NCBI GenBank assembly: GCA_003133565.1
Contig: PKYB01000075.1
Location: 1-51,650 of the forward strand
Direction: 5' to 3'
DNA from: Solirubrobacterales bacterium
GTDB taxonomy: Bacteria > Actinomycetota > Thermoleophilia > Solirubrobacterales > Solirubrobacteraceae
DNA length: 51,650 nucleotides
This document shows, piece after piece, positions 1 to 51,650 of this stretch. The position numbers and the translations under genes are program-made. Every line of letters begins with the position of its first letter. Positions within the stretch are counted from its first letter, which is position 1. The notes beneath the pieces were generated by a model. The model was not told the origin of the DNA. It saw nothing but the letters and a program-made list of their open reading frames with translations, and made no database searches.

Positions 1-1545
1 GTCTTCCCGGTCGCCGACGGCGACACCGGGGACAACATGGTGCTCACGCTGCGCGCGGTCGTCGAAGAGCTCGATCGGCTGGGGGCCGATGAGCGGCGCA
101 CGATCGACGAGATCGGCCGCGACGAGATCGTCGACGCGGTCGCACGCGCGGCGCTGCTCGGCGCGCGCGGCAACAGCGGGGTCATCCTCTCGCAGCTGAT
201 TCGTGGCGCCGCCGAAGAACTTGTCAGCCGGCCCGGTGAGCTGATCGACGCGACACTCGTCGGTGCAGCGCTCGCTCGCGCGGCCGACCGGGCCTACGCG
301 TCGGTGCGGGAGCCGGCCGAGGGGACGATCCTGACCGTCGTTCGCGAGATGGCGCATCGCATCGCCATCGAGCTGCCGCACCTGCCCAGCACGCGGCTCG
401 CGCCGGACGAGGCGCCGGAGGTTCAGGACGACCTGATCGCGGCCGTGCTCGAACAGGCAGTGCAGGCCGGCGAGGAGTCGGTGATGCGCACGCCAGACAT
501 GCTCGCCGTGCTGCGCGAGGCCGGCGTCGTCGATGCCGGCGGCTACGCGCTCACGGTGATGTTTGCCGGCATCGTCGCGGCGCTCCGCGGCGATGAGCCA
601 CCGCCGCTCGCACACCACGCGCCAGCGCGCATCACCCACCCCCAGCACGCGTCGTCGACCTATCGCTACTGCACCAACTTCGCCGTCACGGGGGAGGGTC
701 TGCAACCGAGCAGCTTTACCGCCGCGCTGGCCGCCCTCGGTGATTCGCTGCTGATCGTCGGCGACTCGCCGACGCTGAAGATCCACATTCACACCGACGA
801 GCCGGAGCGCGCCACCGCCGTGTTTGCCGGGGCCGGCGAGGTGTCCCATCTCGACGTCGCCGATATGCACGACCAGATCGCGGCGCGCCGTGCGCGCGGC
901 GAGCCTGCGAGCGCCGTGCGCTGCGGCGTCCTTGCGGTTGTCACAAGTCCTGGCATCGGCAGGCTGTTCGAGAGCCTTGGCGCCCACGTCCTCGACGGTG
1001 GCCCGAAGCTCAACCCGTCGACGTATGAGTTGCTGGCCGGGATCCACGCCGTCCCGGCCGAGGAGGTCGTCGTGCTGGCCAACGACGTCAGCGTGATTCT
1101 CGCCGCCGAGCACGCGGCCGTGCTCTCCGAGAAGGAAGTTGTCGTCGTGCCTTCACGCTCCCAGCAGGCCGCGCTCGCCGCGCTCGTGGCGCACGCCCCG
1201 GAGCTGAGCGCCGCCGCCAACGCGCACGCGATCGGCGCCGCACTCGAGCGGGTTCGCAGTGGCTCGGTCGCGCCGGCCGCGCGCGACGACGCCGCCGGGC
1301 GCTTTCGTGCCGGCGACGCGGTCGGGTTCGTCGATGAGACGCTCGTCGCGTGGGGAGCGCCAGAGGGAACGCTGGCGCAGGTTCTGGCGAGCCTCGGTGA
1401 CGGCAGCGAGCTGATTACGTGTATTGCCGGACAGGGCGCACCGCTCGCCAGCGAACGCGTGGCGACTCTCGCTCCCGCGCAGGTCGAGCTCGAGCATCGC
1501 GACGGCGGCCAGCCGAGCTACTGGTGGCTGTTGAGCGCCGAATAA
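1..1545 (+). CDS. DAK2-domain kinase-like protein (FakA/YloV family), 5' end outside the window
   Basis: The reading frame is open from base 1, so the gene starts upstream of the window. The first codons encode VFPVADGDTGDNM, the DAK2 nucleotide-binding motif (usual form NVFPVPDGDTGTNM), followed by the LLGARGNSGVILSQ motif. FakA-type proteins phosphorylate fatty acids bound to FakB for phospholipid synthesis. The residues after about 250 match the C-terminal DegV-like/FakA domain. The visible part is 514 residues, close to the usual length of about 550, so only some 30 residues are missing. It sits just before recG, as in many actinobacteria. The family call is firm; the true substrate cannot be read from sequence. 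Confidence 0.85.
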   Translation, partial: VFPVADGDTGDNMVLTLRAVVEELDRLGADERRTIDEIGRDEIVDAVARAALLGARGNSGVILSQLIRGAAEELVSRPGELIDATLVGAALARAADRAYASVREPAEGTILTVVREMAHRIAIELPHLPSTRLAPDEAPEVQDDLIAAVLEQAVQAGEESVMRTPDMLAVLREAGVVDAGGYALTVMFAGIVAALRGDEPPPLAHHAPARITHPQHASSTYRYCTNFAVTGEGLQPSSFTAALAALGDSLLIVGDSPTLKIHIHTDEPERATAVFAGAGEVSHLDVADMHDQIAARRARGEPASAVRCGVLAVVTSPGIGRLFESLGAHVLDGGPKLNPSTYELLAGIHAVPAEEVVVLANDVSVILAAEHAAVLSEKEVVVVPSRSQQAALAALVAHAPELSAAANAHAIGAALERVRSGSVAPAARDDAAGRFRAGDAVGFVDETLVAWGAPEGTLAQVLASLGDGSELITCIAGQGAPLASERVATLAPAQVELEHRDGGQPSYWWLLSAE

Positions 1546-1593
1546 GGGCGCTCTTCGCGCGGCAGCCGGTGCGTCCGGCTACTGCCGACCTCC

Positions 1594-3777
1594 TTGCGGG
1601 CCATCATGATGGTGATGAGTAGCGCAGCCCGCCTCTCCGATGCACCGACTGAGCATGCCCCGCCACGCTTCGGCGGGACAACGGCGCCAACCCGCCAGGA
1701 GTTGCTAGCGACGCCATTCCGCTCACCGCGTCCCTCGCTGCTCGAAAAGTCGCTCGCGCTCCGCGGCAAGGCCGCCGAGGCGGCCGGCGCCCTGGGCCTC
1801 GAAAGCGTCGGCGATCTGCTCGAACACGTCCCTCGCGCGCGCCGCGAGGCTCGTACGGTGGTCGCGCTCACGCCGGGCGAGACCGCGACCGTGCTCGTCG
1901 AGGTCCGCTCGATCGCGCAGCGCTCGGTTCGCCGCCGCGGCATGCGCCCGCTGGTCGAGGCGACCGTGTCCGACGCGACCGGTCCGATGCAGGCCACGTT
2001 CTTCAACCAGCCGTGGCTGGTCGCACGCTACCCCGCCGGCACGCGGCTCGTACTGCACGGGAAGTACGAGGGCCGCAACCGCTTCCGCGTCTCCCACCAT
2101 GCGCGCACCGAAGAAGCGAGCGCCGGCGCCGACGAGGTGTCGCACTATGCAGCGACCGAGGGGCTCTCGAGCACGCAGATCCTGGCGCTCATGGGGCAAG
2201 CCCGTGATGCGCTGACCGAGGTCGTCGAGCCACTCCCCGGGCGACTGCGGGCCGCCGAGCGGATGCCGACTCGCAGCGCGGCACTCGAGGAAATGCACTT
2301 CGGCTCGCGCGCGGCCGACGTGGACCGCGCGCGCGAGCGGCTCGCATTCGAGGAGCTATTGCTGCTGCAGCTCGGGCTGCTGGCGCGCCGGGCGCAGCGC
2401 AACTCCGACGCGCGGGCGATCGCTCTGTCGAATCCCGCGACGCTGACCGCACGGTGGCTCGAGCACGGGCTCCCGTTCGTGCTCACCGCCGACCAACAGG
2501 CGGCGATCTCCGTGCTCTCGAGCGAGCTTGCCCAAGCACAACCGGCGCAGCGCCTGCTGATGGGCGAGGTCGGCAGCGGCAAGACCGTTGTTGCGCTGTA
2601 CGCGATGCTCCGCGCCGCCGAGTGCGGTGCGCAGGCGGCCTTGATGGCCCCGACCGAGACGCTCGCGGAACAGCACTTCGCGACGATCTCGGCGCTGCTC
2701 GGAGCCGAGCCGGCCACGCTGGCGCTGCTCACGGGATCGACGCCGGCCAGGCGCCGAGCGCAGGTTTTGAGCCGTCTGCAAACCGGCGAGCTGTCGCTGA
2801 TTGTCGGGACCCACGCGCTGATCGAAGAGCCGGTCAAGTTCGCCTCCCTGGCGCTCGCGGTCGTCGATGAGCAGCATCGCTTTGGCGTGCGCCAGCGCGC
2901 GGCGCTCGACGCCAAGGCACCAGCGGGATATGCGCCACACATGCTGCACATGACCGCAACGCCGATTCCCCGCACGCTCGCCCTCTGCCGCTACGGCGAC
3001 CTCGACCAGACCCACCTGCGCGAGCTACCGCTGCGCCGTAGCCCAATCGAGACGCACATCGTCTCCGGTCCGCGTGCTCGTGAGCGGGCCTACGAGCGGA
3101 TCGGCGAAGAGCTGCGCGCCGGTCGCCAGGCTTTCGTTGTCTGCCCGCTCGTCGACGAACCCGATGAAGTGGGCGCTGGCGATGCGCGGGCAGCCACCGC
3201 CGAGTTCGAGCGTCTCGGTTCGCGCGAGCTGCGCGACTTCCGCCTCGTGCTGCTCCATGGCCAGCTCACGCATCGCGAGAAGCAGGCCGCGATGGCGGCG
3301 TTCGCCGCCGGCGAGGCAGACGTGCTCGTCGCGACAACGGTGATCGAAGTTGGCATCGACGTTCCGAACGCTACGGTGATGTTGATCGAGAACGCCGAGC
3401 GTTTCGGGATCTCTCAGCTGCATCAGCTGCGCGGCCGCGTCGGTCGTGGGAAGCACCCGGGGCTCTGTCTGATGTGTGGAGCGAAGAGCTCGGAGCGTCT
3501 CTCCGCCCTGGCGCGCCACGACGATGGCTTCGAGCTCGCCGAGATCGACCTGCGCCAGCGCAAGGAGGGCGAGCTGATCGGTGTTCGCCAGTCGGGCCTC
3601 GGTCAGTTCCGCATCGCCCGACTACCCGATGACGAGCTCTTGCTGCAACGCGCGCGCGCCTGCGCTGAGGCGCTGATCGCCCTCGATCCGGGGCTCGAGA
3701 GCCCCGATCACGTGCTGCTGGGCCGCCAGCTCGCGCTGGCTCACGGTGAGATCGCGCCGCGCCCGATCGCTGCCTGA
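1594..3777 (+). CDS. recG: ATP-dependent DNA helicase RecG
   Basis: RecG is a branch-migrating superfamily 2 helicase that remodels stalled forks and Holliday junctions. The N-terminal third is the wedge/OB region. The helicase core shows Walker A GEVGSGKT near residue 326, the DEQH box (VVDEQHRFGVRQR) near 423, the TATPIPRT motif near 450, and a C-terminal helicase domain with QLRGRVGRG. Length (727 residues) fits the family. The start is unclear: TTG at 1594 gives the longest frame, ATG at 1606 or 1609 are alternatives, and none has a convincing ribosome binding site. The stop overlaps the start of rsmD by one base, indicating translational coupling. Confidence 0.96.
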   Translation: MRAIMMVMSSAARLSDAPTEHAPPRFGGTTAPTRQELLATPFRSPRPSLLEKSLALRGKAAEAAGALGLESVGDLLEHVPRARREARTVVALTPGETATVLVEVRSIAQRSVRRRGMRPLVEATVSDATGPMQATFFNQPWLVARYPAGTRLVLHGKYEGRNRFRVSHHARTEEASAGADEVSHYAATEGLSSTQILALMGQARDALTEVVEPLPGRLRAAERMPTRSAALEEMHFGSRAADVDRARERLAFEELLLLQLGLLARRAQRNSDARAIALSNPATLTARWLEHGLPFVLTADQQAAISVLSSELAQAQPAQRLLMGEVGSGKTVVALYAMLRAAECGAQAALMAPTETLAEQHFATISALLGAEPATLALLTGSTPARRRAQVLSRLQTGELSLIVGTHALIEEPVKFASLALAVVDEQHRFGVRQRAALDAKAPAGYAPHMLHMTATPIPRTLALCRYGDLDQTHLRELPLRRSPIETHIVSGPRARERAYERIGEELRAGRQAFVVCPLVDEPDEVGAGDARAATAEFERLGSRELRDFRLVLLHGQLTHREKQAAMAAFAAGEADVLVATTVIEVGIDVPNATVMLIENAERFGISQLHQLRGRVGRGKHPGLCLMCGAKSSERLSALARHDDGFELAEIDLRQRKEGELIGVRQSGLGQFRIARLPDDELLLQRARACAEALIALDPGLESPDHVLLGRQLALAHGEIAPRPIAA

Positions 3778-4313
3778 TGCGAGTCGTCGGCGGCGAGCTC
3801 GGCGGCCGCCGCTTCGCGGCTCCCCGGGGGCGTGCGACGCGACCGACGTCCGAGCGCGCACGGGAGGCGGTGTTCTCGATCCTCAGCGAGGTCAGTGGCG
3901 CCCGCGTGCTCGATCTGTTCGCAGGGTCAGGCGCGCTCGGCATTGAGGCGCTCTCGCGCGGTGCCGCGCACGCGATCTTCGTCGACAGCGAAATCGCCGC
4001 GATCCGCACGATTCTCGACAACGTCTCGCGTCTCGGGCTGGGCGAGCGGGCACTCGTCGTCAAAGCCGACATCGCCAAGGCAGCACTGCCGGTGGTGGAG
4101 CCGCTGGACCTCGTGTTCGTTGACCCGCCGTACCTTCGGGCGGTCGACTTCGGGCCGTTGCTCGGCCGCGCGCTGGCGCCGCTGCTGAGGCCGGGTGCCC
4201 GCGTCGTCAGCGAGAGTGACCGCCGCGAGCCACTCGAGTTGGACCTCCCGCTCACCCTCGAGCGGCGTTATGGGGATACCCTGATTCGCATCTACCAAAG
4301 CGCCCACACATGA
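3777..4313 (+). CDS. rsmD: 16S rRNA (guanine-966-N2)-methyltransferase RsmD
   Basis: RsmD methylates G966 of 16S rRNA during 30S assembly. The protein has the typical N-terminus MRVVGGELGGRRF, the PTSERAREAVFSIL segment, the SAM-binding motif DLFAGSGALGIEALSRGA near residues 44-61, and the catalytic DPPY motif near residue 119. Its 178 residues match the family. Its ATG shares a base with the recG stop and its own stop overlaps the coaD ATG, so recG-rsmD-coaD form a coupled unit. Confidence 0.95.
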   Translation: MRVVGGELGGRRFAAPRGRATRPTSERAREAVFSILSEVSGARVLDLFAGSGALGIEALSRGAAHAIFVDSEIAAIRTILDNVSRLGLGERALVVKADIAKAALPVVEPLDLVFVDPPYLRAVDFGPLLGRALAPLLRPGARVVSESDRREPLELDLPLTLERRYGDTLIRIYQSAHT

Positions 4314-4819
4314 GCACGAAGCCCCGCATCGCCGTGTGCCCCGGGTCTTATGACCCGATCACCAATGGCCACGTCGACGTTATAACGCGCGCCGCCGCGC
4401 TATTCGACGAGGTGATCGTCGCCGTCGTCGACCATTCGAGGCGCAAGGGCGACACGCTGTTCGCGCTCGACGAGCGGCTCGAGTTCATTGGCGTGGCGAC
4501 GGCTCACCTCGAGGGCGTCCGGGCCGAGGCATTTGACACGCTCGTCGTCGACTTCGCCCAACGCGTCGGCGCTAGCGCGATCGTCAAAGGTCTGCGCGCG
4601 ATCTCGGACTTTGAGTACGAGTTCGAAATGAATCAGCTCAACCGCAAGCAGGCCCCACAGATCGAGTCGCTCTACATCATGTCGAGCCCCGAGTTCAGCT
4701 TCCTATCCTCGAGCGGGGTCAAGGAGCTCGCAACATTCGGTGGCAACGTGGAGCACTACGTACACGAGCTCGTTGCGCGGCGCTTGCAGGAAGAGCTGCG
4801 TCGTCAGCGAAAGCTGTGA
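4310..4819 (+). CDS. coaD: phosphopantetheine adenylyltransferase CoaD
   Basis: CoaD converts 4'-phosphopantetheine and ATP to dephospho-CoA, the penultimate step of coenzyme A synthesis. The nucleotidyltransferase motif PGSYDPITNGHVD lies at residues 11-23 with the TNGH form of the T/HxGH signature. GLRAISDFEYEFEMNQLNRK and the C-terminal SSSGVKELATFGGNVEHYV segment are diagnostic. Length (169 residues) is standard. The start overlaps the rsmD stop (ATGA). CoA produced here would feed the acyl-CoA ligase and ACP genes downstream, though that link is inference. Confidence 0.97.
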   Translation: MSTKPRIAVCPGSYDPITNGHVDVITRAAALFDEVIVAVVDHSRRKGDTLFALDERLEFIGVATAHLEGVRAEAFDTLVVDFAQRVGASAIVKGLRAISDFEYEFEMNQLNRKQAPQIESLYIMSSPEFSFLSSSGVKELATFGGNVEHYVHELVARRLQEELRRQRKL

Positions 4820-4856
4820 GGACGCGCGCGGGCCTTCCGGGCAAGCCCCAACCCTT

Positions 4857-4862
4857 TAGGCT
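4857..4862 (+). promoter_or_regulatory. candidate -10 box (TAGGCT) for leaderless transcription of the sepIVA-like gene
   Basis: TAGGCT ends six bases before the ATG at 4869, which places the expected transcription start on the start codon. No Shine-Dalgarno sequence is present. Inference from spacing only. Confidence 0.5.
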
Positions 4863-4868
4863 GTAGCC

Positions 4869-5333
4869 ATGGATGTCCTAGTACTAATCGACAAGCTCGA
4901 CGATTTGGTGCACAACGCCAAGCAGGTTCCCCTGACCGATCAGGTGCGGGTCGACAAGGAGGAGATCTACGACCTTCTTGATCAGATGCGCGCCACGATT
5001 CCCGAGGAAATCAAGCAGGCTCGCTGGATCGTCAAGGAACGGCAGGAGATGCTCGCCGAGGCCAAGCGGGAGGCCGAGCGAATCGTCAAAGAGGGGCGTG
5101 AGCGCCAGGAACGGATGATCAGCGACGAGGAGATCGTCAAAGCCGCGGAGCGGGCTGCTGAGGACATCATCGAGGACGCGAGCGCGCGTGAGCGCGAGAT
5201 TCGCCTTGGTGCTGAGGATTACGCCGACGAGATTCTTGACACTCTCGAGACCAACCTGTCGAAGTTCATCGCCGCGGTGCAACGTGGCCGCGAGCGACTT
5301 CAAGGTAGCGACGAGCCGGCCGAAGTCTCCTAG
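4869..5333 (+). CDS. coiled-coil cell-division protein, SepIVA/DivIVA-like
   Basis: A 154-residue, highly charged and mostly helical protein. Residues 1-50 (MDVLVLIDKLDDLVHNAKQV) resemble the N-terminus of mycobacterial SepIVA (Rv2927c family), and residues 50-130 form a long Glu/Arg/Lys-rich coiled coil resembling ATP synthase b subunits, to which such proteins are often misassigned. In mycobacteria SepIVA is needed for septation. Its place just after coaD and near DUF177, rnc and smc matches the mycobacterial neighbourhood. Family resemblance is fair; a division role is inferred. Confidence 0.7.
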   Translation: MDVLVLIDKLDDLVHNAKQVPLTDQVRVDKEEIYDLLDQMRATIPEEIKQARWIVKERQEMLAEAKREAERIVKEGRERQERMISDEEIVKAAERAAEDIIEDASAREREIRLGAEDYADEILDTLETNLSKFIAAVQRGRERLQGSDEPAEVS

Positions 5334-5399
5334 CCTGGCTCGGGCTCGAAGTCACCTCGGCGTGCGCTGGATCGTTGCAACCGCGCCGGGAAGACGTGC

Positions 5400-7031
5400 T
5401 TGGATACCGCTGTGCCACGTAGACGCCTAGCCGATTCGCTGCACACGGCTCGCATGCTCGTCCGCGCGCGAGTGTTGCGCTTGGACCGTCCCGACAGGCT
5501 CGCGCGCGTCGGCCTGCTGCTGGCGCGTTGGGGGCCGACCCCCGCCTCTGGCTACGCGATCTCGGCGCTGCGCGACCCCGACCGCCCGGCGATCCACGAC
5601 GATCGCGGCACGATCAGCTTCATCGACCTCCACCGCGAGACGAACGCACTGGCCCACAGCCTGCGCGAGGTGGGCGTTGGCGAGGGCGACGGCATCGCGA
5701 TTCTCTGCCGCGATCACGCCGGTTTCATAAAGTCAACCGTCGCCGCGTCCAAGCTCGGCGCCGACGTGCTGCTGCTCAACACCTCGTTTGCCGAGCCTCA
5801 GATCGCTGATGTCTGTGCGCGCGAGCGTCCACGCGTGCTGATCTACGACGAGGAGTTCATCCCGCTGTGTGCGAGCGCCGCAGTTGGCCGCAACAGCGTG
5901 ATCGCATGGCACGACAGCGAATCGCCGGAGTACCCGACACTCGATGCGCTGATCGCGGCGGGCACGCGGGAGAACCTGCGTCCGCCGCACGACCGCGGGC
6001 GCGTCGTGATCTTGACCTCGGGCACCACGGGCGCGCCGCGGGGCGCATCGCGCCATCAGCCGCGCTCGCTCGATCCCGCGGCGGCACTGTTTTCCAGAAT
6101 CCCGCTGCGGGCCCGGGAGACCACGGTGATAGCCGCTCCGCTCTTCCACTCGTGGGGCTATGCCCATTTCACGCTCGGACTCGCGCTCTCCTCGACGCTC
6201 GTGCTGCACCGTCGCTTCGACCCTGAGCAGGCGCTTGCTTCTGTCGCGCGCTACCAAGCCAGTGTCCTCGTCGTGGTGCCGCTGATGTTGCAGCGCCTAC
6301 TCGAACTTGGCCCGGAGACGATCGCGCGCTACGACACGAGCTCGTTGCGAGTGATTGCGGCGAGCGGATCGGCATTGCCGGGCGAGCTCGCGCTGCGCGT
6401 GATGGACACCTTTGGCGACGTCCTCTACAACCTCTACGGCTCGACTGAGGTCGCTTGGGCGACGATTGCCTCACCGGAGGAGCTCCGCTCGGCACCGGGC
6501 ACCGCGGGCACGCCCCCGCGGGGAACGCAGGTCCGGCTGTTTGACGCCGATGGCAGCGAACGGCGCGCGCCCGGCGAAACCGGTCGGATCTTCGTCACCA
6601 ACGAGATGGTGATGGATGGCTACACCAGCGGCGACGGCAAGACCGAGCTCCAGGGGCTCATCGCCACCGGCGACGTCGGCTACCTCGACGATCATGGTCG
6701 CCTGTTCATCTCCGGTCGCGACGACGACATGATCGTCTCCGGTGGCGAGAACGTCTTCCCGAGCGAGGTCGAGGATCTGCTGGCCGAGCACGACGCGATC
6801 GAGGACGTCGCCGTGATCGGCGTCGCGGACGAGGAGTTCGGTGAGCGCCTGCGCGCCTTCATTGTTCTCAAAGAGGGCTCGGAGCTTGACGGCGAGACAG
6901 TGAAGGATTACGTGCGCGCGAACTTGGCGCGCTTCAAGGTGCCGCGCGATGTCGTGTTCATCGACGAGCTCCCGCGGACGGCGACGGGCAAGGTGCTCAA
7001 GCGCGAACTACGCCTGCTCGACGCCGCCTGA
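5400..7031 (+). CDS. AMP-forming acyl-CoA synthetase (FadD-like)
   Basis: Member of the ANL superfamily of acyl-activating enzymes, which make an acyl-AMP and then an acyl-CoA. The P-loop motif LTSGTTGAPRGAS is near residues 205-217, NLYGSTEVAW near 346, the ATGDVGYLDDHGRLFISGRDDDMI hinge region near 425 and the catalytic-lysine motif PRTATGKVLKREL near the C-terminus. It is 543 residues. TTG at 5400 is the longest start and GTG at 5412 an alternative; neither has a clear ribosome binding site. The gene sits between sepIVA and DUF177, where conserved clusters usually have none, next to desaturase, plsX and acpP, so a role in fatty-acid activation is likely. The exact substrate is unknown. Confidence 0.88.
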   Translation: MDTAVPRRRLADSLHTARMLVRARVLRLDRPDRLARVGLLLARWGPTPASGYAISALRDPDRPAIHDDRGTISFIDLHRETNALAHSLREVGVGEGDGIAILCRDHAGFIKSTVAASKLGADVLLLNTSFAEPQIADVCARERPRVLIYDEEFIPLCASAAVGRNSVIAWHDSESPEYPTLDALIAAGTRENLRPPHDRGRVVILTSGTTGAPRGASRHQPRSLDPAAALFSRIPLRARETTVIAAPLFHSWGYAHFTLGLALSSTLVLHRRFDPEQALASVARYQASVLVVVPLMLQRLLELGPETIARYDTSSLRVIAASGSALPGELALRVMDTFGDVLYNLYGSTEVAWATIASPEELRSAPGTAGTPPRGTQVRLFDADGSERRAPGETGRIFVTNEMVMDGYTSGDGKTELQGLIATGDVGYLDDHGRLFISGRDDDMIVSGGENVFPSEVEDLLAEHDAIEDVAVIGVADEEFGERLRAFIVLKEGSELDGETVKDYVRANLARFKVPRDVVFIDELPRTATGKVLKRELRLLDAA

Positions 7032-7043
7032 GCGCGCGGGGTG

Positions 7044-7049
7044 CACAAT
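7044..7049 (+). promoter_or_regulatory. candidate -10 box (CACAAT) for leaderless DUF177 transcription
   Basis: CACAAT ends six bases before GTG 7056. This supports GTG 7056 as the DUF177 start over the longer in-frame GTG at 7041. Confidence 0.4.
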
Positions 7050-7055
7050 TGGTTG

Positions 7056-7571
7056 GTGACCCCGACCGATGTGCTCCAGCTCTCGGGTTTTCGCCTGCGC
7101 TCCGGCGAGGCGCGCCGCCTCGAGCTTGAGCTGGCACTTGCGCCACTCGAGTTCGCCGGACAGCGCTACCTCGCTCGGCCGAGCAGCGTCCCGGCGATCC
7201 TTGACGTTGTGCGCACGAACGGCGACGGCTACTCGCTGCGGCTGCGATTCGAAGTGGCCCTTGCCGGACCGTGCATGCGCTGTCTCGCCGACGCGGCGCC
7301 GGCGCTCCGGGTCGATGCGCGCGAGGTAGACGTCCCGGACGGCGGCGAGGAGCTCGACAGTCCCTACCTAACCGGCGATTTGCTCGACCTGGCGTCTTGG
7401 GCGCACGACGCTTTCGCACTGGCTGCACCGGAGCAGATCGTCTGTAGCGCGGATTGTCTGGGTCTCTGCCCGGTGTGCGCGGTCGCGCTGCGTGATGTCG
7501 GCGCTGAGCACCATCACGAGAGCTTGCCCTCGGGCCCCTTCGCAAAACTGGCAGAGCTGCGGCTCGATTAG
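7056..7571 (+). CDS. DUF177 / YceD-family protein
   Basis: DUF177 proteins lie upstream of rpmF in most bacteria and are linked to 23S rRNA or large-subunit biogenesis. The C-terminal cysteine signature is complete (CSADCLGLCPVCAVALRD, near residues 133-150), with a further ACMRCL motif mid-protein. GTG at 7056 gives 171 residues and has a well-placed -10 box; GTG at 7041 would add five residues. Unusually, a fatty-acid desaturase gene of about 1 kb separates it from rpmF. Confidence 0.88.
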   Translation: MTPTDVLQLSGFRLRSGEARRLELELALAPLEFAGQRYLARPSSVPAILDVVRTNGDGYSLRLRFEVALAGPCMRCLADAAPALRVDAREVDVPDGGEELDSPYLTGDLLDLASWAHDAFALAAPEQIVCSADCLGLCPVCAVALRDVGAEHHHESLPSGPFAKLAELRLD

Positions 7572-7599
7572 GGCGACGCGCCGCCGCCGCGCGCTGTGA

Positions 7600-7605
7600 C
7601 ATGAT
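7600..7605 (+). promoter_or_regulatory. candidate -10 box (CATGAT) before a small upstream ORF
   Basis: CATGAT ends six bases before GTG 7612, so a transcript would start on the first codon of the 35-codon upstream ORF that runs into the desaturase gene. Confidence 0.4.
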
Positions 7606-7611
7606 GAATTT

Positions 7612-7719
7612 GTGACCGGCACATTCGCCGTCGCGGCGTTCGTGTTGGGCACCAGGCAAGCAACCGGGATGAGCCAGCCCGCGACGAGCTGTGCCACCAC
7701 GGTAGGCCAGTGGCAATAA
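7612..7719 (+). CDS. possible 35-residue leader peptide overlapping the desaturase start
   Basis: A short frame opens at GTG 7612 directly after a -10-like box and ends at TAA 7717-7719, overlapping the desaturase GTG (7710) by ten bases. The peptide begins VTGTFAVAAFVLGT and has no recognised domain. The overlap would couple desaturase translation to reading of the leader. This is a prediction from layout alone; the stretch may instead be an ordinary untranslated leader. Confidence 0.35.
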   Translation: MTGTFAVAAFVLGTRQATGMSQPATSCATTVGQWQ

Positions 7720-8687
7720 CCGAGATTCCGACCCGCGAGAGCGGCCCCAGCGTAGCTCCCGAACCCGCCGACGTAGCAGGCGAATTCGAAACGCCGGGCC
7801 GCTTCAACATCGTCGACAAGATCGCCACCGCGGTTGCCACTGGCGTCCCGGTCGCGGCCCTGGGCGCTGGCGTTTGGCTCGCCTGGGACAACTCGCTGTA
7901 CTGGAAGGACGTCGTGATCTTTCTCGTCTGCTACGTCCCGACCGGGCTGGGCATCACGATCGGCTACCACCGCTTGCTGACGCATCGCAGCTTCCGCAGC
8001 GGGCCCGTGGTGCGGGCGCTGCTGATGGTGCTCGGCTGCATGGCGCTCGAAGGCCCTCCGATCGAATGGGTCGCCAACCACCGCAAGCACCACGCCTACT
8101 CCGACCACGAGGGTGACCCGCACAGTCCCCACATCGGCCACGGTGACGGTTGGCGCGCGCCATTTCGTGGGCTTTGGCACGCCCACCTCGGCTGGCTTTT
8201 CCAAGATGGCTTCGCCAACCAGCGTCGCTACGCTCCGGACCTGCTTAGGGACCCGGTCGTTCGCTTCGTCGACCGCACGTTTGTGCTCTGGGTGCTGCTC
8301 GGCCTGGCGATCCCGTTTGGTCTGGGCTACGCGCTCACAGGCACACTCGACGGCGCGCTGCTCGGCCTGCTCTGGGGCGGCGCCGTGCGGATCTTGGTGC
8401 TCCACCACGTCACGTTTTCGATCAACTCGCTGTGCCACTTCTTCGGCAGCCAGGACTACGTCACTGACGACGAATCGCGCAACCTTGCCTGGCTCGCGCC
8501 GCTGTCCTTCGGCGAGGCCTGGCACAACAACCATCACGCCTTCCCGACGTCAGCAGCCCACGGCTTGCGTCGCACGCAGATCGACCCTTCTGCGTTGGTC
8601 ATAGCCGGCCTTGCCCGCCTTGGTCTGGCTACGCATGTCGTCACGGTGAGCGACGAGCGCCGCGGTGAGAAGCGCCGCGCGGTCTGA
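7710..8687 (+). CDS. membrane fatty-acid desaturase (acyl-CoA delta-9 type)
   Basis: Integral-membrane di-iron desaturase that puts a cis double bond into acyl chains. The three histidine boxes are present: HRLLTH near residue 87, HRKHH near 125 and HNNHH near 272, separated by hydrophobic spans (VVIFLVCYVPTGLGITIGY; VLLGLAIPFGLGYALTG). Length (325 residues) fits the bacterial stearoyl-CoA desaturase family. GTG 7710 overlaps the end of a possible leader ORF. It interrupts the usual DUF177-rpmF pair and stands next to plsX and acpP, which suggests membrane-fluidity control beside phospholipid synthesis (inference). Confidence 0.92.
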   Translation: MAITEIPTRESGPSVAPEPADVAGEFETPGRFNIVDKIATAVATGVPVAALGAGVWLAWDNSLYWKDVVIFLVCYVPTGLGITIGYHRLLTHRSFRSGPVVRALLMVLGCMALEGPPIEWVANHRKHHAYSDHEGDPHSPHIGHGDGWRAPFRGLWHAHLGWLFQDGFANQRRYAPDLLRDPVVRFVDRTFVLWVLLGLAIPFGLGYALTGTLDGALLGLLWGGAVRILVLHHVTFSINSLCHFFGSQDYVTDDESRNLAWLAPLSFGEAWHNNHHAFPTSAAHGLRRTQIDPSALVIAGLARLGLATHVVTVSDERRGEKRRAV

Positions 8688-8738
8688 GTGCGCTCAGGCG
8701 AGCGTCCAGGCGCGCTCGGAGTTACGGCCCTGAGTTGC

Positions 8739-8744
8739 TAGGCT
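8739..8744 (+). promoter_or_regulatory. candidate -10 box (TAGGCT) upstream of rpmF
   Basis: TAGGCT ends nine bases before the rpmF ATG, giving a leader of at most two or three bases. No Shine-Dalgarno site is seen. Confidence 0.4.
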
Positions 8745-8753
8745 TGCCCGCCG

Positions 8754-8957
8754 ATGCAAGCGCCAAAGCAAAAGCAATCACACAGCCGTACAGCCAAGCG
8801 GCGCGCGCAGCACAAGATGGTCGCGCCGACGCTGAACGCGTGCCCGCGTTGTCACAGCCCGAGGCGTCCACACCGGGTCTGCCCCGTGTGCGGAACCTAT
8901 GCCGGTCGGGAAATCGTGGCTCCACTCGAGCACGATCACGACCACGATCACGAGTAG
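8754..8957 (+). CDS. rpmF: 50S ribosomal protein L32 with a His/Asp tail
   Basis: Small zinc-ribbon ribosomal protein. The N-terminus (APKQKQSHSRTAKRRAQHK) and the ribbon CPRCHSPRRPHRVCPVCG with GREIV after it are typical of L32, and both CxxC pairs are intact. The last eight residues are an alternating His-Asp run ending in Glu, which ordinary L32 lacks. It follows the desaturase and precedes plsX by six bases, so rpmF-plsX is probably one transcript. Confidence 0.93.
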   Translation: MQAPKQKQSHSRTAKRRAQHKMVAPTLNACPRCHSPRRPHRVCPVCGTYAGREIVAPLEHDHDHDHE

Positions 8958-8963
8958 AGCCGC

Positions 8964-9983
8964 GTGACGGTCATCGCGGTCGACGCGAACGGCGCCGATC
9001 TCGGACCGGCTGAGGTCGCTGCTGGCGCTCGTCTCGCGGCACAGCAAGGGGTGGAGGTGCTGCTCTTCGGCCCTGCCCGCGAGCTCGGGGAGTCCGGTGG
9101 CGGCGTCGAGATCATCGACGCTCCGCGGTCGATCGCCAAGGAGCTAAATCCGGCTAGTGCGGTCCGTGGCGCGCCGGACGCATCGATCGTACTTGCCGCG
9201 CGGGCCGTTGGCGAGGGCCGCGCCGCGGCGCTGGTTTGCAACGGATCGACCGGGGCGGCGCTCGTTGCCGGACAGCTGCACATGCGGCGCGCGACGGGAA
9301 TCTACCGCCCGGCACTAGCGATCACAGTACCCGTGCCTGGTCGCCCGGTGACGCTGCTCGACGTGGGTGCAAACCCGGACGTTCGCGTCGAGTACCTCGT
9401 CCAATTCGCCTTCATGGGCGCCGCGTATGCGAGTGCTGTGCTTGGTATCGAGCGCCCGCGCGTCGGCTTGCTCTCAAATGGCATCGAGCCGGAGCGCGGC
9501 AGCCAGCTCGTAATCGAAGCCCACGAAGCGCTAGTCGCCCGCACCGCCGGCAGCGACGCCCTCGTGTTCGTCGGCAATGTCGAGGGCAGCGGCCTCACCG
9601 AAGGCGTCGTTGACGTCGCGGTCACCGACGGGTTTACGGGCAATGTTGCGCTGAAGGTGATCGAGGCTGTGTCGCAGACGATGCTCGTGACGATCCGCGA
9701 TATCGCGCAGGCCTCGACGCGCGGCAAGCTAGGCGGGCTGCTGCTCTCGGGCGGGCTTCGCCCGTTCGTCGAGGAGATCGACCCGGAGGGCCAGGGCGGT
9801 GCCTATCTGCTCGGACTGCGCCAGCTCGGTGTCGTGGCCCACGGCAGTTTCACTCGCCAGGGAATCGCCCGGGCGATCCTCCGCGCCCGTCGCGGGGTGG
9901 ACGAGGATCTCGTCGGCAGGACGCACCGTGCTCTGGAAGCGGCCGGCGCGCTCCGCCGTGCGAACGTAGGAGCTGCGTCCTAG
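8964..9983 (+). CDS. plsX: phosphate acyltransferase PlsX
   Basis: PlsX makes acyl-phosphate from acyl-ACP, the donor for PlsY in phosphatidic acid synthesis. The N-terminus reads VIAVDANGADLGP in place of the usual VDAMGGDxxP. Other hallmarks are kept: CNGSTGAALVAG near residue 92, LLDVGANPDV near 132, and VTDGFTGNVALK near 221. Length is 339 residues. GTG at 8964 is six bases after the rpmF stop. With acpP just downstream this is the conserved rpmF-plsX-acpP-rnc order. Confidence 0.95.
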   Translation: MTVIAVDANGADLGPAEVAAGARLAAQQGVEVLLFGPARELGESGGGVEIIDAPRSIAKELNPASAVRGAPDASIVLAARAVGEGRAAALVCNGSTGAALVAGQLHMRRATGIYRPALAITVPVPGRPVTLLDVGANPDVRVEYLVQFAFMGAAYASAVLGIERPRVGLLSNGIEPERGSQLVIEAHEALVARTAGSDALVFVGNVEGSGLTEGVVDVAVTDGFTGNVALKVIEAVSQTMLVTIRDIAQASTRGKLGGLLLSGGLRPFVEEIDPEGQGGAYLLGLRQLGVVAHGSFTRQGIARAILRARRGVDEDLVGRTHRALEAAGALRRANVGAAS

Positions 9984-9991
9984 AAGCTCAG

Positions 9992-9997
9992 TATCGT
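9992..9997 (+). promoter_or_regulatory. possible -10 box (TATCGT) upstream of acpP
   Basis: TATCGT lies ten bases before ATG 10008 in the short plsX-acpP gap. It could give acpP its own start with a leader of about four bases. Weak evidence. Confidence 0.3.
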
Positions 9998-10007
9998 GGG
10001 CGCAACG

Positions 10008-10256
10008 ATGACTCGCGACGAAGTCCTCGAGTTGATCCGCGGGCACCTCGCCGAGGAGCTGGGCATCGATCCTCTTCGGATTGAGCCGGCCACTCGCTTC
10101 AGGGAGGATTTAGCCGTCGACTCGCTCGACCTGTACACGGTTATCCAAGAGCTCGAAGACACCTACGGCATCTCAATCTCTGATGAGCAGGCTATCCAGC
10201 TCCAGACCGTCGAGGCGACGGTCGACTTCGTCCTCTCTCACGCCCCTGACCGCTGA
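10008..10256 (+). CDS. acpP: acyl carrier protein
   Basis: ACP carries growing acyl chains on a phosphopantetheine arm. The attachment motif DSLDLYTVIQELE is present with Ser39 counted from ATG 10008. The protein is short, acidic and helical (82 residues). A GTG at 9996 would add four residues. It lies between plsX and rnc as in many bacteria and would serve both PlsX and fatty-acid synthesis. Confidence 0.95.
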   Translation: MTRDEVLELIRGHLAEELGIDPLRIEPATRFREDLAVDSLDLYTVIQELEDTYGISISDEQAIQLQTVEATVDFVLSHAPDR

Positions 10257-10270
10257 AGCTTCTCCGCGCA

Positions 10271-10975
10271 TTGATGGGCGAGTTGCCCGAGGATCTGCAA
10301 CGGCAGGTCTTCACGCACGCCTCGTGGACGGCGCGGCGCAGCGATTCCTACACCCGACTGGCGTTCCTCGGCGACAGCGTGCTCGCACTGGCGGTGACTG
10401 CTCACCTTTACCCGCGCCTGGAAGCCGAGAGCTTCGGCGCTGGGCGGCTGACAAAGATCCGTGCACAGGCGGTTTCGGGGCGCTCCTGCCGTGTCGTTGC
10501 CGAGGAGCTCGGCGTGGTCGAGATGCTGCTCGCGGCTGTGCCATCCGGCACCGCGCCGGCGGCGACGGCGGTCATCGAGACCGAGCGCGTTCTCGCCTCG
10601 GTGATCGAAGCGGTGATCGGCGCCTGCTATCTGACTGCCGGATACGACCGCACCGCGGCCGCCGTCGTCGAGGCGTTCGCCACGCAGATCGACGAGGCGC
10701 TCGAGTTCACCGTCGACTTCAAATCGACATTGCAGGAGCATCTCGCCCAGCGCGGCGAGGTTATCCACTACGAGGTGGTCGAGCAGCTGGGACCGCCACA
10801 CGACCGGCTCTTCACCGTCGAAGCGCGCCGCGGCGAGGAGACGCTCGCCCGCGGTACGGGTCGCAGCAAGAAGCAAGCCGAGCAGGACGCTGCGCGGATC
10901 GCGCTCGAAGGCCTCGGCTTGCTGCCCTTCGAGGACGGCACACGGGGCCCGGCCGAGTCCCAGCAAGGGCGGTGA
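10271..10975 (+). CDS. rnc: ribonuclease III with altered metal-ligand residues
   Basis: RNase III cleaves double-stranded RNA in rRNA and mRNA processing. An N-terminal nuclease domain (THASW near residue 15, RLAFLGDSVL near 29-38, IEAVIGACYL near 116-125) is followed by a dsRNA-binding domain (DFKSTLQEHLAQRG to GTGRSKKQAEQDAARIAL). Compared with E. coli, E38 is Thr, E41 is Ala and D114 is Ser, while D45 and E117 are kept. The N-terminus is about 12 residues shorter than usual; TTG 10271 or ATG 10274 is the likely start. It is seven bases upstream of smc. The family is certain; full catalytic activity is not. Confidence 0.92.
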   Translation: MMGELPEDLQRQVFTHASWTARRSDSYTRLAFLGDSVLALAVTAHLYPRLEAESFGAGRLTKIRAQAVSGRSCRVVAEELGVVEMLLAAVPSGTAPAATAVIETERVLASVIEAVIGACYLTAGYDRTAAAVVEAFATQIDEALEFTVDFKSTLQEHLAQRGEVIHYEVVEQLGPPHDRLFTVEARRGEETLARGTGRSKKQAEQDAARIALEGLGLLPFEDGTRGPAESQQGR

Positions 10976-10982
10976 GTACGCG

Positions 10983-13900
10983 ATGCATCTGAAGTCGATC
11001 ACGCTGAAGGGGTTCAAGTCCTTCCCGGAACGCACGAGCCTGGCCTTCGGTGACGGCGTGAGCGTCATCGTCGGCCCCAATGGGTCGGGCAAGTCCAACA
11101 TCACCGACGCGGTGCTCTGGGCGCTCGGCGAGCAGTCACCGCTCGCGGTGCGCGGGCGCTCGATGCAAGACGTCATCTTCGCCGGTGGCCAGGGGGTCCA
11201 GGCGCGCAACGAAGCAGAAGTGGAGCTCGTGCTCGACAACGCGGACGGGATCATCGGACTGCCGACGAGCGAGCTCTCGATCTCGCGCACGCTCAATCGT
11301 GCCGGCGAAGGCGAGTATCGGGTCAACGGTGCGCGCTGCCGGCTCAGCGATGTGCTCGAGCTGCTCTCCGACACCGGGCTGGGCAAGGAGGCGCACTCGG
11401 TGATCTCACAGGGTCGCGTCGAGTCGATCGTGACGTCCAAGCCGCGTGAGCGGCGGCTGCTGATCGAGGAGGCGGCGGGCCTCGGCAAGCACCGCAAGCG
11501 CCGTCGTCGCGCGCAGCTCAAGCTCGAGCGCACAGCGGAAAACCTTGATCGTGGCCTCGACATCGAGCGCGAGGCACGCTCGAGGCTGCGTCCACTGAAG
11601 CGCCAGGCCGAGGCCGCCGAGCTCCACGAACGCCTCGAGCGCCAATCGTTGGAGGCGCGCTGGACGCTCGGCCGTGAAGCCCTTCGCGAGCGCCGCGCGC
11701 GGCTGGCCGGCGCCGAAGCAGCAGCGGCGAAGGCGAGGTCCGAGCGGGAAAGTGTCCAGGCCGAGCTGGCGCTCGTTGCCCAACGCCGCCAGCAGTCAGA
11801 GGAGGCGCTCGCGGGGCGCAGCGCGCGCCACGATGAGATAGCCGGTCGCGCTTTCCGGTCTCGCTCCACCCACGAGCACCTCCTGCTGCGCTTGGAGCAG
11901 ACCCGCACGCTCGTCCTCACGCTCACGGCACGCAGCGAGCGCCGCACGGTAGAGCTGGCTGCCCTCCAAAGCCGCAGCGACGAGGACGAGCACGATGGGT
12001 CGGGTCGCATCGAGCAACTCGAGGCGGAGCTTGGAGAGCTCGACCGCCAGCGCGCGGAGCGCCTCGGACTCGAGCTCGCCGAGCTCGAGCGCTCGCACGC
12101 GGCAGCGGTTGCGGCCGTTTCCGAGCTTGCCGCTGCCTGCGATGACCAGCGGGCCTTGGGCGTCGAGGCGGAAACGCGTGCCGCGACGGCTCGCGAGGAG
12201 CTCCGCGAGAACGAGGGTGCCGTCGAGCGCGCGCGGCGCGAGGCGGCACACGTCGGCGCCGAGCTTGCCGGCGTCAACCAGTTCCTGCGCAGCCACGCCG
12301 CGGCCGCCGGCCCTACCGACGTGCTCGAAGGACGCATTCAGGTGGATCCGGGCTATGAGCTTGCCCTCGCGGCCGTGCTCGGTGGCCGTCTTGGCGCGTG
12401 GCTGGCTGAGGATCGTCGCGAAGCCGAGGCTCTGGTGGAGCGGGCCGGCGACGACGGCGCGCGCGCACTGGTGGCTGCCGGCAGTGAGCCCGGTGCGCCG
12501 TCGGCGCCGTCTCCCGGCGGCGGCGCCGAGCGCCTCGCCGACTTCGTACACGGGGATGGCAAGGTGCTGGCTGTGCTCGGTCGGTTACTTCTCGACACCT
12601 GGGTGGTCGCGCAGCTCGACGACCTTCCCAGCGACTTTGCCGGCGTCGCGGTGACGCGCTCTGGCCGCGTCTGGAACGGCGCGCTTGGCGAGCTTACGCA
12701 GGAGCCGAGTGGCGGGCGCCAGCGTGCGCTCGAGCAGCGCAATCGACGCGAGGCCCTGATCGCCGAATCTGAGCTGGCGGTCCAGGCTGAGCAGCGGGCG
12801 CTCGCCGACCTTGCGCTGGCGCAGACCGCCTTGCAACTCGCGCTCGACCAACGTGAGACGGCGGAGGCAGCGCTGAGAGCCGCGGAACGCAACCACGCCG
12901 AGGCGCTCGAGCGTGCGCGACTCGCGGGCTGGCTTGTCGATCAACGCCGCGAGGCGCCTGATGCCGGCGAGATGGCGGTGCGGCGCGCCGAGGTCGAGGG
13001 CGAGCTCGCCGCCGAGCGCCGGGCGGTAGAGCGAGTCGAGCGCGAGCGGCGCGCCCGGGAGCGACGAATCGAGATTCTTGCCAGTCAGGCGGAAATGGAT
13101 CGCACGCTCCTACCACAAGTCGAGCGCTTCGCCGGTGTGCTTGAGACGCTCGGTGGGGCACTGCTCGCGCGCCTCGCGGTGCTTGACGAGGAGCTCGCGG
13201 CAGACCGCTCTGCCGGTGAAGCGCTCGCCGCCGAGCTGCGCGAATGCACCGGCGCAGAAACCGTCTTGCAGGCTCGGCTGCGAGAGAGCGCGGACGCGCT
13301 GACGGGTGCCGAGGTAGGGGCCCAGCAGGCTCGAGATCAAACCGCCGAGGCCGAGCTCGAGCTGGGCGGGCTCGCCGACAAGCTCGGCCTGGAAGCGACA
13401 GCCGGCGGGGAACCGCTCAGCGAAGACGAGAGCAGCGAGTTGCGCGATCGCGTCGAACGACTCGCCCGCCGCCGGATACAACTCGGGCCCGTCAACCCGC
13501 TTGCCGGCGAGGAGTACCGCGAGGCACTCTCGCGCGTCGAGGAACTCGAAGCCCAGCGTGTCGACCTCGAAGCTGCGCTGCGCGAGCTGCAACAGGTGAT
13601 TCGTGACGCCGACCGCCAGATCAGCGAAAGCTTTGAGGCCACCTTCGCTGCGGCGGCACAAAATTTCGAGGATCTTGTCGAGGACGTCTTTCCCGGCGGC
13701 CGCGGCCGTCTGCGCCTCGTGCAGGACGAGAGCGCGCCGCCGCCGGTGCTCGGCGACGAGCCCCCTGGGGGGGCCGACGATGAGGCCGGTGTTGAGGCCG
13801 ACGGTGAGCAAAGCGCCGAGCGCGAAGCCGAGCACGCCGCGGCCCGCGCCGAGGGTGAGGACCCCGAGGACACACTCGGCGTCGAGATCGAGATCACGCC

Positions 13901-14327
13901 CGCCGGAAAGTCGATGCAGCGGCTCTCGCTGCTATCGGGCGGTGAGAAGTCGATGACCGCGATCGCCTTTCTCTTCGCGGTTTTCCTTGCCCGGCCGTGT
14001 CCGTTCTACATCCTCGACGAGGTCGAGGCCGCGCTGGACGATCTCAACATCGATCGCTTCCTGGCGCTGCTCCGCCGCCACAGCACGCGCGCCCAGTTCA
14101 TCGTCGTGACCCACCAGAAGCGAACGATGGAGGCTGCCGACTGGCTCTATGGCGTGTCGATGGGCAGCGACGGCACATCGAAAGTGATTTCGCGCAAGCT
14201 CGGCGACGACGGCCTGCACGAGCTTGAGCAACCGGTGATCGAGGCGTCCGTGGGTCCCTCCGGCGGTGGCGCCGGAAGTGCCGGTCGCGGCGGGGTCGCA
14301 TCGCTCGCCGCCGTCGACGCGGCCTAG
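10983..14327 (+). CDS. smc: chromosome segregation ATPase SMC
   Basis: SMC forms the bacterial condensin that folds and separates chromosomes. The head is split: Walker A GPNGSGKSN at residues 31-39, then two coiled-coil arms around a hinge near residues 440-580 (PTDVLEGRIQVDPGYELALAA region), then the signature LSGGEKSMTA near 985 and Walker B FYILDEVEAALDD near 1010. Its 1114 residues are slightly short of the typical 1180. An acidic, low-complexity insertion of about 45 residues (near 920-965) sits just before the signature motif. rnc-smc-ftsY order is conserved. Confidence 0.97.
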   Translation: MHLKSITLKGFKSFPERTSLAFGDGVSVIVGPNGSGKSNITDAVLWALGEQSPLAVRGRSMQDVIFAGGQGVQARNEAEVELVLDNADGIIGLPTSELSISRTLNRAGEGEYRVNGARCRLSDVLELLSDTGLGKEAHSVISQGRVESIVTSKPRERRLLIEEAAGLGKHRKRRRRAQLKLERTAENLDRGLDIEREARSRLRPLKRQAEAAELHERLERQSLEARWTLGREALRERRARLAGAEAAAAKARSERESVQAELALVAQRRQQSEEALAGRSARHDEIAGRAFRSRSTHEHLLLRLEQTRTLVLTLTARSERRTVELAALQSRSDEDEHDGSGRIEQLEAELGELDRQRAERLGLELAELERSHAAAVAAVSELAAACDDQRALGVEAETRAATAREELRENEGAVERARREAAHVGAELAGVNQFLRSHAAAAGPTDVLEGRIQVDPGYELALAAVLGGRLGAWLAEDRREAEALVERAGDDGARALVAAGSEPGAPSAPSPGGGAERLADFVHGDGKVLAVLGRLLLDTWVVAQLDDLPSDFAGVAVTRSGRVWNGALGELTQEPSGGRQRALEQRNRREALIAESELAVQAEQRALADLALAQTALQLALDQRETAEAALRAAERNHAEALERARLAGWLVDQRREAPDAGEMAVRRAEVEGELAAERRAVERVERERRARERRIEILASQAEMDRTLLPQVERFAGVLETLGGALLARLAVLDEELAADRSAGEALAAELRECTGAETVLQARLRESADALTGAEVGAQQARDQTAEAELELGGLADKLGLEATAGGEPLSEDESSELRDRVERLARRRIQLGPVNPLAGEEYREALSRVEELEAQRVDLEAALRELQQVIRDADRQISESFEATFAAAAQNFEDLVEDVFPGGRGRLRLVQDESAPPPVLGDEPPGGADDEAGVEADGEQSAEREAEHAAARAEGEDPEDTLGVEIEITPAGKSMQRLSLLSGGEKSMTAIAFLFAVFLARPCPFYILDEVEAALDDLNIDRFLALLRRHSTRAQFIVVTHQKRTMEAADWLYGVSMGSDGTSKVISRKLGDDGLHELEQPVIEASVGPSGGGAGSAGRGGVASLAAVDAA

Positions 14328-14343
14328 CGGCGACGATCAGGCC

Positions 14344-15351
14344 GTGGCGCGCGACTGGGAAGCACTCTTCGTCACCGCGGCGGCGGAGGTCGAAGAGGAA
14401 CCCGGCGAGGAAGCCGAGGAGGAGCGCAGGGGCGCATTTCGGCGCCTGCGCGAGAGCTTGCGCGCGACGCGGCAGGCAATCGGCAGCGAAGTGGCGGGGA
14501 CCTTTGGCAGGACCCTCGTAGAACACGACTGGGAGGCGCTTGAAGAGGCCCTCATCATGGCCGACGTCGGAGCGCCGGTGGCAGCGTCAATCACGGCGAG
14601 CCTCGAGGCTAGCGTGCGTCGGGAGACACTCGACGCCGACGCGCTGCGAGAACGCCTCGCCGGCCTCCTCGCCGAAATCGCGCGCGGCACGGACGTCGAC
14701 GGCGCCCCGCTTATCGACACGATCGACCTGCGCGCACAGCCGACAGTCGTACTCATGGTCGGCGTCAACGGCACCGGCAAGACGACGACACTCGGCAAGC
14801 TCGCCTGGCAGCTGCACCAGGGGATGGGCATGCGGGTACTGCTGGGCGCGGCCGACACGTTTCGTGCCGCTGCGACCGAGCAGCTCGAAGCATGGGCGCA
14901 GCGGGCCGATTGTGAGATCGTCACCGGGGCCTCGGGCGCTGACCCCGGAGCCGTGGCGTTCGAAGCGGTGACGCGAGCGCGCGCCGAGCACTATGACGTC
15001 CTCCTGATCGACACAGCCGGGCGCCTGCACAACCAGGAGCCGTTGATGGCTGAGCTCGCAAAGGTCCGCCGCGTGATCTCCCGCCAGCTCGAGGGCGCGC
15101 CGCACGAGACGTTGCTTGCGCTTGACGCGACAACAGGTCAAAACGGACTGCGCCAAGCCGACCAGTTCGCGCAGGCTGTCGCGATCGACGGCATCGTGCT
15201 CACCAAGCTCGACGGCAGCGCGAAGGGTGGCGTCGCGCTCGCGATAGCCCGCGAGCTGCGGATCCCGGTGAAGCTGATCGGCGTCGGCGAAGCGATCGAT
15301 GACCTGCGGCCCTTTGACGCCGAGGAGTACGCGCGCGCGCTCGTCGAGTAG
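14344..15351 (+). CDS. ftsY: signal recognition particle receptor FtsY
   Basis: FtsY is the SRP receptor GTPase that delivers ribosome-nascent chain complexes to the membrane. An acidic N-terminal A region (EEEPGEEAEEE) precedes the helical N domain and the G domain with GVNGTGKTTT near residue 139, DTAGR near 223 and TKLDGSAKGG near 285. The frame is open upstream to 14266 inside smc, but GTG 14344 just after the smc stop is the sensible start and gives 335 residues. Confidence 0.95.
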   Translation: MARDWEALFVTAAAEVEEEPGEEAEEERRGAFRRLRESLRATRQAIGSEVAGTFGRTLVEHDWEALEEALIMADVGAPVAASITASLEASVRRETLDADALRERLAGLLAEIARGTDVDGAPLIDTIDLRAQPTVVLMVGVNGTGKTTTLGKLAWQLHQGMGMRVLLGAADTFRAAATEQLEAWAQRADCEIVTGASGADPGAVAFEAVTRARAEHYDVLLIDTAGRLHNQEPLMAELAKVRRVISRQLEGAPHETLLALDATTGQNGLRQADQFAQAVAIDGIVLTKLDGSAKGGVALAIARELRIPVKLIGVGEAIDDLRPFDAEEYARALVE

Positions 15352-15414
15352 AGCTGCGGGCCCTCCAGCGACGTGTACCGGCGCGAAATCGCATCGCCCG
15401 CTTGCGCCCCGCGC

Positions 15415-15420
15415 AATAAT
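15415..15420 (+). promoter_or_regulatory. candidate -10 box (AATAAT) for leaderless nfeD-like transcription
   Basis: AATAAT, the most AT-rich spot of this intergenic region, ends six bases before ATG 15427, so transcription would start on the start codon. Confidence 0.5.
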
Positions 15421-15426
15421 GGGCTC

Positions 15427-15858
15427 ATGGGCTCTTGGGTTCTGTGGGTCATCGTCGCCGGTGCCTTCACCGTCGGCGAGATGCACACGAACGGGTTCTA
15501 TCTCGCGCCGTTCGCCGTTGGCGCGGCGATTGCAGCGGTGTTGGCGCTCGTCGGCGCCGGCGGACTCATATCGTCGATCGCGTTCTTAGCTGCGGCCGCG
15601 GCTGTTTTGCTGTTGCTGCGCCCGATCGCGATGCGCCACCGCCGTTTGCCCCCAGCGATCCGCACCGGCACTGCCGCGCTGGTTGGACAGGACGCGCTCG
15701 TCGTAGAGCGCATCGCCAACCACGAGGCTGTCGGCACGGTGAAGATCGGCGGCGAGGTGTGGACCGCGCGATCATTCGATGACGATCGTGTGATCGAGGC
15801 CGGCGAGCGCGTTGAGGTCGTCGAAATCAGAGGCGCTACTGCGCTCGTCCTGCCCTAG
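15427..15858 (+). CDS. NfeD-family membrane protein
   Basis: A 143-residue protein with an N-terminal membrane segment (LWVIVAGAFTVGEMHTNGFY), a second hydrophobic hairpin (AAIAAVLALVGAGGLISS; AAAAAVLLLLRPIA) and a C-terminal OB-fold domain (GQDALVVERIANHEAVGTVKIGGEVW). Short NfeD proteins partner SPFH/stomatin proteins in membrane microdomains, and an SPFH gene follows after 21 bases. ATG 15427 is preferred over the longer frame from 15373 because it has a correctly spaced -10 box. Confidence 0.85.
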   Translation: MGSWVLWVIVAGAFTVGEMHTNGFYLAPFAVGAAIAAVLALVGAGGLISSIAFLAAAAAVLLLLRPIAMRHRRLPPAIRTGTAALVGQDALVVERIANHEAVGTVKIGGEVWTARSFDDDRVIEAGERVEVVEIRGATALVLP

Positions 15859-15879
15859 TCCTCGAGCAAGGAGTCAAAG

Positions 15880-16773
15880 ATGGTCGCGTTGATTGTGATC
15901 GCGGTGCTCGTCGTCGTCGCGCTGACGTTCGCGGCGCGGGCGATCCGTGTCATACCCCAGGCGCGCGCTGGTGTGCTCGAGCGACTCGGCCGCTACAACC
16001 GCACGCTCGATCCAGGCTTGACGCTTGTGATGCCATTCGTCGATCGTGTCCGCCCGCTGATCGATCTGCGCGAGCAGGTCGTCAACTTCTCGCCGCAACC
16101 GGTGATCACGCAGGACAACGTCGTTGTAGCGATCGAGACGGTGCTCTATTTCACGATCACCGACCCACGTGCCGCGACCTATGAAATCGCAAGTCCGTTG
16201 CAGGCAATCGAGCAGTTGACGGTGACGACGCTGCGCAACGTGATCGGCGGGATCACGCTCGAAGATTCGCTAACGAGCCGCGAAAACGTCAACACCCAGT
16301 TGCGCGGAGTGCTCGACGAAGCCACCGGCAAGTGGGGGATCCGCATCAACCGCGTCGAGATCAAGTCGGTCGACCCGCCGCCCGACATCAAGGCCGCGAT
16401 GGAGAAGCAGATGCGCGCCGAGCGCGATCGGCGCGCTGCGATCCTCACCGCCGAGGGCACCAAACAGGCGCAGATCCTCACCGCCGAAGGCGAGAAGCAG
16501 GCCGCGGTACTCAAAGCCGAGGGCGCCCGGACGGCGGCGATCCTGCGTTCAGAGGGCGAGGCCAAGGCGATCGCCACGGTGTTCGAGGCGATTCACAAGG
16601 GAAACCCGGACCAGAAGCTGCTCAGCTATCAGTACCTACAAATGCTGCCGCAGCTCGCTCAGGGTGAGGCCAACAAGGTCTTTGTGATCCCGTCTGAATT
16701 CACCCAGGCTTTCGCTGGAATCGGCGACGCGCTACGCAAGTCCGAGCCGCCGGGCGAAGGCGAAGAAAAGTGA
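15880..16773 (+). CDS. SPFH/band 7 (stomatin-like) membrane protein
   Basis: One N-terminal membrane segment (ALIVIAVLVVVALTFAARAI) is followed by a band 7 domain (RVIPQARAGVLERLGRYNR, then PLIDLREQVVNF) and a C-terminal helical region with repeated AEG units near residues 185-230 (TAEGTKQAQI, TAEGEKQAAV, KAEGARTAAI). The 297-residue length is typical of QmcA/stomatin proteins. A clear AAGGAG ribosome binding site lies nine bases before the ATG. With the NfeD gene upstream this is the classic NfeD-SPFH pair, thought to organise membrane microdomains. Confidence 0.92.
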   Translation: MVALIVIAVLVVVALTFAARAIRVIPQARAGVLERLGRYNRTLDPGLTLVMPFVDRVRPLIDLREQVVNFSPQPVITQDNVVVAIETVLYFTITDPRAATYEIASPLQAIEQLTVTTLRNVIGGITLEDSLTSRENVNTQLRGVLDEATGKWGIRINRVEIKSVDPPPDIKAAMEKQMRAERDRRAAILTAEGTKQAQILTAEGEKQAAVLKAEGARTAAILRSEGEAKAIATVFEAIHKGNPDQKLLSYQYLQMLPQLAQGEANKVFVIPSEFTQAFAGIGDALRKSEPPGEGEEK

Positions 16774-16799
16774 CGCCGGCCCACTAAAAGGGGCCGGCG
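16774..16799 (+). terminator. perfect 9-bp GC hairpin between the SPFH gene and ffh
   Basis: CGCCGGCCC (16774-16782) and GGGCCGGCG (16791-16799) pair perfectly around an 8-base loop, starting right after the SPFH stop and ending seven bases before the ffh ATG. There is no U-tract. It could end the nfeD-SPFH transcript or hide the ffh start. Confidence 0.55.
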
Positions 16800-16806
16800 C
16801 GACTCG

Positions 16807-18138
16807 ATGTTCGAGAACCTCTCGGAGAAGCTCCAAGGGACGCTCAGCGGCCTGCGCGGACGCGGCACGCTCAGCGAGCAGGATGTCACGCTTGCCTTGC
16901 GCGAGATACGCCTGGCGTTGCTCGAAGCCGACGTCAACCTCGAGGTGATCAAGCAGTTCATCGGCGCGGTCCGCGAGCGTTGCCTGGGTGCGGCCGTCCT
17001 CGAGCAACTCAACCCCGGCCAGCAGATTGTCAAGATCGTCCATGAGGAGCTGACCGAGCTGCTCGGCGGTCCCGCGGTCGCCATCGAGTTCGCCTCGCGG
17101 CCACCGACCGTGATCCTGATGATGGGCTTGCAGGGCTCGGGTAAGACGACGGCCTCGGCCAAGCTCGCGCGCTTCCTGCACAGCGAATACGGCAGCTCCG
17201 TCGCGCTAGCCGCCTGCGACACCTACCGTCCGGCGGCGGTGGAGCAGCTTGTCAGCGTCGGATCGGCGGCTGGCGCGAGCGTCTATGAGCAGGGCACGGA
17301 GCGAACCCCCGTGCAGATCGCCAGCTGGGCGCTCGAGCGGGCGCGCACCGAGGGCAAGGATGTGCTGATCGTCGACACCAGTGGGCGCCTACACGTCGAT
17401 GAGACCCTGATGGCCGAGCTCGTCGAGATCCGCGACGTCACGGCGGCGAGCCAGGTGCTGCTTGTGCTGGATGCGATGACCGGCCAGGACGCCGTCAACG
17501 TGGCCGAGCAGTTCGCAGCAGCGCTGCCGCTCGACGGTACGGTGATGACCAAGCTCGACGGCGACGCGCGCGGCGGCGCCGCTCTGTCGGTGCGGGCGGT
17601 CACTGGCAAGCCGATCCTGTTTGCCTCGACCGGAGAAAAGCTCGCCCAGTTCGAGCGCTTCCACCCGGAGCGCATGGCCCAGCGCATCCTCGGGATGGGC
17701 GACGTACTGACCTTGATCGAGAAGGCCGGAGCGGAGCTCGATGAGCGTCAGGCCGGAAAGCTCGAGCAACGCCTGCGCGCCGGCGAGTTTGATCTCGAGG
17801 ATTTCCTCGGCCAGCTGCGCCAGATGCGCCGCATGGGCCCACTGCAAGGAATCATCGGCATGATCCCGGGCCTCGGTGCTCAGCTGAAGGGGATGAAGGT
17901 CGATGAGCGCGAGATCGACCGGACCGAGGCGATCATCCTCTCGATGACGGCCGAGGAACGACGTCACCCAGAGCTCATCAAAGGGGCTCGACGGCTGCGC
18001 ATAGCGCGCGGCTCGGGCACGAGCGTTCAGCACGTCAACCAACTCGTCAAGCAGTTCGCCCAGGTACGCAAAGTGATGCGCCAGGTCGGCCGTGGCAAGA
18101 TGCCTGACCTCGCGGCGCTCGCGCGCCAGCGGCGCTAA
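16807..18138 (+). CDS. ffh: signal recognition particle protein Ffh (SRP54)
   Basis: Ffh binds SRP RNA and signal peptides of nascent membrane and secreted proteins. The N domain begins MFENLSEKLQGTL; the GTPase domain has GLQGSGKTTASAKLA near residue 107, DTSGR near 190 (Ser replaces the usual Ala) and TKLDGDARGG near 248; the Met-rich M domain (MRRMGPLQGIIGMIPGLG near 340) ends the protein at 443 residues. It has no evident ribosome binding site and a strong hairpin lies seven bases upstream. It leads the ffh-rpsP-khpA-rimM-trmD block. Confidence 0.97.
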   Translation: MFENLSEKLQGTLSGLRGRGTLSEQDVTLALREIRLALLEADVNLEVIKQFIGAVRERCLGAAVLEQLNPGQQIVKIVHEELTELLGGPAVAIEFASRPPTVILMMGLQGSGKTTASAKLARFLHSEYGSSVALAACDTYRPAAVEQLVSVGSAAGASVYEQGTERTPVQIASWALERARTEGKDVLIVDTSGRLHVDETLMAELVEIRDVTAASQVLLVLDAMTGQDAVNVAEQFAAALPLDGTVMTKLDGDARGGAALSVRAVTGKPILFASTGEKLAQFERFHPERMAQRILGMGDVLTLIEKAGAELDERQAGKLEQRLRAGEFDLEDFLGQLRQMRRMGPLQGIIGMIPGLGAQLKGMKVDEREIDRTEAIILSMTAEERRHPELIKGARRLRIARGSGTSVQHVNQLVKQFAQVRKVMRQVGRGKMPDLAALARQRR

Positions 18139-18188
18139 GCCGCGCTCAGCTAACCTGGTTACTCGAACCTGACGATCGAAGGGACATC

Positions 18189-18434
18189 GTGGCTGTACGA
18201 CTGAGGCTCACCCGCATTGGCGCGCGCAAGGATCCGATCTGGCGCGTGGTCGTCGCCGACCAGCGCTCCCAGCGCGACGGTCGCGTGATCGAGACGGTCG
18301 GTCACTACAACCCCCAGACCAACCCGTCGACGATCACGATCGACGAGGAGCGTGTGCGTGACTGGCTCGCGCGCGGCGCGCAGCCCTCGCGCACGGTACG
18401 CAAGCTCCTTCGAACTCAGGGCATCGCCTCCTAG
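18189..18434 (+). CDS. rpsP: 30S ribosomal protein S16
   Basis: The 81-residue protein starts AVRLRLTRIGARKDPIWRVVVAD, the S16 hallmark, with VIETVGHYNPQT near residue 37. GTG 18189 is preceded by a GAAGGGA ribosome binding site. It lies 50 bases after ffh and 15 before khpA. Confidence 0.97.
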   Translation: MAVRLRLTRIGARKDPIWRVVVADQRSQRDGRVIETVGHYNPQTNPSTITIDEERVRDWLARGAQPSRTVRKLLRTQGIAS

Positions 18435-18449
18435 CGAACGGCGCGCGGG

Positions 18450-18689
18450 ATGGAGCTGAGCGAGCTGCTGGAGTACCTCGCCGAGGGACTGGTTGATGAT
18501 CCTGAGGCGGTCGTCGTCGATAGCTTCGAGGAGCGGGACGGCGTGCTCTTACTCGAACTCGCCGTCGGCGCCGACGATTACGGCAAGGTAATCGGGCGCC
18601 GCGGGCACACGGCACAGGCACTGCGACGCGTGATCAGAGCGGCGGGAGCGAGCCGGGGCCAACGCGTGCTGGTCGACATCGTCGACTAG
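18450..18689 (+). CDS. khpA: KH-domain RNA-binding protein KhpA
   Basis: A single KH domain protein of 79 residues with the GKVIGRRGHTAQALR loop near residues 47-61. KhpA binds RNA, often with KhpB, and influences cell size and small-RNA function in Gram-positive bacteria. It is always found between rpsP and rimM, as here. Its TAG stop shares its last base with the rimM GTG. Confidence 0.92.
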   Translation: MELSELLEYLAEGLVDDPEAVVVDSFEERDGVLLLELAVGADDYGKVIGRRGHTAQALRRVIRAAGASRGQRVLVDIVD

Positions 18690-19183
18690 TGCTCATTGCC
18701 GGCATCGTCGGCCGTCCCCACGGACTAGACGGAAGCTTCTACGTCAATGCCCCCCGCATCGATCTGCTCGAGCTCGGCAGCGAGCTGACCATCGACGGTG
18801 TAGCCTCGACGATCGTTCGCCGAGCCGGCACCGACGCCCATCCGATTCTCCGCCTCGCGAGTTACGCCGACCGCAACGCGGCCGGCAGTCTGCGCGGCAA
18901 GCAGCTGGTTTGTGAGACCCGGAATGCCCCCGCGCTCGGCCCCGATGAGTATCGGGCCGAAGACCTCGAGGGAGCCCACGTCGTCGATGGCGAGCACGAT
19001 CTCGGCGTCGTCCGCCGGCTGATCGCCTTACCCTCCTGCGAGTGTCTTTCGGTCGCGCGCAGCGACGGCGGACCGGATCTGCTCGTCCCCCTGGTGCGCG
19101 ACGCGATTCGCTCGGTGGATGTCGAGCGCGGTCTGATCGAGGTCGATCGGCAGTTCCTCGGCGAAGGCGAGCCCGAGTCGTGA
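18689..19183 (+). CDS. rimM: 16S rRNA processing protein RimM
   Basis: RimM binds S19 and assists maturation of the 30S head. The N-terminus GIVGRPHGLDGSFYV is diagnostic, followed by a PRC-barrel region (YRAEDLEGAHVVDGEHDLGVVRR) and LLVPLVRDAIRSVDVERGLIEV. The 164-residue length fits. GTG 18689 overlaps the khpA stop, and the rimM stop overlaps the trmD GTG. Confidence 0.95.
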   Translation: MLIAGIVGRPHGLDGSFYVNAPRIDLLELGSELTIDGVASTIVRRAGTDAHPILRLASYADRNAAGSLRGKQLVCETRNAPALGPDEYRAEDLEGAHVVDGEHDLGVVRRLIALPSCECLSVARSDGGPDLLVPLVRDAIRSVDVERGLIEVDRQFLGEGEPES

Positions 19184-19851
19184 ACCTTGACATCGTCACC
19201 CTGTTCCCCGAGTCGTTTGACTGGTTCCGCTCGCAGCGGCATGTCGTCAACGCTCTGGCTGCAGGCAGCACGCTGACGACGATCAACCCTCGTGACCACA
19301 CCCCGCTCAGCGGCCGTCAGGTAGACGACGCGCCGTTTGGCGGCGGTGCCGGCATGGTCTTGCGAGTCGACGTGATGGACGCGGCACTGCAGGCGCACTA
19401 CAGCGTTGACCCGGTCGAGCTTCGCCGCCGTCGGCGCATCGTCGCACTCAGCCCAGCTGGTCGCCTGCTCGACGAGGCACTCGTCAGCGAATTTGCCGGA
19501 GCGCCGGAGCTGACGCTGCTGTGCGGGCGCTACGAGGGATTTGACGAGCGGATCGTCGAGCACTTCGCGAGTGATGTCGTCTCGATCGGGCGCTATGTGC
19601 TCTCCGGTGGTGAGCTTGCCGCAATGGTTCTCGCCGACGCCGTGTTTCGCAAGCTCCCGGGAGCGCTAGGACACGCCGACTCGTCGATCGAGGAGTCCTA
19701 CAGCGACGCGCTCGACGGGCAGCCCGAGTACCCCCAATACACGCGGCCCGCTGAGTATCGCGGCTGGCGCGTGCCAGACGTACTGCTCGGCGGCCACCAT
19801 GCAGAAATCCGCCGTTGGCGGCGTGAGCGCGCACGCGAGCGCGCAACCTGA
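19180..19851 (+). CDS. trmD: tRNA (guanine-37-N1)-methyltransferase TrmD
   Basis: TrmD makes m1G37 in tRNAs and prevents frameshifting. The protein starts MNLDIVTLFPESFDWF from GTG 19180 (GTGA overlap with rimM). The SAM trefoil-knot motifs CGRYEGFDERIVEHF near residue 110 and DVVSIGRYVLSGGELAAMVLAD near 128 are intact, and the C-terminal PEYPQYTRPAEYRGWRVPDVLLGGHHAEIRRWR is typical. The open frame extends to 19042 inside rimM, but 223 residues from 19180 matches the family. Confidence 0.96.
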   Translation: MNLDIVTLFPESFDWFRSQRHVVNALAAGSTLTTINPRDHTPLSGRQVDDAPFGGGAGMVLRVDVMDAALQAHYSVDPVELRRRRRIVALSPAGRLLDEALVSEFAGAPELTLLCGRYEGFDERIVEHFASDVVSIGRYVLSGGELAAMVLADAVFRKLPGALGHADSSIEESYSDALDGQPEYPQYTRPAEYRGWRVPDVLLGGHHAEIRRWRRERARERAT

Positions 19852-19875
19852 CCGTCCCCAACACAGTCAGAGCGC

Positions 19876-19923
19876 TACGATTCGCCTGCGCGGAGGCCGG
19901 TTCCTCGTCCGCGCCTCTTTTTT
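19876..19923 (+). terminator. rplS leader element: -10 box followed at once by an intrinsic hairpin and U6
   Basis: TACGAT (19876-19881) looks like a -10 box with a start near 19888. From 19888 GCGCGGA pairs with TCCGCGC (19908-19914), followed by CTC and six T (19918-19923), then GCC and the rplS ATG. The hairpin plus U-tract fits an intrinsic terminator for the rimM-trmD transcript, or an attenuator or 5' cap hairpin of the rplS mRNA. Confidence 0.6.
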
Positions 19924-19926
19924 GCC

Positions 19927-20523
19927 ATGAGTACTGTCATCGACACGATCGAACGCGACCAGCTGCGCCGAGTGCCAAGGTTTCAGGCCGGCGATCGGCT
20001 CAAAGTCCACTTTCAGGTGATCGAAGGCGCTCGCCGGCGCACGCAGGTCTTCGAAGGTGTCGCGATCAAGCGCCAAGGTCACGGCGTGAGAGAGACGTTC
20101 ACCGTACGCAAGCAGTCCTTCGGCGTTGGCGTCGAGCGAACATTCCCACTGCATTCGCCGAAGATCGAGAAGATCGAGGTAGCCGCACGCGGCGACGTGC
20201 GCCGCGCGAAGCTCTATTACCTGCGCGACCGCGTGGGCAAGGCCGCCCGCGTGCGTGAGCGCGGCTACGTCGGTCCGGAGGACGTCGTCGAGAGCGGCCT
20301 CGTCAAACCGGCGGACGCCCCGGCCACCGCCCCGGACGAGGTTCTCGAGCCCGCGGAGACGCCCACGGACGAGGCGGCCGGCGAGGATTTGGCGTCTGAG
20401 GCGCCGGCAACGCCGGCGGGCGATGAAGCGGAAGCGCCGTCCGACGCTGGGCAAACCGAGTCGGCGGCCGAGCCTGACGATGGCGCTAGCGCCGAAGCGG
20501 AGTCGCCTGGCGAGCCCGCGTGA
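19927..20523 (+). CDS. rplS: 50S ribosomal protein L19 with a long acidic C-terminal tail
   Basis: Residues 1-115 are a normal L19 ([67 protein letters not shown]). The last 80 or so residues are an Ala/Glu/Pro/Asp-rich low-complexity tail with no predicted fold; L19 normally ends near residue 115-120. A hairpin with a U-tract sits directly before the ATG, so expression may be attenuated. trmD-rplS order is conserved. Confidence 0.94.
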
Positions 20524-20574
20524 GTCGCGCCGGCTCGTGGCAGCGGCGGTCACAATCGACCATGCTCGCGCGAC

Positions 20575-20580
20575 TAGTCT
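20575..20580 (+). promoter_or_regulatory. candidate -10 box (TAGTCT) for the ECF sigma gene
   Basis: TAGTCT ends five bases before ATG 20586 and eight before ATG 20589, so the transcript would be leaderless or nearly so. Confidence 0.45.
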
Positions 20581-20585
20581 GAGTG

Positions 20586-21143
20586 ATGATGGACCGCTGG
20601 GACTCCGTTGACGACGGCGAGCTGCTGCGCGCGACGCGGCGCGACGGGCAGGCGTTCGGCGTGTTCTATTGCCGCCATGAGCGGCGCCTCCTCACCTATC
20701 TCATGCGGCGCGCCGGCGGCGCCGAACTTGCCGCGGACCTCTGCGCCGAAGTGTTTGCCGCTGCGCTCGAGGCTAGCCGCGCTGGCACGCCGGCTCCGGA
20801 GGTACCCGTCGCATGGCTCTTTGGCATAGCCAATCACAAGCTCGCCGACAGCCTGCGCCGCGCCCGAGTGGACGACCGCGCGCGGCGCGTGCTCGAAATG
20901 CGCGCGATCGAGCTGACACGCGGCCAGATCTCTGACATCGAGCAGCTCTGCAGCGCCGCCGAGGTGATCTCCCTGCTCGATGGCCTCGCAGCTGAGCAAC
21001 GGGCCGCGGTCCTCGCGCACGTTATCGATGAGCGCGAGTATCGGGACATCGCCGGCGATCTGCGTTGCTCCGAATCGGTCGTGCGCAAGCGAGTCAGCCG
21101 TGGTCTGCAGGCTCTGCGGGCACGCCTGGGGGAAAGTCGCTGA
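20586..21143 (+). CDS. ECF-type RNA polymerase sigma factor
   Basis: A 185-residue group IV sigma factor. Region 2 spans about residues 20-85 (FGVFYCRHERRLLTYLMRRAGG, AWLFGIANHKLADSLRR), and region 4 has the helix-turn-helix EREYRDIAGDLRCSESVVRKRVSRGLQALR near 148-178. Its stop overlaps the start of a 65-residue membrane peptide, which in turn overlaps lepB. Such a neighbour is the usual place of an anti-sigma factor. The regulon is unknown; it may include lepB, which is inference. Confidence 0.88.
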   Translation: MMDRWDSVDDGELLRATRRDGQAFGVFYCRHERRLLTYLMRRAGGAELAADLCAEVFAAALEASRAGTPAPEVPVAWLFGIANHKLADSLRRARVDDRARRVLEMRAIELTRGQISDIEQLCSAAEVISLLDGLAAEQRAAVLAHVIDEREYRDIAGDLRCSESVVRKRVSRGLQALRARLGESR

Positions 21144-21340
21144 TGTTGCTGCCGCAAGTGCATGAGGAGCTGAAGCGCGCGGCCGCGCGTCCTCGCGTCG
21201 TCAGGCGCGTAGGTGGCCGAGTCTCGCGCGCCGTCGTGGCCGCGCTGCTGGTGCTGCTCGTCGCCGCGCCCGTCGCGCAAGGCCACTTCCCGGGCCATCC
21301 TGTGCATGCTTCCTCCTCGCAGTCTCGCGAGTCGGCGTGA
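21143..21340 (+). CDS. 65-residue single-span membrane peptide, candidate anti-sigma partner
   Basis: Frame 21143-21340 begins with ATG inside the sigma-factor stop (TGATG) and ends overlapping the lepB GTG. It has a basic N-terminus (residues 1-29, VHEELKRAAARPRVVRRVGG), one membrane segment (VVAALLVLLVAAPVAQG, near 31-47) and a short outside tail with three His (GHFPGHPVH). Topology and coupling suggest it controls the sigma factor, but it lacks a zinc anti-sigma HxxxCxxC motif and matches no family I recognise. Confidence 0.6.
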   Translation: MLLPQVHEELKRAAARPRVVRRVGGRVSRAVVAALLVLLVAAPVAQGHFPGHPVHASSSQSRESA

Positions 21341-21957
21341 GCCTCCGCAAGCTCGCGCGCGGCAACCAGGTAGTCGAGTTCGTCGTAATCGTCGGACTTG
21401 CGCTCGCCCTGGCGTTTGCCATCCAGGCCTACATCGTCAAGCCCTACCGCATCCCGAGCGGCTCGATGGAGCCGACGCTCGCGATCGGTCAGCGCGTGCT
21501 CGTGGATCGCATCGGCAACGACTTCTTCAGCCCGTCGGTGGGCGACATCGTCGTCTTTCATCCGCCGGCCGGCGCGACCGAGCCCGGTGACGGCACCTGC
21601 GGCGCGCCCCAGACGGGGAACGAGCCGTGCCCGCGGCCGACTCCCCACGAGGCGGCCGTCAACTACATCAAGCGCGTCGTCGCGGTGGGAGGAGACACGA
21701 TCGCGATCGTGGGCGGTCACGTGATCCTCAACGGCACCCTCCAGAAGGAGCCGTTCGCAAACTTCGCCGGCTGCAAGAACGACCCGACCTGCGACTACTC
21801 GACGCCAATCAAGATTCCCCGTGGCTACTTCTTCATGATGGGCGACAACCGCGACAACTCCGATGACAGTCGCTTTTGGGGCCCGGTCCCCGACGCATGG
21901 ATCATCGGCATCGCCTTCGCCACCTACTGGCCGCCAGACCGTATCGGCATCTTCTAG
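21337..21957 (+). CDS. lepB: signal peptidase I
   Basis: LepB cleaves signal peptides of exported proteins at the membrane surface. An N-terminal membrane anchor (VEFVVIVGLALALAFAIQAYIV) is followed by box B IPSGSMEPTL with catalytic Ser near residue 43, box D YIKRVVAVGGD with catalytic Lys near 112, and box E MGDNRDNSDDSRFWGPV near 168-184. GTG 21337 overlaps the stop of the small membrane peptide. Length is 206 residues. A relic of a second lepB lies 730 bases downstream. Confidence 0.96.
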   Translation: MSLRKLARGNQVVEFVVIVGLALALAFAIQAYIVKPYRIPSGSMEPTLAIGQRVLVDRIGNDFFSPSVGDIVVFHPPAGATEPGDGTCGAPQTGNEPCPRPTPHEAAVNYIKRVVAVGGDTIAIVGGHVILNGTLQKEPFANFAGCKNDPTCDYSTPIKIPRGYFFMMGDNRDNSDDSRFWGPVPDAWIIGIAFATYWPPDRIGIF

Positions 21958-22038
21958 TGTGCCTCGTTGACGTAGCCTGACCACGCTGCCAGCACACCAC
22001 GCCGCGCCACTGGTGCCAGGACCAGGAGGACCTTCCGC

Positions 22039-22512
22039 ATGTCGCAGTTTGCGCTTCGTCCAGTAGGAGTTGCGGATCTCGACGCGATCTTCGAGCAGAT
22101 GCGCGACCCGGAGTCAGTACACATGGCGGCATTCACAGCTGAAAACCCGAGCGATCGAAGGGCCTTCGACGCCCACATGGCAAAGATCATGTCCTCCTCT
22201 GAGAACCGGCTTCGGGCGATCATCAGCGATTCTCGGCTCGTTGGCACCATCGCGAGCTACGTCTCCGAGGGAGCGACCGAGGTCACCTACTGGATAGATC
22301 GCAGCTGCTGGGGGCAAGGGATTGCGACGCGGGCGCTCAGCCTGCTCCTCGAGGAGTTCTCAGTTCGGCCGATCCGAGCCCGTGCTGCGAGCGACAACGC
22401 CGGGTCGCTGCGAGTCCTTGAGAAGGCGGGCTTTCACCCGATCGCTACGGAGGTGTCCTATGCCCCGGGACGGACGGCCGAGATCGAGGAGACCGTTCTC
22501 GAGCTGCCCTGA
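22039..22512 (+). CDS. GNAT-family N-acetyltransferase (RimJ/RimL type)
   Basis: A 157-residue GNAT protein of the kind that acetylates protein N-termini or small amines. It begins FALRPVGVADLDAIFEQMRDPES, has the acetyl-CoA motif WIDRSCWGQGIATRALSLLLEEF near residues 84-106 and the motif B segment ASDNAGSLRVLEKAGFHPIAT near 116-136. An AGGAGG ribosome binding site lies about 12 bases upstream, unlike most neighbours. It stands between lepB and rnhB, which are normally adjacent, so it was probably inserted there. Confidence 0.88.
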   Translation: MSQFALRPVGVADLDAIFEQMRDPESVHMAAFTAENPSDRRAFDAHMAKIMSSSENRLRAIISDSRLVGTIASYVSEGATEVTYWIDRSCWGQGIATRALSLLLEEFSVRPIRARAASDNAGSLRVLEKAGFHPIATEVSYAPGRTAEIEETVLELP

Positions 22513-22689
22513 ACACCAAGGGCGCAAGTCTCCCAGGCGGCGCGCCGTTGCAACCGGGCCCGCCGCGACGTCCTCGCTGACGCCGCCACCCGAAACTCGC
22601 CTCCACTCCACCGGATCAACGCGGCGACGCAGCAAACGCACTTCCGGCGGCCTCCGTCGCGGCGCATCGGAGCGCCAAATGTGGCCTAA

Positions 22690-22824
22690 TTGACGGCGAT
22701 CGAATTTGCCGCCGCCAGCTACTTCATCATGGCCGACAATCGTGGCGACCCTGCCGACAGCCGCTCCTGGGGACCCATCCCCGCCGCGCGGATCATCGGC
22801 CAAGGCTCCGCCAAGGCGCGCTAG
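22690..22824 (+). pseudogene. relic of a second signal peptidase I gene (box E only)
   Basis: In frame with TAG at 22822-22824 is a 44-residue stretch containing YFIMADNRGDPADSRSWGPI followed by PAARIIG. It aligns with box E of the intact LepB 850 bases upstream (MGDNRDNSDDSRFWGPV, then PDAWIIG). No upstream Ser or Lys boxes are found between the GNAT gene and this piece, so only the C-terminal part of a lepB copy remains. The 177 bases before it (22513-22689) show nothing else. Confidence 0.7.
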
Positions 22825-22915
22825 CGGATCGGCCTCCTCCAACGCCCGCTCGCGCCGGGCGGCGCGGCGGCGCAACAGCGGTCACCGCCTGTTCGCGTTT
22901 GACCGCGCGCTCGGG

Positions 22916-23506
22916 GTGCGGCTCGTCGCTGGTGCCGACGAGGCTGGCCGAGGTTGCCTCGCCGGCCCGCTAGTGGCGGCTGCCGTGCTCTTCGACTATC
23001 AAACGCTGAGCACGCGCGAGCTACGCTCGCTCGCGGCGCTCAACGACTCCAAGCAGCACGACCACGCGGCGCGCGAGGAGCTCTACCCGCGCGTGCTCGC
23101 AAGCGCCCACGCCGTTGCGGTCGTCTCGCGCTCGGTGCGCAGCATCGACGGCAGCGGGCTGCACGTGACCAATCTCGCTGCGCTCGGCGACGCGCTTGCG
23201 GCGGTTGCCCGCGAGGGCTGTCTGTGTCTCATCGACGGGTTCGCCGTGCCCGACTTTGGCCACGAGCAGCGGGCGATCGTCGACGGGGACGCCACGAGCG
23301 CCGCCATCGCGGCCGCGTCGATCATCGCCAAGGTCACCCGCGATCGCTTCATGCATCGCGCCGACGCGCTGCACCCAGCCTGGCAGTTTGCGACGCACGT
23401 CGGTTACTCGACGCCCGAGCACCGGGCGGCGATTGCCCGCCACGGCGTGTCGCCGCTACATCGGCTGTCGTTCCAGTCGACGGCATACGAGCAGCTCGCG
23501 CTGTAG
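22916..23506 (+). CDS. rnhB: ribonuclease HII
   Basis: RNase HII removes ribonucleotides from DNA. The signature GADEAGRGCLAGPLVAAAV carries the first catalytic Asp and Glu; DGFAVPDF, DGDATSAAIAAASIIAKVTRD and HVGYSTPEH follow, so the catalytic set is complete. GTG 22916 is the only usual start codon after the lepB relic and gives 196 residues, near the E. coli length. The frame is open back to TTG 22706, and homologues may begin a little upstream (LFAFDRALG), so the start is unsure. The last 110 bases belong to a 324-bp direct repeat. Confidence 0.9.
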   Translation: MRLVAGADEAGRGCLAGPLVAAAVLFDYQTLSTRELRSLAALNDSKQHDHAAREELYPRVLASAHAVAVVSRSVRSIDGSGLHVTNLAALGDALAAVAREGCLCLIDGFAVPDFGHEQRAIVDGDATSAAIAAASIIAKVTRDRFMHRADALHPAWQFATHVGYSTPEHRAAIARHGVSPLHRLSFQSTAYEQLAL

Positions 23507-23720
23507 GGATTCAGCCGATCGCCTCGAGCTGGTCGAGGGCGACGAGACGGCCCTGAGCGTCGATCACGACGCCGACGGCATCCAAGCGGAGCTCTGGACG
23601 GTGCGGATGTTCCGGGTGGGCGGCGAGCCACTCGGCCGCGACAATGCGCATTCGCCGCAGCTTGCGCGGCGTGATCGAGACGAGCGGATCGAGCCCACCG
23701 GCAAGTCGCGTCTCGACCTC
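23397..23720 (+). repeat. 324-bp direct repeat, copy 1 (rnhB 3' end plus yraN 3' end)
   Basis: Copy 1 aligns without gaps to 24805-25128 with 18 mismatches by my count (about 94% identity). It holds the last 110 bases of rnhB and, on the opposite strand, the last 70 codons of yraN. The two copies start exactly 1408 bases apart. Confidence 0.92.
23511..23720 (-). pseudogene. 3' fragment of yraN within repeat copy 1
   Basis: On the minus strand this encodes the C-terminal 69 residues of YraN, ending LVALDQLEAIG and stop at 23511-23513, with no frameshift. The N-terminal nuclease half is missing because homology ends at 23720. The intact gene is 1408 bases downstream, so this is a duplication remnant. 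Confidence 0.85.
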
Positions 23721-23721
23721 C

Positions 23722-23892
23722 CAATTCGCGGATTACACTAAGCGACTCGTTCTCCCGCCATTCGTCGGCGAGCAACCCTGTTGCGCGCGCTGTGGCGCTG
23801 CCGTGGACGGGGCGGTGTACTGCGCCGACAACTGTCGCAAGGGCGCCTCTCGTGTGCGGCTCAGCGAGACGAGCCGCCGCGTCCCAGCGTAG
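23722..23892 (+). pseudogene. startless Cys-rich zinc-finger fragment at the repeat junction
   Basis: The frame reads EQPCCARCGAAVDGAVYCAD then NCRKGASRVR, a CxxC-C-xxx-C short zinc-finger pattern seen at the ends of some actinobacterial proteins. No start codon exists between the repeat boundary (23720) and the motif; the frame only opens inside the repeat. It is best read as the tail of a gene cut at the junction. Confidence 0.45.
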
Positions 23893-23923
23893 ATCTGTGA
23901 GCGCGGCGGGGGTCGCTAGCCGC

Positions 23924-24724
23924 TTAGGTAGGCACGGAAACGACGCGCGGACGCAGCCGTGCCATCGTGTAACCGAGCAGGTGCTGAAAATGCTGTTGCC
24001 CGACCCCCAACAACGGTACATCCTCGCCCCTGGCGAGCAGCAACGGGCACCCGGCCGAGGAAAGGCGCTCAACGATCGCGGTGTGCAACAACCAGCGCGC
24101 GTACGACGCACTCGACATCAAGGCATACAGGAGGGCGCACTCAGTGTCGACGACGAGCCACGCCCAAGCGACGGTAGCGCCGCTGGAGTCGACCGCCTCC
24201 CAGTACTCAGCCGGAGTAATCGAGCGCAGCCCTCTGTCGAACGCCGACCACTCCGGAACGTCATCGGAGCGGCACCGGTAGCCAGCCTCATCTGCTCGGT
24301 GGAGGTTAGTGCGGAGCGCGTGACGGGGGCGCCCGCGCATGTACGTCGGGAAGTCGCTCGGAATCTCCAGGACTCCCTGTGCCAGTTGGTAGCGCGGCAC
24401 GCCAAAGCGACGCCTGCAAGCGAGATGCTCCGAGATGAACCGTCCAGGCGGGCTATCCGAAAGCGACACGGGGAGCGGGCGGGCCCCGCAGGAGAAAAGA
24501 AAAAGGACCGGCAACCGAATCAGCAGTCGCGGGACCGCACGCCTGCGACCGAGAACTCGCTGGTACTCGTTGGCCAACCGCAGGTGCCTGCTCGGGTAGC
24601 GCTGCCCGTGCACGCGAGCAGGGTAACAATTCCGATCTCCCGTAGACGCCCCGCTGGCGGGCGGGGGGAAATCCGCAGACGGGCCCATGCCCGGAGTACG
24701 CTCCGCGTCTTGTTCTATCGCCAT
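23924..24724 (-). CDS. GNAT/FemAB-like acyltransferase-like protein in the inserted segment
   Basis: A 266-residue protein, probably starting further in than the longest frame (a GTG near 24613 begins HGQRYPSRHLRLANEYQRVL). The segment FPTYMRGRPRHALRTNLHRA near residue 125 and the later hydrophobic strand WAWLVVDTECALLYALMSS resemble the two-lobed GNAT fold of FemAB or BioF2-like acetyltransferases. I cannot assign a substrate. It is the only sizeable gene in the 1.1 kb of non-repeated DNA between the two repeat copies and is absent from the usual rnhB-yraN layout, so it was probably acquired. Confidence 0.5.
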   Translation of the reverse strand: MAIEQDAERTPGMGPSADFPPPASGASTGDRNCYPARVHGQRYPSRHLRLANEYQRVLGRRRAVPRLLIRLPVLFLFSCGARPLPVSLSDSPPGRFISEHLACRRRFGVPRYQLAQGVLEIPSDFPTYMRGRPRHALRTNLHRADEAGYRCRSDDVPEWSAFDRGLRSITPAEYWEAVDSSGATVAWAWLVVDTECALLYALMSSASYARWLLHTAIVERLSSAGCPLLLARGEDVPLLGVGQQHFQHLLGYTMARLRPRVVSVPT

Positions 24725-24804
24725 TGTCGGCGAGAGGCCGACGTGGGCGCACTGCGGTGGCGACGTCGAGGGGACTTTGTAACTGATCGGATCGCTGCCG
24801 GAAG

Positions 24805-24914
24805 ACGTCGGTTACTCGACGCCCGAGCATCGGGCGTCGATCGTCCGCCATGGCGTGTCGCCGCTGCATCGGCTGTGGTTCCAGTCGACGGCGTACGAGC
24901 GGCTCGCGCTGTAG
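24805..24914 (+). pseudogene. 3' fragment of rnhB within repeat copy 2
   Basis: It encodes VGYSTPEHRASIVRHGVSPL then HRLWFQSTAYERLAL and a stop, the last 36 codons of rnhB with four amino-acid changes and no frameshift. Nothing upstream of 24805 resembles rnhB. Confidence 0.85.
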
Positions 24915-25128
24915 GGATTCAGCCGATTGCCTCGAGCTGGTCGAGGGCGACGAGACGGCCCCGAGCGTCGATCACGACGCCGACGGCATCCAAGCGGAGC
25001 TCTGGACGGTGCGGATGGTTCGGGTGGGCGGCGAGCCACTCGGCGGCGACGATGCGCATTCGCCGCACCTTGCGCGGCGTGATCGAGAAGAGCGGATCGA
25101 GCCCACCGGCAAGTCGCGTCTTGACCTC
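24805..25128 (+). repeat. 324-bp direct repeat, copy 2
   Basis: Second copy of the rnhB/yraN junction, gapless against 23397-23720. The yraN side continues into an intact gene; the rnhB side is a fragment. Confidence 0.92.
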
Positions 25129-25287
25129 AACGAAGACGATCGTCGCCGCGTCGCAGACGACGAGGTCGAGCTCACCCGAGCGCGTGTGCTTGTTGCGTCC
25201 GAGAAGCACAAAACCGCGTCGCTGGTAGTGCTCAAGGGCAAGGCGCTCGCCAATCCGGCCTAGCAGCTGCTGGCTCGTTGGGGCCAT
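24919..25287 (-). CDS. yraN: YraN/UPF0102-family predicted nuclease
   Basis: The YraN family has a PD-(D/E)XK Holliday-junction-resolvase-like fold. The motif GELDLVVCDAATIVFVEVKTR near residues 38-58 carries the acidic and Lys residues expected for metal-dependent cleavage. Length is 122 residues. It is convergent with rnhB and its last 70 codons lie in the direct repeat. The ATG at 25287 has a minus-strand -10 box (TAGCGT) six bases upstream. Confidence 0.92.
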   Translation of the reverse strand: MAPTSQQLLGRIGERLALEHYQRRGFVLLGRNKHTRSGELDLVVCDAATIVFVEVKTRLAGGLDPLFSITPRKVRRMRIVAAEWLAAHPNHPHRPELRLDAVGVVIDARGRLVALDQLEAIG

Positions 25288-25293
25288 GCGAGG

Positions 25294-25299
25294 ACGCTA
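25294..25299 (-). promoter_or_regulatory. candidate -10 box (TAGCGT) for leaderless yraN transcription
   Basis: On the minus strand TAGCGT is followed by six bases and then the yraN ATG. Confidence 0.45.
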
Positions 25300-25418
25300 G
25301 TGCGCGACGGCGGGGCGCTTGATGAAGAAATGAGACAAACGCCCCCAGGAGGTGCAGCTGCGCCGCCCGGGGCCGGCGCTCGACGAGTCCCGACGCCGTC
25401 GGGTGGTCTGATTAGCGC

Positions 25419-25979
25419 GTGCTCGTGCGCGCCCACAGCTTCGCGATCGACCGCGGCAGTGCCGGACACGTGGACGTCGAGCTCGACTTGCGCGCCGGTC
25501 TGCCGACGCTAGCCGTCATCGGTCTCGGCGGCGGGTCGGCACGCGAGCTGCGTGAGCGCGTGCAAGCGGCGGTGTTGAACAGCGGTTTTGCGTTCCCACG
25601 CAGGCGGTTGACGGTGAACGTAGCACCGGCGACGCGCAAGGGCGGCCCGGAGTTCGACCTCGCGGTTGCATGCTGCCTGTTGGCGAGCACGGGCGCCCTC
25701 AATCCAGCCCGATTGCAGCGCATCGGCCTCTGCGCCGAGCTCGGTCTCGGCGGCGAGCTGCGGTCGCCCAGCGGTGCCGGCACTGTGGCCGAAGCGGCAG
25801 CACTGGCCGGCCTCGCCGGGCTCGTCGTGGCGCGCACGGATCTGCAAGCTACGCGCCTATCTGGCGTCATCCCGGTCGCCGGCCTGGGAACACTGCGCGA
25901 GGTCGTCGCACTACTCGGCGCATCGCCGCGCGTGATCGAGCGGGCGTTTCGGCGCGGGACTTTGGCCGCTGCCGGCTGA
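25419..25979 (+). CDS. ComM/YifB N-terminal (ChlI-like) domain protein lacking the AAA+ ATPase
   Basis: The 186 residues match only the N-terminal domain of ComM/YifB proteins (MLVRAHSFAIDRGSAGHVDV; GLPTLAVIGLGGGSARELRERVQAA; RRLTVNVAPATRKGGPEFDLAVA). Full ComM proteins are about 500 residues and continue into a Mg-chelatase-like AAA+ ATPase that drives branch migration in natural transformation. Here the frame stops and thiD starts 18 bases later, with no Walker motifs in any frame nearby. The dprA gene that often follows is also absent. Either a domain-only family in this clade or a truncated gene. Confidence 0.8.
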   Translation: MLVRAHSFAIDRGSAGHVDVELDLRAGLPTLAVIGLGGGSARELRERVQAAVLNSGFAFPRRRLTVNVAPATRKGGPEFDLAVACCLLASTGALNPARLQRIGLCAELGLGGELRSPSGAGTVAEAAALAGLAGLVVARTDLQATRLSGVIPVAGLGTLREVVALLGASPRVIERAFRRGTLAAAG

Positions 25980-25985
25980 CCGCGC

Positions 25986-25991
25986 GATACT
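25986..25991 (+). promoter_or_regulatory. candidate -10 box (GATACT) for leaderless thiD transcription
   Basis: GATACT ends six bases before GTG 25998. This leaves no room for a thiamine riboswitch. Confidence 0.45.
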
Positions 25992-25997
25992 TGCGAG

Positions 25998-26822
25998 GTG
26001 TCGCAGGCGATTCCCCGAGTCCTCTCGATCGCTGGGTCGGACTCGGGTGGTGGTGCCGGGATGCAAGCCGATCTCAAGGCGTTCGCGCGCAGCGGTGTCT
26101 ACGGTCTCAGCGCGATCACGGCAGTCACGGCCCAGAACAGCTCGGGCGTGCAGGCGATCCATGCCCTGCCGCCGCGAATCGTCGGCGCGCAGATCGATGC
26201 GGTTCTGCAGGACATCGGTGCCGACGCCGTCAAGATCGGGATGCTCGTCAACGCCGCGATCGTGCGCGCAGTCGCGCGCTCCCTGCGCGCCTGGCTCACT
26301 CCGGGCACGCCCGTTGTGCTCGACCCGCTACTCGCCGCCACAACGGGCGCGAGGCTGTTATCGGCATCTGGTCTACACGCGCTGCTGCACGAGCTCCTCC
26401 CGCTCACCACCGTGCTCACGCCGAACGTCGGCGAAGCGCGTGCGCTGCTGGCCCACGCTGGCGAACCGGAGCGAGCCGACGGGACGGACGACGTCCTCGC
26501 ACGGGGACTGCTGGCGCTGGGGCTCTCCAGCGTGGTGCTGAAGGGCGGTCATCGAGCGCATGGCGGCGACCTCTACTGTGACGCCGAGCAGCTCGTGGAA
26601 CTCGGCGGCGAGCGCTACGCGAGCGAGGCGACCCATGGTTCAGGTTGCACGCACTCGGCGCTTCTCGCCGCCGAGTTGGCGCGCGGACACACCCCGCTCG
26701 AGGCGGCGCGGACCGCAGCGATCGGGGCGGCTGAAGCGGTGCGCGACGGGCTGGCAGAGCTGGGTCACGGTGCCGGGCCCGTTGACGTGCTGGGCTTGGC
26801 GCGTCGCCAGACGCCATCTTGA
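25998..26822 (+). CDS. thiD: hydroxymethylpyrimidine/phosphomethylpyrimidine kinase ThiD
   Basis: ThiD phosphorylates HMP and HMP-P in thiamine synthesis. The ribokinase-fold motifs are SIAGSDSGGGAGMQADLKAF near residue 11, TAVTAQNSSGVQAIH near 41, GSKIGML-type DAVKIGML near 75, TPNVGEARALL near 139 and the phosphate-binding THGSGCTHSALLAAEL near 211-226. It is 274 residues from GTG 25998. No other thiamine gene is nearby. Confidence 0.94.
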   Translation: MSQAIPRVLSIAGSDSGGGAGMQADLKAFARSGVYGLSAITAVTAQNSSGVQAIHALPPRIVGAQIDAVLQDIGADAVKIGMLVNAAIVRAVARSLRAWLTPGTPVVLDPLLAATTGARLLSASGLHALLHELLPLTTVLTPNVGEARALLAHAGEPERADGTDDVLARGLLALGLSSVVLKGGHRAHGGDLYCDAEQLVELGGERYASEATHGSGCTHSALLAAELARGHTPLEAARTAAIGAAEAVRDGLAELGHGAGPVDVLGLARRQTPS

Positions 26823-26873
26823 GCGAGCGCCAGCCGCCGACGCTGTGCGGTCGGCTGGTCGCGGGCGGTCTGC

Positions 26874-26879
26874 GATACT
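26874..26879 (+). promoter_or_regulatory. candidate -10 box (GATACT), leaderless
   Basis: GATACT ends seven bases before ATG 26887, the same hexamer as before thiD. Confidence 0.45.
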
Positions 26880-26886
26880 CGCCTGG

Positions 26887-27138
26887 ATGTTGCGCTTGGT
26901 TCGGATGAAGGCCGGGCATGGCGAGGTACTGGTCGCCGAAGGCGACGTTGAGGTGCCCGAGCAGGAGCAGGAGCTGATTGCCGCATTTCGCGCGCAGCTC
27001 GACCAGGGGATGTGGGCTGCGGTGCCGCTGCGCGATCGCCAGGGCCGGCGCGAAGCGGAGCTCGTTCGAAGCTTCGAGGAGATCCCGCGCGACGCCGAGC
27101 GTGTGATCTTCTTTCCCCGCGCCTCCGGCGGGAGCTAG
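26887..27138 (+). CDS. hypothetical 83-residue protein
   Basis: From ATG 26887 the protein reads MLRLVRMKAGHGEVLVAEGD and then a charged, probably alpha/beta sequence ending FEEIPRDAERVIFFPRASGG. The frame is open upstream to 26560 inside thiD, but the -10 box supports the shorter start. It is not recognised. A membrane-anchored hypothetical gene follows after seven bases, then ilvD with a 4-base overlap, so these three are likely co-transcribed. Confidence 0.7.
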   Translation: MLRLVRMKAGHGEVLVAEGDVEVPEQEQELIAAFRAQLDQGMWAAVPLRDRQGRREAELVRSFEEIPRDAERVIFFPRASGGS

Positions 27139-27145
27139 CAGCGCG

Positions 27146-27766
27146 ATGTGGCTGATCTATGGCGCGGCTGTGATCGTCGCGGGCGTGCTGGCGGCACGGT
27201 TCGCGCCCGCCAAAATCGGAGCATCGCTCTCCGCCAGACGCGACGTGCGCCGTCGTGGCGACGAGGTCGAGCGCTACGACCCCGGCCGTGAGCGCCGTGC
27301 CGAACAGCGCGCACGAGCGCTGCTGCGCTCCTGCGTCAATCCCGATGAGTGGGCGATGTACAGCGAGCTCGGCTTCATCCGAGTGTGGGGCCAGGCGGCG
27401 ACTCCGGCGTCCGACGCTCTGCCGCGGCGTGAAAGCGACCCGCCGTACGCGTATCTGATCTACCCCCACAAGCCGATCGTCGCCTATGTGCCTCAGACCT
27501 CGCGGCTCCTCAGCGAGTACTGCGTCGAGTTTGGCGATCTGGAGCGGCCCTACGGCAGCGACCGGCTACCGCCATCCGATGATGTCCTTGCGAAGTGGCT
27601 GGCGTTGACCGCGGACGAGCACCGACTCATTACGACGGCGAACATGCACCTCGCCGGACGCCAGATCGATCCCGCACGCGTCAGGCGCGATCTCGCGCGG
27701 CTCGGCATCTGGGACCGGGAACAACTCGGGCGCGCACAGCGGGTGGGTAGTGTTTCCGAGCTGTGA
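27146..27766 (+). CDS. hypothetical protein with N-terminal membrane anchor
   Basis: A 206-residue protein with one N-terminal membrane segment (MWLIYGAAVIVAGVLAARFA), a basic, charged linker and a soluble domain (CVNPDEWAMYSELGFIRVWG; YAYLIYPHKPIVAYVPQTSRLL; YCVEFGD) near residues 62-135. I do not recognise the family. Its stop overlaps the ilvD GTG by four bases. Confidence 0.7.
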   Translation: MWLIYGAAVIVAGVLAARFAPAKIGASLSARRDVRRRGDEVERYDPGRERRAEQRARALLRSCVNPDEWAMYSELGFIRVWGQAATPASDALPRRESDPPYAYLIYPHKPIVAYVPQTSRLLSEYCVEFGDLERPYGSDRLPPSDDVLAKWLALTADEHRLITTANMHLAGRQIDPARVRRDLARLGIWDREQLGRAQRVGSVSEL

Positions 27767-29448
27767 CCGTCGCTAACGAATTCGATCTCAAACACCGCAG
27801 CCGCGCCCTCACCGACGGGCCGACGCGCGCTGCCGCACGCGCGCAGCTCAAGGGCATCGGCTACGACGACGAGGCGCTCGCCAAGCCACTGATCGGCGTC
27901 GCCTCGACTTGGATCGAGACGATGCCGTGCAACTTTCACCTGCGCGCGCTCGCTGCGCAGGTCAAGGACGGAATCCGCGAAGCCGGCGGCACGCCGATGG
28001 AGCTGAACACGATCGCGATCTCCGATGGGATCACGATGGGAACCTCCGGCATGAAAACCTCGCTGGTCTCGCGCGAGGTCATCGCCGATTCGATCGAGCT
28101 AGTCGCGCGCGGCCACTTCTTCGACGCGGTGATCGCGCTTTCCGGGTGCGACAAGACGATTCCCGGCACCGTGATGGCGCTCGCGCGCCTCGATGTTCCG
28201 GCGGTGATGCTATACGGCGGCTCGATCCCGCCCGGTCACTTTCACGGGCACGATGTGACGATCCAGGACGTCTTTGAGGCGGTGGGCACGCACGCCGCCG
28301 GCAAGATGACCGATGACGAACTCGCTGAGCTCGAAAGCAAGGCATCCCCGGGCGTCGGTGCTTGCGGCGGGCAGTTCACGGCAAACACGATGGCGATGGC
28401 ATTCGAGATGCTCGGGATCTCGCCGATCGGCGACTCACTGATGCCCGCGCAGGAGCGCACGAAGCCCGAAGTCGCGCGCGCGACCGGCAGGCTAGTCGTC
28501 GACGTCTTGCGCCGCGGGCTGCTTCCCAGCGCGATCATCACGCGCGAGGGGATTGAAAACGCGATTGCGGCGATCGCCTCGAGCGGCGGATCCACGAACG
28601 GCGTGTTGCATCTGCTGGCGCTAGCCCGCGAAGCCGGCGTCGAGCTTGAAATCGATGACTTCGACCGGATCAGCGAACGCACGCCGCTGCTCTGTGACCT
28701 CAAGCCCGGTGGGCGCTTTGTGGCCACCGACCTCTACGCCGCGGGCGGCGTCGCCGTCCTCGCGCAGCGTCTGCTGGAGGCCGGACTACTGCACGCCGAC
28801 GCGCCGACGGTCACCGGACAGACGATCGGCGAGATCGCTGAGGCGGCGCGTGAGAGCCCGGGTCAGGAGGTCATCCGTCCACTCAGCAATCCGCTCAAGG
28901 CAACGGGTGGTCTCGCGATCCTGCGCGGCAATCTCGCACCGGACGGTTGTGTCGTGAAGCTCGCCGGCCACGAGCGTCGCTTCCAGCGGGGCCCGGCCCG
29001 CGTCTTCGAAGGTGAGGAGGCGGCAATGGACGCCGTCACGCACGGTCGCATCCAACCTGGCGACGTGATCGTCATCCGCAACGAGGGACCGGCCGGTGGT
29101 CCGGGTATGCGCGAGATGCTCTCGGTGACCGCGGCGATCAACGGCGCCGGGATCGGCGAGGAGATCGCACTCCTTACCGACGGGCGCTTCTCCGGCGCGA
29201 CGCATGGTCTGATGGCCGGGCATGTGGCACCGGAGGCGGTCCGTGGCGGGCCGATCGCAGCGGTGCGCGACGGTGACGAGATCACATTTGACGTGGACGC
29301 ACGACGGCTCGACGTCGCCTTGAGCGACGAGGAGATCGCGGAGCGCGTTGCGGCATACCGGCCACCGCCCAACCCTGACCTCACCGGAGTGCTCGGAAAG
29401 TACGCGCGCGTTGTGTCGAGCGCCGCCCAGGGAGCTGTCACGATCTGA
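27763..29448 (+). CDS. ilvD: dihydroxy-acid dehydratase IlvD
   Basis: IlvD dehydrates 2,3-dihydroxy-isovalerate and -methylvalerate to the keto acids of valine and isoleucine. The three cysteines that bind the iron-sulfur cluster are present at residues 56 (MPCNFH), 129 (SGCDKTIPGT) and 201 (GACGGQFTANTM). DGRFSGATHGLMAGHV lies near the C-terminus. Length (561 residues) is standard. GTG 27763 overlaps the previous stop. There is no leader, so classical attenuation is unlikely. Confidence 0.97.
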   Translation: MTVANEFDLKHRSRALTDGPTRAAARAQLKGIGYDDEALAKPLIGVASTWIETMPCNFHLRALAAQVKDGIREAGGTPMELNTIAISDGITMGTSGMKTSLVSREVIADSIELVARGHFFDAVIALSGCDKTIPGTVMALARLDVPAVMLYGGSIPPGHFHGHDVTIQDVFEAVGTHAAGKMTDDELAELESKASPGVGACGGQFTANTMAMAFEMLGISPIGDSLMPAQERTKPEVARATGRLVVDVLRRGLLPSAIITREGIENAIAAIASSGGSTNGVLHLLALAREAGVELEIDDFDRISERTPLLCDLKPGGRFVATDLYAAGGVAVLAQRLLEAGLLHADAPTVTGQTIGEIAEAARESPGQEVIRPLSNPLKATGGLAILRGNLAPDGCVVKLAGHERRFQRGPARVFEGEEAAMDAVTHGRIQPGDVIVIRNEGPAGGPGMREMLSVTAAINGAGIGEEIALLTDGRFSGATHGLMAGHVAPEAVRGGPIAAVRDGDEITFDVDARRLDVALSDEEIAERVAAYRPPPNPDLTGVLGKYARVVSSAAQGAVTI

Positions 29449-29500
29449 GGCGGTCGGCAGGATGCAGGTCGCACGGCAACTGTCGCCGAAAGGAGCAACG

Positions 29501-30427
29501 ATGCCTTCCTCCGGCGCCACCTTACCCGCGTCGGCGCTGAGCGAGCGCTGGCAGCACGCTTTGCGCGAGCTCGATTCCGACCTCCGTCGTCGGGCAGCCG
29601 CAGAGAAGACACGCCGCGCCTACGGCAGCGACGTTGAACAGTTTGCTGCGTGGTGCTCGGCGCGCTCGCTCGAGCCGGCTGCGGTCGGCGTGCCTGACCT
29701 GCGCCGCTACGCCGCGTCGCTCTCGCACGCGGCGCTCAAGGCGAGCTCGCTTGCGCGCAAGATCGCGTCACTGCGCGCGCTCTACCGCGTGCTGCGCGAG
29801 CACGGCGAGGTGGCGCAGAACCCGGCTGACCTGATGACCTTGCCAAAACGGCCGCGCGCGCTGCCGCACGTCCTGCGCCCCGAGGATCTGTCGCGACTCC
29901 TGGACCGGATTGGTGCCAACACGCCGCTCGAGGTTCGTGACCGCGCGATGTTCGAGCTCGCCTATGCCTCCGGGCTGCGTGCCGAGGAGCTCGTGAACCT
30001 CCAGCTGCGCGCTGTGGACTTCGACGGCGAACAGGTGCGGGTCGAGGGAAAGGGCTCAAAAACCCGTTTTGTGCCGGTCGGCGAGCCGGCGCTAGCGGCG
30101 ATCGCGCGCTATCTCGAACGCGCGCGGCCCGCGCTTGCACATGACGACGACGAGGCGCTTTTCCTCTCGAGATCAGGGCGCGCGCTTTGTACTTCCGACG
30201 TACGGCGGCGCCTGCGGCTGTGGGCTACGCGCGCCGGTCTTGGCGGCACAGTGCACCCGCACGCCCTGCGGCATTCGTTCGCGACCCATCTGCTCGACGG
30301 CGGCGGCGACCTTCGCGCGATCCAGGAAATGCTCGGCCATTCGAGCATTTCGACGACGCAGGTCTACACTCGGGTAGAGTCCGCGCGGTTGAAGCGCGCT
30401 TACGCGAGCAGTCACCCGCGGGCCTAG
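29501..30427 (+). CDS. tyrosine recombinase XerC/XerD
   Basis: Xer recombinases resolve chromosome dimers at dif. The N-terminal SAM-like domain covers residues 14-105. Catalytic residues are Arg160 (ASGLRAEEL), Lys184 or 187 (GKGSKTRFVP), His254 and Arg257 (HPHALRHSFATHLL), His280 (MLGHSSISTTQ) and Tyr289 (VYTRV). ATG 29501 has an AAAGGAG ribosome binding site nine bases upstream and gives 308 residues; the longer frame from 29348 overlaps ilvD and is not supported. It lies before a WhiG-type sigma gene, the usual actinobacterial order. Confidence 0.94.
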   Translation: MPSSGATLPASALSERWQHALRELDSDLRRRAAAEKTRRAYGSDVEQFAAWCSARSLEPAAVGVPDLRRYAASLSHAALKASSLARKIASLRALYRVLREHGEVAQNPADLMTLPKRPRALPHVLRPEDLSRLLDRIGANTPLEVRDRAMFELAYASGLRAEELVNLQLRAVDFDGEQVRVEGKGSKTRFVPVGEPALAAIARYLERARPALAHDDDEALFLSRSGRALCTSDVRRRLRLWATRAGLGGTVHPHALRHSFATHLLDGGGDLRAIQEMLGHSSISTTQVYTRVESARLKRAYASSHPRA

Positions 30428-30465
30428 GGCGCTGACGCGCCAAGGCTTGGAGACGTGGTGTTGAC

Positions 30466-31245
30466 GTGGTGCAGACGAACGTAAAAGCCGTCGAGCTTCG
30501 CGACCTTTGGCGACGCTACAAGACGTCGGGCGACCGCCGCGCGCGTGAGCGGCTGGTCGTCGCCTACTCACCGCTCGTGAAATACGTCGCCGGACGCATG
30601 GCCGTCGGCCTGCCGGCGCACATCGACGAGGCCGACCTGATCTCCTATGGCCTTGGAGGATTGATCTCGGCGATCGAGCGTTTCGACATGAGTCGCGAGA
30701 TCCGTTTCGAGACCTACGCGATCACGCGGATCAAGGGCGCGATCCTCGACGAGCTGCGGGCGCTCGATTGGGTACCGCGCTCGGTTCGCGCCCGCGCGCG
30801 CCAGATCGAACGTGCGAACGTCAAGCTGGAAGCGCGACTCCAACGCGTCCCGACCGAAGAGGAGCTCGCCGCCGAGCTCGAGCTGACGATCGAGGAGTTC
30901 CGCGACGCGCTGGTCCAGATCGCCAACTCCTCGATCAGTGCGCTCGATGAGCTCTGGACATCGTCGGACTCGAGCGGCGACAGCGTCTCGCTGCTGGACA
31001 CGCTGCGCGATCATTCGGCCGCGGATCCGGAGCGGATCGTCGATCAAAACGAGGTGCGCGATCGCATCGCCGAGGCCGTCGCCCGGCTGCCCGAGCGGGA
31101 GAAGCTCGTGATCGCGCTCTACTACTACGAGAACCTGACCCTGCGCGAGATTGGCGACGTGCTCCGCGTCACCGAGTCGCGCGTCTCACAGCTGCACACC
31201 AAGGCCGTCCTCGGGCTCCGCTCGAACCTGTCACAGATACGCTGA
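30466..31245 (+). CDS. FliA/WhiG-family RNA polymerase sigma factor
   Basis: A 259-residue group III sigma factor. Region 2 (LVKYVAGRMAVGLPAHIDEADLI; GLGGLISAIERFD; RFETYAITRIKGAILDELR) at residues 35-100, region 3 near 110-150 and region 4 with REIGDVLRVTESRVSQLHTKAV near 228-249 are complete. In Streptomyces WhiG triggers sporulation; in other bacteria the family drives flagellar genes. No flagellar or anti-sigma gene is in this window. GTG 30466 is used; GTG 30469 is an alternative. Confidence 0.92.
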   Translation: MVQTNVKAVELRDLWRRYKTSGDRRARERLVVAYSPLVKYVAGRMAVGLPAHIDEADLISYGLGGLISAIERFDMSREIRFETYAITRIKGAILDELRALDWVPRSVRARARQIERANVKLEARLQRVPTEEELAAELELTIEEFRDALVQIANSSISALDELWTSSDSSGDSVSLLDTLRDHSAADPERIVDQNEVRDRIAEAVARLPEREKLVIALYYYENLTLREIGDVLRVTESRVSQLHTKAVLGLRSNLSQIR

Positions 31246-31246
31246 G

Positions 31247-31265
31247 CGCCCGCCAAACTCGGGCG
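31247..31265 (+). terminator. 6-bp GC hairpin after the WhiG-type sigma gene
   Basis: CGCCCG (31247-31252) pairs with CGGGCG (31260-31265) around a 7-base loop right after the sigma stop. There is no U-tract, so termination is only possible, not shown. Confidence 0.4.
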
Positions 31266-31307
31266 GATTCGCGATATGTTGAGCGCACCCGAGAGAGGAG
31301 ATAGGGC

Positions 31308-33374
31308 ATGCGCCACCATGCGGAGGCAATTCGTAATGTTGCGCTCGTCGGCCACCGCGGTGCAGGCAAGACCTCACTGAACGAGGCTCTGCTGTTCGAA
31401 GCGGGGTCGCTCACGCGGCTGGGCAGCGTGCTCGACGGGACGACCGCATCCGACGTCGATCCCGACGAGCAGGCGCGCCAGATGTCGATCTCGGCCACGG
31501 TCAGCTCATTTGAGTGGTCGGAACGGAAGATCAACCTGCTCGACACGCCCGGCGAGCCGAGTTTCGTCGCCGACGCGCTCGGCGCGCTACGCGTTTGTGA
31601 GTCGGCGATCTTCGTGATCAACGCCGTGATGGGCGTTGAGGTCGCGACGATGCGCCTGTGGAACGCGGCCGCGGAACGCGACATCGCGCGCATGCTCTTC
31701 GTGAACATGCTCGATCGGGAGCGTGCCGACTTCTTCCGCACGCTCGAGTCGCTGAAGAGCGCGTTCGGCCCCCACGTCGTGGCCACCGAGATTCCGATCG
31801 GCAGCGAGCACGACGTCAGTGGCGTCGTCGATCTCGTCGACATGCGCGCCTACTCCTACGAGAAGGCCGGCCGCGGCAACGCGACCGAGATCGACATTCC
31901 CGCCGACGTAAAGGCGCGGGCCGAGGAGTATCGCGAGAAGTTGATGGATGAGGTTGCCGAGGTCTCCGACGAGTTGATGGAGCGCTATCTCGAGGGCTCA
32001 CCGATCTCGCACGCCGAAATCGTCGACGCGCTGCGACGCGGCACCAACCACGGCTCGATCTTCCCCGTCGTATGCGGCGTCGCGACGCGGAACCTCGGGA
32101 CCAACCGACTGCTCGACGCGATCGTCGAGGATCTGCCCTCGCCGGTGGAGCACGGCGGCCTCGAGCTGCCGGAGGTGACGCTCGCGCCCGAGGATGACGG
32201 CGAGCTCTTTGCCTACGTGTTCAAGACGCGCGCCGACCCCTATGCCGGGCGGATCAACCTCTTCCGCGTCTATCAGGGGGTGATGCACCGCGACACGCAG
32301 CTCTTGAACACGCGCACCCACGCGCGCGAGCGCATCGGTCAGCTGATCGTCTTTTCGGGCAAGGCGAACGGGCACGCCGATGAGGTCGGCGCTGGGGACA
32401 TCGGTGGCGTTGCCAAGCTGAAGGAGACTCGCTCCGGTGACTGGCTGGCCGCGTGCGACGAACCGATTCGCATGCCGGCCGACCAGCTGCCGGCCCCGGT
32501 CATGGCATTTGCGGTCGAGCCCAAGGCCAAGGGCGAGGAAGACAAGGTGTTCACCGCGCTGCGACGCCTCCAGGAAGAGGATCCGACGATCGATCTGCAT
32601 CGCGACCCGCAGACCGGTGAGCAGATCGTCGCCGGGCTTTCGCAGATGCACGTCGAAGTGATCGTCGATCGCCTGCATTCGCGCTTCGGCGCGGACGTCA
32701 CGCTGAAGCCGCCCAGGGTGCCCTACCAGGAGACGATTCGCCGCTCGGCCAAGGCCCACGGCCGCCACAAGAAGCAATCCGGTGGTCGCGGCCAGTTCGG
32801 CGACTGTCACATCGAGATCGAGCCGAGTGAAGCAGGGGCCGGCTTCGAGTTCGTCGACCGCATCAAGGGCGGGGCGATCCCGCGCTCGTTCATCCCCGCG
32901 GTCGAGAAGGGAGCGCGCGAGGCGCTCGAGCACGGCGTGCTCGCCGGCTATCCGGTGAAGGACGTCCGCGTGACGCTCGTCGACGGCTCGTTTCACACCG
33001 TCGATTCGTCCGAGCTCGCGTTCAAGCTCGCCGCCGCGCTCGCGATGAAGCAGGCGCTAGAACTGGCAGACCCGGTACTGCTCGAGCCTGTGATGCTTGT
33101 CACGCTCTCGGTCCCCGAAGACACGGTCGGCGATGTGATCGGCGACCTCAACAGCCGCCGCGGCCGCCCGCAGGGAATGGAGCCGGTCGGCGCGATGACC
33201 GCGATCAAGGCCGAGCTGCCGATGGCCGAGCTGCTCGGCTACGCGCCGGACCTGCGCTCGCTCACCGGTGGTCAGGGCGACTACACGATGGAGTTTCTGC
33301 GCTACGAGGAAGTTCCCGCCCACCTCGTCTCGAAGGTGCTGGCGGCGGCGGACGCCGAGCCCGTGCACGCCTAG
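31308..33374 (+). CDS. elongation factor G-like GTPase (EF-G paralogue)
   Basis: A 688-residue translational GTPase with EF-G domain order. G1 is GHRGAGKTSL near residue 15, G3 DTPGEPSFVADAL near 77, and the usual NKxD of G4 reads NMLDRE near 139. Domain II, III, IV (GRGQFGDCHIEIEPSEAGAG) and V (PMAELLGYAPDLRSLTGGQGDY) follow. It resembles the actinobacterial EF-G-like family, not the main fusA, which lies with rpsL and rpsG. The GAGGAG ribosome binding site precedes ATG 31308. Its role, possibly in ribosome recycling or stress, is unknown. Confidence 0.88.
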   Translation: MRHHAEAIRNVALVGHRGAGKTSLNEALLFEAGSLTRLGSVLDGTTASDVDPDEQARQMSISATVSSFEWSERKINLLDTPGEPSFVADALGALRVCESAIFVINAVMGVEVATMRLWNAAAERDIARMLFVNMLDRERADFFRTLESLKSAFGPHVVATEIPIGSEHDVSGVVDLVDMRAYSYEKAGRGNATEIDIPADVKARAEEYREKLMDEVAEVSDELMERYLEGSPISHAEIVDALRRGTNHGSIFPVVCGVATRNLGTNRLLDAIVEDLPSPVEHGGLELPEVTLAPEDDGELFAYVFKTRADPYAGRINLFRVYQGVMHRDTQLLNTRTHARERIGQLIVFSGKANGHADEVGAGDIGGVAKLKETRSGDWLAACDEPIRMPADQLPAPVMAFAVEPKAKGEEDKVFTALRRLQEEDPTIDLHRDPQTGEQIVAGLSQMHVEVIVDRLHSRFGADVTLKPPRVPYQETIRRSAKAHGRHKKQSGGRGQFGDCHIEIEPSEAGAGFEFVDRIKGGAIPRSFIPAVEKGAREALEHGVLAGYPVKDVRVTLVDGSFHTVDSSELAFKLAAALAMKQALELADPVLLEPVMLVTLSVPEDTVGDVIGDLNSRRGRPQGMEPVGAMTAIKAELPMAELLGYAPDLRSLTGGQGDYTMEFLRYEEVPAHLVSKVLAAADAEPVHA

Positions 33375-33404
33375 CGTGCGTGCGCGTCCCCGCGCGTCGC
33401 GCGC

Positions 33405-33410
33405 TAGGGT
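33405..33410 (+). promoter_or_regulatory. candidate -10 box (TAGGGT), leaderless
   Basis: TAGGGT ends six bases before ATG 33417. Confidence 0.5.
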
Positions 33411-33416
33411 GAACGG

Positions 33417-34058
33417 ATGGCGACCAGAGAGCTCCACACCTCTCAAGAACCGGTCTTGTGCGAGGTCTGCCGGCGGTCGCTGTTGCGCGGTGAGCACCCG
33501 GTCAGCTTCTACGACGGGCGCACCCAGCGCGACGTTTGCGACCTCTGCACAGGGCGGGCGCAAAGGCAGGGCTGGATTCGCGACGGTGGCGAATCCGCGA
33601 CGGCGCCGGCCGCCCACGCCGAGCGTGCGCGGTCACTGGTCGGCCGCTGGCGCTCTCGGCCCGAGGACGGCCATCAAACGCCTCCGAGCGAGGTCGTCGC
33701 GGCCGCCGAGTCCACCGATGACCTGCCCCACCACGTCCAGGCGGTGCCGACTGACGCACAGGTGCAGGCCGCCCACGCACTCGGCCTCTTCAACGCCAGC
33801 GGATTCTCGCGCACGGTCGCGGGCGTGATCCGCTCGCTCGGAGCGCCCTACGTCCACGCCGGGGCCAGCGATGAGCAGGGGCTGATTGACATCCTCGTTA
33901 TATGGGAGCTCTGCTGGTATCGCTATGAGGTCGATCTCGAGAACGCCGCCGTGCGCCTGCGCGACCAGGGCTACGAGCCCGCCGAGCTGGGTGGCGATCT
34001 GGCGCCCGCAAACGCGATCGCCGACGAGCGTGGAAAACTCACCCTTGCGCGTCACTGA
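33417..34058 (+). CDS. hypothetical protein with N-terminal zinc ribbon
   Basis: A 213-residue protein. Residues 15-44 contain two CxxC pairs (LCEVCRRSLLRGEHPVSFYD then VCDLC), a probable zinc ribbon. A polar linker (residues 50-110) leads to a helical domain with HALGLFNASGFSRTVAGVIRSL and ILVIWELCWYRYEVDLEN. I recognise the architecture only as an actinobacterial protein of unknown function. Confidence 0.7.
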   Translation: MATRELHTSQEPVLCEVCRRSLLRGEHPVSFYDGRTQRDVCDLCTGRAQRQGWIRDGGESATAPAAHAERARSLVGRWRSRPEDGHQTPPSEVVAAAESTDDLPHHVQAVPTDAQVQAAHALGLFNASGFSRTVAGVIRSLGAPYVHAGASDEQGLIDILVIWELCWYRYEVDLENAAVRLRDQGYEPAELGGDLAPANAIADERGKLTLARH

Positions 34059-34065
34059 CGCCCGC

Positions 34066-34071
34066 TAAGCT
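34066..34071 (+). promoter_or_regulatory. candidate -10 box (TAAGCT), leaderless
   Basis: TAAGCT ends seven bases before ATG 34079. Confidence 0.45.
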
Positions 34072-34078
34072 CCTGGCA

Positions 34079-34318
34079 ATGATCTATTGCGTTGTCCCGC
34101 GCGAGCTCGAAGGCGAGCTGTTCGAGACTCTGAAGGCCCACTACGCCGGCAACCCCAATGTCGCGGTCATTGTTGACCGGCGCAGGGCCGAGCGGCGTTA
34201 TCGCAGTGCGACTCCCGCCGAAAGCGAGCAGCGCGTGTTGCGCGATCGGCGCCGCCGCCACGTGGCCGGGGAATTCGCGCCACTGTTCGGCGAGGTGTCC
34301 GCCGACGCTGCTGCGTGA
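34079..34318 (+). CDS. hypothetical 79-residue protein
   Basis: Starts MIYCVVPRELEGELFETLKA, has an NPNVAVIVDRRRAERR strand and basic segment, and ends in a short acidic tail. The first half resembles the small VVDRR proteins found in many actinobacteria and proteobacteria, without known function. The stop overlaps the GTG of the RNase H gene by four bases, so translation is coupled. Confidence 0.65.
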   Translation: MIYCVVPRELEGELFETLKAHYAGNPNVAVIVDRRRAERRYRSATPAESEQRVLRDRRRRHVAGEFAPLFGEVSADAAA

Positions 34319-34719
34319 AGGTCGTCGTCCACGTCGACGGCGGCTCCCGGGGCAATCCCGGTCCGGCAGCCGCCGCCGCAGCGATTTCCGACGACGCGGG
34401 AGTGCTGCTCGAAGAGGTGAGCGAGCTGATCGGCATCGCCACCAACAACGTCGCTGAGTACCGTGGCGTCTTGCTGGGCTTGGCGCGGGCCAAAGCGCTC
34501 GGCGCGAGCGAGGTCGAGGTGATCAACGATTCTGAGCTCGTCGCCAAGCAGCTCAACGGCGCCTACCGCGTGAAGCATCCGGCGATGGCAGCGCTCCACG
34601 CGGAGGCCCGCGCTGCACTTGACGACTTCGAACGCTCGTCAATCCGCTCTGTCCGGCGTGAGAAAAACGCCCGCGCCGACGCACTCGTCAACGCGGCGCT
34701 CGACGCGGCAGCGCGCTGA
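34315..34719 (+). CDS. ribonuclease HI-like protein
   Basis: RNase H fold, 134 residues, degrading RNA in RNA-DNA hybrids. The four acidic catalytic residues can be placed: Asp in HVDGGSRGNPGP (residue 8), Glu in NNVAEYRGVLLGL, Asp in VINDSELVAKQLNG, and Asp in NARADALVNAAL. The phosphatase domain of mycobacterial RnhC is absent. GTG 34315 overlaps the previous stop. With rnhB the window encodes two RNase H types. Confidence 0.9.
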   Translation: MKVVVHVDGGSRGNPGPAAAAAAISDDAGVLLEEVSELIGIATNNVAEYRGVLLGLARAKALGASEVEVINDSELVAKQLNGAYRVKHPAMAALHAEARAALDDFERSSIRSVRREKNARADALVNAALDAAAR

Positions 34720-34743
34720 GCGCAGGCGATCGGCCGCTGGCAC

Positions 34744-34749
34744 TACCCT
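34744..34749 (+). promoter_or_regulatory. candidate -10 box (TACCCT), leaderless SEDS gene
   Basis: TACCCT ends seven bases before GTG 34757. Confidence 0.45.
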
Positions 34750-34756
34750 CTGAGGC

Positions 34757-36109
34757 GTGCTCGGCGCGCGCAACAGGGAGCTTGTCGGGCTGATACCGGC
34801 CGCGTTGATCGTCACCGCCGGTTTCGCAGCGATCTTTATTCAGAGCCAGAGCAAGCTGTCGGGTGTTTCGCTCACCTACGGCGCCGCGTTCCTCGCGCTC
34901 TGCCTCGCCGCGCACATGGTGATTCGCCGCGCCACGCCCTTTGCCGATCCCTATCTCTTCCCGCTCGCCGCGGTGCTGGCGAGTGTCGGCCTCGTCGAGC
35001 TCTATCGGATCGGCAACTACCCCGGCGTGTCTGACTTCGCGCGCGAGCAGGGTCAGTGGATGGTCGTCGGTCTGCTGCTGTTCTCGCTGACGCTCGTGGC
35101 GTTGCGCGACGGGCGCTACATGAAGCTCGAGAACTACCGCTACCTGATCGCGATCGTGGGTGTCGGAAGCCTCCTGCTGCCTAGGCTTCCGGGGATCGGT
35201 GCCGAGGTCAACGGTGCTTACCTCAGCGTGCATGTCGGCTCAATCACCTTCGAACCATCCGAGCTCGGAAAGATCGCAATCGTGATCTTCCTCGCGTCAT
35301 ACCTGCGCGACAACCGCCAGCTGCTCGTGACCGCAGGCAAGCGGATCCTCTGGGTCACGCTGCCGCCGATGAAGCAGTTCGGTCCGCTGCTGCTGGTCTG
35401 GGGTTCGGCGATGGGCGTGCTCCTTGTGACGCGCGAGATCGGGACGTCGCTGATGTTTTTCGGTGTTTTCCTCGCGTTGCTCTACGTCGCCACGGGACGC
35501 TTGTCGTTCCCCTTCCTTGGGCTGCTGCTGTTTGCCGCCGGTGCGTACTACCTCGGCACGCACGTGGGCCACATCTATACGCGGGTCCTCTCTTGGGAGC
35601 ATCCGTTCGACAAGAATCTCTACTACGAGCCGAATGGCAGCTATCAGCTCGCGCAGTCGTTGTTCTCGCAGGCCGATGGCGGCGTGATCGGCACCGGCTT
35701 TGACCAATCGATTCTGTGGTCAACGGTCAACGGTCACGCCAATTCGCTCATCCCAATCCCCGAGAGCGACATGATCTACGCCGTCATCACCAACGAGACC
35801 GGGTTGGTCGGGGCGACCGGGCTGCTCGTCGTCTATGTCCTTTTCATCGCGCGCGGTTTGAAGATCGCCACGCTTGCGCGTGACTCGTTCTCAAAGCTGC
35901 TCGCGACCGGCTTGGCGTTCGTCGTCGCGATGCAGGTCTTCGTGATCGTTGGCGGCGTCACCGACCTGATCCCGCTGACCGGCGTGACGTTGCCGTTTGT
36001 GGCCTACGGCGGCTCGTCGGTGGTAATGAACTTCGTCCTGCTGGCGCTGTTATTGCTCGTCTCCGACCGGGCCCGGCGTCCGGTCGATTACAGCGAGCGA
36101 GCCGATTAG
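34757..36109 (+). CDS. SEDS-family peptidoglycan glycosyltransferase (FtsW/RodA/SpoVE)
   Basis: A polytopic membrane protein of 450 residues with about ten membrane spans. SEDS hallmarks include FEPSELGKIAIVIFLASYL near residue 175, YQLAQSLFSQADGGVIGTGF near 300, IPIPESDMIYAVITNETG near 331 and LPLTGVTLPFVAYGGSS-type (LIPLTGVTLPFVAYGGSS) near 407. SEDS proteins polymerise lipid II together with a class B PBP, and none lies beside this gene. The stop overlaps the dnaE2 stop by four bases on the other strand. Whether it serves division or elongation cannot be told. Confidence 0.92.
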   Translation: MLGARNRELVGLIPAALIVTAGFAAIFIQSQSKLSGVSLTYGAAFLALCLAAHMVIRRATPFADPYLFPLAAVLASVGLVELYRIGNYPGVSDFAREQGQWMVVGLLLFSLTLVALRDGRYMKLENYRYLIAIVGVGSLLLPRLPGIGAEVNGAYLSVHVGSITFEPSELGKIAIVIFLASYLRDNRQLLVTAGKRILWVTLPPMKQFGPLLLVWGSAMGVLLVTREIGTSLMFFGVFLALLYVATGRLSFPFLGLLLFAAGAYYLGTHVGHIYTRVLSWEHPFDKNLYYEPNGSYQLAQSLFSQADGGVIGTGFDQSILWSTVNGHANSLIPIPESDMIYAVITNETGLVGATGLLVVYVLFIARGLKIATLARDSFSKLLATGLAFVVAMQVFVIVGGVTDLIPLTGVTLPFVAYGGSSVVMNFVLLALLLLVSDRARRPVDYSERAD

Positions 36110-39100
36110 CGTCGCCGCCCTGAGCCGAAGCTCTGAATCGGCGGCGCGACTGCGCGCAGATCGGCAGCGGCGCCTCGCTGATCAGGATCGGCGGGCGAGT
36201 CGACCTCGCGCACCGGCAGATGACTGATCGATGCGGTGGCCTCCGCGAGCTCCTCTTCGAGCGTACGTAGCTCCCGCACGAGCACGTTGATCGTGCCGCC
36301 ACCGGCAGCTGGACGCTCGAGACGGCCGTCGGCGAGGATCAGCGGCTCCGCGCGAACGATGTGACGCCGGCGCTCATAGAGCGTGGGGGAAACAATCAGG
36401 TTGATCACGCCATGCTCGTCCTCGAGCAGCAGGAAGACGACACCGCTAGCGGTCTCCGGTCGCTGGCGGGCGACGACGAGTCCCGCCACCGAAACTGAGG
36501 CTCCGTGATGCAGGCGGGCGAGCTCCGTGCTGGTGGTAGCGCCGGCAAGCCGTGGACGCAGGATCGCCAGGGCGTGATCGTCGATTGTCACACCGCTTGT
36601 CGCGTAGTCGGCGAGCAAGCGCTCCCAGCGGCTGAGCTTGCGCAGCTGTGGCGGCGGGCCGCTGTCGAGCGCGAGCGCGAGCTGGGTGCCTCCGGCGACG
36701 CGCCGTCCGGGTATGGCCACACCGAGTGCCCACAGCGCAGCGCGACGGCTTCCCGCAAGCGCGTCGCAGGCGCCCGACCAGGCGAGCTGCTCGAGCGAGG
36801 GGCGCGCTAACGGCACGCGCGCGACGAGCTCGACGACGCTGGTGAACGGTCCTTCCGCCTCACGCGCGGCGACGAGCGCTGCGACCTCCTCGCTACGCAC
36901 ACCACGCACGTAGCCCAGGCCGATGCGCACCGCGCCCGCCAGCCGTCCATCCTCGCGCGGGGACGGCAGAGAAGCCTCGACAGTGCACTCCGCGCCGGAG
37001 GCGTTGACCTCAACAGCGCGCAGCTCGATACCTCGTCGCTGCGCCTCGTGCGCGAGGCTGTCAGGCGGGTAGAAGCCCATCGGCTGCTCGTTGAGGAGCG
37101 CACAGAGGAACTCGGGCCCATAGTGCACGCGCAGCCAGCTCGACTGGTAGGCGAGCAGGCCGAAGGCCGCGCTGTGTGCCTTGGGAAAACCGAAGCCCGC
37201 GAAGCCCGCGACCATCTCCCAAACCTGCTGCGCCAGGGCGGGATCGGCGCTGACGTGACGGCGGGCACCATCGATGAAGCGTTCGTGGTAGCGCTCGATC
37301 GCCGCGGTCGCGCGCTTACGGCTCATGGCTCGGCGCAGACCGTCGGCCTCACCGGGACCAAAGCCGGCGAAAGCCTGGGCGACCTCGAGCACCTGATCCT
37401 GAAAGATGATCGTGCCGAGCGTCTCGCGCAGGACAGCGGCAAGCGAAGGATGCAGGCAGGGAGGCTCGTAGGAGGGGTCTTCCCGCAGTTGCTGGCGGCG
37501 CTGGATGTAGGGGTTCACCGCGCCGCCCTGGATCGGCCCGGGACGGATGATCGCCACCTGTATGGCGAGCTCCTCGAGGTTCTCTGGTCGTGTCCGCCGC
37601 AGCGACTGCATCTGCGCGCGGCTCTCGACCTGGAACACGCCGGTGGTCTGCGCATCCTGGATCGCGGCGAAGGTCGGCGGGTCGTCGAAGGGGATCCGTG
37701 AAAGGTCGATCCGCTCGCTGCGCGTGCGGGCGATCAACTCGACACAGCGCTCGACCGCGGAAAGCATGCCGAGCCCGAGCAGGTCGATCTTGAGAAAGCC
37801 GGCGTCAGCGCAGGAGTCCTTGTCCCACTGCACGAGCTGGCGTCCCTCCATCGCCGCCGGCACCACCGGGCAGCAGTCGATCAGCGGCTGCGTCGCAACG
37901 ATCATTCCGCCCGGGTGCTGGGAGACATGGCGTGGCAACCCGAGCGCCTCCTGGGCGAGGTGCTCGAGCCAGACCCAGCGTCCGCTGCGCGAGCGCGCTC
38001 CCAGCGCGCTTGCGAGGTCGCGATCGATGTGATGGCCAAAGCCGTCGGCGCCGCGCGCGACGCGCTCGATCTCGGCTGGTGGCAGTCCGAGCGCCTTGCC
38101 GAGCTCGCGAATCGCGCCGCGCGCGCGGAAGCTCGGGAAGGTTGCGACCAGCGCCGCACGATCGCGTCCGTAGCGGTCGTGGACACGACGGATCAACAGT
38201 TCGCGGATGTCGCGCGGGAAGTCGAGGTCGATATCGGGCAGCGAGCTCAGCTCAGGGTTGAGAAAACGTCCAATCCCGAGTCCGCTCGAGAGAGGGTCGA
38301 TGTGCGAGAGCCCGGTGAGGAAACAGACGATCGAGGACACCGAGGAACCCCGTCCGCGTCCCGGCGGCAGCAGCGCCCGCGCTGAATCCGCTCCGCGTAT
38401 CTCGATCGCGACCTCGCGCGAGAGCTCGAGGATCTCGTGGTGCAGCAGGAAGAACCCGGCGAGCGAGAGTTTCTCGATGACGGCCAGCTCCTCTTCGAGT
38501 CGAGCGCTAGCCTGGCGGAGCGCCACTCGCTGGTAGCGCTCGCGCAGGCGCGCACCGCAGAGCTCTGCGAGGCGTCGCCCAGCGTCTGGATCCTCGACGC
38601 CGGGATAGCGGTAGCCGAGGTCCGCGGCGAGGTCGAAGCGCAGCTGCTCGGCGAGCAGCGCGCTCTGCGCAAGTGCGTCCGGATAATCGGCGAAGCGCGC
38701 TGCCATCGCCGCCGGCGAGGTGAGGACGTGGGCGCTGTTGGGTCGTCGCACCGGTTCGCTTGACTCGAGCGTGAGGTGGTGGCGCAGCGCGACGAAGGCG
38801 TCCTGCAATGGAGCGCGCGAGTGGGCGTGAGCGTGGACGTTGCCGGTTGCGACGCAATGCAGTCCCAGCCGGCCGGCGAGGGCGACGAGCATGGCGTTGC
38901 GGGCGCGGTCGCCGGCGAGAAACGGGCGCTGGAGCTCGACCCGCAGCCGCTCCCTGCCAAAGGCCTCCAGCAGCATCCGCATTCCCGCCATGTCGTGTAC
39001 GCCGCGCTGCGCACAACCGGTGAGGCAAACGAGGCCTTCGCTGTGAGCACAAACGCTCGCCAGTGTGACGGCGGGGGCGACAGGGTCACGCAGACGATCG

Positions 39101-39396
39101 CGGGTATGCGCGTGGGCGATGCTCAGCAGGCGGCAGAGGTTGCGCCAGCCACGCGCGCAGGCGACGAGCAGCGTGAGGTGGCGTCCGTCGTCAAGGCTCA
39201 GCTCCGCACCGTGGATTGCTCGCAGCCCAAGCCCACGGGCGGCCTGGGCGAACTCCATCGAGCCCCAGACGCCGTCGTGGTCGGTGAGCGCGAGAGTTTT
39301 GTAGCCGAGTTCGAGCGCTGCGACGACAAGCTCCTCCGGCAGCGAGGCGCCGTCGAGGAACGAGTATGCGGAGTGGCAGTGCAGCTCGGTGTACAT
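36106..39396 (-). CDS. dnaE2: error-prone DNA polymerase DnaE2 (ImuC)
   Basis: A C-family polymerase of 1096 residues that copies damaged DNA and causes SOS mutagenesis. The PHP domain starts YTELHCHSAYSFLDGAS; the catalytic aspartates lie in LPDIDLDFPRDIRELL near residue 387 and in the palm; GRGRGSSVSSIVCFLTGLSHIDP and FPKAHSAAFGLLAYQSSWLR are typical. The C-terminal OB fold (VSVAGLVVARQRPETASGVV) is retained. It is the last gene of imuB-DUF6504-dnaE2, 41 bases after DUF6504, and should be LexA-controlled. ImuA is not in the window. Confidence 0.95.
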   Translation of the reverse strand: MYTELHCHSAYSFLDGASLPEELVVAALELGYKTLALTDHDGVWGSMEFAQAARGLGLRAIHGAELSLDDGRHLTLLVACARGWRNLCRLLSIAHAHTRDRLRDPVAPAVTLASVCAHSEGLVCLTGCAQRGVHDMAGMRMLLEAFGRERLRVELQRPFLAGDRARNAMLVALAGRLGLHCVATGNVHAHAHSRAPLQDAFVALRHHLTLESSEPVRRPNSAHVLTSPAAMAARFADYPDALAQSALLAEQLRFDLAADLGYRYPGVEDPDAGRRLAELCGARLRERYQRVALRQASARLEEELAVIEKLSLAGFFLLHHEILELSREVAIEIRGADSARALLPPGRGRGSSVSSIVCFLTGLSHIDPLSSGLGIGRFLNPELSSLPDIDLDFPRDIRELLIRRVHDRYGRDRAALVATFPSFRARGAIRELGKALGLPPAEIERVARGADGFGHHIDRDLASALGARSRSGRWVWLEHLAQEALGLPRHVSQHPGGMIVATQPLIDCCPVVPAAMEGRQLVQWDKDSCADAGFLKIDLLGLGMLSAVERCVELIARTRSERIDLSRIPFDDPPTFAAIQDAQTTGVFQVESRAQMQSLRRTRPENLEELAIQVAIIRPGPIQGGAVNPYIQRRQQLREDPSYEPPCLHPSLAAVLRETLGTIIFQDQVLEVAQAFAGFGPGEADGLRRAMSRKRATAAIERYHERFIDGARRHVSADPALAQQVWEMVAGFAGFGFPKAHSAAFGLLAYQSSWLRVHYGPEFLCALLNEQPMGFYPPDSLAHEAQRRGIELRAVEVNASGAECTVEASLPSPREDGRLAGAVRIGLGYVRGVRSEEVAALVAAREAEGPFTSVVELVARVPLARPSLEQLAWSGACDALAGSRRAALWALGVAIPGRRVAGGTQLALALDSGPPPQLRKLSRWERLLADYATSGVTIDDHALAILRPRLAGATTSTELARLHHGASVSVAGLVVARQRPETASGVVFLLLEDEHGVINLIVSPTLYERRRHIVRAEPLILADGRLERPAAGGGTINVLVRELRTLEEELAEATASISHLPVREVDSPADPDQRGAAADLRAVAPPIQSFGSGRRR

Positions 39397-39437
39397 GACT
39401 TGCCCAATGACCCCGCTCAGCTCAGCTCCCGCTCGGC

Positions 39438-39680
39438 TCAGCGCTGGCGCAGCCAGCGTCCGCTGGCGAGGTCGTGGAAGACGACGAAGTCACGACCCGA
39501 CTCGCTGACGAGCTCCCAATAGCGACGGCGCAATGGCTGCTCGGTCCACCAGCGGTCTTCGACCAGCCACGACTCACGCACATAGGCAACCGACTGACCA
39601 TCGACCGCGAGCGGCGTGCCCCCGGAGGTGGCTCGCACGCGCGCGGCGCGCGGCAGGAACAGGCGTCGCGGCCCAGTCAC
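39438..39680 (-). CDS. DUF6504 family protein of the mutasome operon
   Basis: An 80-residue basic, Trp-rich protein (SWLVEDRWWTEQPLRRRYWELVSE; FVVFHDLASGRWLRQR) of the type found between imuB and dnaE2 in actinobacteria. GTG 39680 overlaps the imuB stop by four bases, so translation is coupled. No function is established; the location suggests an accessory part in translesion synthesis. Confidence 0.82.
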   Translation of the reverse strand: MTGPRRLFLPRAARVRATSGGTPLAVDGQSVAYVRESWLVEDRWWTEQPLRRRYWELVSESGRDFVVFHDLASGRWLRQR

Positions 39681-40864
39681 GACTCAAACGGGGCGAGCAT
39701 CATGTGACGCTCAGGGACACGTGAGTCGGGCTCCAAAAGGCATATCCGCAGGGCGGCATCGGCTCCTGCGGCAATGCGCATCTGACTGACTGCCTCGCGC
39801 AGCCGCGCGCGGCGCTGCTGGTCGGCTTGCTCAAAAAGTGCGCTTTGCTCACCGCCCGCCGGGCCAAAGCGCTCGACGGCGAGCATGAGCATGTCCGCCG
39901 GCGAGGGCAGCAGCGCCAACCGCGGGGCAAGTGCGAGCGCCATCCTCCGCGGCGCGGCCAGGGCCTCGCGGAAGGTGACGCTGGTACGCCAACTACCGCC
40001 GTCGAGGAGTCGCGCGCCAAGCGTTGCCGCGCGCAGTGTGCGTCCACGCCGTTCCGGCCGCGCGAGCAGTCGATCGATCAGTACGCCGAGCGCACGCTCG
40101 AGCGCCGGTCCTCCAGCTGCTTCAGTGAGCTCGAACCGTTCCACCAGCGGCTCTTCGACGCTCCGTGGGCGGGGCGGATCATCCTCGCCGCAGGCCAGCC
40201 GGTGGGCCCCTATCCCCGCCGCACCGAAGCGGTCGGCGACTGCGCTACGTGGCAGCGACGCGAGCTCGCCGAGCGTTGCGATCCCGAGCCGTTCGAGCGT
40301 CCCCACCAGCGGTGCGGTGCGCTCGCGCGAGCGCAGCAGCGTAATTGGCAGTGGCGCCAGGTATTCGCGCGCGCTGCCACGGACGATCAGCGTGCGGCGA
40401 GGGCGGGTTGCGAGTGCGCCAGCGAGTGCGCAAAAGCGGGTTGGCGCGGCGGCGATCCGGGCCGGGCGGTCGAGCGCGCGGCGGGCCGCGGCTAGCACAA
40501 GCTCGTCTGAGCCTCCGTGGATGCCACGCAGTCCATCCAGCGCAAAGCAGGCGAGTCCGGGCCGTTCCGGATCGACGCCGGCGCCGATCTGCTCGAGCGT
40601 GCGCAGCGTTCGCTCCCAGGCGCTGGCGACAGCCATCGGGTCGGCACTGACGAGCTCGAGCGCTGGGCAGCGGGCGAGTGCTTCGCTGAGCGGCATGCCG
40701 CTGCGCACGCCATATGCCTCCGCGCCACCGGAGGTCTCGCCAAGCAGACCACTGCCTGCCGAACGGTGCTCAGCGGCGATTGCCAGGGCACGTCCCGCGA
40801 TCGCCTCCAGCCCGCCGGCGGCCACCGTCAGCTCAAAACGGGGGAGGAGGATGCAGGCGATCAT
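39677..40864 (-). CDS. imuB: ImuB, catalytically inactive Y-family polymerase
   Basis: ImuB joins DnaE2 to the sliding clamp in SOS mutagenesis. It has the Y-family fold but not the catalytic acids: the first motif reads MIACILLPRFELTVAAGG where active enzymes have DMDAFF. GVRSGMPLSEALARCPALELV and the helix-hairpin-helix LERLGIATLGELASLP follow, and QSALF near residue 344 is a likely clamp-binding motif. ATG 40864 is preferred to ATG 40882 because the six extra codons are the LexA site itself. This gives 395 residues. Confidence 0.93.
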   Translation of the reverse strand: MIACILLPRFELTVAAGGLEAIAGRALAIAAEHRSAGSGLLGETSGGAEAYGVRSGMPLSEALARCPALELVSADPMAVASAWERTLRTLEQIGAGVDPERPGLACFALDGLRGIHGGSDELVLAAARRALDRPARIAAAPTRFCALAGALATRPRRTLIVRGSAREYLAPLPITLLRSRERTAPLVGTLERLGIATLGELASLPRSAVADRFGAAGIGAHRLACGEDDPPRPRSVEEPLVERFELTEAAGGPALERALGVLIDRLLARPERRGRTLRAATLGARLLDGGSWRTSVTFREALAAPRRMALALAPRLALLPSPADMLMLAVERFGPAGGEQSALFEQADQQRRARLREAVSQMRIAAGADAALRICLLEPDSRVPERHMMLAPFES

Positions 40865-40865
40865 A

Positions 40866-40879
40866 CGAACACATGTTCG
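40866..40879 (-). promoter_or_regulatory. LexA SOS box upstream of imuB
   Basis: CGAACACATGTTCG is a perfect palindrome of CGAAC and GTTCG around four bases, the actinobacterial/Gram-positive LexA consensus. It ends one base before the imuB ATG at 40864, so LexA would cover the transcription start. It also lies about 90 bases from the divergent kelch gene. Confidence 0.92.
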
Positions 40880-40939
40880 CATGCCTCGGAGCCGAGTGCA
40901 AGCCGCCGCTCAGCGGACAACAAAGCTCCCGTTCCGCCT

Positions 40940-40945
40940 CATAAT
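40940..40945 (+). promoter_or_regulatory. candidate -10 box (CATAAT) of the kelch gene
   Basis: CATAAT lies 20 bases before ATG 40966 in an AT-rich stretch between the divergent imuB and kelch genes, giving a leader of about 14 bases. Confidence 0.4.
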
Positions 40946-40965
40946 AAGAGAGACTGAGCGCTTAT

Positions 40966-42021
40966 ATGTGGAATCAGGCGGTGATCTACCGGCGGCGTCG
41001 GCGCACGTTTGCGGTTTCCGTCGCGCTGCTGGTCTTGATCATCGTCATCATCGTCTCCACGAGCGGTGGTGGCTCTCCACCGAGCAGTGCGGTTTCATCG
41101 ACCACGACGCTCATCCAGCCCAGTGCCGCACCGCTCACATACAACGCAGCCACCGTTCTGCCGGCTGCGATCCGCGAGAGCGCTGCAGCCGCCTATCCGG
41201 GCGATACATCCTTCTCGTTGATCGGCGGCACGGACTCGGCGGTGGAGCCACTCGCCGCGACGGCCGGCATTGCGACGGTCAACACGAGCGGGGGAACCCT
41301 CGTCGGTAGCCTGCCGGTCAGTCTGTACGCCGAAGCAGCGGTCACGTTGGGTGACCACGAGTACATCTTCGGCGGCAACGACGGGAGCGCGGCGCAGCCC
41401 TATATCTATGAATATTTCGTCGCCGGGAAGGGCGAGGTCACCCAGATCGGACAGCTGCCGCAGGCAGACTACGGTCTTGCGGCGGCAGTGATCGGCCACA
41501 CGGTCTACCTGGTGGGGGGCTATACGGGGGCGAGCGCCATAGCGACGATCGAATCCTGGAAGGGCCCAGGCCACCTGGTGGAGACCGCCGGGGAGCTGCC
41601 CGAGGGGCTCCAATTCCCAGCAGTTGCGGCGGTCGACGGCGAGCTCGTGATCGCCGGCGGCCTCACGGCAAGTGGAGTGCCGAGCAAGAAGGTGTTTGTG
41701 TTTGACCCGGCGAATAAGCAAACGCGACTGCTCACGCAGCTGCCGATCGGGCTCTACGCGGCCTCAGCGGCGACGCTCGGAAAGCTCGCCTATTTCATTG
41801 GCGGTATGCAGACACCGAAGACCCCGGTGAGCACGATCTATTCGATCGATCCCTCAAGCAAGATTGTCGGCGATGCCGGTTCGCTTCCCGACCCACGCGC
41901 CGAGACCGCGGCGGTCACGGTCGGCACCACGATCTATCTGGCCGGTGGCTGGAACGGCAGCGCCGTGCTCGGCCAGGTCGGCGCCTTGACAGCGTCACCG
42001 GCCAAGGCCAAGGCGGGCTGA
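40966..42021 (+). CDS. membrane-anchored kelch-type beta-propeller protein
   Basis: A basic N-terminus (YRRRRRTF) and one membrane segment (AVSVALLVLIIVIIVSTSGG) anchor the protein; a Ser/Thr/Pro linker leads to an outside domain of about 290 residues. Kelch blades recur as hydrophobic-GG motifs: FSLIGGTDS, EYIFGGNDG, VYLVGGYTG, LVIAGGLTA, AYFIGGMQT, IYLAGGWNG, consistent with a six-bladed propeller. Its ligand is unknown. The next gene, another propeller, starts three bases after the stop. Confidence 0.8.
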   Translation: MWNQAVIYRRRRRTFAVSVALLVLIIVIIVSTSGGGSPPSSAVSSTTTLIQPSAAPLTYNAATVLPAAIRESAAAAYPGDTSFSLIGGTDSAVEPLAATAGIATVNTSGGTLVGSLPVSLYAEAAVTLGDHEYIFGGNDGSAAQPYIYEYFVAGKGEVTQIGQLPQADYGLAAAVIGHTVYLVGGYTGASAIATIESWKGPGHLVETAGELPEGLQFPAVAAVDGELVIAGGLTASGVPSKKVFVFDPANKQTRLLTQLPIGLYAASAATLGKLAYFIGGMQTPKTPVSTIYSIDPSSKIVGDAGSLPDPRAETAAVTVGTTIYLAGGWNGSAVLGQVGALTASPAKAKAG

Positions 42022-42024
42022 TCG

Positions 42025-43707
42025 ATGCCCGATGACGATCCGACCACGCCTGGCGAGGATCCGCCACGGCCCGAAGACGACCTGCCGCCAACAGGCGAGC
42101 ACGACATCTTCGCTGACGATGACGAGGACGACGCAGCGGTCGAGGACGAGGGCGCGCCGCACGAGAACGAGCCGGCTGTGCCCGACGCCCACGACGGCGG
42201 GGCCGACGAGCAGGAGGAGGAGGACGAGCCGGTGGCGGAAGAGCCGCCGCTGTCGGCTGCCCAGTTGTGGACCAACCCCCAGGGTCGCGGCCTCGGCAAG
42301 GACGAGGACGCTGACGCCGCTCCATCACCGCGGGCAGGCGACGAAGCGGGCTCGCCCGGCGACGAGGGCATCTCCGCACACGACCACGACCACGACCACG
42401 ACCACGACGACCAAGACGATGGCCACGACGACGACGACGACCTAGACGACGACCTCGACCTCGACCTCGACGACCTCGGGCCCGGCGACGAGGATGACAC
42501 CTACGAGGGGGTCGCAGCCCCCACAGCCGACTTTCTCAACGCCGGGTACGAGCACACTCCCGAGGAAATCCACGAACGGCGTGTCGCGGCGCACCGCCGC
42601 CACCGCCGCAACGGGCTCATCCGCCTGTTCGGCCTGCTTGTCATCGTCGCCCTCGTCGTGCTCTTCGCCGTCGACCGTCTCGGCTCGAGCACCAAACCCA
42701 AGCCCAAGCATGTGAGCAACTCGCCGCTCGCCGCGGCAGGCACCGGCCCCAGCCACGTCGCGAAGAACTCGCAGTCATCGGCATTGCCCGGGAACCTGCT
42801 GATCGCCGATCGCGGCAACCGGCGGCTCCTCGACATCTCTCCGCTCGGCCAGACCGTCTGGCGCTACTCCCAAGCAGCTAGCGCCCTTAGCCCGGGCCTC
42901 TTTCCCGACTTTGCCTTCTTTACCAAGTCGGGCCACCAGATCGCGATTACCGAGGACGGCTACTCCGTAATCAGTGCGCTCGCCGTCGACGCCGGGCAGA
43001 TCGTCTTCAGCTACGGACACTTCGGGCACCCCGGCTCGGGCGCGAACCACCTGTTTGACCCCTCCGCCGCACTGCGTGTCGACAATGGCCAGATCCTCGC
43101 CGCCGACCTCGGCAACTGCCGCCTCGTGGTGATCACGCCGCAGGATCACCACGTCACACGCCAGCTCGGCACGACCGGCCGCTGCGCACACGACCCGCCG
43201 ACCACGTTCGACGACCCGAGCAGCGCATTTCCCACGACCGCTGGCGGCATCGTCGTCAACGAGCAGGGCGACGGCTACGCCGACCTCCTGAGCGCCGCCG
43301 GCGCGCTGATCAAATCGGTGCCCGTCCCCGGCTTCCATCACCCTTCGGCGACCGCCGACGTCAGCGCGAACGTCCTGATCAGCGTCGAGCACACGCACCC
43401 CGGAGCCGTTGAAACCTTCTCCACTACCGGCAAGCTCCTCTGGCGCTACGACCCCGCGAGCGGTAACGGCGAGCTCAACGATCCGGCGCTGGCGCTCGAG
43501 CTCCCCGACGGCGACGTGTTGGTCAGCGACGAGCGCGACGACCGCGTGATCGTGATCGACCCGCACACCAACGCCATCGTCTGGCAGTACGGCCACGACC
43601 ACCACGCCGGCGCGCGGGCTGGCTACCTCGACCTCCCGGTCGGCATCGACCTGGTCCATCCTTTCTCGCTCCTCGACACGATCCGCCTAGCCCAGCCGCC
43701 GGGCTGA
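42025..43707 (+). CDS. membrane-anchored NHL/PQQ-like beta-propeller with acidic His/Asp-rich cytoplasmic region
   Basis: A 560-residue protein in three parts. Residues 1-185 are very acidic and low-complexity, including alternating His-Asp (near 117-130) and a long Asp run (near 135-155). One membrane span follows (LIRLFGLLVIVALVVLFAVD, near 194-213). The outside part (250-560) has propeller repeats such as LIADRGNRRLLDISPLGQTVWRY, ILAADLGNCRLVVITPQDHHV, GKLLWRYDPASG and VLVSDERDDRVIVIDPHTN. The acidic part may bind cations, which is inference. It forms an operon with the kelch gene and no enzyme motif was seen. Confidence 0.78.
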   Translation: MPDDDPTTPGEDPPRPEDDLPPTGEHDIFADDDEDDAAVEDEGAPHENEPAVPDAHDGGADEQEEEDEPVAEEPPLSAAQLWTNPQGRGLGKDEDADAAPSPRAGDEAGSPGDEGISAHDHDHDHDHDDQDDGHDDDDDLDDDLDLDLDDLGPGDEDDTYEGVAAPTADFLNAGYEHTPEEIHERRVAAHRRHRRNGLIRLFGLLVIVALVVLFAVDRLGSSTKPKPKHVSNSPLAAAGTGPSHVAKNSQSSALPGNLLIADRGNRRLLDISPLGQTVWRYSQAASALSPGLFPDFAFFTKSGHQIAITEDGYSVISALAVDAGQIVFSYGHFGHPGSGANHLFDPSAALRVDNGQILAADLGNCRLVVITPQDHHVTRQLGTTGRCAHDPPTTFDDPSSAFPTTAGGIVVNEQGDGYADLLSAAGALIKSVPVPGFHHPSATADVSANVLISVEHTHPGAVETFSTTGKLLWRYDPASGNGELNDPALALELPDGDVLVSDERDDRVIVIDPHTNAIVWQYGHDHHAGARAGYLDLPVGIDLVHPFSLLDTIRLAQPPG

Positions 43708-43802
43708 TCGGCCGCTCGATCGACTTAGCCCCATTTTCAGGGGTGCGCTGCCACAAGCGACCGTCGCTCTTCCCGACGCGGCCGAGCGAGGGCGAGGTGT
43801 GT

Positions 43803-43808
43803 GATCAT
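43803..43808 (+). promoter_or_regulatory. possible -10 box (GATCAT), leaderless
   Basis: GATCAT ends six bases before GTG 43815. A weak match, supporting the shorter start of the next gene. Confidence 0.3.
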
Positions 43809-43814
43809 CCCGGC

Positions 43815-44186
43815 GTGCCCACCGGGCGGCGATACGCGATCAAGTACGGCCTGCTGCGGCCACTGCTTTCGGCGCTGGCGCTCGGACCGCGGTTCTCATT
43901 CGCCGAGGTTGGCGAGGAGCGGCTGACGGTCCGGATGGGTTGGGCCTTCTACGCCTCTGTGCCGCGATCAGCGGTTCGTTCGCCCGAGCGCTCCGAAGGG
44001 CCCGTCGGCGGTATCGGCGTGCACGGCTGGCGCGGGCGCTGGCTCGTCAACGGCGCGGCCAGCGGGCTTGTCACGATCACGTTCGAGCCGGTCCAGCGAG
44101 CGTGGGTAATGGGGTTTCCGACCAAGCTGCGCGAGCTGCGCTTGAGCCTCGAGGATCCGGACGGCCTGATCGCGCTGCTGCGCTGA
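43815..44186 (+). CDS. hypothetical protein of about 123 residues
   Basis: From GTG 43815 the protein begins PTGRRYAIKYGLLRPLLSAL and continues with FAEVGEERLTVRMGWAFYAS, then GGIGVHGWRGRWLVNGAASG and VTITFEPVQRAWVMGFPTKLREL. This resembles small proteins of unknown function in actinobacteria with a PH-like beta-rich fold. The frame is open to 43743 but nothing supports the longer start. Confidence 0.6.
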   Translation: MPTGRRYAIKYGLLRPLLSALALGPRFSFAEVGEERLTVRMGWAFYASVPRSAVRSPERSEGPVGGIGVHGWRGRWLVNGAASGLVTITFEPVQRAWVMGFPTKLRELRLSLEDPDGLIALLR

Positions 44187-44224
44187 GCGCCGTCTTTGGT
44201 CGCGGTTGGCCCGAGCGGCGCCGC

Positions 44225-44869
44225 TCAGCTGGAGGCCGCTGCGAGGCCGACGAGCTCGGCGCTGCGTTCCCAAAGCGCCGCTGCGAGTCCCTCGTCCTGG
44301 GCTTGCAGGCTCGGCAATACCACCCGCTCGTCCTGCACGTAGGCACCGGTCAGGGTGGCGGCCTCGTCGGAGGTTGCAAGCCAGAGCAGCGAGCGGGCGC
44401 CGTGCTCGGGTGAGCGCAGCAGCGGGGCACCCAGCGTCGCAAGGATTCTCCAGACCCCAGGCTCGTTCTTGCCGAAACCGGTACGCACAGCGCCGGGGTG
44501 AAAGCACGTGGCACGCAGCTCCGGTGCGCGTCCGGCGAGCTCGCGCGTGAAGAGGATGTTGCACAGCTTCGAGGTGCCGTAGGCGCGCATCGCGCGGTAG
44601 GAGGCCTCGGACTGCAGGTCCTCGAGGTCCAGCAGGCCCGAGAGGTGAGCATCGGAGGCCGTGGTCACCACACGCCCGCCGCGGAGGCGATCGCGGAGCA
44701 GGTTGGTGAGCAGGAACGGGGCTAGATGATTCAGCGCGAACGTCCGCTCGAGGCCTTCGGCAGTCTCCTCGCGCGAGGCAAACAGGGCGCCGGCGTTGTT
44801 GGCGAGCACGTCGATCGTTCCGTAGCGCTCGCGCACCTCCTCGGCCAGCTCGCGTACGCCGGACCTCGG
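44225..44869 (-). pseudogene. 5'-truncated short-chain dehydrogenase/reductase
   Basis: The frame encodes an SDR from the NNAG motif (VLANNAGALF) onward, with Ser and YGTSK of the catalytic YxxxK (near the middle), GAVRTGFGKNEPG and a C-terminal helix. The first 70 or so residues, including the GxxxGxG cofactor motif, are missing. Upstream, in the same frame, the sequence runs directly into the stop codon (TAA, 44870-44872) of a lipoprotein gene. ATG 44836 could still start a 203-residue product, but without a dinucleotide-binding site it would not work. Confidence 0.75.
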
Positions 44870-45964
44870 TTACGCGCGGGAAAAGGACGCGGTTGTAACG
44901 TCGCCGCCCCCCGCCACGACACACGTGAGAGCTACTGAGCACGATACCGCCGTCGGGCCATAGAAGGGGAGCTTGGACGCCACCCAACGGTCGCCCGGAC
45001 CCGAAGGATCAGACGTCGTGTACGCGACGCCGCTTGCTGAGCTACCACCGACCGCGACGCACAAGCGCGATGACGGACAGGATATCGATGCAAGACCACC
45101 GGTTATCCCGACGAACCCGTGGCCAATGGTTTCAACGTGCCAGGACCTCAACACGGACGGGTCCCCGACGAAAACGGTCGGGCCACCACTCGGGGCTCCG
45201 TCGCTAATCGTCGCCAAGCAGAGCTGCGCCGAGGGACACGATACATCGGTGAACCCCTCCGGCGCGAGATTCGACGTGGTGACCCCGGTCCAAGAATTTG
45301 CGTTGCCTGGATCCATCGACCCGTAGCCGGCTGCGTTCACGCCCACGCACACATCGTCGGATGGGCATGCGATGTAGGCGCGGCCGTCAGGGTCGCTCGG
45401 GTGCACCTCGGCCCGCGACCACGAAGAGCCAGTGGGCGAAGTTGAAGTGAATGAGTTCCCACCCCAGTCGGCCGCCACGCAGAGCGACACGCTCGGACAG
45501 CTAAGCCCGGATATCGTGTTGGCGTTGAGCACGTTGGGATTCGCTGCGTCAATACCAACGCTCGACCACGAGGTCAGGGACGACTCCGGAACTGATGTCG
45601 ACAATATCTCCCCATTCTCATCACCTGCGAAGCACTTTGTCGCAGACGGACAACTGAAAACGTCTGCCGTAGCGGCGCCAAAGGTCGTTGCCTTTGTCCA
45701 ATGTGGCGACGGGCTGTTTGCGTCGGTTGTCCATGACATGATTCCGCTGGCATCGTCCGCGATGCAAGCGGCCGCAGTCAGACACGCTACGGCCGCGATT
45801 TGCCCGGTAGACAGGGTTGCCGGCGAGGACCAGTTGTTCCCACCACGACTCCCGGATTGGGCGCCTGATCGCGCCGCGGACCCTGATGACGATCCGCACG
45901 CGGTGAGGAGACCGCTCAGTATCGCCGCAGCAAGCAACGATCCCACGCCTATCCGAACTCGCAC
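44870..45964 (-). CDS. lipoprotein with seven Cys-pair repeats, predicted beta-propeller
   Basis: The signal peptide ends in a lipobox (SGLLTAC, Cys23). The 364-residue protein then carries seven units of about 45 residues, each with two cysteines eight residues or so apart: VACLTAAACIADD, FSCPSATKCFAGD, LSCPSVSLCVAAD, IACPSDDVCVGVN, VSCPSAQLCLATI, ISCPSSRLCVAVG and VSCSVALTCVVAG. This SCPSxxLCVA pattern is common in secreted proteins of Solirubrobacterales-like bacteria. Seven units suit a seven-bladed propeller with a disulfide per blade. Binding partner unknown. GTG 45964 has TAGGGT six bases upstream. Confidence 0.75.
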   Translation of the reverse strand: MRVRIGVGSLLAAAILSGLLTACGSSSGSAARSGAQSGSRGGNNWSSPATLSTGQIAAVACLTAAACIADDASGIMSWTTDANSPSPHWTKATTFGAATADVFSCPSATKCFAGDENGEILSTSVPESSLTSWSSVGIDAANPNVLNANTISGLSCPSVSLCVAADWGGNSFTSTSPTGSSWSRAEVHPSDPDGRAYIACPSDDVCVGVNAAGYGSMDPGNANSWTGVTTSNLAPEGFTDVSCPSAQLCLATISDGAPSGGPTVFVGDPSVLRSWHVETIGHGFVGITGGLASISCPSSRLCVAVGGSSASGVAYTTSDPSGPGDRWVASKLPFYGPTAVSCSVALTCVVAGGGDVTTASFSRA

Positions 45965-45970
45965 GGGCAG

Positions 45971-45976
45971 ACCCTA
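45971..45976 (-). promoter_or_regulatory. candidate -10 box (TAGGGT) for the Cys-repeat lipoprotein
   Basis: On the minus strand TAGGGT is followed by six bases and then the GTG at 45964. Confidence 0.5.
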
Positions 45977-45984
45977 CCTGAGCG

Positions 45985-46022
45985 CAAAACGAGATGTGGT
46001 CGTCAAAACGAGATGTGGTCGT
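45985..46022. repeat. exact tandem duplication of a 19-bp unit
   Basis: CAAAACGAGATGTGGTCGT occurs twice head to tail (45985-46003 and 46004-46022) in the promoter region of the lipoprotein gene. It could be a binding-site pair or a slippage or insertion scar. From 46023 to 46248 I see no gene. Confidence 0.8.
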
Positions 46023-46248
46023 GTTGGGCTCTCGACGCCATCGGCCCTGGGCGGGAGCGGGCGTCACGGAAGCTGGTCGAAGGGCTGGCGAAGTCAGGCG
46101 CCTAGCCGCCGCCCTCGGTCAGTCGCAGATCCGGCTCGGATCAACTAAGCGGACCCAGCAAACCACCACCTACGCGACAGCCTCACGCGGAAGCGACAGT
46201 CGGGCGATGCTGCGATTCTGCGGTCATCGTCGGCGCTTGGCCGCCGAG

Positions 46249-47400
46249 TCAACGCTCCCGCGATAATGCGATGACCACCGCTACGCAAAATGGCGCGAGG
46301 AGCGCGAAGGCGTTCTGCTGAAATTGCGGATCGTCCACGGTGACGTCCACATCAACACCCTTTTCATAGCACATGAAGGCGAACCCTCCATTGTCACCGG
46401 CACTGTCGGTACTGTCATAGACGATGGTCCGATAACCAGCGATGGTCGTCAGTGAGTCGCCGCGGGGCGGCGCGGCACTGCACGCCTCACTACGCCCATC
46501 GGCGACATCCGGACCGATACCGACGAATACTTTGTTACTGCCATCCAAGTGTGTCCCTCCCCAGATCGCCTCGGCGTAGGCCGGTCCTGGTGAGGTCGGA
46601 TCGGACGGAACGACGGTGCAGGGCGGAGCAGACCTCTCCGCGACGACTGTCATCAATGCTTGTATTGGAATGACGCGGCACAGATCAAGCGACTTTAGCG
46701 TTTGCACAGTTGGCTGCGTCGACGACGTCCGTTGGCGTACCGCGGTGGGCAACGTCGAGAAGCCCGTGTCTCCCGAGGCGCACGCGACGGCAAGCCAGGG
46801 GCTGCCGAAGTGTGTTGGGGAGTACTTGAGGCATTGACCGCGGTCGATAATGTCGGCCGCTACGTCCAACTCGTGCTGCGACTCGAGCACGCCTCCTAGT
46901 GAGTGCCCCACGGACGGAGCGAACGTGCAGCCGATAGAGCCGACGACGCCGACGGGTCTTGCGAGCTTCTCCAAGAGGTCGCTTACCCACGAGCACGCCG
47001 TCTCAACGTATTGCGCTGGTTCCCGCGGATCCGCAGCGAGCGCCGTCCCCGAGCAAGCTCCATCGACGAAGAGGCTCAATGTGTCGGCCTTAGCTCCGAT
47101 CGCCTGGGCCGCGAGTCCGCAAACCATTTCCGCTGTGATGGGAAAGTCAGCACTCGGCTTCAGGCCGAAGCCAAAACAGACGACATTTTCAACGCTGCTT
47201 TGGCGGTTGTACCAGGTAGTCTTGCCAATCGTCTTACTGTGAGCGCCGGGAAACGCGACGGTGCAAGGGCGAGGCCGCGACGGTGTCTGTGGTGCGGCCT
47301 GCACCGTAGTGGAGAAGCAGCTTGCGATTGCCCAGCCGGCGACGAGCACACCCAGCCTGGAGGCGCGTGCGACATAACGTCGGCGATTGACAGGCGGCAC
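46249..47400 (-). CDS. secreted Cys-rich protein with C-terminal membrane anchor, unknown function
   Basis: From GTG 47400 the protein has a signal peptide (RASRLGVLVAGWAIASCFST then TVQA before APQ), an outside region of about 320 residues with many cysteines (VVCFGFG, MVCGLAA, GACSGTAL, ETACSWVSDL, GSIGCTFAP, GQCLKYS, LDLCRVIP, EACSAAPP, AFMCYEKG) and a C-terminal span (NAFALLAPFCVAVVIALSRE). It is 383 residues. The frame is open to 47502, but the signal peptide and a -10-like box support 47400. I do not recognise the family. It points the same way as the lipoprotein gene downstream. Confidence 0.65.
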   Translation of the reverse strand: MPPVNRRRYVARASRLGVLVAGWAIASCFSTTVQAAPQTPSRPRPCTVAFPGAHSKTIGKTTWYNRQSSVENVVCFGFGLKPSADFPITAEMVCGLAAQAIGAKADTLSLFVDGACSGTALAADPREPAQYVETACSWVSDLLEKLARPVGVVGSIGCTFAPSVGHSLGGVLESQHELDVAADIIDRGQCLKYSPTHFGSPWLAVACASGDTGFSTLPTAVRQRTSSTQPTVQTLKSLDLCRVIPIQALMTVVAERSAPPCTVVPSDPTSPGPAYAEAIWGGTHLDGSNKVFVGIGPDVADGRSEACSAAPPRGDSLTTIAGYRTIVYDSTDSAGDNGGFAFMCYEKGVDVDVTVDDPQFQQNAFALLAPFCVAVVIALSRER

Positions 47401-47408
47401 GTCGCGCG

Positions 47409-47414
47409 AAGCTA
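47409..47414 (-). promoter_or_regulatory. possible -10 box (TAGCTT) of the Cys-rich secreted protein
   Basis: On the minus strand TAGCTT ends eight bases before GTG 47400. Confidence 0.35.
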
Positions 47415-47502
47415 GCACCCATCGCGCAGGAAGGTCGCCCACGCCCCGCGCACGGCGACGAGGGACGCCGCCACCCCAGCGGCGGACTCGTCGCGCCTTC
47501 AA

Positions 47503-47879
47503 TCACCGAGGATTAGCGGTCCGCCAGTTGGCGCATCCGCACTGCCCCTCGCCCATTCGCACCCAGAGCATTGTGGCCGAACCGTCCGCGGTAAGTGACC
47601 GTACGCATGATCGACGAGGCTTCGTTGGCGTATGTCGCGTTGCGCGAGATGCGAGCGTCCGCTGAGCCGCGCTCTACGTGCTCGCAATCGACGAGCTGCA
47701 GGTCAGAGGGGCCAGGCGGAGCCAGTGCTTCCGCATCACCGGCGTAAGCGGGCGTGGGCCGGCCTCGCCCGTTACCGGATTCGCCCAGTTGCCCTGTTGA
47801 AAGGTTGCGCCCGCGGCTGGGTAGGTGGGGCACGGCGGGGCACGATTTCTGTTCGTGTCACGCAACGTGAGGAGGAGTT
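47503..47879. other. intergenic stretch upstream of the integrase
   Basis: No convincing gene was found here. It contains a long hairpin (47739-47778) and ends in the integrase ribosome binding site. Short frames present have no recognised product. Confidence 0.5.
47739..47778. repeat. inverted repeat, 13 bp with two single-base bulges, upstream of the integrase
   Basis: The left arm (47739-47754, CCGGCGTAAGCGGGCG) pairs with the right arm (47766-47778, CGCCCGTTACCGG) except for two bulged bases, with an 11-base loop. It lies 100 bases before the recombinase gene and could be a terminator or a recombinase-related site. Confidence 0.5.
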
Positions 47880-48584
47880 GTGGAAGCTGCTTTGCGGGAT
47901 TGCAATGGTCGTCGCCGGTCGCCGGCGACAGTTCCGCGGCTCCACGCTGGTCGGTCGCCGAGGAACAAGGGTTTGCGCTATCCGGCGGATCCTCCGACGG
48001 TGGAGGAGATCATCCGGGTTATGCGTGCCGCCGGCGATGGTCCGGTCGCTGACCGGCTGCGCGGCATGATCGTCGTGCTCTGGCGCTCAGGGGTACGAAT
48101 CAGTGAGGCGCTCGCGTTGACGGAGAGCGATCTTGACCCGGGTCGCGGCGCGATTCTGGTGCGTCGCGGCAAAGGCGGCAAGCGTCGTGAGGTCGGGATG
48201 GACGCGTGGGGCTGGCAGCACCTCGAACCGTGGCTGCAGATCCGCGAGCAACTGCGTGTTGGCGCTCTGTTCTGCATCATCAACGGTCCCAACCAAGGCC
48301 GGCCGTGGACACAGGACGCGGTCCGCTTCCAGTTGCGCCGAACGGCAGTCGCAGCGGCAGTCAGACGGCGCTTCGCGCCGCACCAGCTCCGCCATGCTCA
48401 CGCGGTAGAGATGGCTCGCGAGGGCGTGCCGATCGTCGTGATCCAACGCCAACTCGGCCACGCTAACCTCGGCATCACCTCGATCTACCTACAAGGCATC
48501 GACAACGCAGAGATCGTCGACACCGTCCATCACCGAGCAGCACCCGTCATCCCGGCCAGCGCGGGACTCGCCAGGTACGGGTGA
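47880..48584 (+). CDS. short tyrosine recombinase/integrase without N-terminal SAM-like domain
   Basis: A 234-residue protein holding only the catalytic domain. Active-site residues are Arg73 (SGVRISEAL), Lys98 or 101 (GKGGKRREV), His168 and Arg171 (APHQLRHAHAVEMA), His194 (LGHANLGITS) and Tyr203 (IYLQG), so the core is intact. The first 40 residues are basic and unlike the usual core-binding domain. An AGGAGG ribosome binding site precedes GTG 47880. It is separate in type from the XerC/D gene and lies in an accessory region, so it is probably from a mobile element. Confidence 0.85.
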   Translation: MEAALRDCNGRRRSPATVPRLHAGRSPRNKGLRYPADPPTVEEIIRVMRAAGDGPVADRLRGMIVVLWRSGVRISEALALTESDLDPGRGAILVRRGKGGKRREVGMDAWGWQHLEPWLQIREQLRVGALFCIINGPNQGRPWTQDAVRFQLRRTAVAAAVRRRFAPHQLRHAHAVEMAREGVPIVVIQRQLGHANLGITSIYLQGIDNAEIVDTVHHRAAPVIPASAGLARYG

Positions 48585-48649
48585 GCGAAACCGCGCGGCG
48601 TCGATGGGGTTCTCCTCGTCGCTCGCTCGATTTGGACCGCTTGGCCTGC

Positions 48650-48655
48650 GAGAAT
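48650..48655 (+). promoter_or_regulatory. possible -10 box (GAGAAT), leaderless antitoxin-like gene
   Basis: GAGAAT ends six bases before ATG 48662. Confidence 0.35.
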
Positions 48656-48661
48656 CCAAGT

Positions 48662-48886
48662 ATGGCCTCGCGGGCTAAGCGGATCACTCTCTCAGAGCCG
48701 GGGATCGCGGGCTCCTATGAGCTGGTTGAGCGTCGCGCCGATGGCACGCTGCTGCTGCGCCCTGAGCGAGAGCTGCTCTCGGAGGTGATTCGCGACTCCG
48801 AGGCGCGCGTGTTTCGCGATGAGGAATTCGTCGCGCACCTCGAGCGCGTCGCGGCGGCAGCAGACGATCTGCCGTCAGAGAGTTAG
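48662..48886 (+). CDS. small antitoxin-like protein of a toxin-antitoxin pair
   Basis: A 74-residue protein starting ASRAKRITLSEPGIAGSYEL with a charged, Leu-rich helical C-terminus (EVIRDSEARVFRDEEFVAHLERVAA). Size and place ten bases before a RelE/ParE-like toxin gene suggest an antitoxin. No DNA-binding motif is obvious. The toxin partner is frameshifted, so this may be an orphan. Confidence 0.5.
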   Translation: MASRAKRITLSEPGIAGSYELVERRADGTLLLRPERELLSEVIRDSEARVFRDEEFVAHLERVAAAADDLPSES

Positions 48887-48896
48887 CACCTAGCGC

Positions 48897-49192
48897 GTGC
48901 CGACGTTCGAGGCGCTCGCCGGGTTCAACCGCGAGTTCCGCCGGCTCTCCCCGACTACGCGGAACGCGTTCTTGGCGATGCTGCCGCTATTCATCGCGGC
49001 GCTGCGCGAGTCCCCGCCGGCGTTTCCGCCCGCGCTGCGCGTGCACCGCGTCCAAGGCCACCCCGGCATCTGGGAGGTCACCTTCGCGCCGGACGGGCGC
49101 GCGACATCGAGTACGCGACAGCGGTCCGCGCCAACGAGCCCCACGTGATCTGGCGGCGCATCGGCACCCACGGGATCCTCGTCGAGCCTTAG
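48897..49192 (+). pseudogene. RelE/ParE-type toxin with a frameshift
   Basis: From GTG 48897 the frame reads FNREFRRLSPTTRNAFLAML, then RVHRVQGHPGIWEVTFAPDG, characteristic of RelE/ParE-like toxins. Just after GRAT near 49105 the family sequence continues in another frame (IEYATAVRANEPHVIWRRIG, then THGILVEP and TAG at 49190-49192). One missing base explains the change. No slippery heptamer is seen, so a mutation or a sequencing error is more likely than programmed frameshifting. Confidence 0.7.
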
Positions 49193-49599
49193 CGTCAGCC
49201 TCCCGCGCCACCAGCCCCACTGGGCGGCAGCGACTCTCCACGTTCGTGTGCCGCAAAGCAGAAGTCTCACCCGGCAACGATCACACGCCCCCTACGGACG
49301 AGAAGAAATACTCTGGTCGCGGGCATTGGTCGCGCCTGCCTTTATGCGCGAAGCAGGAGTGACCTCAGCGAGGCCACGGAGTATCGGAAGTCGTCCATTG
49401 CGAGAGCGCAGGATTCGCGTCGACCGTTCCGCTATTCAGCCGTTGGGGAGGAGAGGCAATCCGACAGAGGCTCCAATTGCCTGCCCGCGGTCGATGCGCC
49501 CGTGGCTCCACGCTGGGCAGCGGATGCGCTTGCGGTTACCGGTCTCCCCGCCGAAGACGCTCATCTGGAACGGCGTGCTGGGGCATGAGCGGGCCACCG
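49193..49599. other. 407-base stretch without a recognised gene
   Basis: Between the toxin relic and DUF4260. Both strands have open frames, but none has a recognised motif or a good start. It is likely degraded accessory DNA. Confidence 0.5.
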
Positions 49600-50067
49600 T
49601 CATGAACGGCGGTCCTCCGAGACTACGCTCGCCGTCCGGACTGGCGTTCGTGGACGGCTGGTCTTCCAGCTGAGGTGGGTGTGTTGGAAGTTGTCGTTGT
49701 ATTTCAAGCCGTAGCCGAGCAGTCGGTCCAGGCCTATGTGCGCTAGCCAGACGAGCCCGAGCGCCGCGACCAGCGGTATGTGTTGCCACCAGCCGAGGGC
49801 GATCGGTGCCGCTGGCAGAGGGGTGACGTGGGCGATGTTGTAGAGGCGTGCTCCGAGACGCGCGCCGCCAAGATAGCCGACAGCAGATATGTCGGGGGCG
49901 AGAAGCGTGAGCGGGATCAGCCACCAAGGCTGTTTGGTAGTGGTGTACGCGATGAGCGCGCCGGCGAGCAGTGTGGCTGCTTCCAGGCGCAGCCAGAGGC
50001 GTGGTGCTCCGACGACCGTCCCGACGCCGGGCATTTGGGTTGCCTCGTGATGGCTGGCCGAGGTCAC
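49600..50067 (-). CDS. DUF4260-family membrane protein
   Basis: A 155-residue protein with about three membrane segments and the family signature: RLWLRLEAATLLAGALIAYTT, WWLIPLTLLAPDISAVGYLG, ARLGARLYNIAHVTPLP, LVWLAHIGLDRLLGYGLKYN, then FQHTHLS. The function of DUF4260 is unknown. ATG 50067 overlaps the TetR gene stop by four bases, so it belongs to the same operon. Confidence 0.88.
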   Translation of the reverse strand: MTSASHHEATQMPGVGTVVGAPRLWLRLEAATLLAGALIAYTTTKQPWWLIPLTLLAPDISAVGYLGGARLGARLYNIAHVTPLPAAPIALGWWQHIPLVAALGLVWLAHIGLDRLLGYGLKYNDNFQHTHLSWKTSRPRTPVRTASVVSEDRRS

Positions 50068-50654
50068 GTTCGACTCCCGCTAGCGAGCTGGTCCTCGGTC
50101 CACTGGAGCGCTGCGACGAGGCCCTTGATAAGACGCTCGAAGCTGCCGTCGATGTCAACCGCCAGGCGGAAGTCGCCGGCGATCTCGAGGGTGACGAAGC
50201 CGTGCAGTGTTGCGCGCAGCGCGCGGGTGGCGTGGATGGCGTCGTCATCGCGCAGGTCGTAGCCGGCCAGCACGTCGGTAATGACCTGCAAGACGGCTTG
50301 GCTCGCGGTCTCGTCGTCGGCGTCTCCCGGGGCGGGAGGGTGTTGAGCGGCTGCGTAGCGGCCCGGGTGCACGAGCGCCCACGCGCGGTAGGCGCGGGCG
50401 ATCGACGTGATCGCGTCGCCTCGCTCGCGACCGACAGCGGCGCGAGCGAGCACGTACGCCAGCTCATTCTTGGCGCGCACCGCGAGACTGCGGTGCAAGC
50501 CGTCCAATCCGTCGATGTGCTTGTAAAGCGATGGCTGGCGTACGCCCAAACGTAGGGCGAGTGCGGCGAGCGTCAGCCGCTCGAGCCCGACCTCGTCGGC
50601 CATTCGCTCGCCCTCTTCGACGACCCGCGACTCGGTCAGACCCGCTCTAGGCAT
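50064..50654 (-). CDS. TetR-family transcriptional regulator
   Basis: A 196-residue regulator. The N-terminal helix-turn-helix (ERLTLAALALRLGVRQPSLY, then KHIDGLDGLHRSLAVRA) lies near residues 24-60; the C-terminal ligand domain contains RAYRAWALVHPGRYAAAQHP, typical of the WHG group of TetR regulators. It overlaps the alpha/beta hydrolase gene by eight bases. A palindrome in the operon promoter is its probable operator, implying self-repression relieved by a ligand, perhaps the hydrolase substrate (inference). Confidence 0.9.
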   Translation of the reverse strand: MPRAGLTESRVVEEGERMADEVGLERLTLAALALRLGVRQPSLYKHIDGLDGLHRSLAVRAKNELAYVLARAAVGRERGDAITSIARAYRAWALVHPGRYAAAQHPPAPGDADDETASQAVLQVITDVLAGYDLRDDDAIHATRALRATLHGFVTLEIAGDFRLAVDIDGSFERLIKGLVAALQWTEDQLASGSRT

Positions 50655-51501
50655 GGTCGCGTCCGGCGAGGAACGGCAGGATGGCGTCGGCGACTTGCTG
50701 CGGGTACTGCGCGTGGGGGTAGTGGCCCGCGTTCTCGATCATCTCGTAGCGGCCTAGACCGGCTGGTAACAGGCCAACGATCGCGGCGGCCTCGGCCTCG
50801 GGGTCCGGGAAGTCCGAATCATTGCTGCCCATCACCACCAGCGCCGGGCAGTGGACGTTGACCAGCTGCGCGGCGGCGTCGACCGGCTTCGATTTGCACA
50901 TGCTTTGGGCCGCCTTCGCGCGGCCGGGTTCACGCAGGTTTGCCTGCAGCGCGGCCAGCCAGCTGTCCCAGTCGGCCGGCTTGCGCCCTGGGTATGCCAC
51001 GTTCAGGTACTTCGACCAGATCCTGACGCTTCCGGTGAGGACGAATTCCCCCAGCAGCAGCGCGCCGCGGCGGTAATGGGAGTTACGCAGAAAGGCGGCC
51101 ACGCTGTACTCCGGCGGGCGGGTGAACGGGTCTATCTCCACGATCGCGCTCACCAGATCAGGGTTCGTCGCGGCCGCGATCGTCGCGGATCCGCCCGAGA
51201 AGGACTGGCCCACGATCACCGCCGGGCCGCCCAGCTTCCGGATGACCTCAATCAGATCGCCGGCGGTGTCTGCGCGGCTGTAGGAGCCCCAGCCGGTGCT
51301 GGACTCACCATGTCCCCGCAGGTCGACGCTGGCGACGCGGTAGCCGGCATCGGCGATCAGCGGTGCGAGGAAACGGTAGGAGCTGCGGGTATCAGCCACG
51401 CCGGGGGACAACACCACCAGCGGCCCATCCCCGACCACCTCGTAGGCGATGCGCCCGCCCTCGACATCCACATACTCAGTTCGGCCGGTTCGATCGTTCA
51501 T
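50647..51501 (-). CDS. alpha/beta hydrolase
   Basis: A 284-residue alpha/beta hydrolase. The nucleophile elbow GQSFSGG (Ser near residue 98), the acidic residue in VMGSNDSDFPDP near 224 and the His in ENAGHYPHAQYP near 259 form the triad. GPLVVLSPGVADTRSSYRFL and VASVDLRGHGESS mark the oxyanion region and strand 4. ATG 51501 has an AAAGGAA ribosome binding site and is preferred to ATG 51516. First gene of the hydrolase-tetR-DUF4260 operon. Substrate unknown. Confidence 0.92.
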   Translation of the reverse strand: MNDRTGRTEYVDVEGGRIAYEVVGDGPLVVLSPGVADTRSSYRFLAPLIADAGYRVASVDLRGHGESSTGWGSYSRADTAGDLIEVIRKLGGPAVIVGQSFSGGSATIAAATNPDLVSAIVEIDPFTRPPEYSVAAFLRNSHYRRGALLLGEFVLTGSVRIWSKYLNVAYPGRKPADWDSWLAALQANLREPGRAKAAQSMCKSKPVDAAAQLVNVHCPALVVMGSNDSDFPDPEAEAAAIVGLLPAGLGRYEMIENAGHYPHAQYPQQVADAILPFLAGRDHA

Positions 51502-51579
51502 CGTTGTTCCTTTCATCGTGCGCTCTCATCTAGTAGTCACGAGACCAAAAGGCCGTGCTGCAGGCTTTGCTCGTCGTAG

Positions 51580-51610
51580 GTAGCCTATGTAGCCTACAGG
51601 CTACCGTCAA
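51580..51610 (-). promoter_or_regulatory. promoter with TetR-type operator for the hydrolase-tetR-DUF4260 operon
   Basis: On the minus strand TTGACG (51605-51610) and TAGGCT (51582-51587) are 17 bases apart, a near-consensus promoter. The spacer contains the perfect palindrome GTAGCCTACAGGCTAC read on the plus strand (51589-51604), and a further GTAGCCTA half-site (51580-51587) overlaps the -10 box. A repressor bound here would block RNA polymerase. Confidence 0.8.
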
Positions 51611-51650
51611 TAGCTGAGTGGGCCGGCGTCCTGGCGCTCGCGAGGGACGA

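What the first reader, a model, noticed from the sequence alone, without database searches (positions are those of the whole stretch)
10271..10975. RNase III lacking two conserved metal-ligand residues
Aligned by eye to E. coli RNase III, the signature reads TRLAFLGDS instead of ERLEFLGDS (E38T, E41A) and the second motif reads LASVIEA instead of LADTVEA (D114S), while D45 and E117 remain. E41 and D114 normally help hold Mg ions. The dsRNA-binding domain is intact. The enzyme may cut weakly, use a different metal site or mainly bind RNA. The RLAFLGDS form may be shared by the whole clade.
Basis: partly seen in the sequence, partly recalled or inferred. Interest (0 to 1): 0.5.

Follow-up and report, generated by a model that had tools for sequence, protein, structure and literature searches.

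The report
RNase III with half its metal-site acids
A whole order of bacteria (Solirubrobacterales) carries, as its only detected RNase III, a double-stranded-RNA cutter that has lost two of the four acidic active-site residues usually called conserved in all such enzymes, yet sequence evidence suggests it still cuts RNA.

Summary
The window's rnc reads TRLAFLGDS and VLASVIEA: E38T, E41A, D114S (E. coli numbers), with D45, E117 and the dsRNA-binding domain kept; E65 is lost too. This is not an error or a private mutation. A41 is in 92 of 92 homologues of the order and 80 of the 80 best named loci; E41 is in 74 of 74 sister-family sequences of the class and 29 of 29 from other classes. On a 101-row tree E41A needs one change; position 114 changed several times, also in relatives that keep E41. 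D45 and E117 never vary. Of 138 order genomes with an RNase III hit, 137 have just one. The gene is under purifying selection, and a long, covarying 23S flank stem is kept in 10 of 10 genomes tested. Active Mini-III has Ala and Thr at these two positions. An order-wide Arg/Lys stands where eukaryotic RNase IIIs have a catalytic lysine. Most likely this is an active nuclease with a reduced, two-carboxylate site; no activity was measured, and several of its single changes weaken the E. coli enzyme. A new variant of a known enzyme.

The parts
10271..10975 (+). rnc: RNase III orthologue, 234 aa, TTG start
   Evidence: Pfam PF14622/PF00636/PF00035; between acpP and smc
10289..10678 (+). RNase III domain (residues 7-136)
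   Evidence: PF14622 2.7e-21; AF2 model mean pLDDT 86, pTM 0.65; best fold match E. coli RNase III 7r97, Z 19.0, rmsd 3.8, 209 aligned
10352..10354 (+). T28 = E. coli E38 (RNA-surface position), lost here, variable in the order
10361..10363 (+). A31 = E. coli E41 (MgA ligand), lost in every order homologue examined
   Evidence: 92 of 92 order rows A; 80 of 80
10373..10375 (+). D35 = E. coli D45 (MgB ligand), invariant
10439..10441 (+). A57 = E. coli E65 (RNA-surface acid), lost in most of the order
   Evidence: E in 3 of 92 order rows, against 73 of 74 sister-family rows and 29 of 29 from other classes
10586..10588 (+). R106 = E. coli position 110; same -4 position as the catalytic lysine of eukaryotic RNase IIIs
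   Evidence: R/K in 86 of 92 order rows and in 0 of 29 rows from other classes, 4 of 74 sister-family rows; HMMER aligns it with Drosha K of KTLAD; EhRNaseIII K112/D116 (PMC5357909)
10598..10600 (+). S110 = E. coli D114, lost
   Evidence: S 79, E 11, D 1 of 91 readable order rows
10607..10609 (+). E113 = E. coli E117 (bridges MgA and MgB), invariant
10721..10912 (+). dsRNA-binding domain (residues 151-214)
   Evidence: PF00035 1.9e-16
9996..10256 (+). acpP (acyl carrier protein), conserved upstream neighbour
   Evidence: PF00550; just upstream in 77 of the 77 loci (of 80) with room
10983..14327 (+). smc, conserved downstream neighbour
   Evidence: PF02463; downstream on the same strand in 77 of the 77 loci (of 80) with room

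Best explanation
This is the order's sole detected rnc, an orthologue of bacterial RNase III that most likely remains a working dsRNA endonuclease and pre-rRNA processor, with a reduced active site. Of the four catalytic carboxylates (E41, D45, D114, E117) only D45 and E117 remain. In E. coli, E117 bridges both Mg ions and D45 holds MgB; here MgA would be held by E117, the scissile phosphate and waters. Mini-III appears to have such a site too, reached independently. Loss of E38 (in the window) and of E65 also removes negative charge from the RNA-binding valley. An order-wide Arg/Lys at E. coli position 110, where eukaryotic RNase IIIs carry a catalytic lysine, may supply part of the positive charge at the scissile phosphate. 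Shown: the substitutions, their order-wide fixation, single-copy status at Pfam sensitivity, constraint, and the kept rRNA stem. Inferred: catalysis, metal geometry, convergence with Mini-III, and the role of the Arg.
For: D45 and E117 are invariant in all readable order rows while E41 is gone from all. E41A maps to one change on the tree; acid/non-acid at 114 changes 9 times, including in sister families that keep E41, so D114 seems dispensable in this class. No second RNase III: 138 of 151 order genomes have PF00636, 137 of them once; the model does detect Mini-III (1.9e-27). Purifying selection: dN 0.11-0.18 against dS 0.76-0.80 with three congeners; acpP and smc flank it in 77 of 77 loci each. 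A long 23S flank stem is kept in 10 of 10 order genomes, score 65-89 against shuffle maxima 34-44, with two-sided changes at 18 of 35 counted pair positions. Mini-III has A four before its catalytic D and T three before its catalytic E; the PDB chains 6tnn and 4oun carry N and Q at just those two acids, while B. cereus 1u61 has the wild-type D and E; E106Q fully inactivates BsMini-III (PMC5141509, passage). In E. coli, E117K/A/Q have no activity in vivo or in vitro and D45A none in vivo, low in vitro; E41A and D114A are weak in vitro, not done in vivo (PMC8708148, passage).
Against: No activity data. Each of E38A, E41A, E65A, E100A and D114A alone makes E. coli RNase III weak in vitro, and E65A and E38V have no activity in vivo (PMC8708148 Table 1); the window protein combines changes at all five places, untested together. 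Mini-III lacks a dsRBD, so the parallel is by position; reliance on its D23 is inferred from the 6tnn mutation. The fold matches include mitoribosomal proteins of this fold (recalled to be inactive), so fold says nothing about activity. The kept 23S stem could be processed by another enzyme or kept for assembly. The link between Arg110 and loss of the acid at 114 is not significant after correcting for kinship. The model has no metals or RNA, and no distances were measured.
Confidence: 0.7

Rival explanations
1. A substitute carboxylate from elsewhere in the fold, or from the partner subunit, takes over the E41 role, so the four-ligand site is in effect rebuilt.
For: Some columns are often acidic in the order: position 25 (84%) six residues before A31, position 105 (84%) next to R106, position 126 (90%, also often E in sister families). 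A minority have E114 (11 of 91 readable order rows).
Against: Outside D35 and E113, the acidic columns at 98% or more among 90 order rows are D149, E156 and E204, beyond the nuclease domain; D149 and E156 are equally fixed in the 30 sister rows of that call. No new fixed acid appears in the nuclease domain.
Confidence: 0.12
2. A catalytically dead or nearly dead dsRNA-binding protein that regulates by binding, as E. coli rnc70 can.
For: Two catalytic carboxylates are gone; the dsRBD is intact; E. coli mutants can bind without cutting (PMC8708148). Loss of E38 and E65 is read as stabilising the RNA complex in PMC9291653, although PMC8708148 Table 1 lists E65A binding as low.
Against: D45 and E117 are invariant over the order rows examined, which a binding-only role should not need; it is the only RNase III detected; the 23S stem covaries.
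Confidence: 0.12
3. An active enzyme with shifted metal need (for example Mn, or high Mg), slow and selective, doing only a few cuts such as pre-23S. This is a special case of the best explanation, not exclusive of it.
For: Loss of a direct MgA ligand should weaken metal binding (inference); Mini-III cuts pre-rRNA efficiently only with ribosomal protein L3 (PMC5141509, passage); single mutants of E. coli are weak in vitro (PMC8708148).
Against: Not testable by sequence; nothing found that speaks for Mn over Mg.
Confidence: 0.3

Closest known systems
Bacterial RNase III (Rnc; E. coli, M. tuberculosis, A. aeolicus)
   Same: Same two-domain layout and fold (7r97 Z 19.0, rmsd 3.8, 209 aligned; 2nug Z 18.4, rmsd 3.7, 201 aligned), D45 and E117
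   Different: E41, D114 and E65 lost, E38 relaxed, loop around E100 changed, Arg at 110; TIGR02191 score 150.2 below its 166.25 cut-off
Mini-III (class 4 RNase III; B. subtilis MrnC)
   Same: Ala at the E41 position, small hydroxyl residue at the D114 position, D45 and E117 equivalents kept
   Different: Mini-III has no dsRBD and a different alpha5-alpha6 region (PMC4357697, passage); the window protein has a dsRBD and is nested among class Rnc sequences, so the likeness is probably convergent
Eukaryotic RNase IIIs (Rnt1p, Dcr1, Drosha, EhRNaseIII)
   Same: Basic residue four positions before the D114 position, where they have the catalytic lysine
   Different: They keep E41 and, with some D-to-N exceptions in class III first domains, D114 (PMC5357909, passage), and use Lys with an extra Asn; here it is mostly Arg and the two acids are gone
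EcEEQ 'bacterial Dicer' (E38A/E65A/Q165A of E. coli RNase III)
   Same: The window protein also lacks E38 and E65
   Different: EcEEQ keeps all four catalytic carboxylates and is engineered (PMC9291653, passages)
Rnc of sister families in the same class
   Same: Similarly changed loop and, in several families, D114 lost (A, G or N)
   Different: They keep E41 in 74 of 74 and E65 in 73 of 74

Membership tests
Bacterial RNase III (Rnc orthologue) | RNase III domain followed by a dsRBD | tested here: met
   PF14622, PF00636 and PF00035 above cut-off
Bacterial RNase III (Rnc orthologue) | Descent within Rnc and conserved gene neighbourhood | tested here: met
   Order rows form one clade (SH-aLRT 100, quick tree) inside the class Rnc rows; acpP and smc flank it in 77 of 77 loci each
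Canonical four-carboxylate RNase III | Signature ERLEFLGDS with E41 | tested here: not met
   TRLAFLGDS; A41 in 92 of 92
Canonical four-carboxylate RNase III | Four catalytic carboxylates E41, D45, D114, E117 | tested here: not met
   Only D45 and E117 remain. So it is filed as a divergent rnc lineage, not as a canonical RNase III
Canonical four-carboxylate RNase III | NCBIfam TIGR02191 equivalog cut-off | tested here: not met
   150.2 against 166.25 bits
Bacterial RNase III (Rnc orthologue) | Homodimer with Mg-dependent dsRNA cleavage | not testable with these tools
   needs an assay
Mini-III | Catalytic domain only, no dsRBD | tested here: not met
   dsRBD present
Mini-III | A/D/T/E active-site pattern (not a formal definition) | tested here: met
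   A/D/S/E here, A/D/T/E in Mini-III
Eukaryotic-type RNase III | Lys four before D114, with all four acids | tested here: not met
   Arg at the Lys position, two acids missing
Eukaryotic-type RNase III | Extra conserved Asn | not tested
   position not mapped here

The most novel reading that the evidence does not exclude
Solirubrobacterales RNase III is a naturally charge-stripped enzyme: two carboxylates plus an arginine do the work of four carboxylates and an extra metal ion (the arginine acting like the eukaryotic catalytic lysine), and the missing E38 and E65 make it load densely on long dsRNA and release Dicer-like small products.
Probability: 0.2. Interest if true: 0.75.

Novelty: new variant of a known kind. 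Interest (0 to 1): 0.52.

Why it matters
[quoted passage not shown] Exceptions were already known at D114 (D-to-N in some eukaryotic first domains, PMC5357909) and are visible in Mini-III. A whole bacterial order, cultured strains included, departs at two of the four in its only detected, dsRBD-bearing RNase III. That makes the minimal metal site of the full-length enzyme directly testable, with close relatives that keep E41 and/or D114 as natural controls.

Tried and rejected
Sequencing error or pseudogene: rejected, since A41 is fixed order-wide and the gene is constrained. A second canonical RNase III or Mini-III covering for it: not found at PF00636 sensitivity, with Mini-III shown detectable; one genome (G284) had two hits, the second near a contig start; 13 of 151 genomes had none, most of them incomplete. 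A substitute fixed carboxylate in the nuclease domain: not found. Coupling of Arg110 with loss of the acid at 114: Fisher p 3e-6 uncorrected, but of 4 independent pairs on starred branches 2-3 agree and none opposes, which cannot reach significance; kept only as a lead. Viral homologues: two loci, both with E41, D45 and E117, but R and S at 114. A first DNA pattern missed AGY serine codons, including the window itself, and was replaced. Duplexfold on long 23S flanks did not separate real from shuffled flanks clearly (L201 within the shuffle range, L202 just outside it) and, for L203, used the wrong strand; replaced by a local-stem method. One search also ran L203 on the wrong strand, with no stem (33 against a shuffle maximum of 39). 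The listed fold matches (best 50 entries) include no bacterial Mini-III; that is not evidence against kinship.

Weak points in the counts: order row L093 (G004) is frameshifted after residue 103, so its letters at 110, 114 and 117 are not reliable; L082 has a frameshifted or cut start. Many class and phylum sequences were fetched through a pattern that allows A, D or E at 41, so they are not biased between these but do require the rest of the motif; others came by protein search (25 of 30 genomes matched, one partial match, L149, dropped). Listings were cut; statements about sister families rest on the 74 sequences, and about other classes on 29 (30 loci given out of 220 matching among 246 genomes, L190 dropped as no relative). 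The tree is a quick one (SH-aLRT only) of 101 chosen rows. For 23S stems, G041 and G077 gave no LSU match and G106 (outside the order) only pieces, and G065 only pieces; these four were not used. The pair counts come from an alignment chosen for pairing, cover only positions -12 to 22 with 7 or more genomes, and lean towards pairing; E. coli rrlB scored 37 against a shuffle maximum of 28 with the same method. Each shuffle set was 15 or 30.

Full report
What is there. Window 10271-10975 (+) encodes a 234-aa RNase III starting with TTG. Around it lie yceD, an ORF not searched here, the L32 gene, plsX, acpP, rnc, smc and an SRP54-type GTPase gene (ftsY; gene name recalled). Both domains score above the Pfam cut-offs, but the NCBI equivalog model TIGR02191 does not reach its cut-off (150.2 against 166.25).

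How widespread. Of 101 genomes (the window's own and 100 relatives), 92 gave a match. Their translated genes, window included, show A41 in 92 of 92 and D45 in 92 of 92. E117 is in all 91 readable rows (the 92nd, L093, is frameshifted). Position 114 is S in 79, E in 11 and D in 1 of 91 readable rows. E65 is kept in 3 of 92. A scan of named GTDB genomes found 536 relatives; the best 80 all have A41, D45 and E117, with S 76, E 3 and D 1 at 114. They include Solirubrobacter phytolaccae KCTC 29190, Conexibacter sp. S30A1, Patulibacter medicamentivorans and P. minatonensis; 57 of 80 are Solirubrobacterales by NCBI title, 6 Thermoleophilaceae, 16 have no order and one is titled Bifidobacterium breve.

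Sister families. Seven other families of the same class (74 sequences) have E41 in 74 of 74 and E65 in 73 of 74, but D114 is often lost: A or G in 19 of 19 (f5), A in 11 of 11 (f7) and 18 of 18 (f9), N in 3 of 4 (f8), A in 2 of 8 (f10) and 1 of 2 (f11, the other E); it is D in 12 of 12 (f6). Other classes of the phylum (29 sequences) keep all seven acids. On a quick tree of 101 chosen rows built without the trait columns, E41A needs 1 change, E65 against not-E 2, and acid/non-acid at 114 nine; the order rows form one clade (SH-aLRT 100). Such counts do not tell gain from loss; my reading, an inference, is that the loop and D114 eroded within the class and that E41 and E65 went at the base of the order.

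Is it the only one. PF00636 hits 138 of 151 order genomes, 137 of them exactly once; in the own genome (86% complete) it hits once. The same model finds Mini-III at 1.9e-27, so a Mini-III should have been seen. Among genomes at least 90% complete and at most 5% contaminated, 96 of 97 have the gene.

Is it still under use. Against three congeners dN is 0.11-0.18 and dS 0.76-0.80; acpP lies just upstream in 77 of 77 loci with room and smc downstream in 77 of 77. The usual RNase III substrate, the stem formed by the two flanks of 23S rRNA, is present in 10 of 10 order genomes with a full 23S match: pairing scores 65-89 against shuffle maxima of 34-44. Of 35 pair positions counted, 18 show changes on both sides. 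This supports, but does not prove, cleavage by this enzyme.

How it may work. In the E. coli post-cleavage structure MgA is held by E41 and E117 and MgB by D45 and E117; D114 does not touch Mg; E38 and E65 face the RNA, and that paper reads their removal as stabilising the protein-RNA complex (PMC9291653, passages). Losing E41 removes one protein ligand of MgA and leaves the bridging E117 and D45. Mini-III, an active member of the superfamily, suggests that such a site can work: it has Ala four residues before its catalytic Asp and Thr three before its catalytic Glu, and the chains 6tnn and 4oun carry Asn and Gln at those two acids; E106Q fully inactivates it (PMC5141509, passage). In E. coli, E117K/A/Q have no activity and D45A none in vivo (PMC8708148 Table 1). 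The same table speaks against ease: E41A, D114A, E38A, E65A and E100A are each weak in vitro, E65A and E38V inactive in vivo, and E65A binding low, which also conflicts with the other paper's reading of E65.

A possible compensation. Position 110 is R or K in 86 of 92 order rows, but S in 28 and A in 1 of 29 rows from other classes, and R or K in only 4 of 74 sister rows, where N (46) and S (17) prevail. It lies four residues before position 114. In EhRNaseIII the catalytic lysine K112 lies four before D116, and the paper says this lysine is not conserved in bacterial RNase IIIs (PMC5357909, passages); HMMER aligns R106 of the window with the Lys of Drosha's KTLAD. In Rnt1p this lysine contacts the scissile phosphate and keeps the third Mg out (PMC9291653, passage). 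In the model, residues 105-123 form one helix, so R106, S110 and E113 should lie on one face; no distances were measured. The five order rows with S or H at 110 all have E or D at 114, as expected if the charges are linked, but seven other rows with an acid at 114 keep R or K, and independent pairs are too few. This is a hypothesis.

What it is not. It is not a Mini-III (it has a dsRBD), and not a canonical four-carboxylate RNase III. It is an orthologue of rnc with a reduced site: a new variant of a known kind. In the held library no paper holds both RNase III and Thermoleophilia, or RNase III, ribonuclease and Solirubrobacter. The other searches listed no such report by title; I saw passages of five papers (PMC4357697, PMC8708148, PMC9291653, PMC5141509, PMC5357909) and only listings of the rest. 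The library lacks most subscription journals, so this is weak evidence that the variant is unreported.

Noticed in passing
L294:3521-4263 (23S rRNA of G027; contig length equals Conexibacter sp. S30A1 NZ_CP097127.1): A 743-nt insertion in 23S, absent from the same-genus G043; it holds a 182-aa ORF that looks like a LAGLIDADG-type endonuclease (by eye, not searched) and a group I intron match below the gathering score (31.4 against 50 bits, E 4.8e-6). Probably an intron-borne homing endonuclease.
   Followed up: partly
L286 and L287 (IMG/VR contigs, match at 2501-3100 and 1715-2269): RNase III homologues on viral contigs keep E41, D45 and E117 but have R and S at the D114 position, so D114 is replaced outside this class too.
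   Followed up: no
L221 (CAMCUD010000020.1): Record titled Bifidobacterium breve MAG carries an rnc 67% identical to the window's: likely a mislabelled record.
   Followed up: no
L093 (G004:C4:32950-33950): rnc matches lie in two adjoining frames, a frameshift in the gene or the assembly.
   Followed up: no
L295-L298 (G065) and L204-L205 (G106): 23S matches come in several neighbouring pieces instead of one; may reflect insertions, fragmented rRNA or the search's candidate limit.
   Followed up: no
window:10271-10273: TTG start; the open frame is 241 codons, so at most seven more residues upstream; the N-terminus is shorter than in E. coli.
   Followed up: no

What the first reader, a model, noticed from the sequence alone, without database searches (positions are those of the whole stretch)
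23397..25128. 324-bp direct repeat of the rnhB/yraN junction flanking 1.1 kb of foreign DNA
Positions 23397-23720 and 24805-25128 align without gaps with 18 mismatches. The left copy completes rnhB but leaves a yraN fragment; the right copy completes yraN but leaves an rnhB fragment. This is the structure left by a single crossover between the chromosome and a circle of 1408 bp (324 + 1084) carrying a related rnhB/yraN junction plus an acetyltransferase-like gene. The 5.6% divergence suggests the donor was another strain or species. It could loop out again by recombination.
Basis: partly seen in the sequence, partly recalled or inferred. Interest (0 to 1): 0.65.

Follow-up and report, generated by a model that had tools for sequence, protein, structure and literature searches.

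The report
Old insertion flanked by duplicated gene ends
The repeat is real, but a sister species has the same broken-gene boundary around a different insert, so it is probably an old, still recombining insertion site and not the fresh footprint of a circle from another strain; it is a modest curiosity of genome evolution.

Summary
The interpretation (one crossover with a circle from another strain) is only partly supported. Three results point to something older. (1) A same-genus MAG (G003, bog_583) shows the same layout: a yraN fragment broken at the same codon, a different 2.9-kb insert, and an rnhB scrap. Its fragment is 95% identical to its own yraN and 60% to this genome's. (2) The insert is bounded by a nested 121-nt repeat (R1/R2, about 66% identical) that abuts both junctions. 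Its start, "L", recurs at the G003 junction, beside an integrase/HipBA module in G003, and weakly on another contig here, with different left flanks. (3) The mismatches look like decay of useless fragments: four replacements in rnhB', K56E in the YraN fragment. Best reading: an insertion-plus-duplication older than the species split, its flanking copies homogenised by gene conversion while the cargo turned over. Cargo: a FemAB/GNAT-like gene with relatives (about 49% identity) in another Solirubrobacterales family. The mechanism of origin is unresolved. Both genomes are draft MAGs; the G003 layout is inferred from contig ends.

The parts
22850..23506 (+). rnhB, complete (start codon uncertain)
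   Evidence: Pfam RNase_HII 7e-33; 86-90% identical relatives in the genus
23397..23720 (.). left copy A of the 324-nt repeat (rnhB 3' end + yraN 3' part)
23511..23720 (-). yraN' fragment, codons 54-122, K56E in the ExK motif
23721..23841 (+). R1: 121-nt sequence abutting yraN'; its first ~52 nt = L, also at the same junction in G003 and at G003:C40
23924..24724 (-). cargo ORF, 266 aa, FemAB/GNAT-like; homologues about 49% identical in another Solirubrobacterales family
24684..24804 (+). R2: second copy of R, about 66% identical to R1, abutting rnhB'
   Evidence: 0 of 2000 shuffles reach the score
24805..25128 (.). right copy A' of the 324-nt repeat
24805..24914 (+). rnhB' fragment (last 36-37 codons), four replacements
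24919..25287 (-). yraN, complete
   Evidence: Pfam UPF0102 9e-19

Best explanation
An old insertion with duplication at the rnhB/yraN junction. In a common ancestor of this species and G003, DNA beginning with sequence L was joined to yraN at codon 54 while an intact rnhB-yraN junction was kept, giving rnhB - yraN' - insert - rnhB' - yraN (the shared junction is shown; ancestry is inferred). Since then the two flanking copies have been kept alike inside each genome by RecA-type gene conversion or unequal exchange (inferred), while the insert has diverged or been swapped: here a FemAB/GNAT-like gene between two R copies, in G003 2.9 kb of other genes (shown). Sisters G001 and G002, without the duplication, may have lost it by recombination between the copies, or never had it (inferred). 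The locus now acts as a passive cargo site: recombination between A and A' can homogenise or delete, and essential rnhB and yraN stay intact either way.
For: G003 contig C1 carries yraN' (aa 54-118) at one end and an rnhB 3' scrap at the other; contigs C46 (complete rnhB) and C11 (complete yraN) stop in the same junction. Fragment versus own yraN: 95.7% (here) and 95.1% (G003); between species 60%, the pattern of concerted evolution. Same breakpoint within 1 nt, and the next 52 nt match at 35/52 with a one-base offset, while random 46-nt pairs of the two inserts averaged 12.7 and never exceeded 25. R1/R2 66% over 121 nt, ending exactly at both A borders. rnhB differences: four nonsynonymous, at least three clearly derived in the fragment; three synonymous derived in the working copy; working copies differ 15:3, 12:2 and 12:1. 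Order rplS-lepB-rnhB-yraN-comM is conserved in the family with a 19-54-nt rnhB-yraN gap, so the uninterrupted state is ancestral.
Against: Gene conversion is inferred from two genomes, not observed. G003's layout is read from contig ends without sequence overlap, and its C1 could be a separate circle. Independent insertions by a site-specific element would also give the same breakpoint. The syn/nonsyn contrast rests on few sites; in the yraN part it is uninformative because YraN itself evolves fast (22:20 between species). One of the three-way outgroup sites is ambiguous (Q>R is shared with G003).
Confidence: 0.5

Rival explanations
1. Site-specific integrative element, comparable to e14 in icd: an integrase-borne element recombined at the conserved ExK codons of yraN and supplied a replacement yraN 3' end (with an rnhB scrap captured earlier), so that the working gene is a hybrid and the displaced 3' end remains as yraN'. 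Both X inserts would be decayed, non-autonomous remnants; L is the element end.
For: L begins at the same nucleotide in four different left contexts (yraN' in two species, a spacer after hipA, the cargo's 5' region, contig C30). In G003 an L copy lies about 390 bp from hipA in a tyrosine-recombinase/HTH_17/HipBA module. The target gene is kept whole.
Against: No integrase or phage gene in either X. In each species the supplied 3' end matches that species (95%) and not the other (60%), so the element cannot have moved between them recently. No attP-like core was demonstrated.
Confidence: 0.22
2. One reading: recent single homologous crossover between the chromosome and a small circle (1408 bp) carrying the rnhB/yraN junction of another strain or species.
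For: Topology fits exactly; the cargo gene is foreign to the genus.
Against: Same layout and breakpoint in a sister species; decay-type differences; nested diverged R repeat. Nothing like it in plasmids, phages or viral contigs.
Confidence: 0.12
3. Insertion between sister chromatids during uptake of linear DNA (homology at one end, end-joining at the other), once in each lineage, leaving a duplication around the insert.
For: Interchromatid integration of donor DNA generating tandem duplications is documented in pneumococcus (PMC3784515); homology-facilitated illegitimate recombination was proposed to leave displaced 3' remnants in Vibrio T6SS clusters (PMC5361080).
Against: Two independent events would not be expected to share breakpoint and insert edge. 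As the one ancestral event it is compatible with the best explanation.
Confidence: 0.1
4. Assembly artefact: two strain variants of the same junction joined in a metagenome assembly.
For: Both genomes are MAGs, this one 86% complete in 103 contigs.
Against: Longest exact run in the repeat is 55 nt; the insert has unique sequence on both sides; a second, unrelated MAG shows the same boundary.
Confidence: 0.06

Closest known systems
Partial gene duplications kept alike by gene conversion in bacterial genomes (e.g. pe_pgrs/ppe pairs in M. tuberculosis, PMC12046097)
   Same: Close repeats; within-genome similarity far above between-genome similarity
   Different: Here gene fragments flank a variable foreign insert and one partner at each end is a dead scrap; conversion is inferred only
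Integrative elements that replace the 3' end of their target gene (e14 in icd; from general knowledge)
   Same: Target gene kept whole, displaced 3' fragment left on the far side, sharp recurring element end
   Different: No integrase in the insert; the duplicated arm spans two genes; no att core shown
Displaced 3' gene remnants in Vibrio T6SS/Rhs loci (PMC5361080)
   Same: New cargo at a fixed place with partial gene copies left behind
   Different: Proposed there by homology-facilitated illegitimate recombination; here both housekeeping genes stay intact and the copies are 95% identical
Integron gene-cassette arrays
   Same: Short conserved repeat beside single-gene cargoes, head to tail (R1-ORF-R2)
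   Different: R does not fold like attC

Membership tests
Campbell-type insertion from a recent donor circle | Direct repeats of the homology arm flank the insert, with each native gene complete on its own side | tested here: met
Campbell-type insertion from a recent donor circle | Donor arm differs like a working gene of a related strain (mostly synonymous) | tested here: not met
   rnhB part 5 syn: 4 nonsyn against 15:3, 12:2, 12:1 between working copies; few sites, and the yraN part is uninformative
Campbell-type insertion from a recent donor circle | Absent from sister species at the same breakpoint | tested here: not met
   G003 C1
Old duplication with concerted evolution | Copies cluster by genome and not by position | tested here: met
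   95.7% and 95.1% within, 59.6-60.1% between
Old duplication with concerted evolution | Conversion tracts seen between strains | not testable with these tools
   one genome per species held
Integron cassette | attC-like single-strand hairpin | tested here: not met
   z-scores from -0.72 to 1.39 for eight strands
Integron cassette | IntI integrase in the genome | not tested
   not searched
Integrative element replacing a gene 3' end | Integrase encoded within the element | tested here: not met
   none in X of either genome by Pfam, NCBIfam and PHROGs
Integrative element replacing a gene 3' end | Sharp terminus recurring in unrelated flanks | tested here: met
   L in four left contexts; the C30 copy is weak (E = 0.003)
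Insertion sequence / transposon | Transposase, terminal inverted repeats, short target duplication | tested here: not met
   no transposase; flanking repeat is 324 nt; no matching inverted repeat at the insert's ends

The most novel reading that the evidence does not exclude
L marks the end of an undescribed, genus-restricted mobile unit that carries one to a few cargo genes without its own recombinase, stacks head to tail (R1-cargo-R2 here), and has a preferred landing site at the conserved catalytic codons of yraN, where it leaves or brings a duplicate of the rnhB/yraN ends so that both genes survive.
Probability: 0.22. Interest if true: 0.6.

Novelty: new variant of a known kind. Interest (0 to 1): 0.33.

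Why it matters
If the reading is right, this is a compact natural case in which duplicated ends of two housekeeping genes are held together by recombination over species-level time while the DNA between them changes. Such a site can take up and lose foreign genes without harming rnhB or yraN. It also warns against reading a few percent divergence between flanking repeats as the distance to a donor strain: gene conversion resets that clock. L, if it is a mobile end, would give uncultured Solirubrobacterales a cargo system that can be looked for.

Tried and rejected
Cargo protein in plasmids, phages, IMG/VR and genome contigs: no relative; the whole unit in plasmids: none. R as a coding domain: the 59-aa translation gave only chance hits (FtsH and the like) in 146 genomes; third-position bias in RLVLPPF is suggestive, but the C40 copy has a frameshift. 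R as attC: no hairpin. R as Rfam RNA or tRNA: none. The right edge of the G003 insert first looked like a second shared element end; it is partly a dispersed intergenic motif of the genus, and the G003 contigs that stop at 'GTGAGGCTGTCGCGTAAA' stop at another repeat whose downstream ORF resembles an insertion sequence by eye only, so I do not claim a shared right end. A first viral-contig scan for L used a mis-spaced pattern; corrected scan: none. The lepB fragment upstream of rnhB first looked like a second insertion of the same kind; G001 has two full lepB genes in tandem there, so it is more simply a decayed paralogue.

Full report
Observation. The two 324-nt stretches align without gaps with 18 differences and are by far the strongest repeat in the contig. 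The window is one whole contig (C42) of a 2.68-Mb, 103-contig MAG, a solirubrobacterial lineage whose nearest held relatives are Stordalen-type bog, palsa and fen MAGs. rnhB is completed by the left copy and yraN by the right copy. The left fragment starts exactly at yraN codon 54, the E of the ExK motif. The repeat holds no exact run longer than 55 nt, so ordinary short-read assembly should not confuse the copies.

The insert has structure. Its first 121 nt (R1, 23721-23841) and last 121 nt (R2, 24684-24804) are an imperfect direct repeat, about 66% identical; none of 2000 dinucleotide-preserving shuffles reached the score. R1 abuts yraN' and R2 abuts rnhB' to the base. The order is therefore A - R1 - core - R2 - A'. 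The core carries one ORF (23924-24724, minus). It is absent from 60 relatives and from plasmids, phages and viral contigs, but has homologues at 44-49% identity in five genomes of one genus of another family, with conserved RGRxRxAxRTN and ARWLLHTAIVERL blocks. Two homologues touch the LPG synthase C-terminal domain weakly; 'FemAB/GNAT-like' is the most that can be said.

A sister species has the same junction. In G003 (bog_583), contig C1 (3135 bp) has a yraN fragment (aa 54-118) at one end and a short rnhB 3' scrap at the other. C46 stops inside the end of complete rnhB, and C11 stops just past complete yraN. This is what a broken assembly of rnhB - yraN' - insert - rnhB' - yraN would look like. 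A separate circle would give the same contigs, so the linear layout is inferred. The yraN'/insert boundary is the same within one base, and the adjacent insert sequence is homologous (35 of 52; random pairs of 46 nt mean 12.7, maximum 25). The rest of the insert is unrelated. G002 has the plain junction, and G001 has a 470-bp insert with a small ORF between intact genes. Other genera have a 19-54-nt gap.

Age and homogenisation. Over the yraN part, fragment and working copy are 95.7% identical here and 95.1% in G003, while the species differ at 40% of sites. If the junction is shared by descent, the copies must have been homogenised within each lineage. The alternative is independent arrival at the same base. 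In the rnhB part the fragment has A>S, A>V, S>W and Q>R; the first three fall on residues that both intact relatives keep. The working copy carries three synonymous changes of its own. Between species the working RnhB ends differ 15:3, 12:2 and 12:1 (synonymous:nonsynonymous), against 5:4 here. In the yraN part the ratio says nothing, because YraN evolves fast, but K56E hits the motif lysine. The numbers are small; they favour decay in place over a donor's working gene.

Sequence L. A sequence profile of the first 51 nt of R1, R2 and the G003 copy found an unseen fourth copy in G003 (C40, E = 1e-6), which is 85% identical to the C1 copy over 106 nt. A refined profile over 146 family genomes found strong copies only in this genome and G003, and a weak one at the end of this genome's contig C30 (E = 0.003). 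In all five the similarity begins at the same place, while the upstream 20-40 nt agree only where they are yraN. The C40 copy lies about 390 bp beyond hipA in a module with a tyrosine recombinase and two HTH_17 proteins. L does not fold and is no Rfam family. It behaves like the end of something mobile, but no recombinase is tied to it and no second end is established.

Weighing. An old insertion with duplication, later homogenised, accounts for the shared boundary, the within-genome similarity and the decay pattern (0.5). A site-specific integrative element that replaces the yraN 3' end accounts for L and for the choice of a conserved codon, but lacks an integrase and needs species-matched arms (0.22). 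Sister-chromatid insertion (PMC3784515) and homology-facilitated illegitimate recombination (PMC5361080) are known routes to such layouts and could have made the first junction. The e14/icd comparison is from general knowledge.

Limits. Two draft MAGs carry the argument; no reads, no coverage and one genome per species were available. Gene conversion is inferred. The outgroup sites are few.

Noticed in passing
window 21337-22823: lepB (21337-21957), an unrelated GNAT gene (22039-22512), then a decayed lepB 3' fragment (about 22697-22823, 74% identical to lepB over 95 nt) right before rnhB. G001 has two full lepB genes there, so the fragment is probably a decayed second lepB.
   Followed up: partly
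L036 3346-3817 (G001): A 470-bp insert with a small ORF on the minus strand between intact rnhB and yraN in the palsa_651 MAG; with G000 and G003, three of four genus members differ at this junction.
   Followed up: partly
L129 (G003:C40): Short contig with tyrosine recombinase, two HTH_17 (excisionase-like) proteins and an HTH_3/HipA pair, followed by an L copy and a secreted-looking ORF of no Pfam family.
   Followed up: partly
L129 6446-6511, L146, L147, L149, L152: Dispersed intergenic motif of the genus, about 50 nt around GCTTTGCCCGGCGAAAGGAGG (palindromic GCTTTCGCCGGCGAAAG in G002:C113).
   Followed up: no
G003 contigs C5, C8, C12, C30, C40, C63; G002 C67, C340: Many contigs stop at or near GTGAGGCTGTCGCGTAAA, the edge of another repeat; the ORF beyond it in C5 (MPQNFIQAGREQVFLMPPNMRDWLPDDHLA...) resembles an insertion-sequence transposase N-terminus by eye, fused to other sequence. 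Not tested.
   Followed up: no
L077, L086, L089: Records titled Bifidobacterium breve MAG encode RnhB 66-68% identical to this solirubrobacterial protein, in the range of other Solirubrobacterales; the organism labels look wrong.
   Followed up: no
window 36106-40882: A DnaE-type polymerase ORF (36106-39396) beside a Y-family-polymerase-like ORF (39677-40882), the arrangement of an ImuB/DnaE2 mutagenesis cassette; read from the translations only.
   Followed up: no
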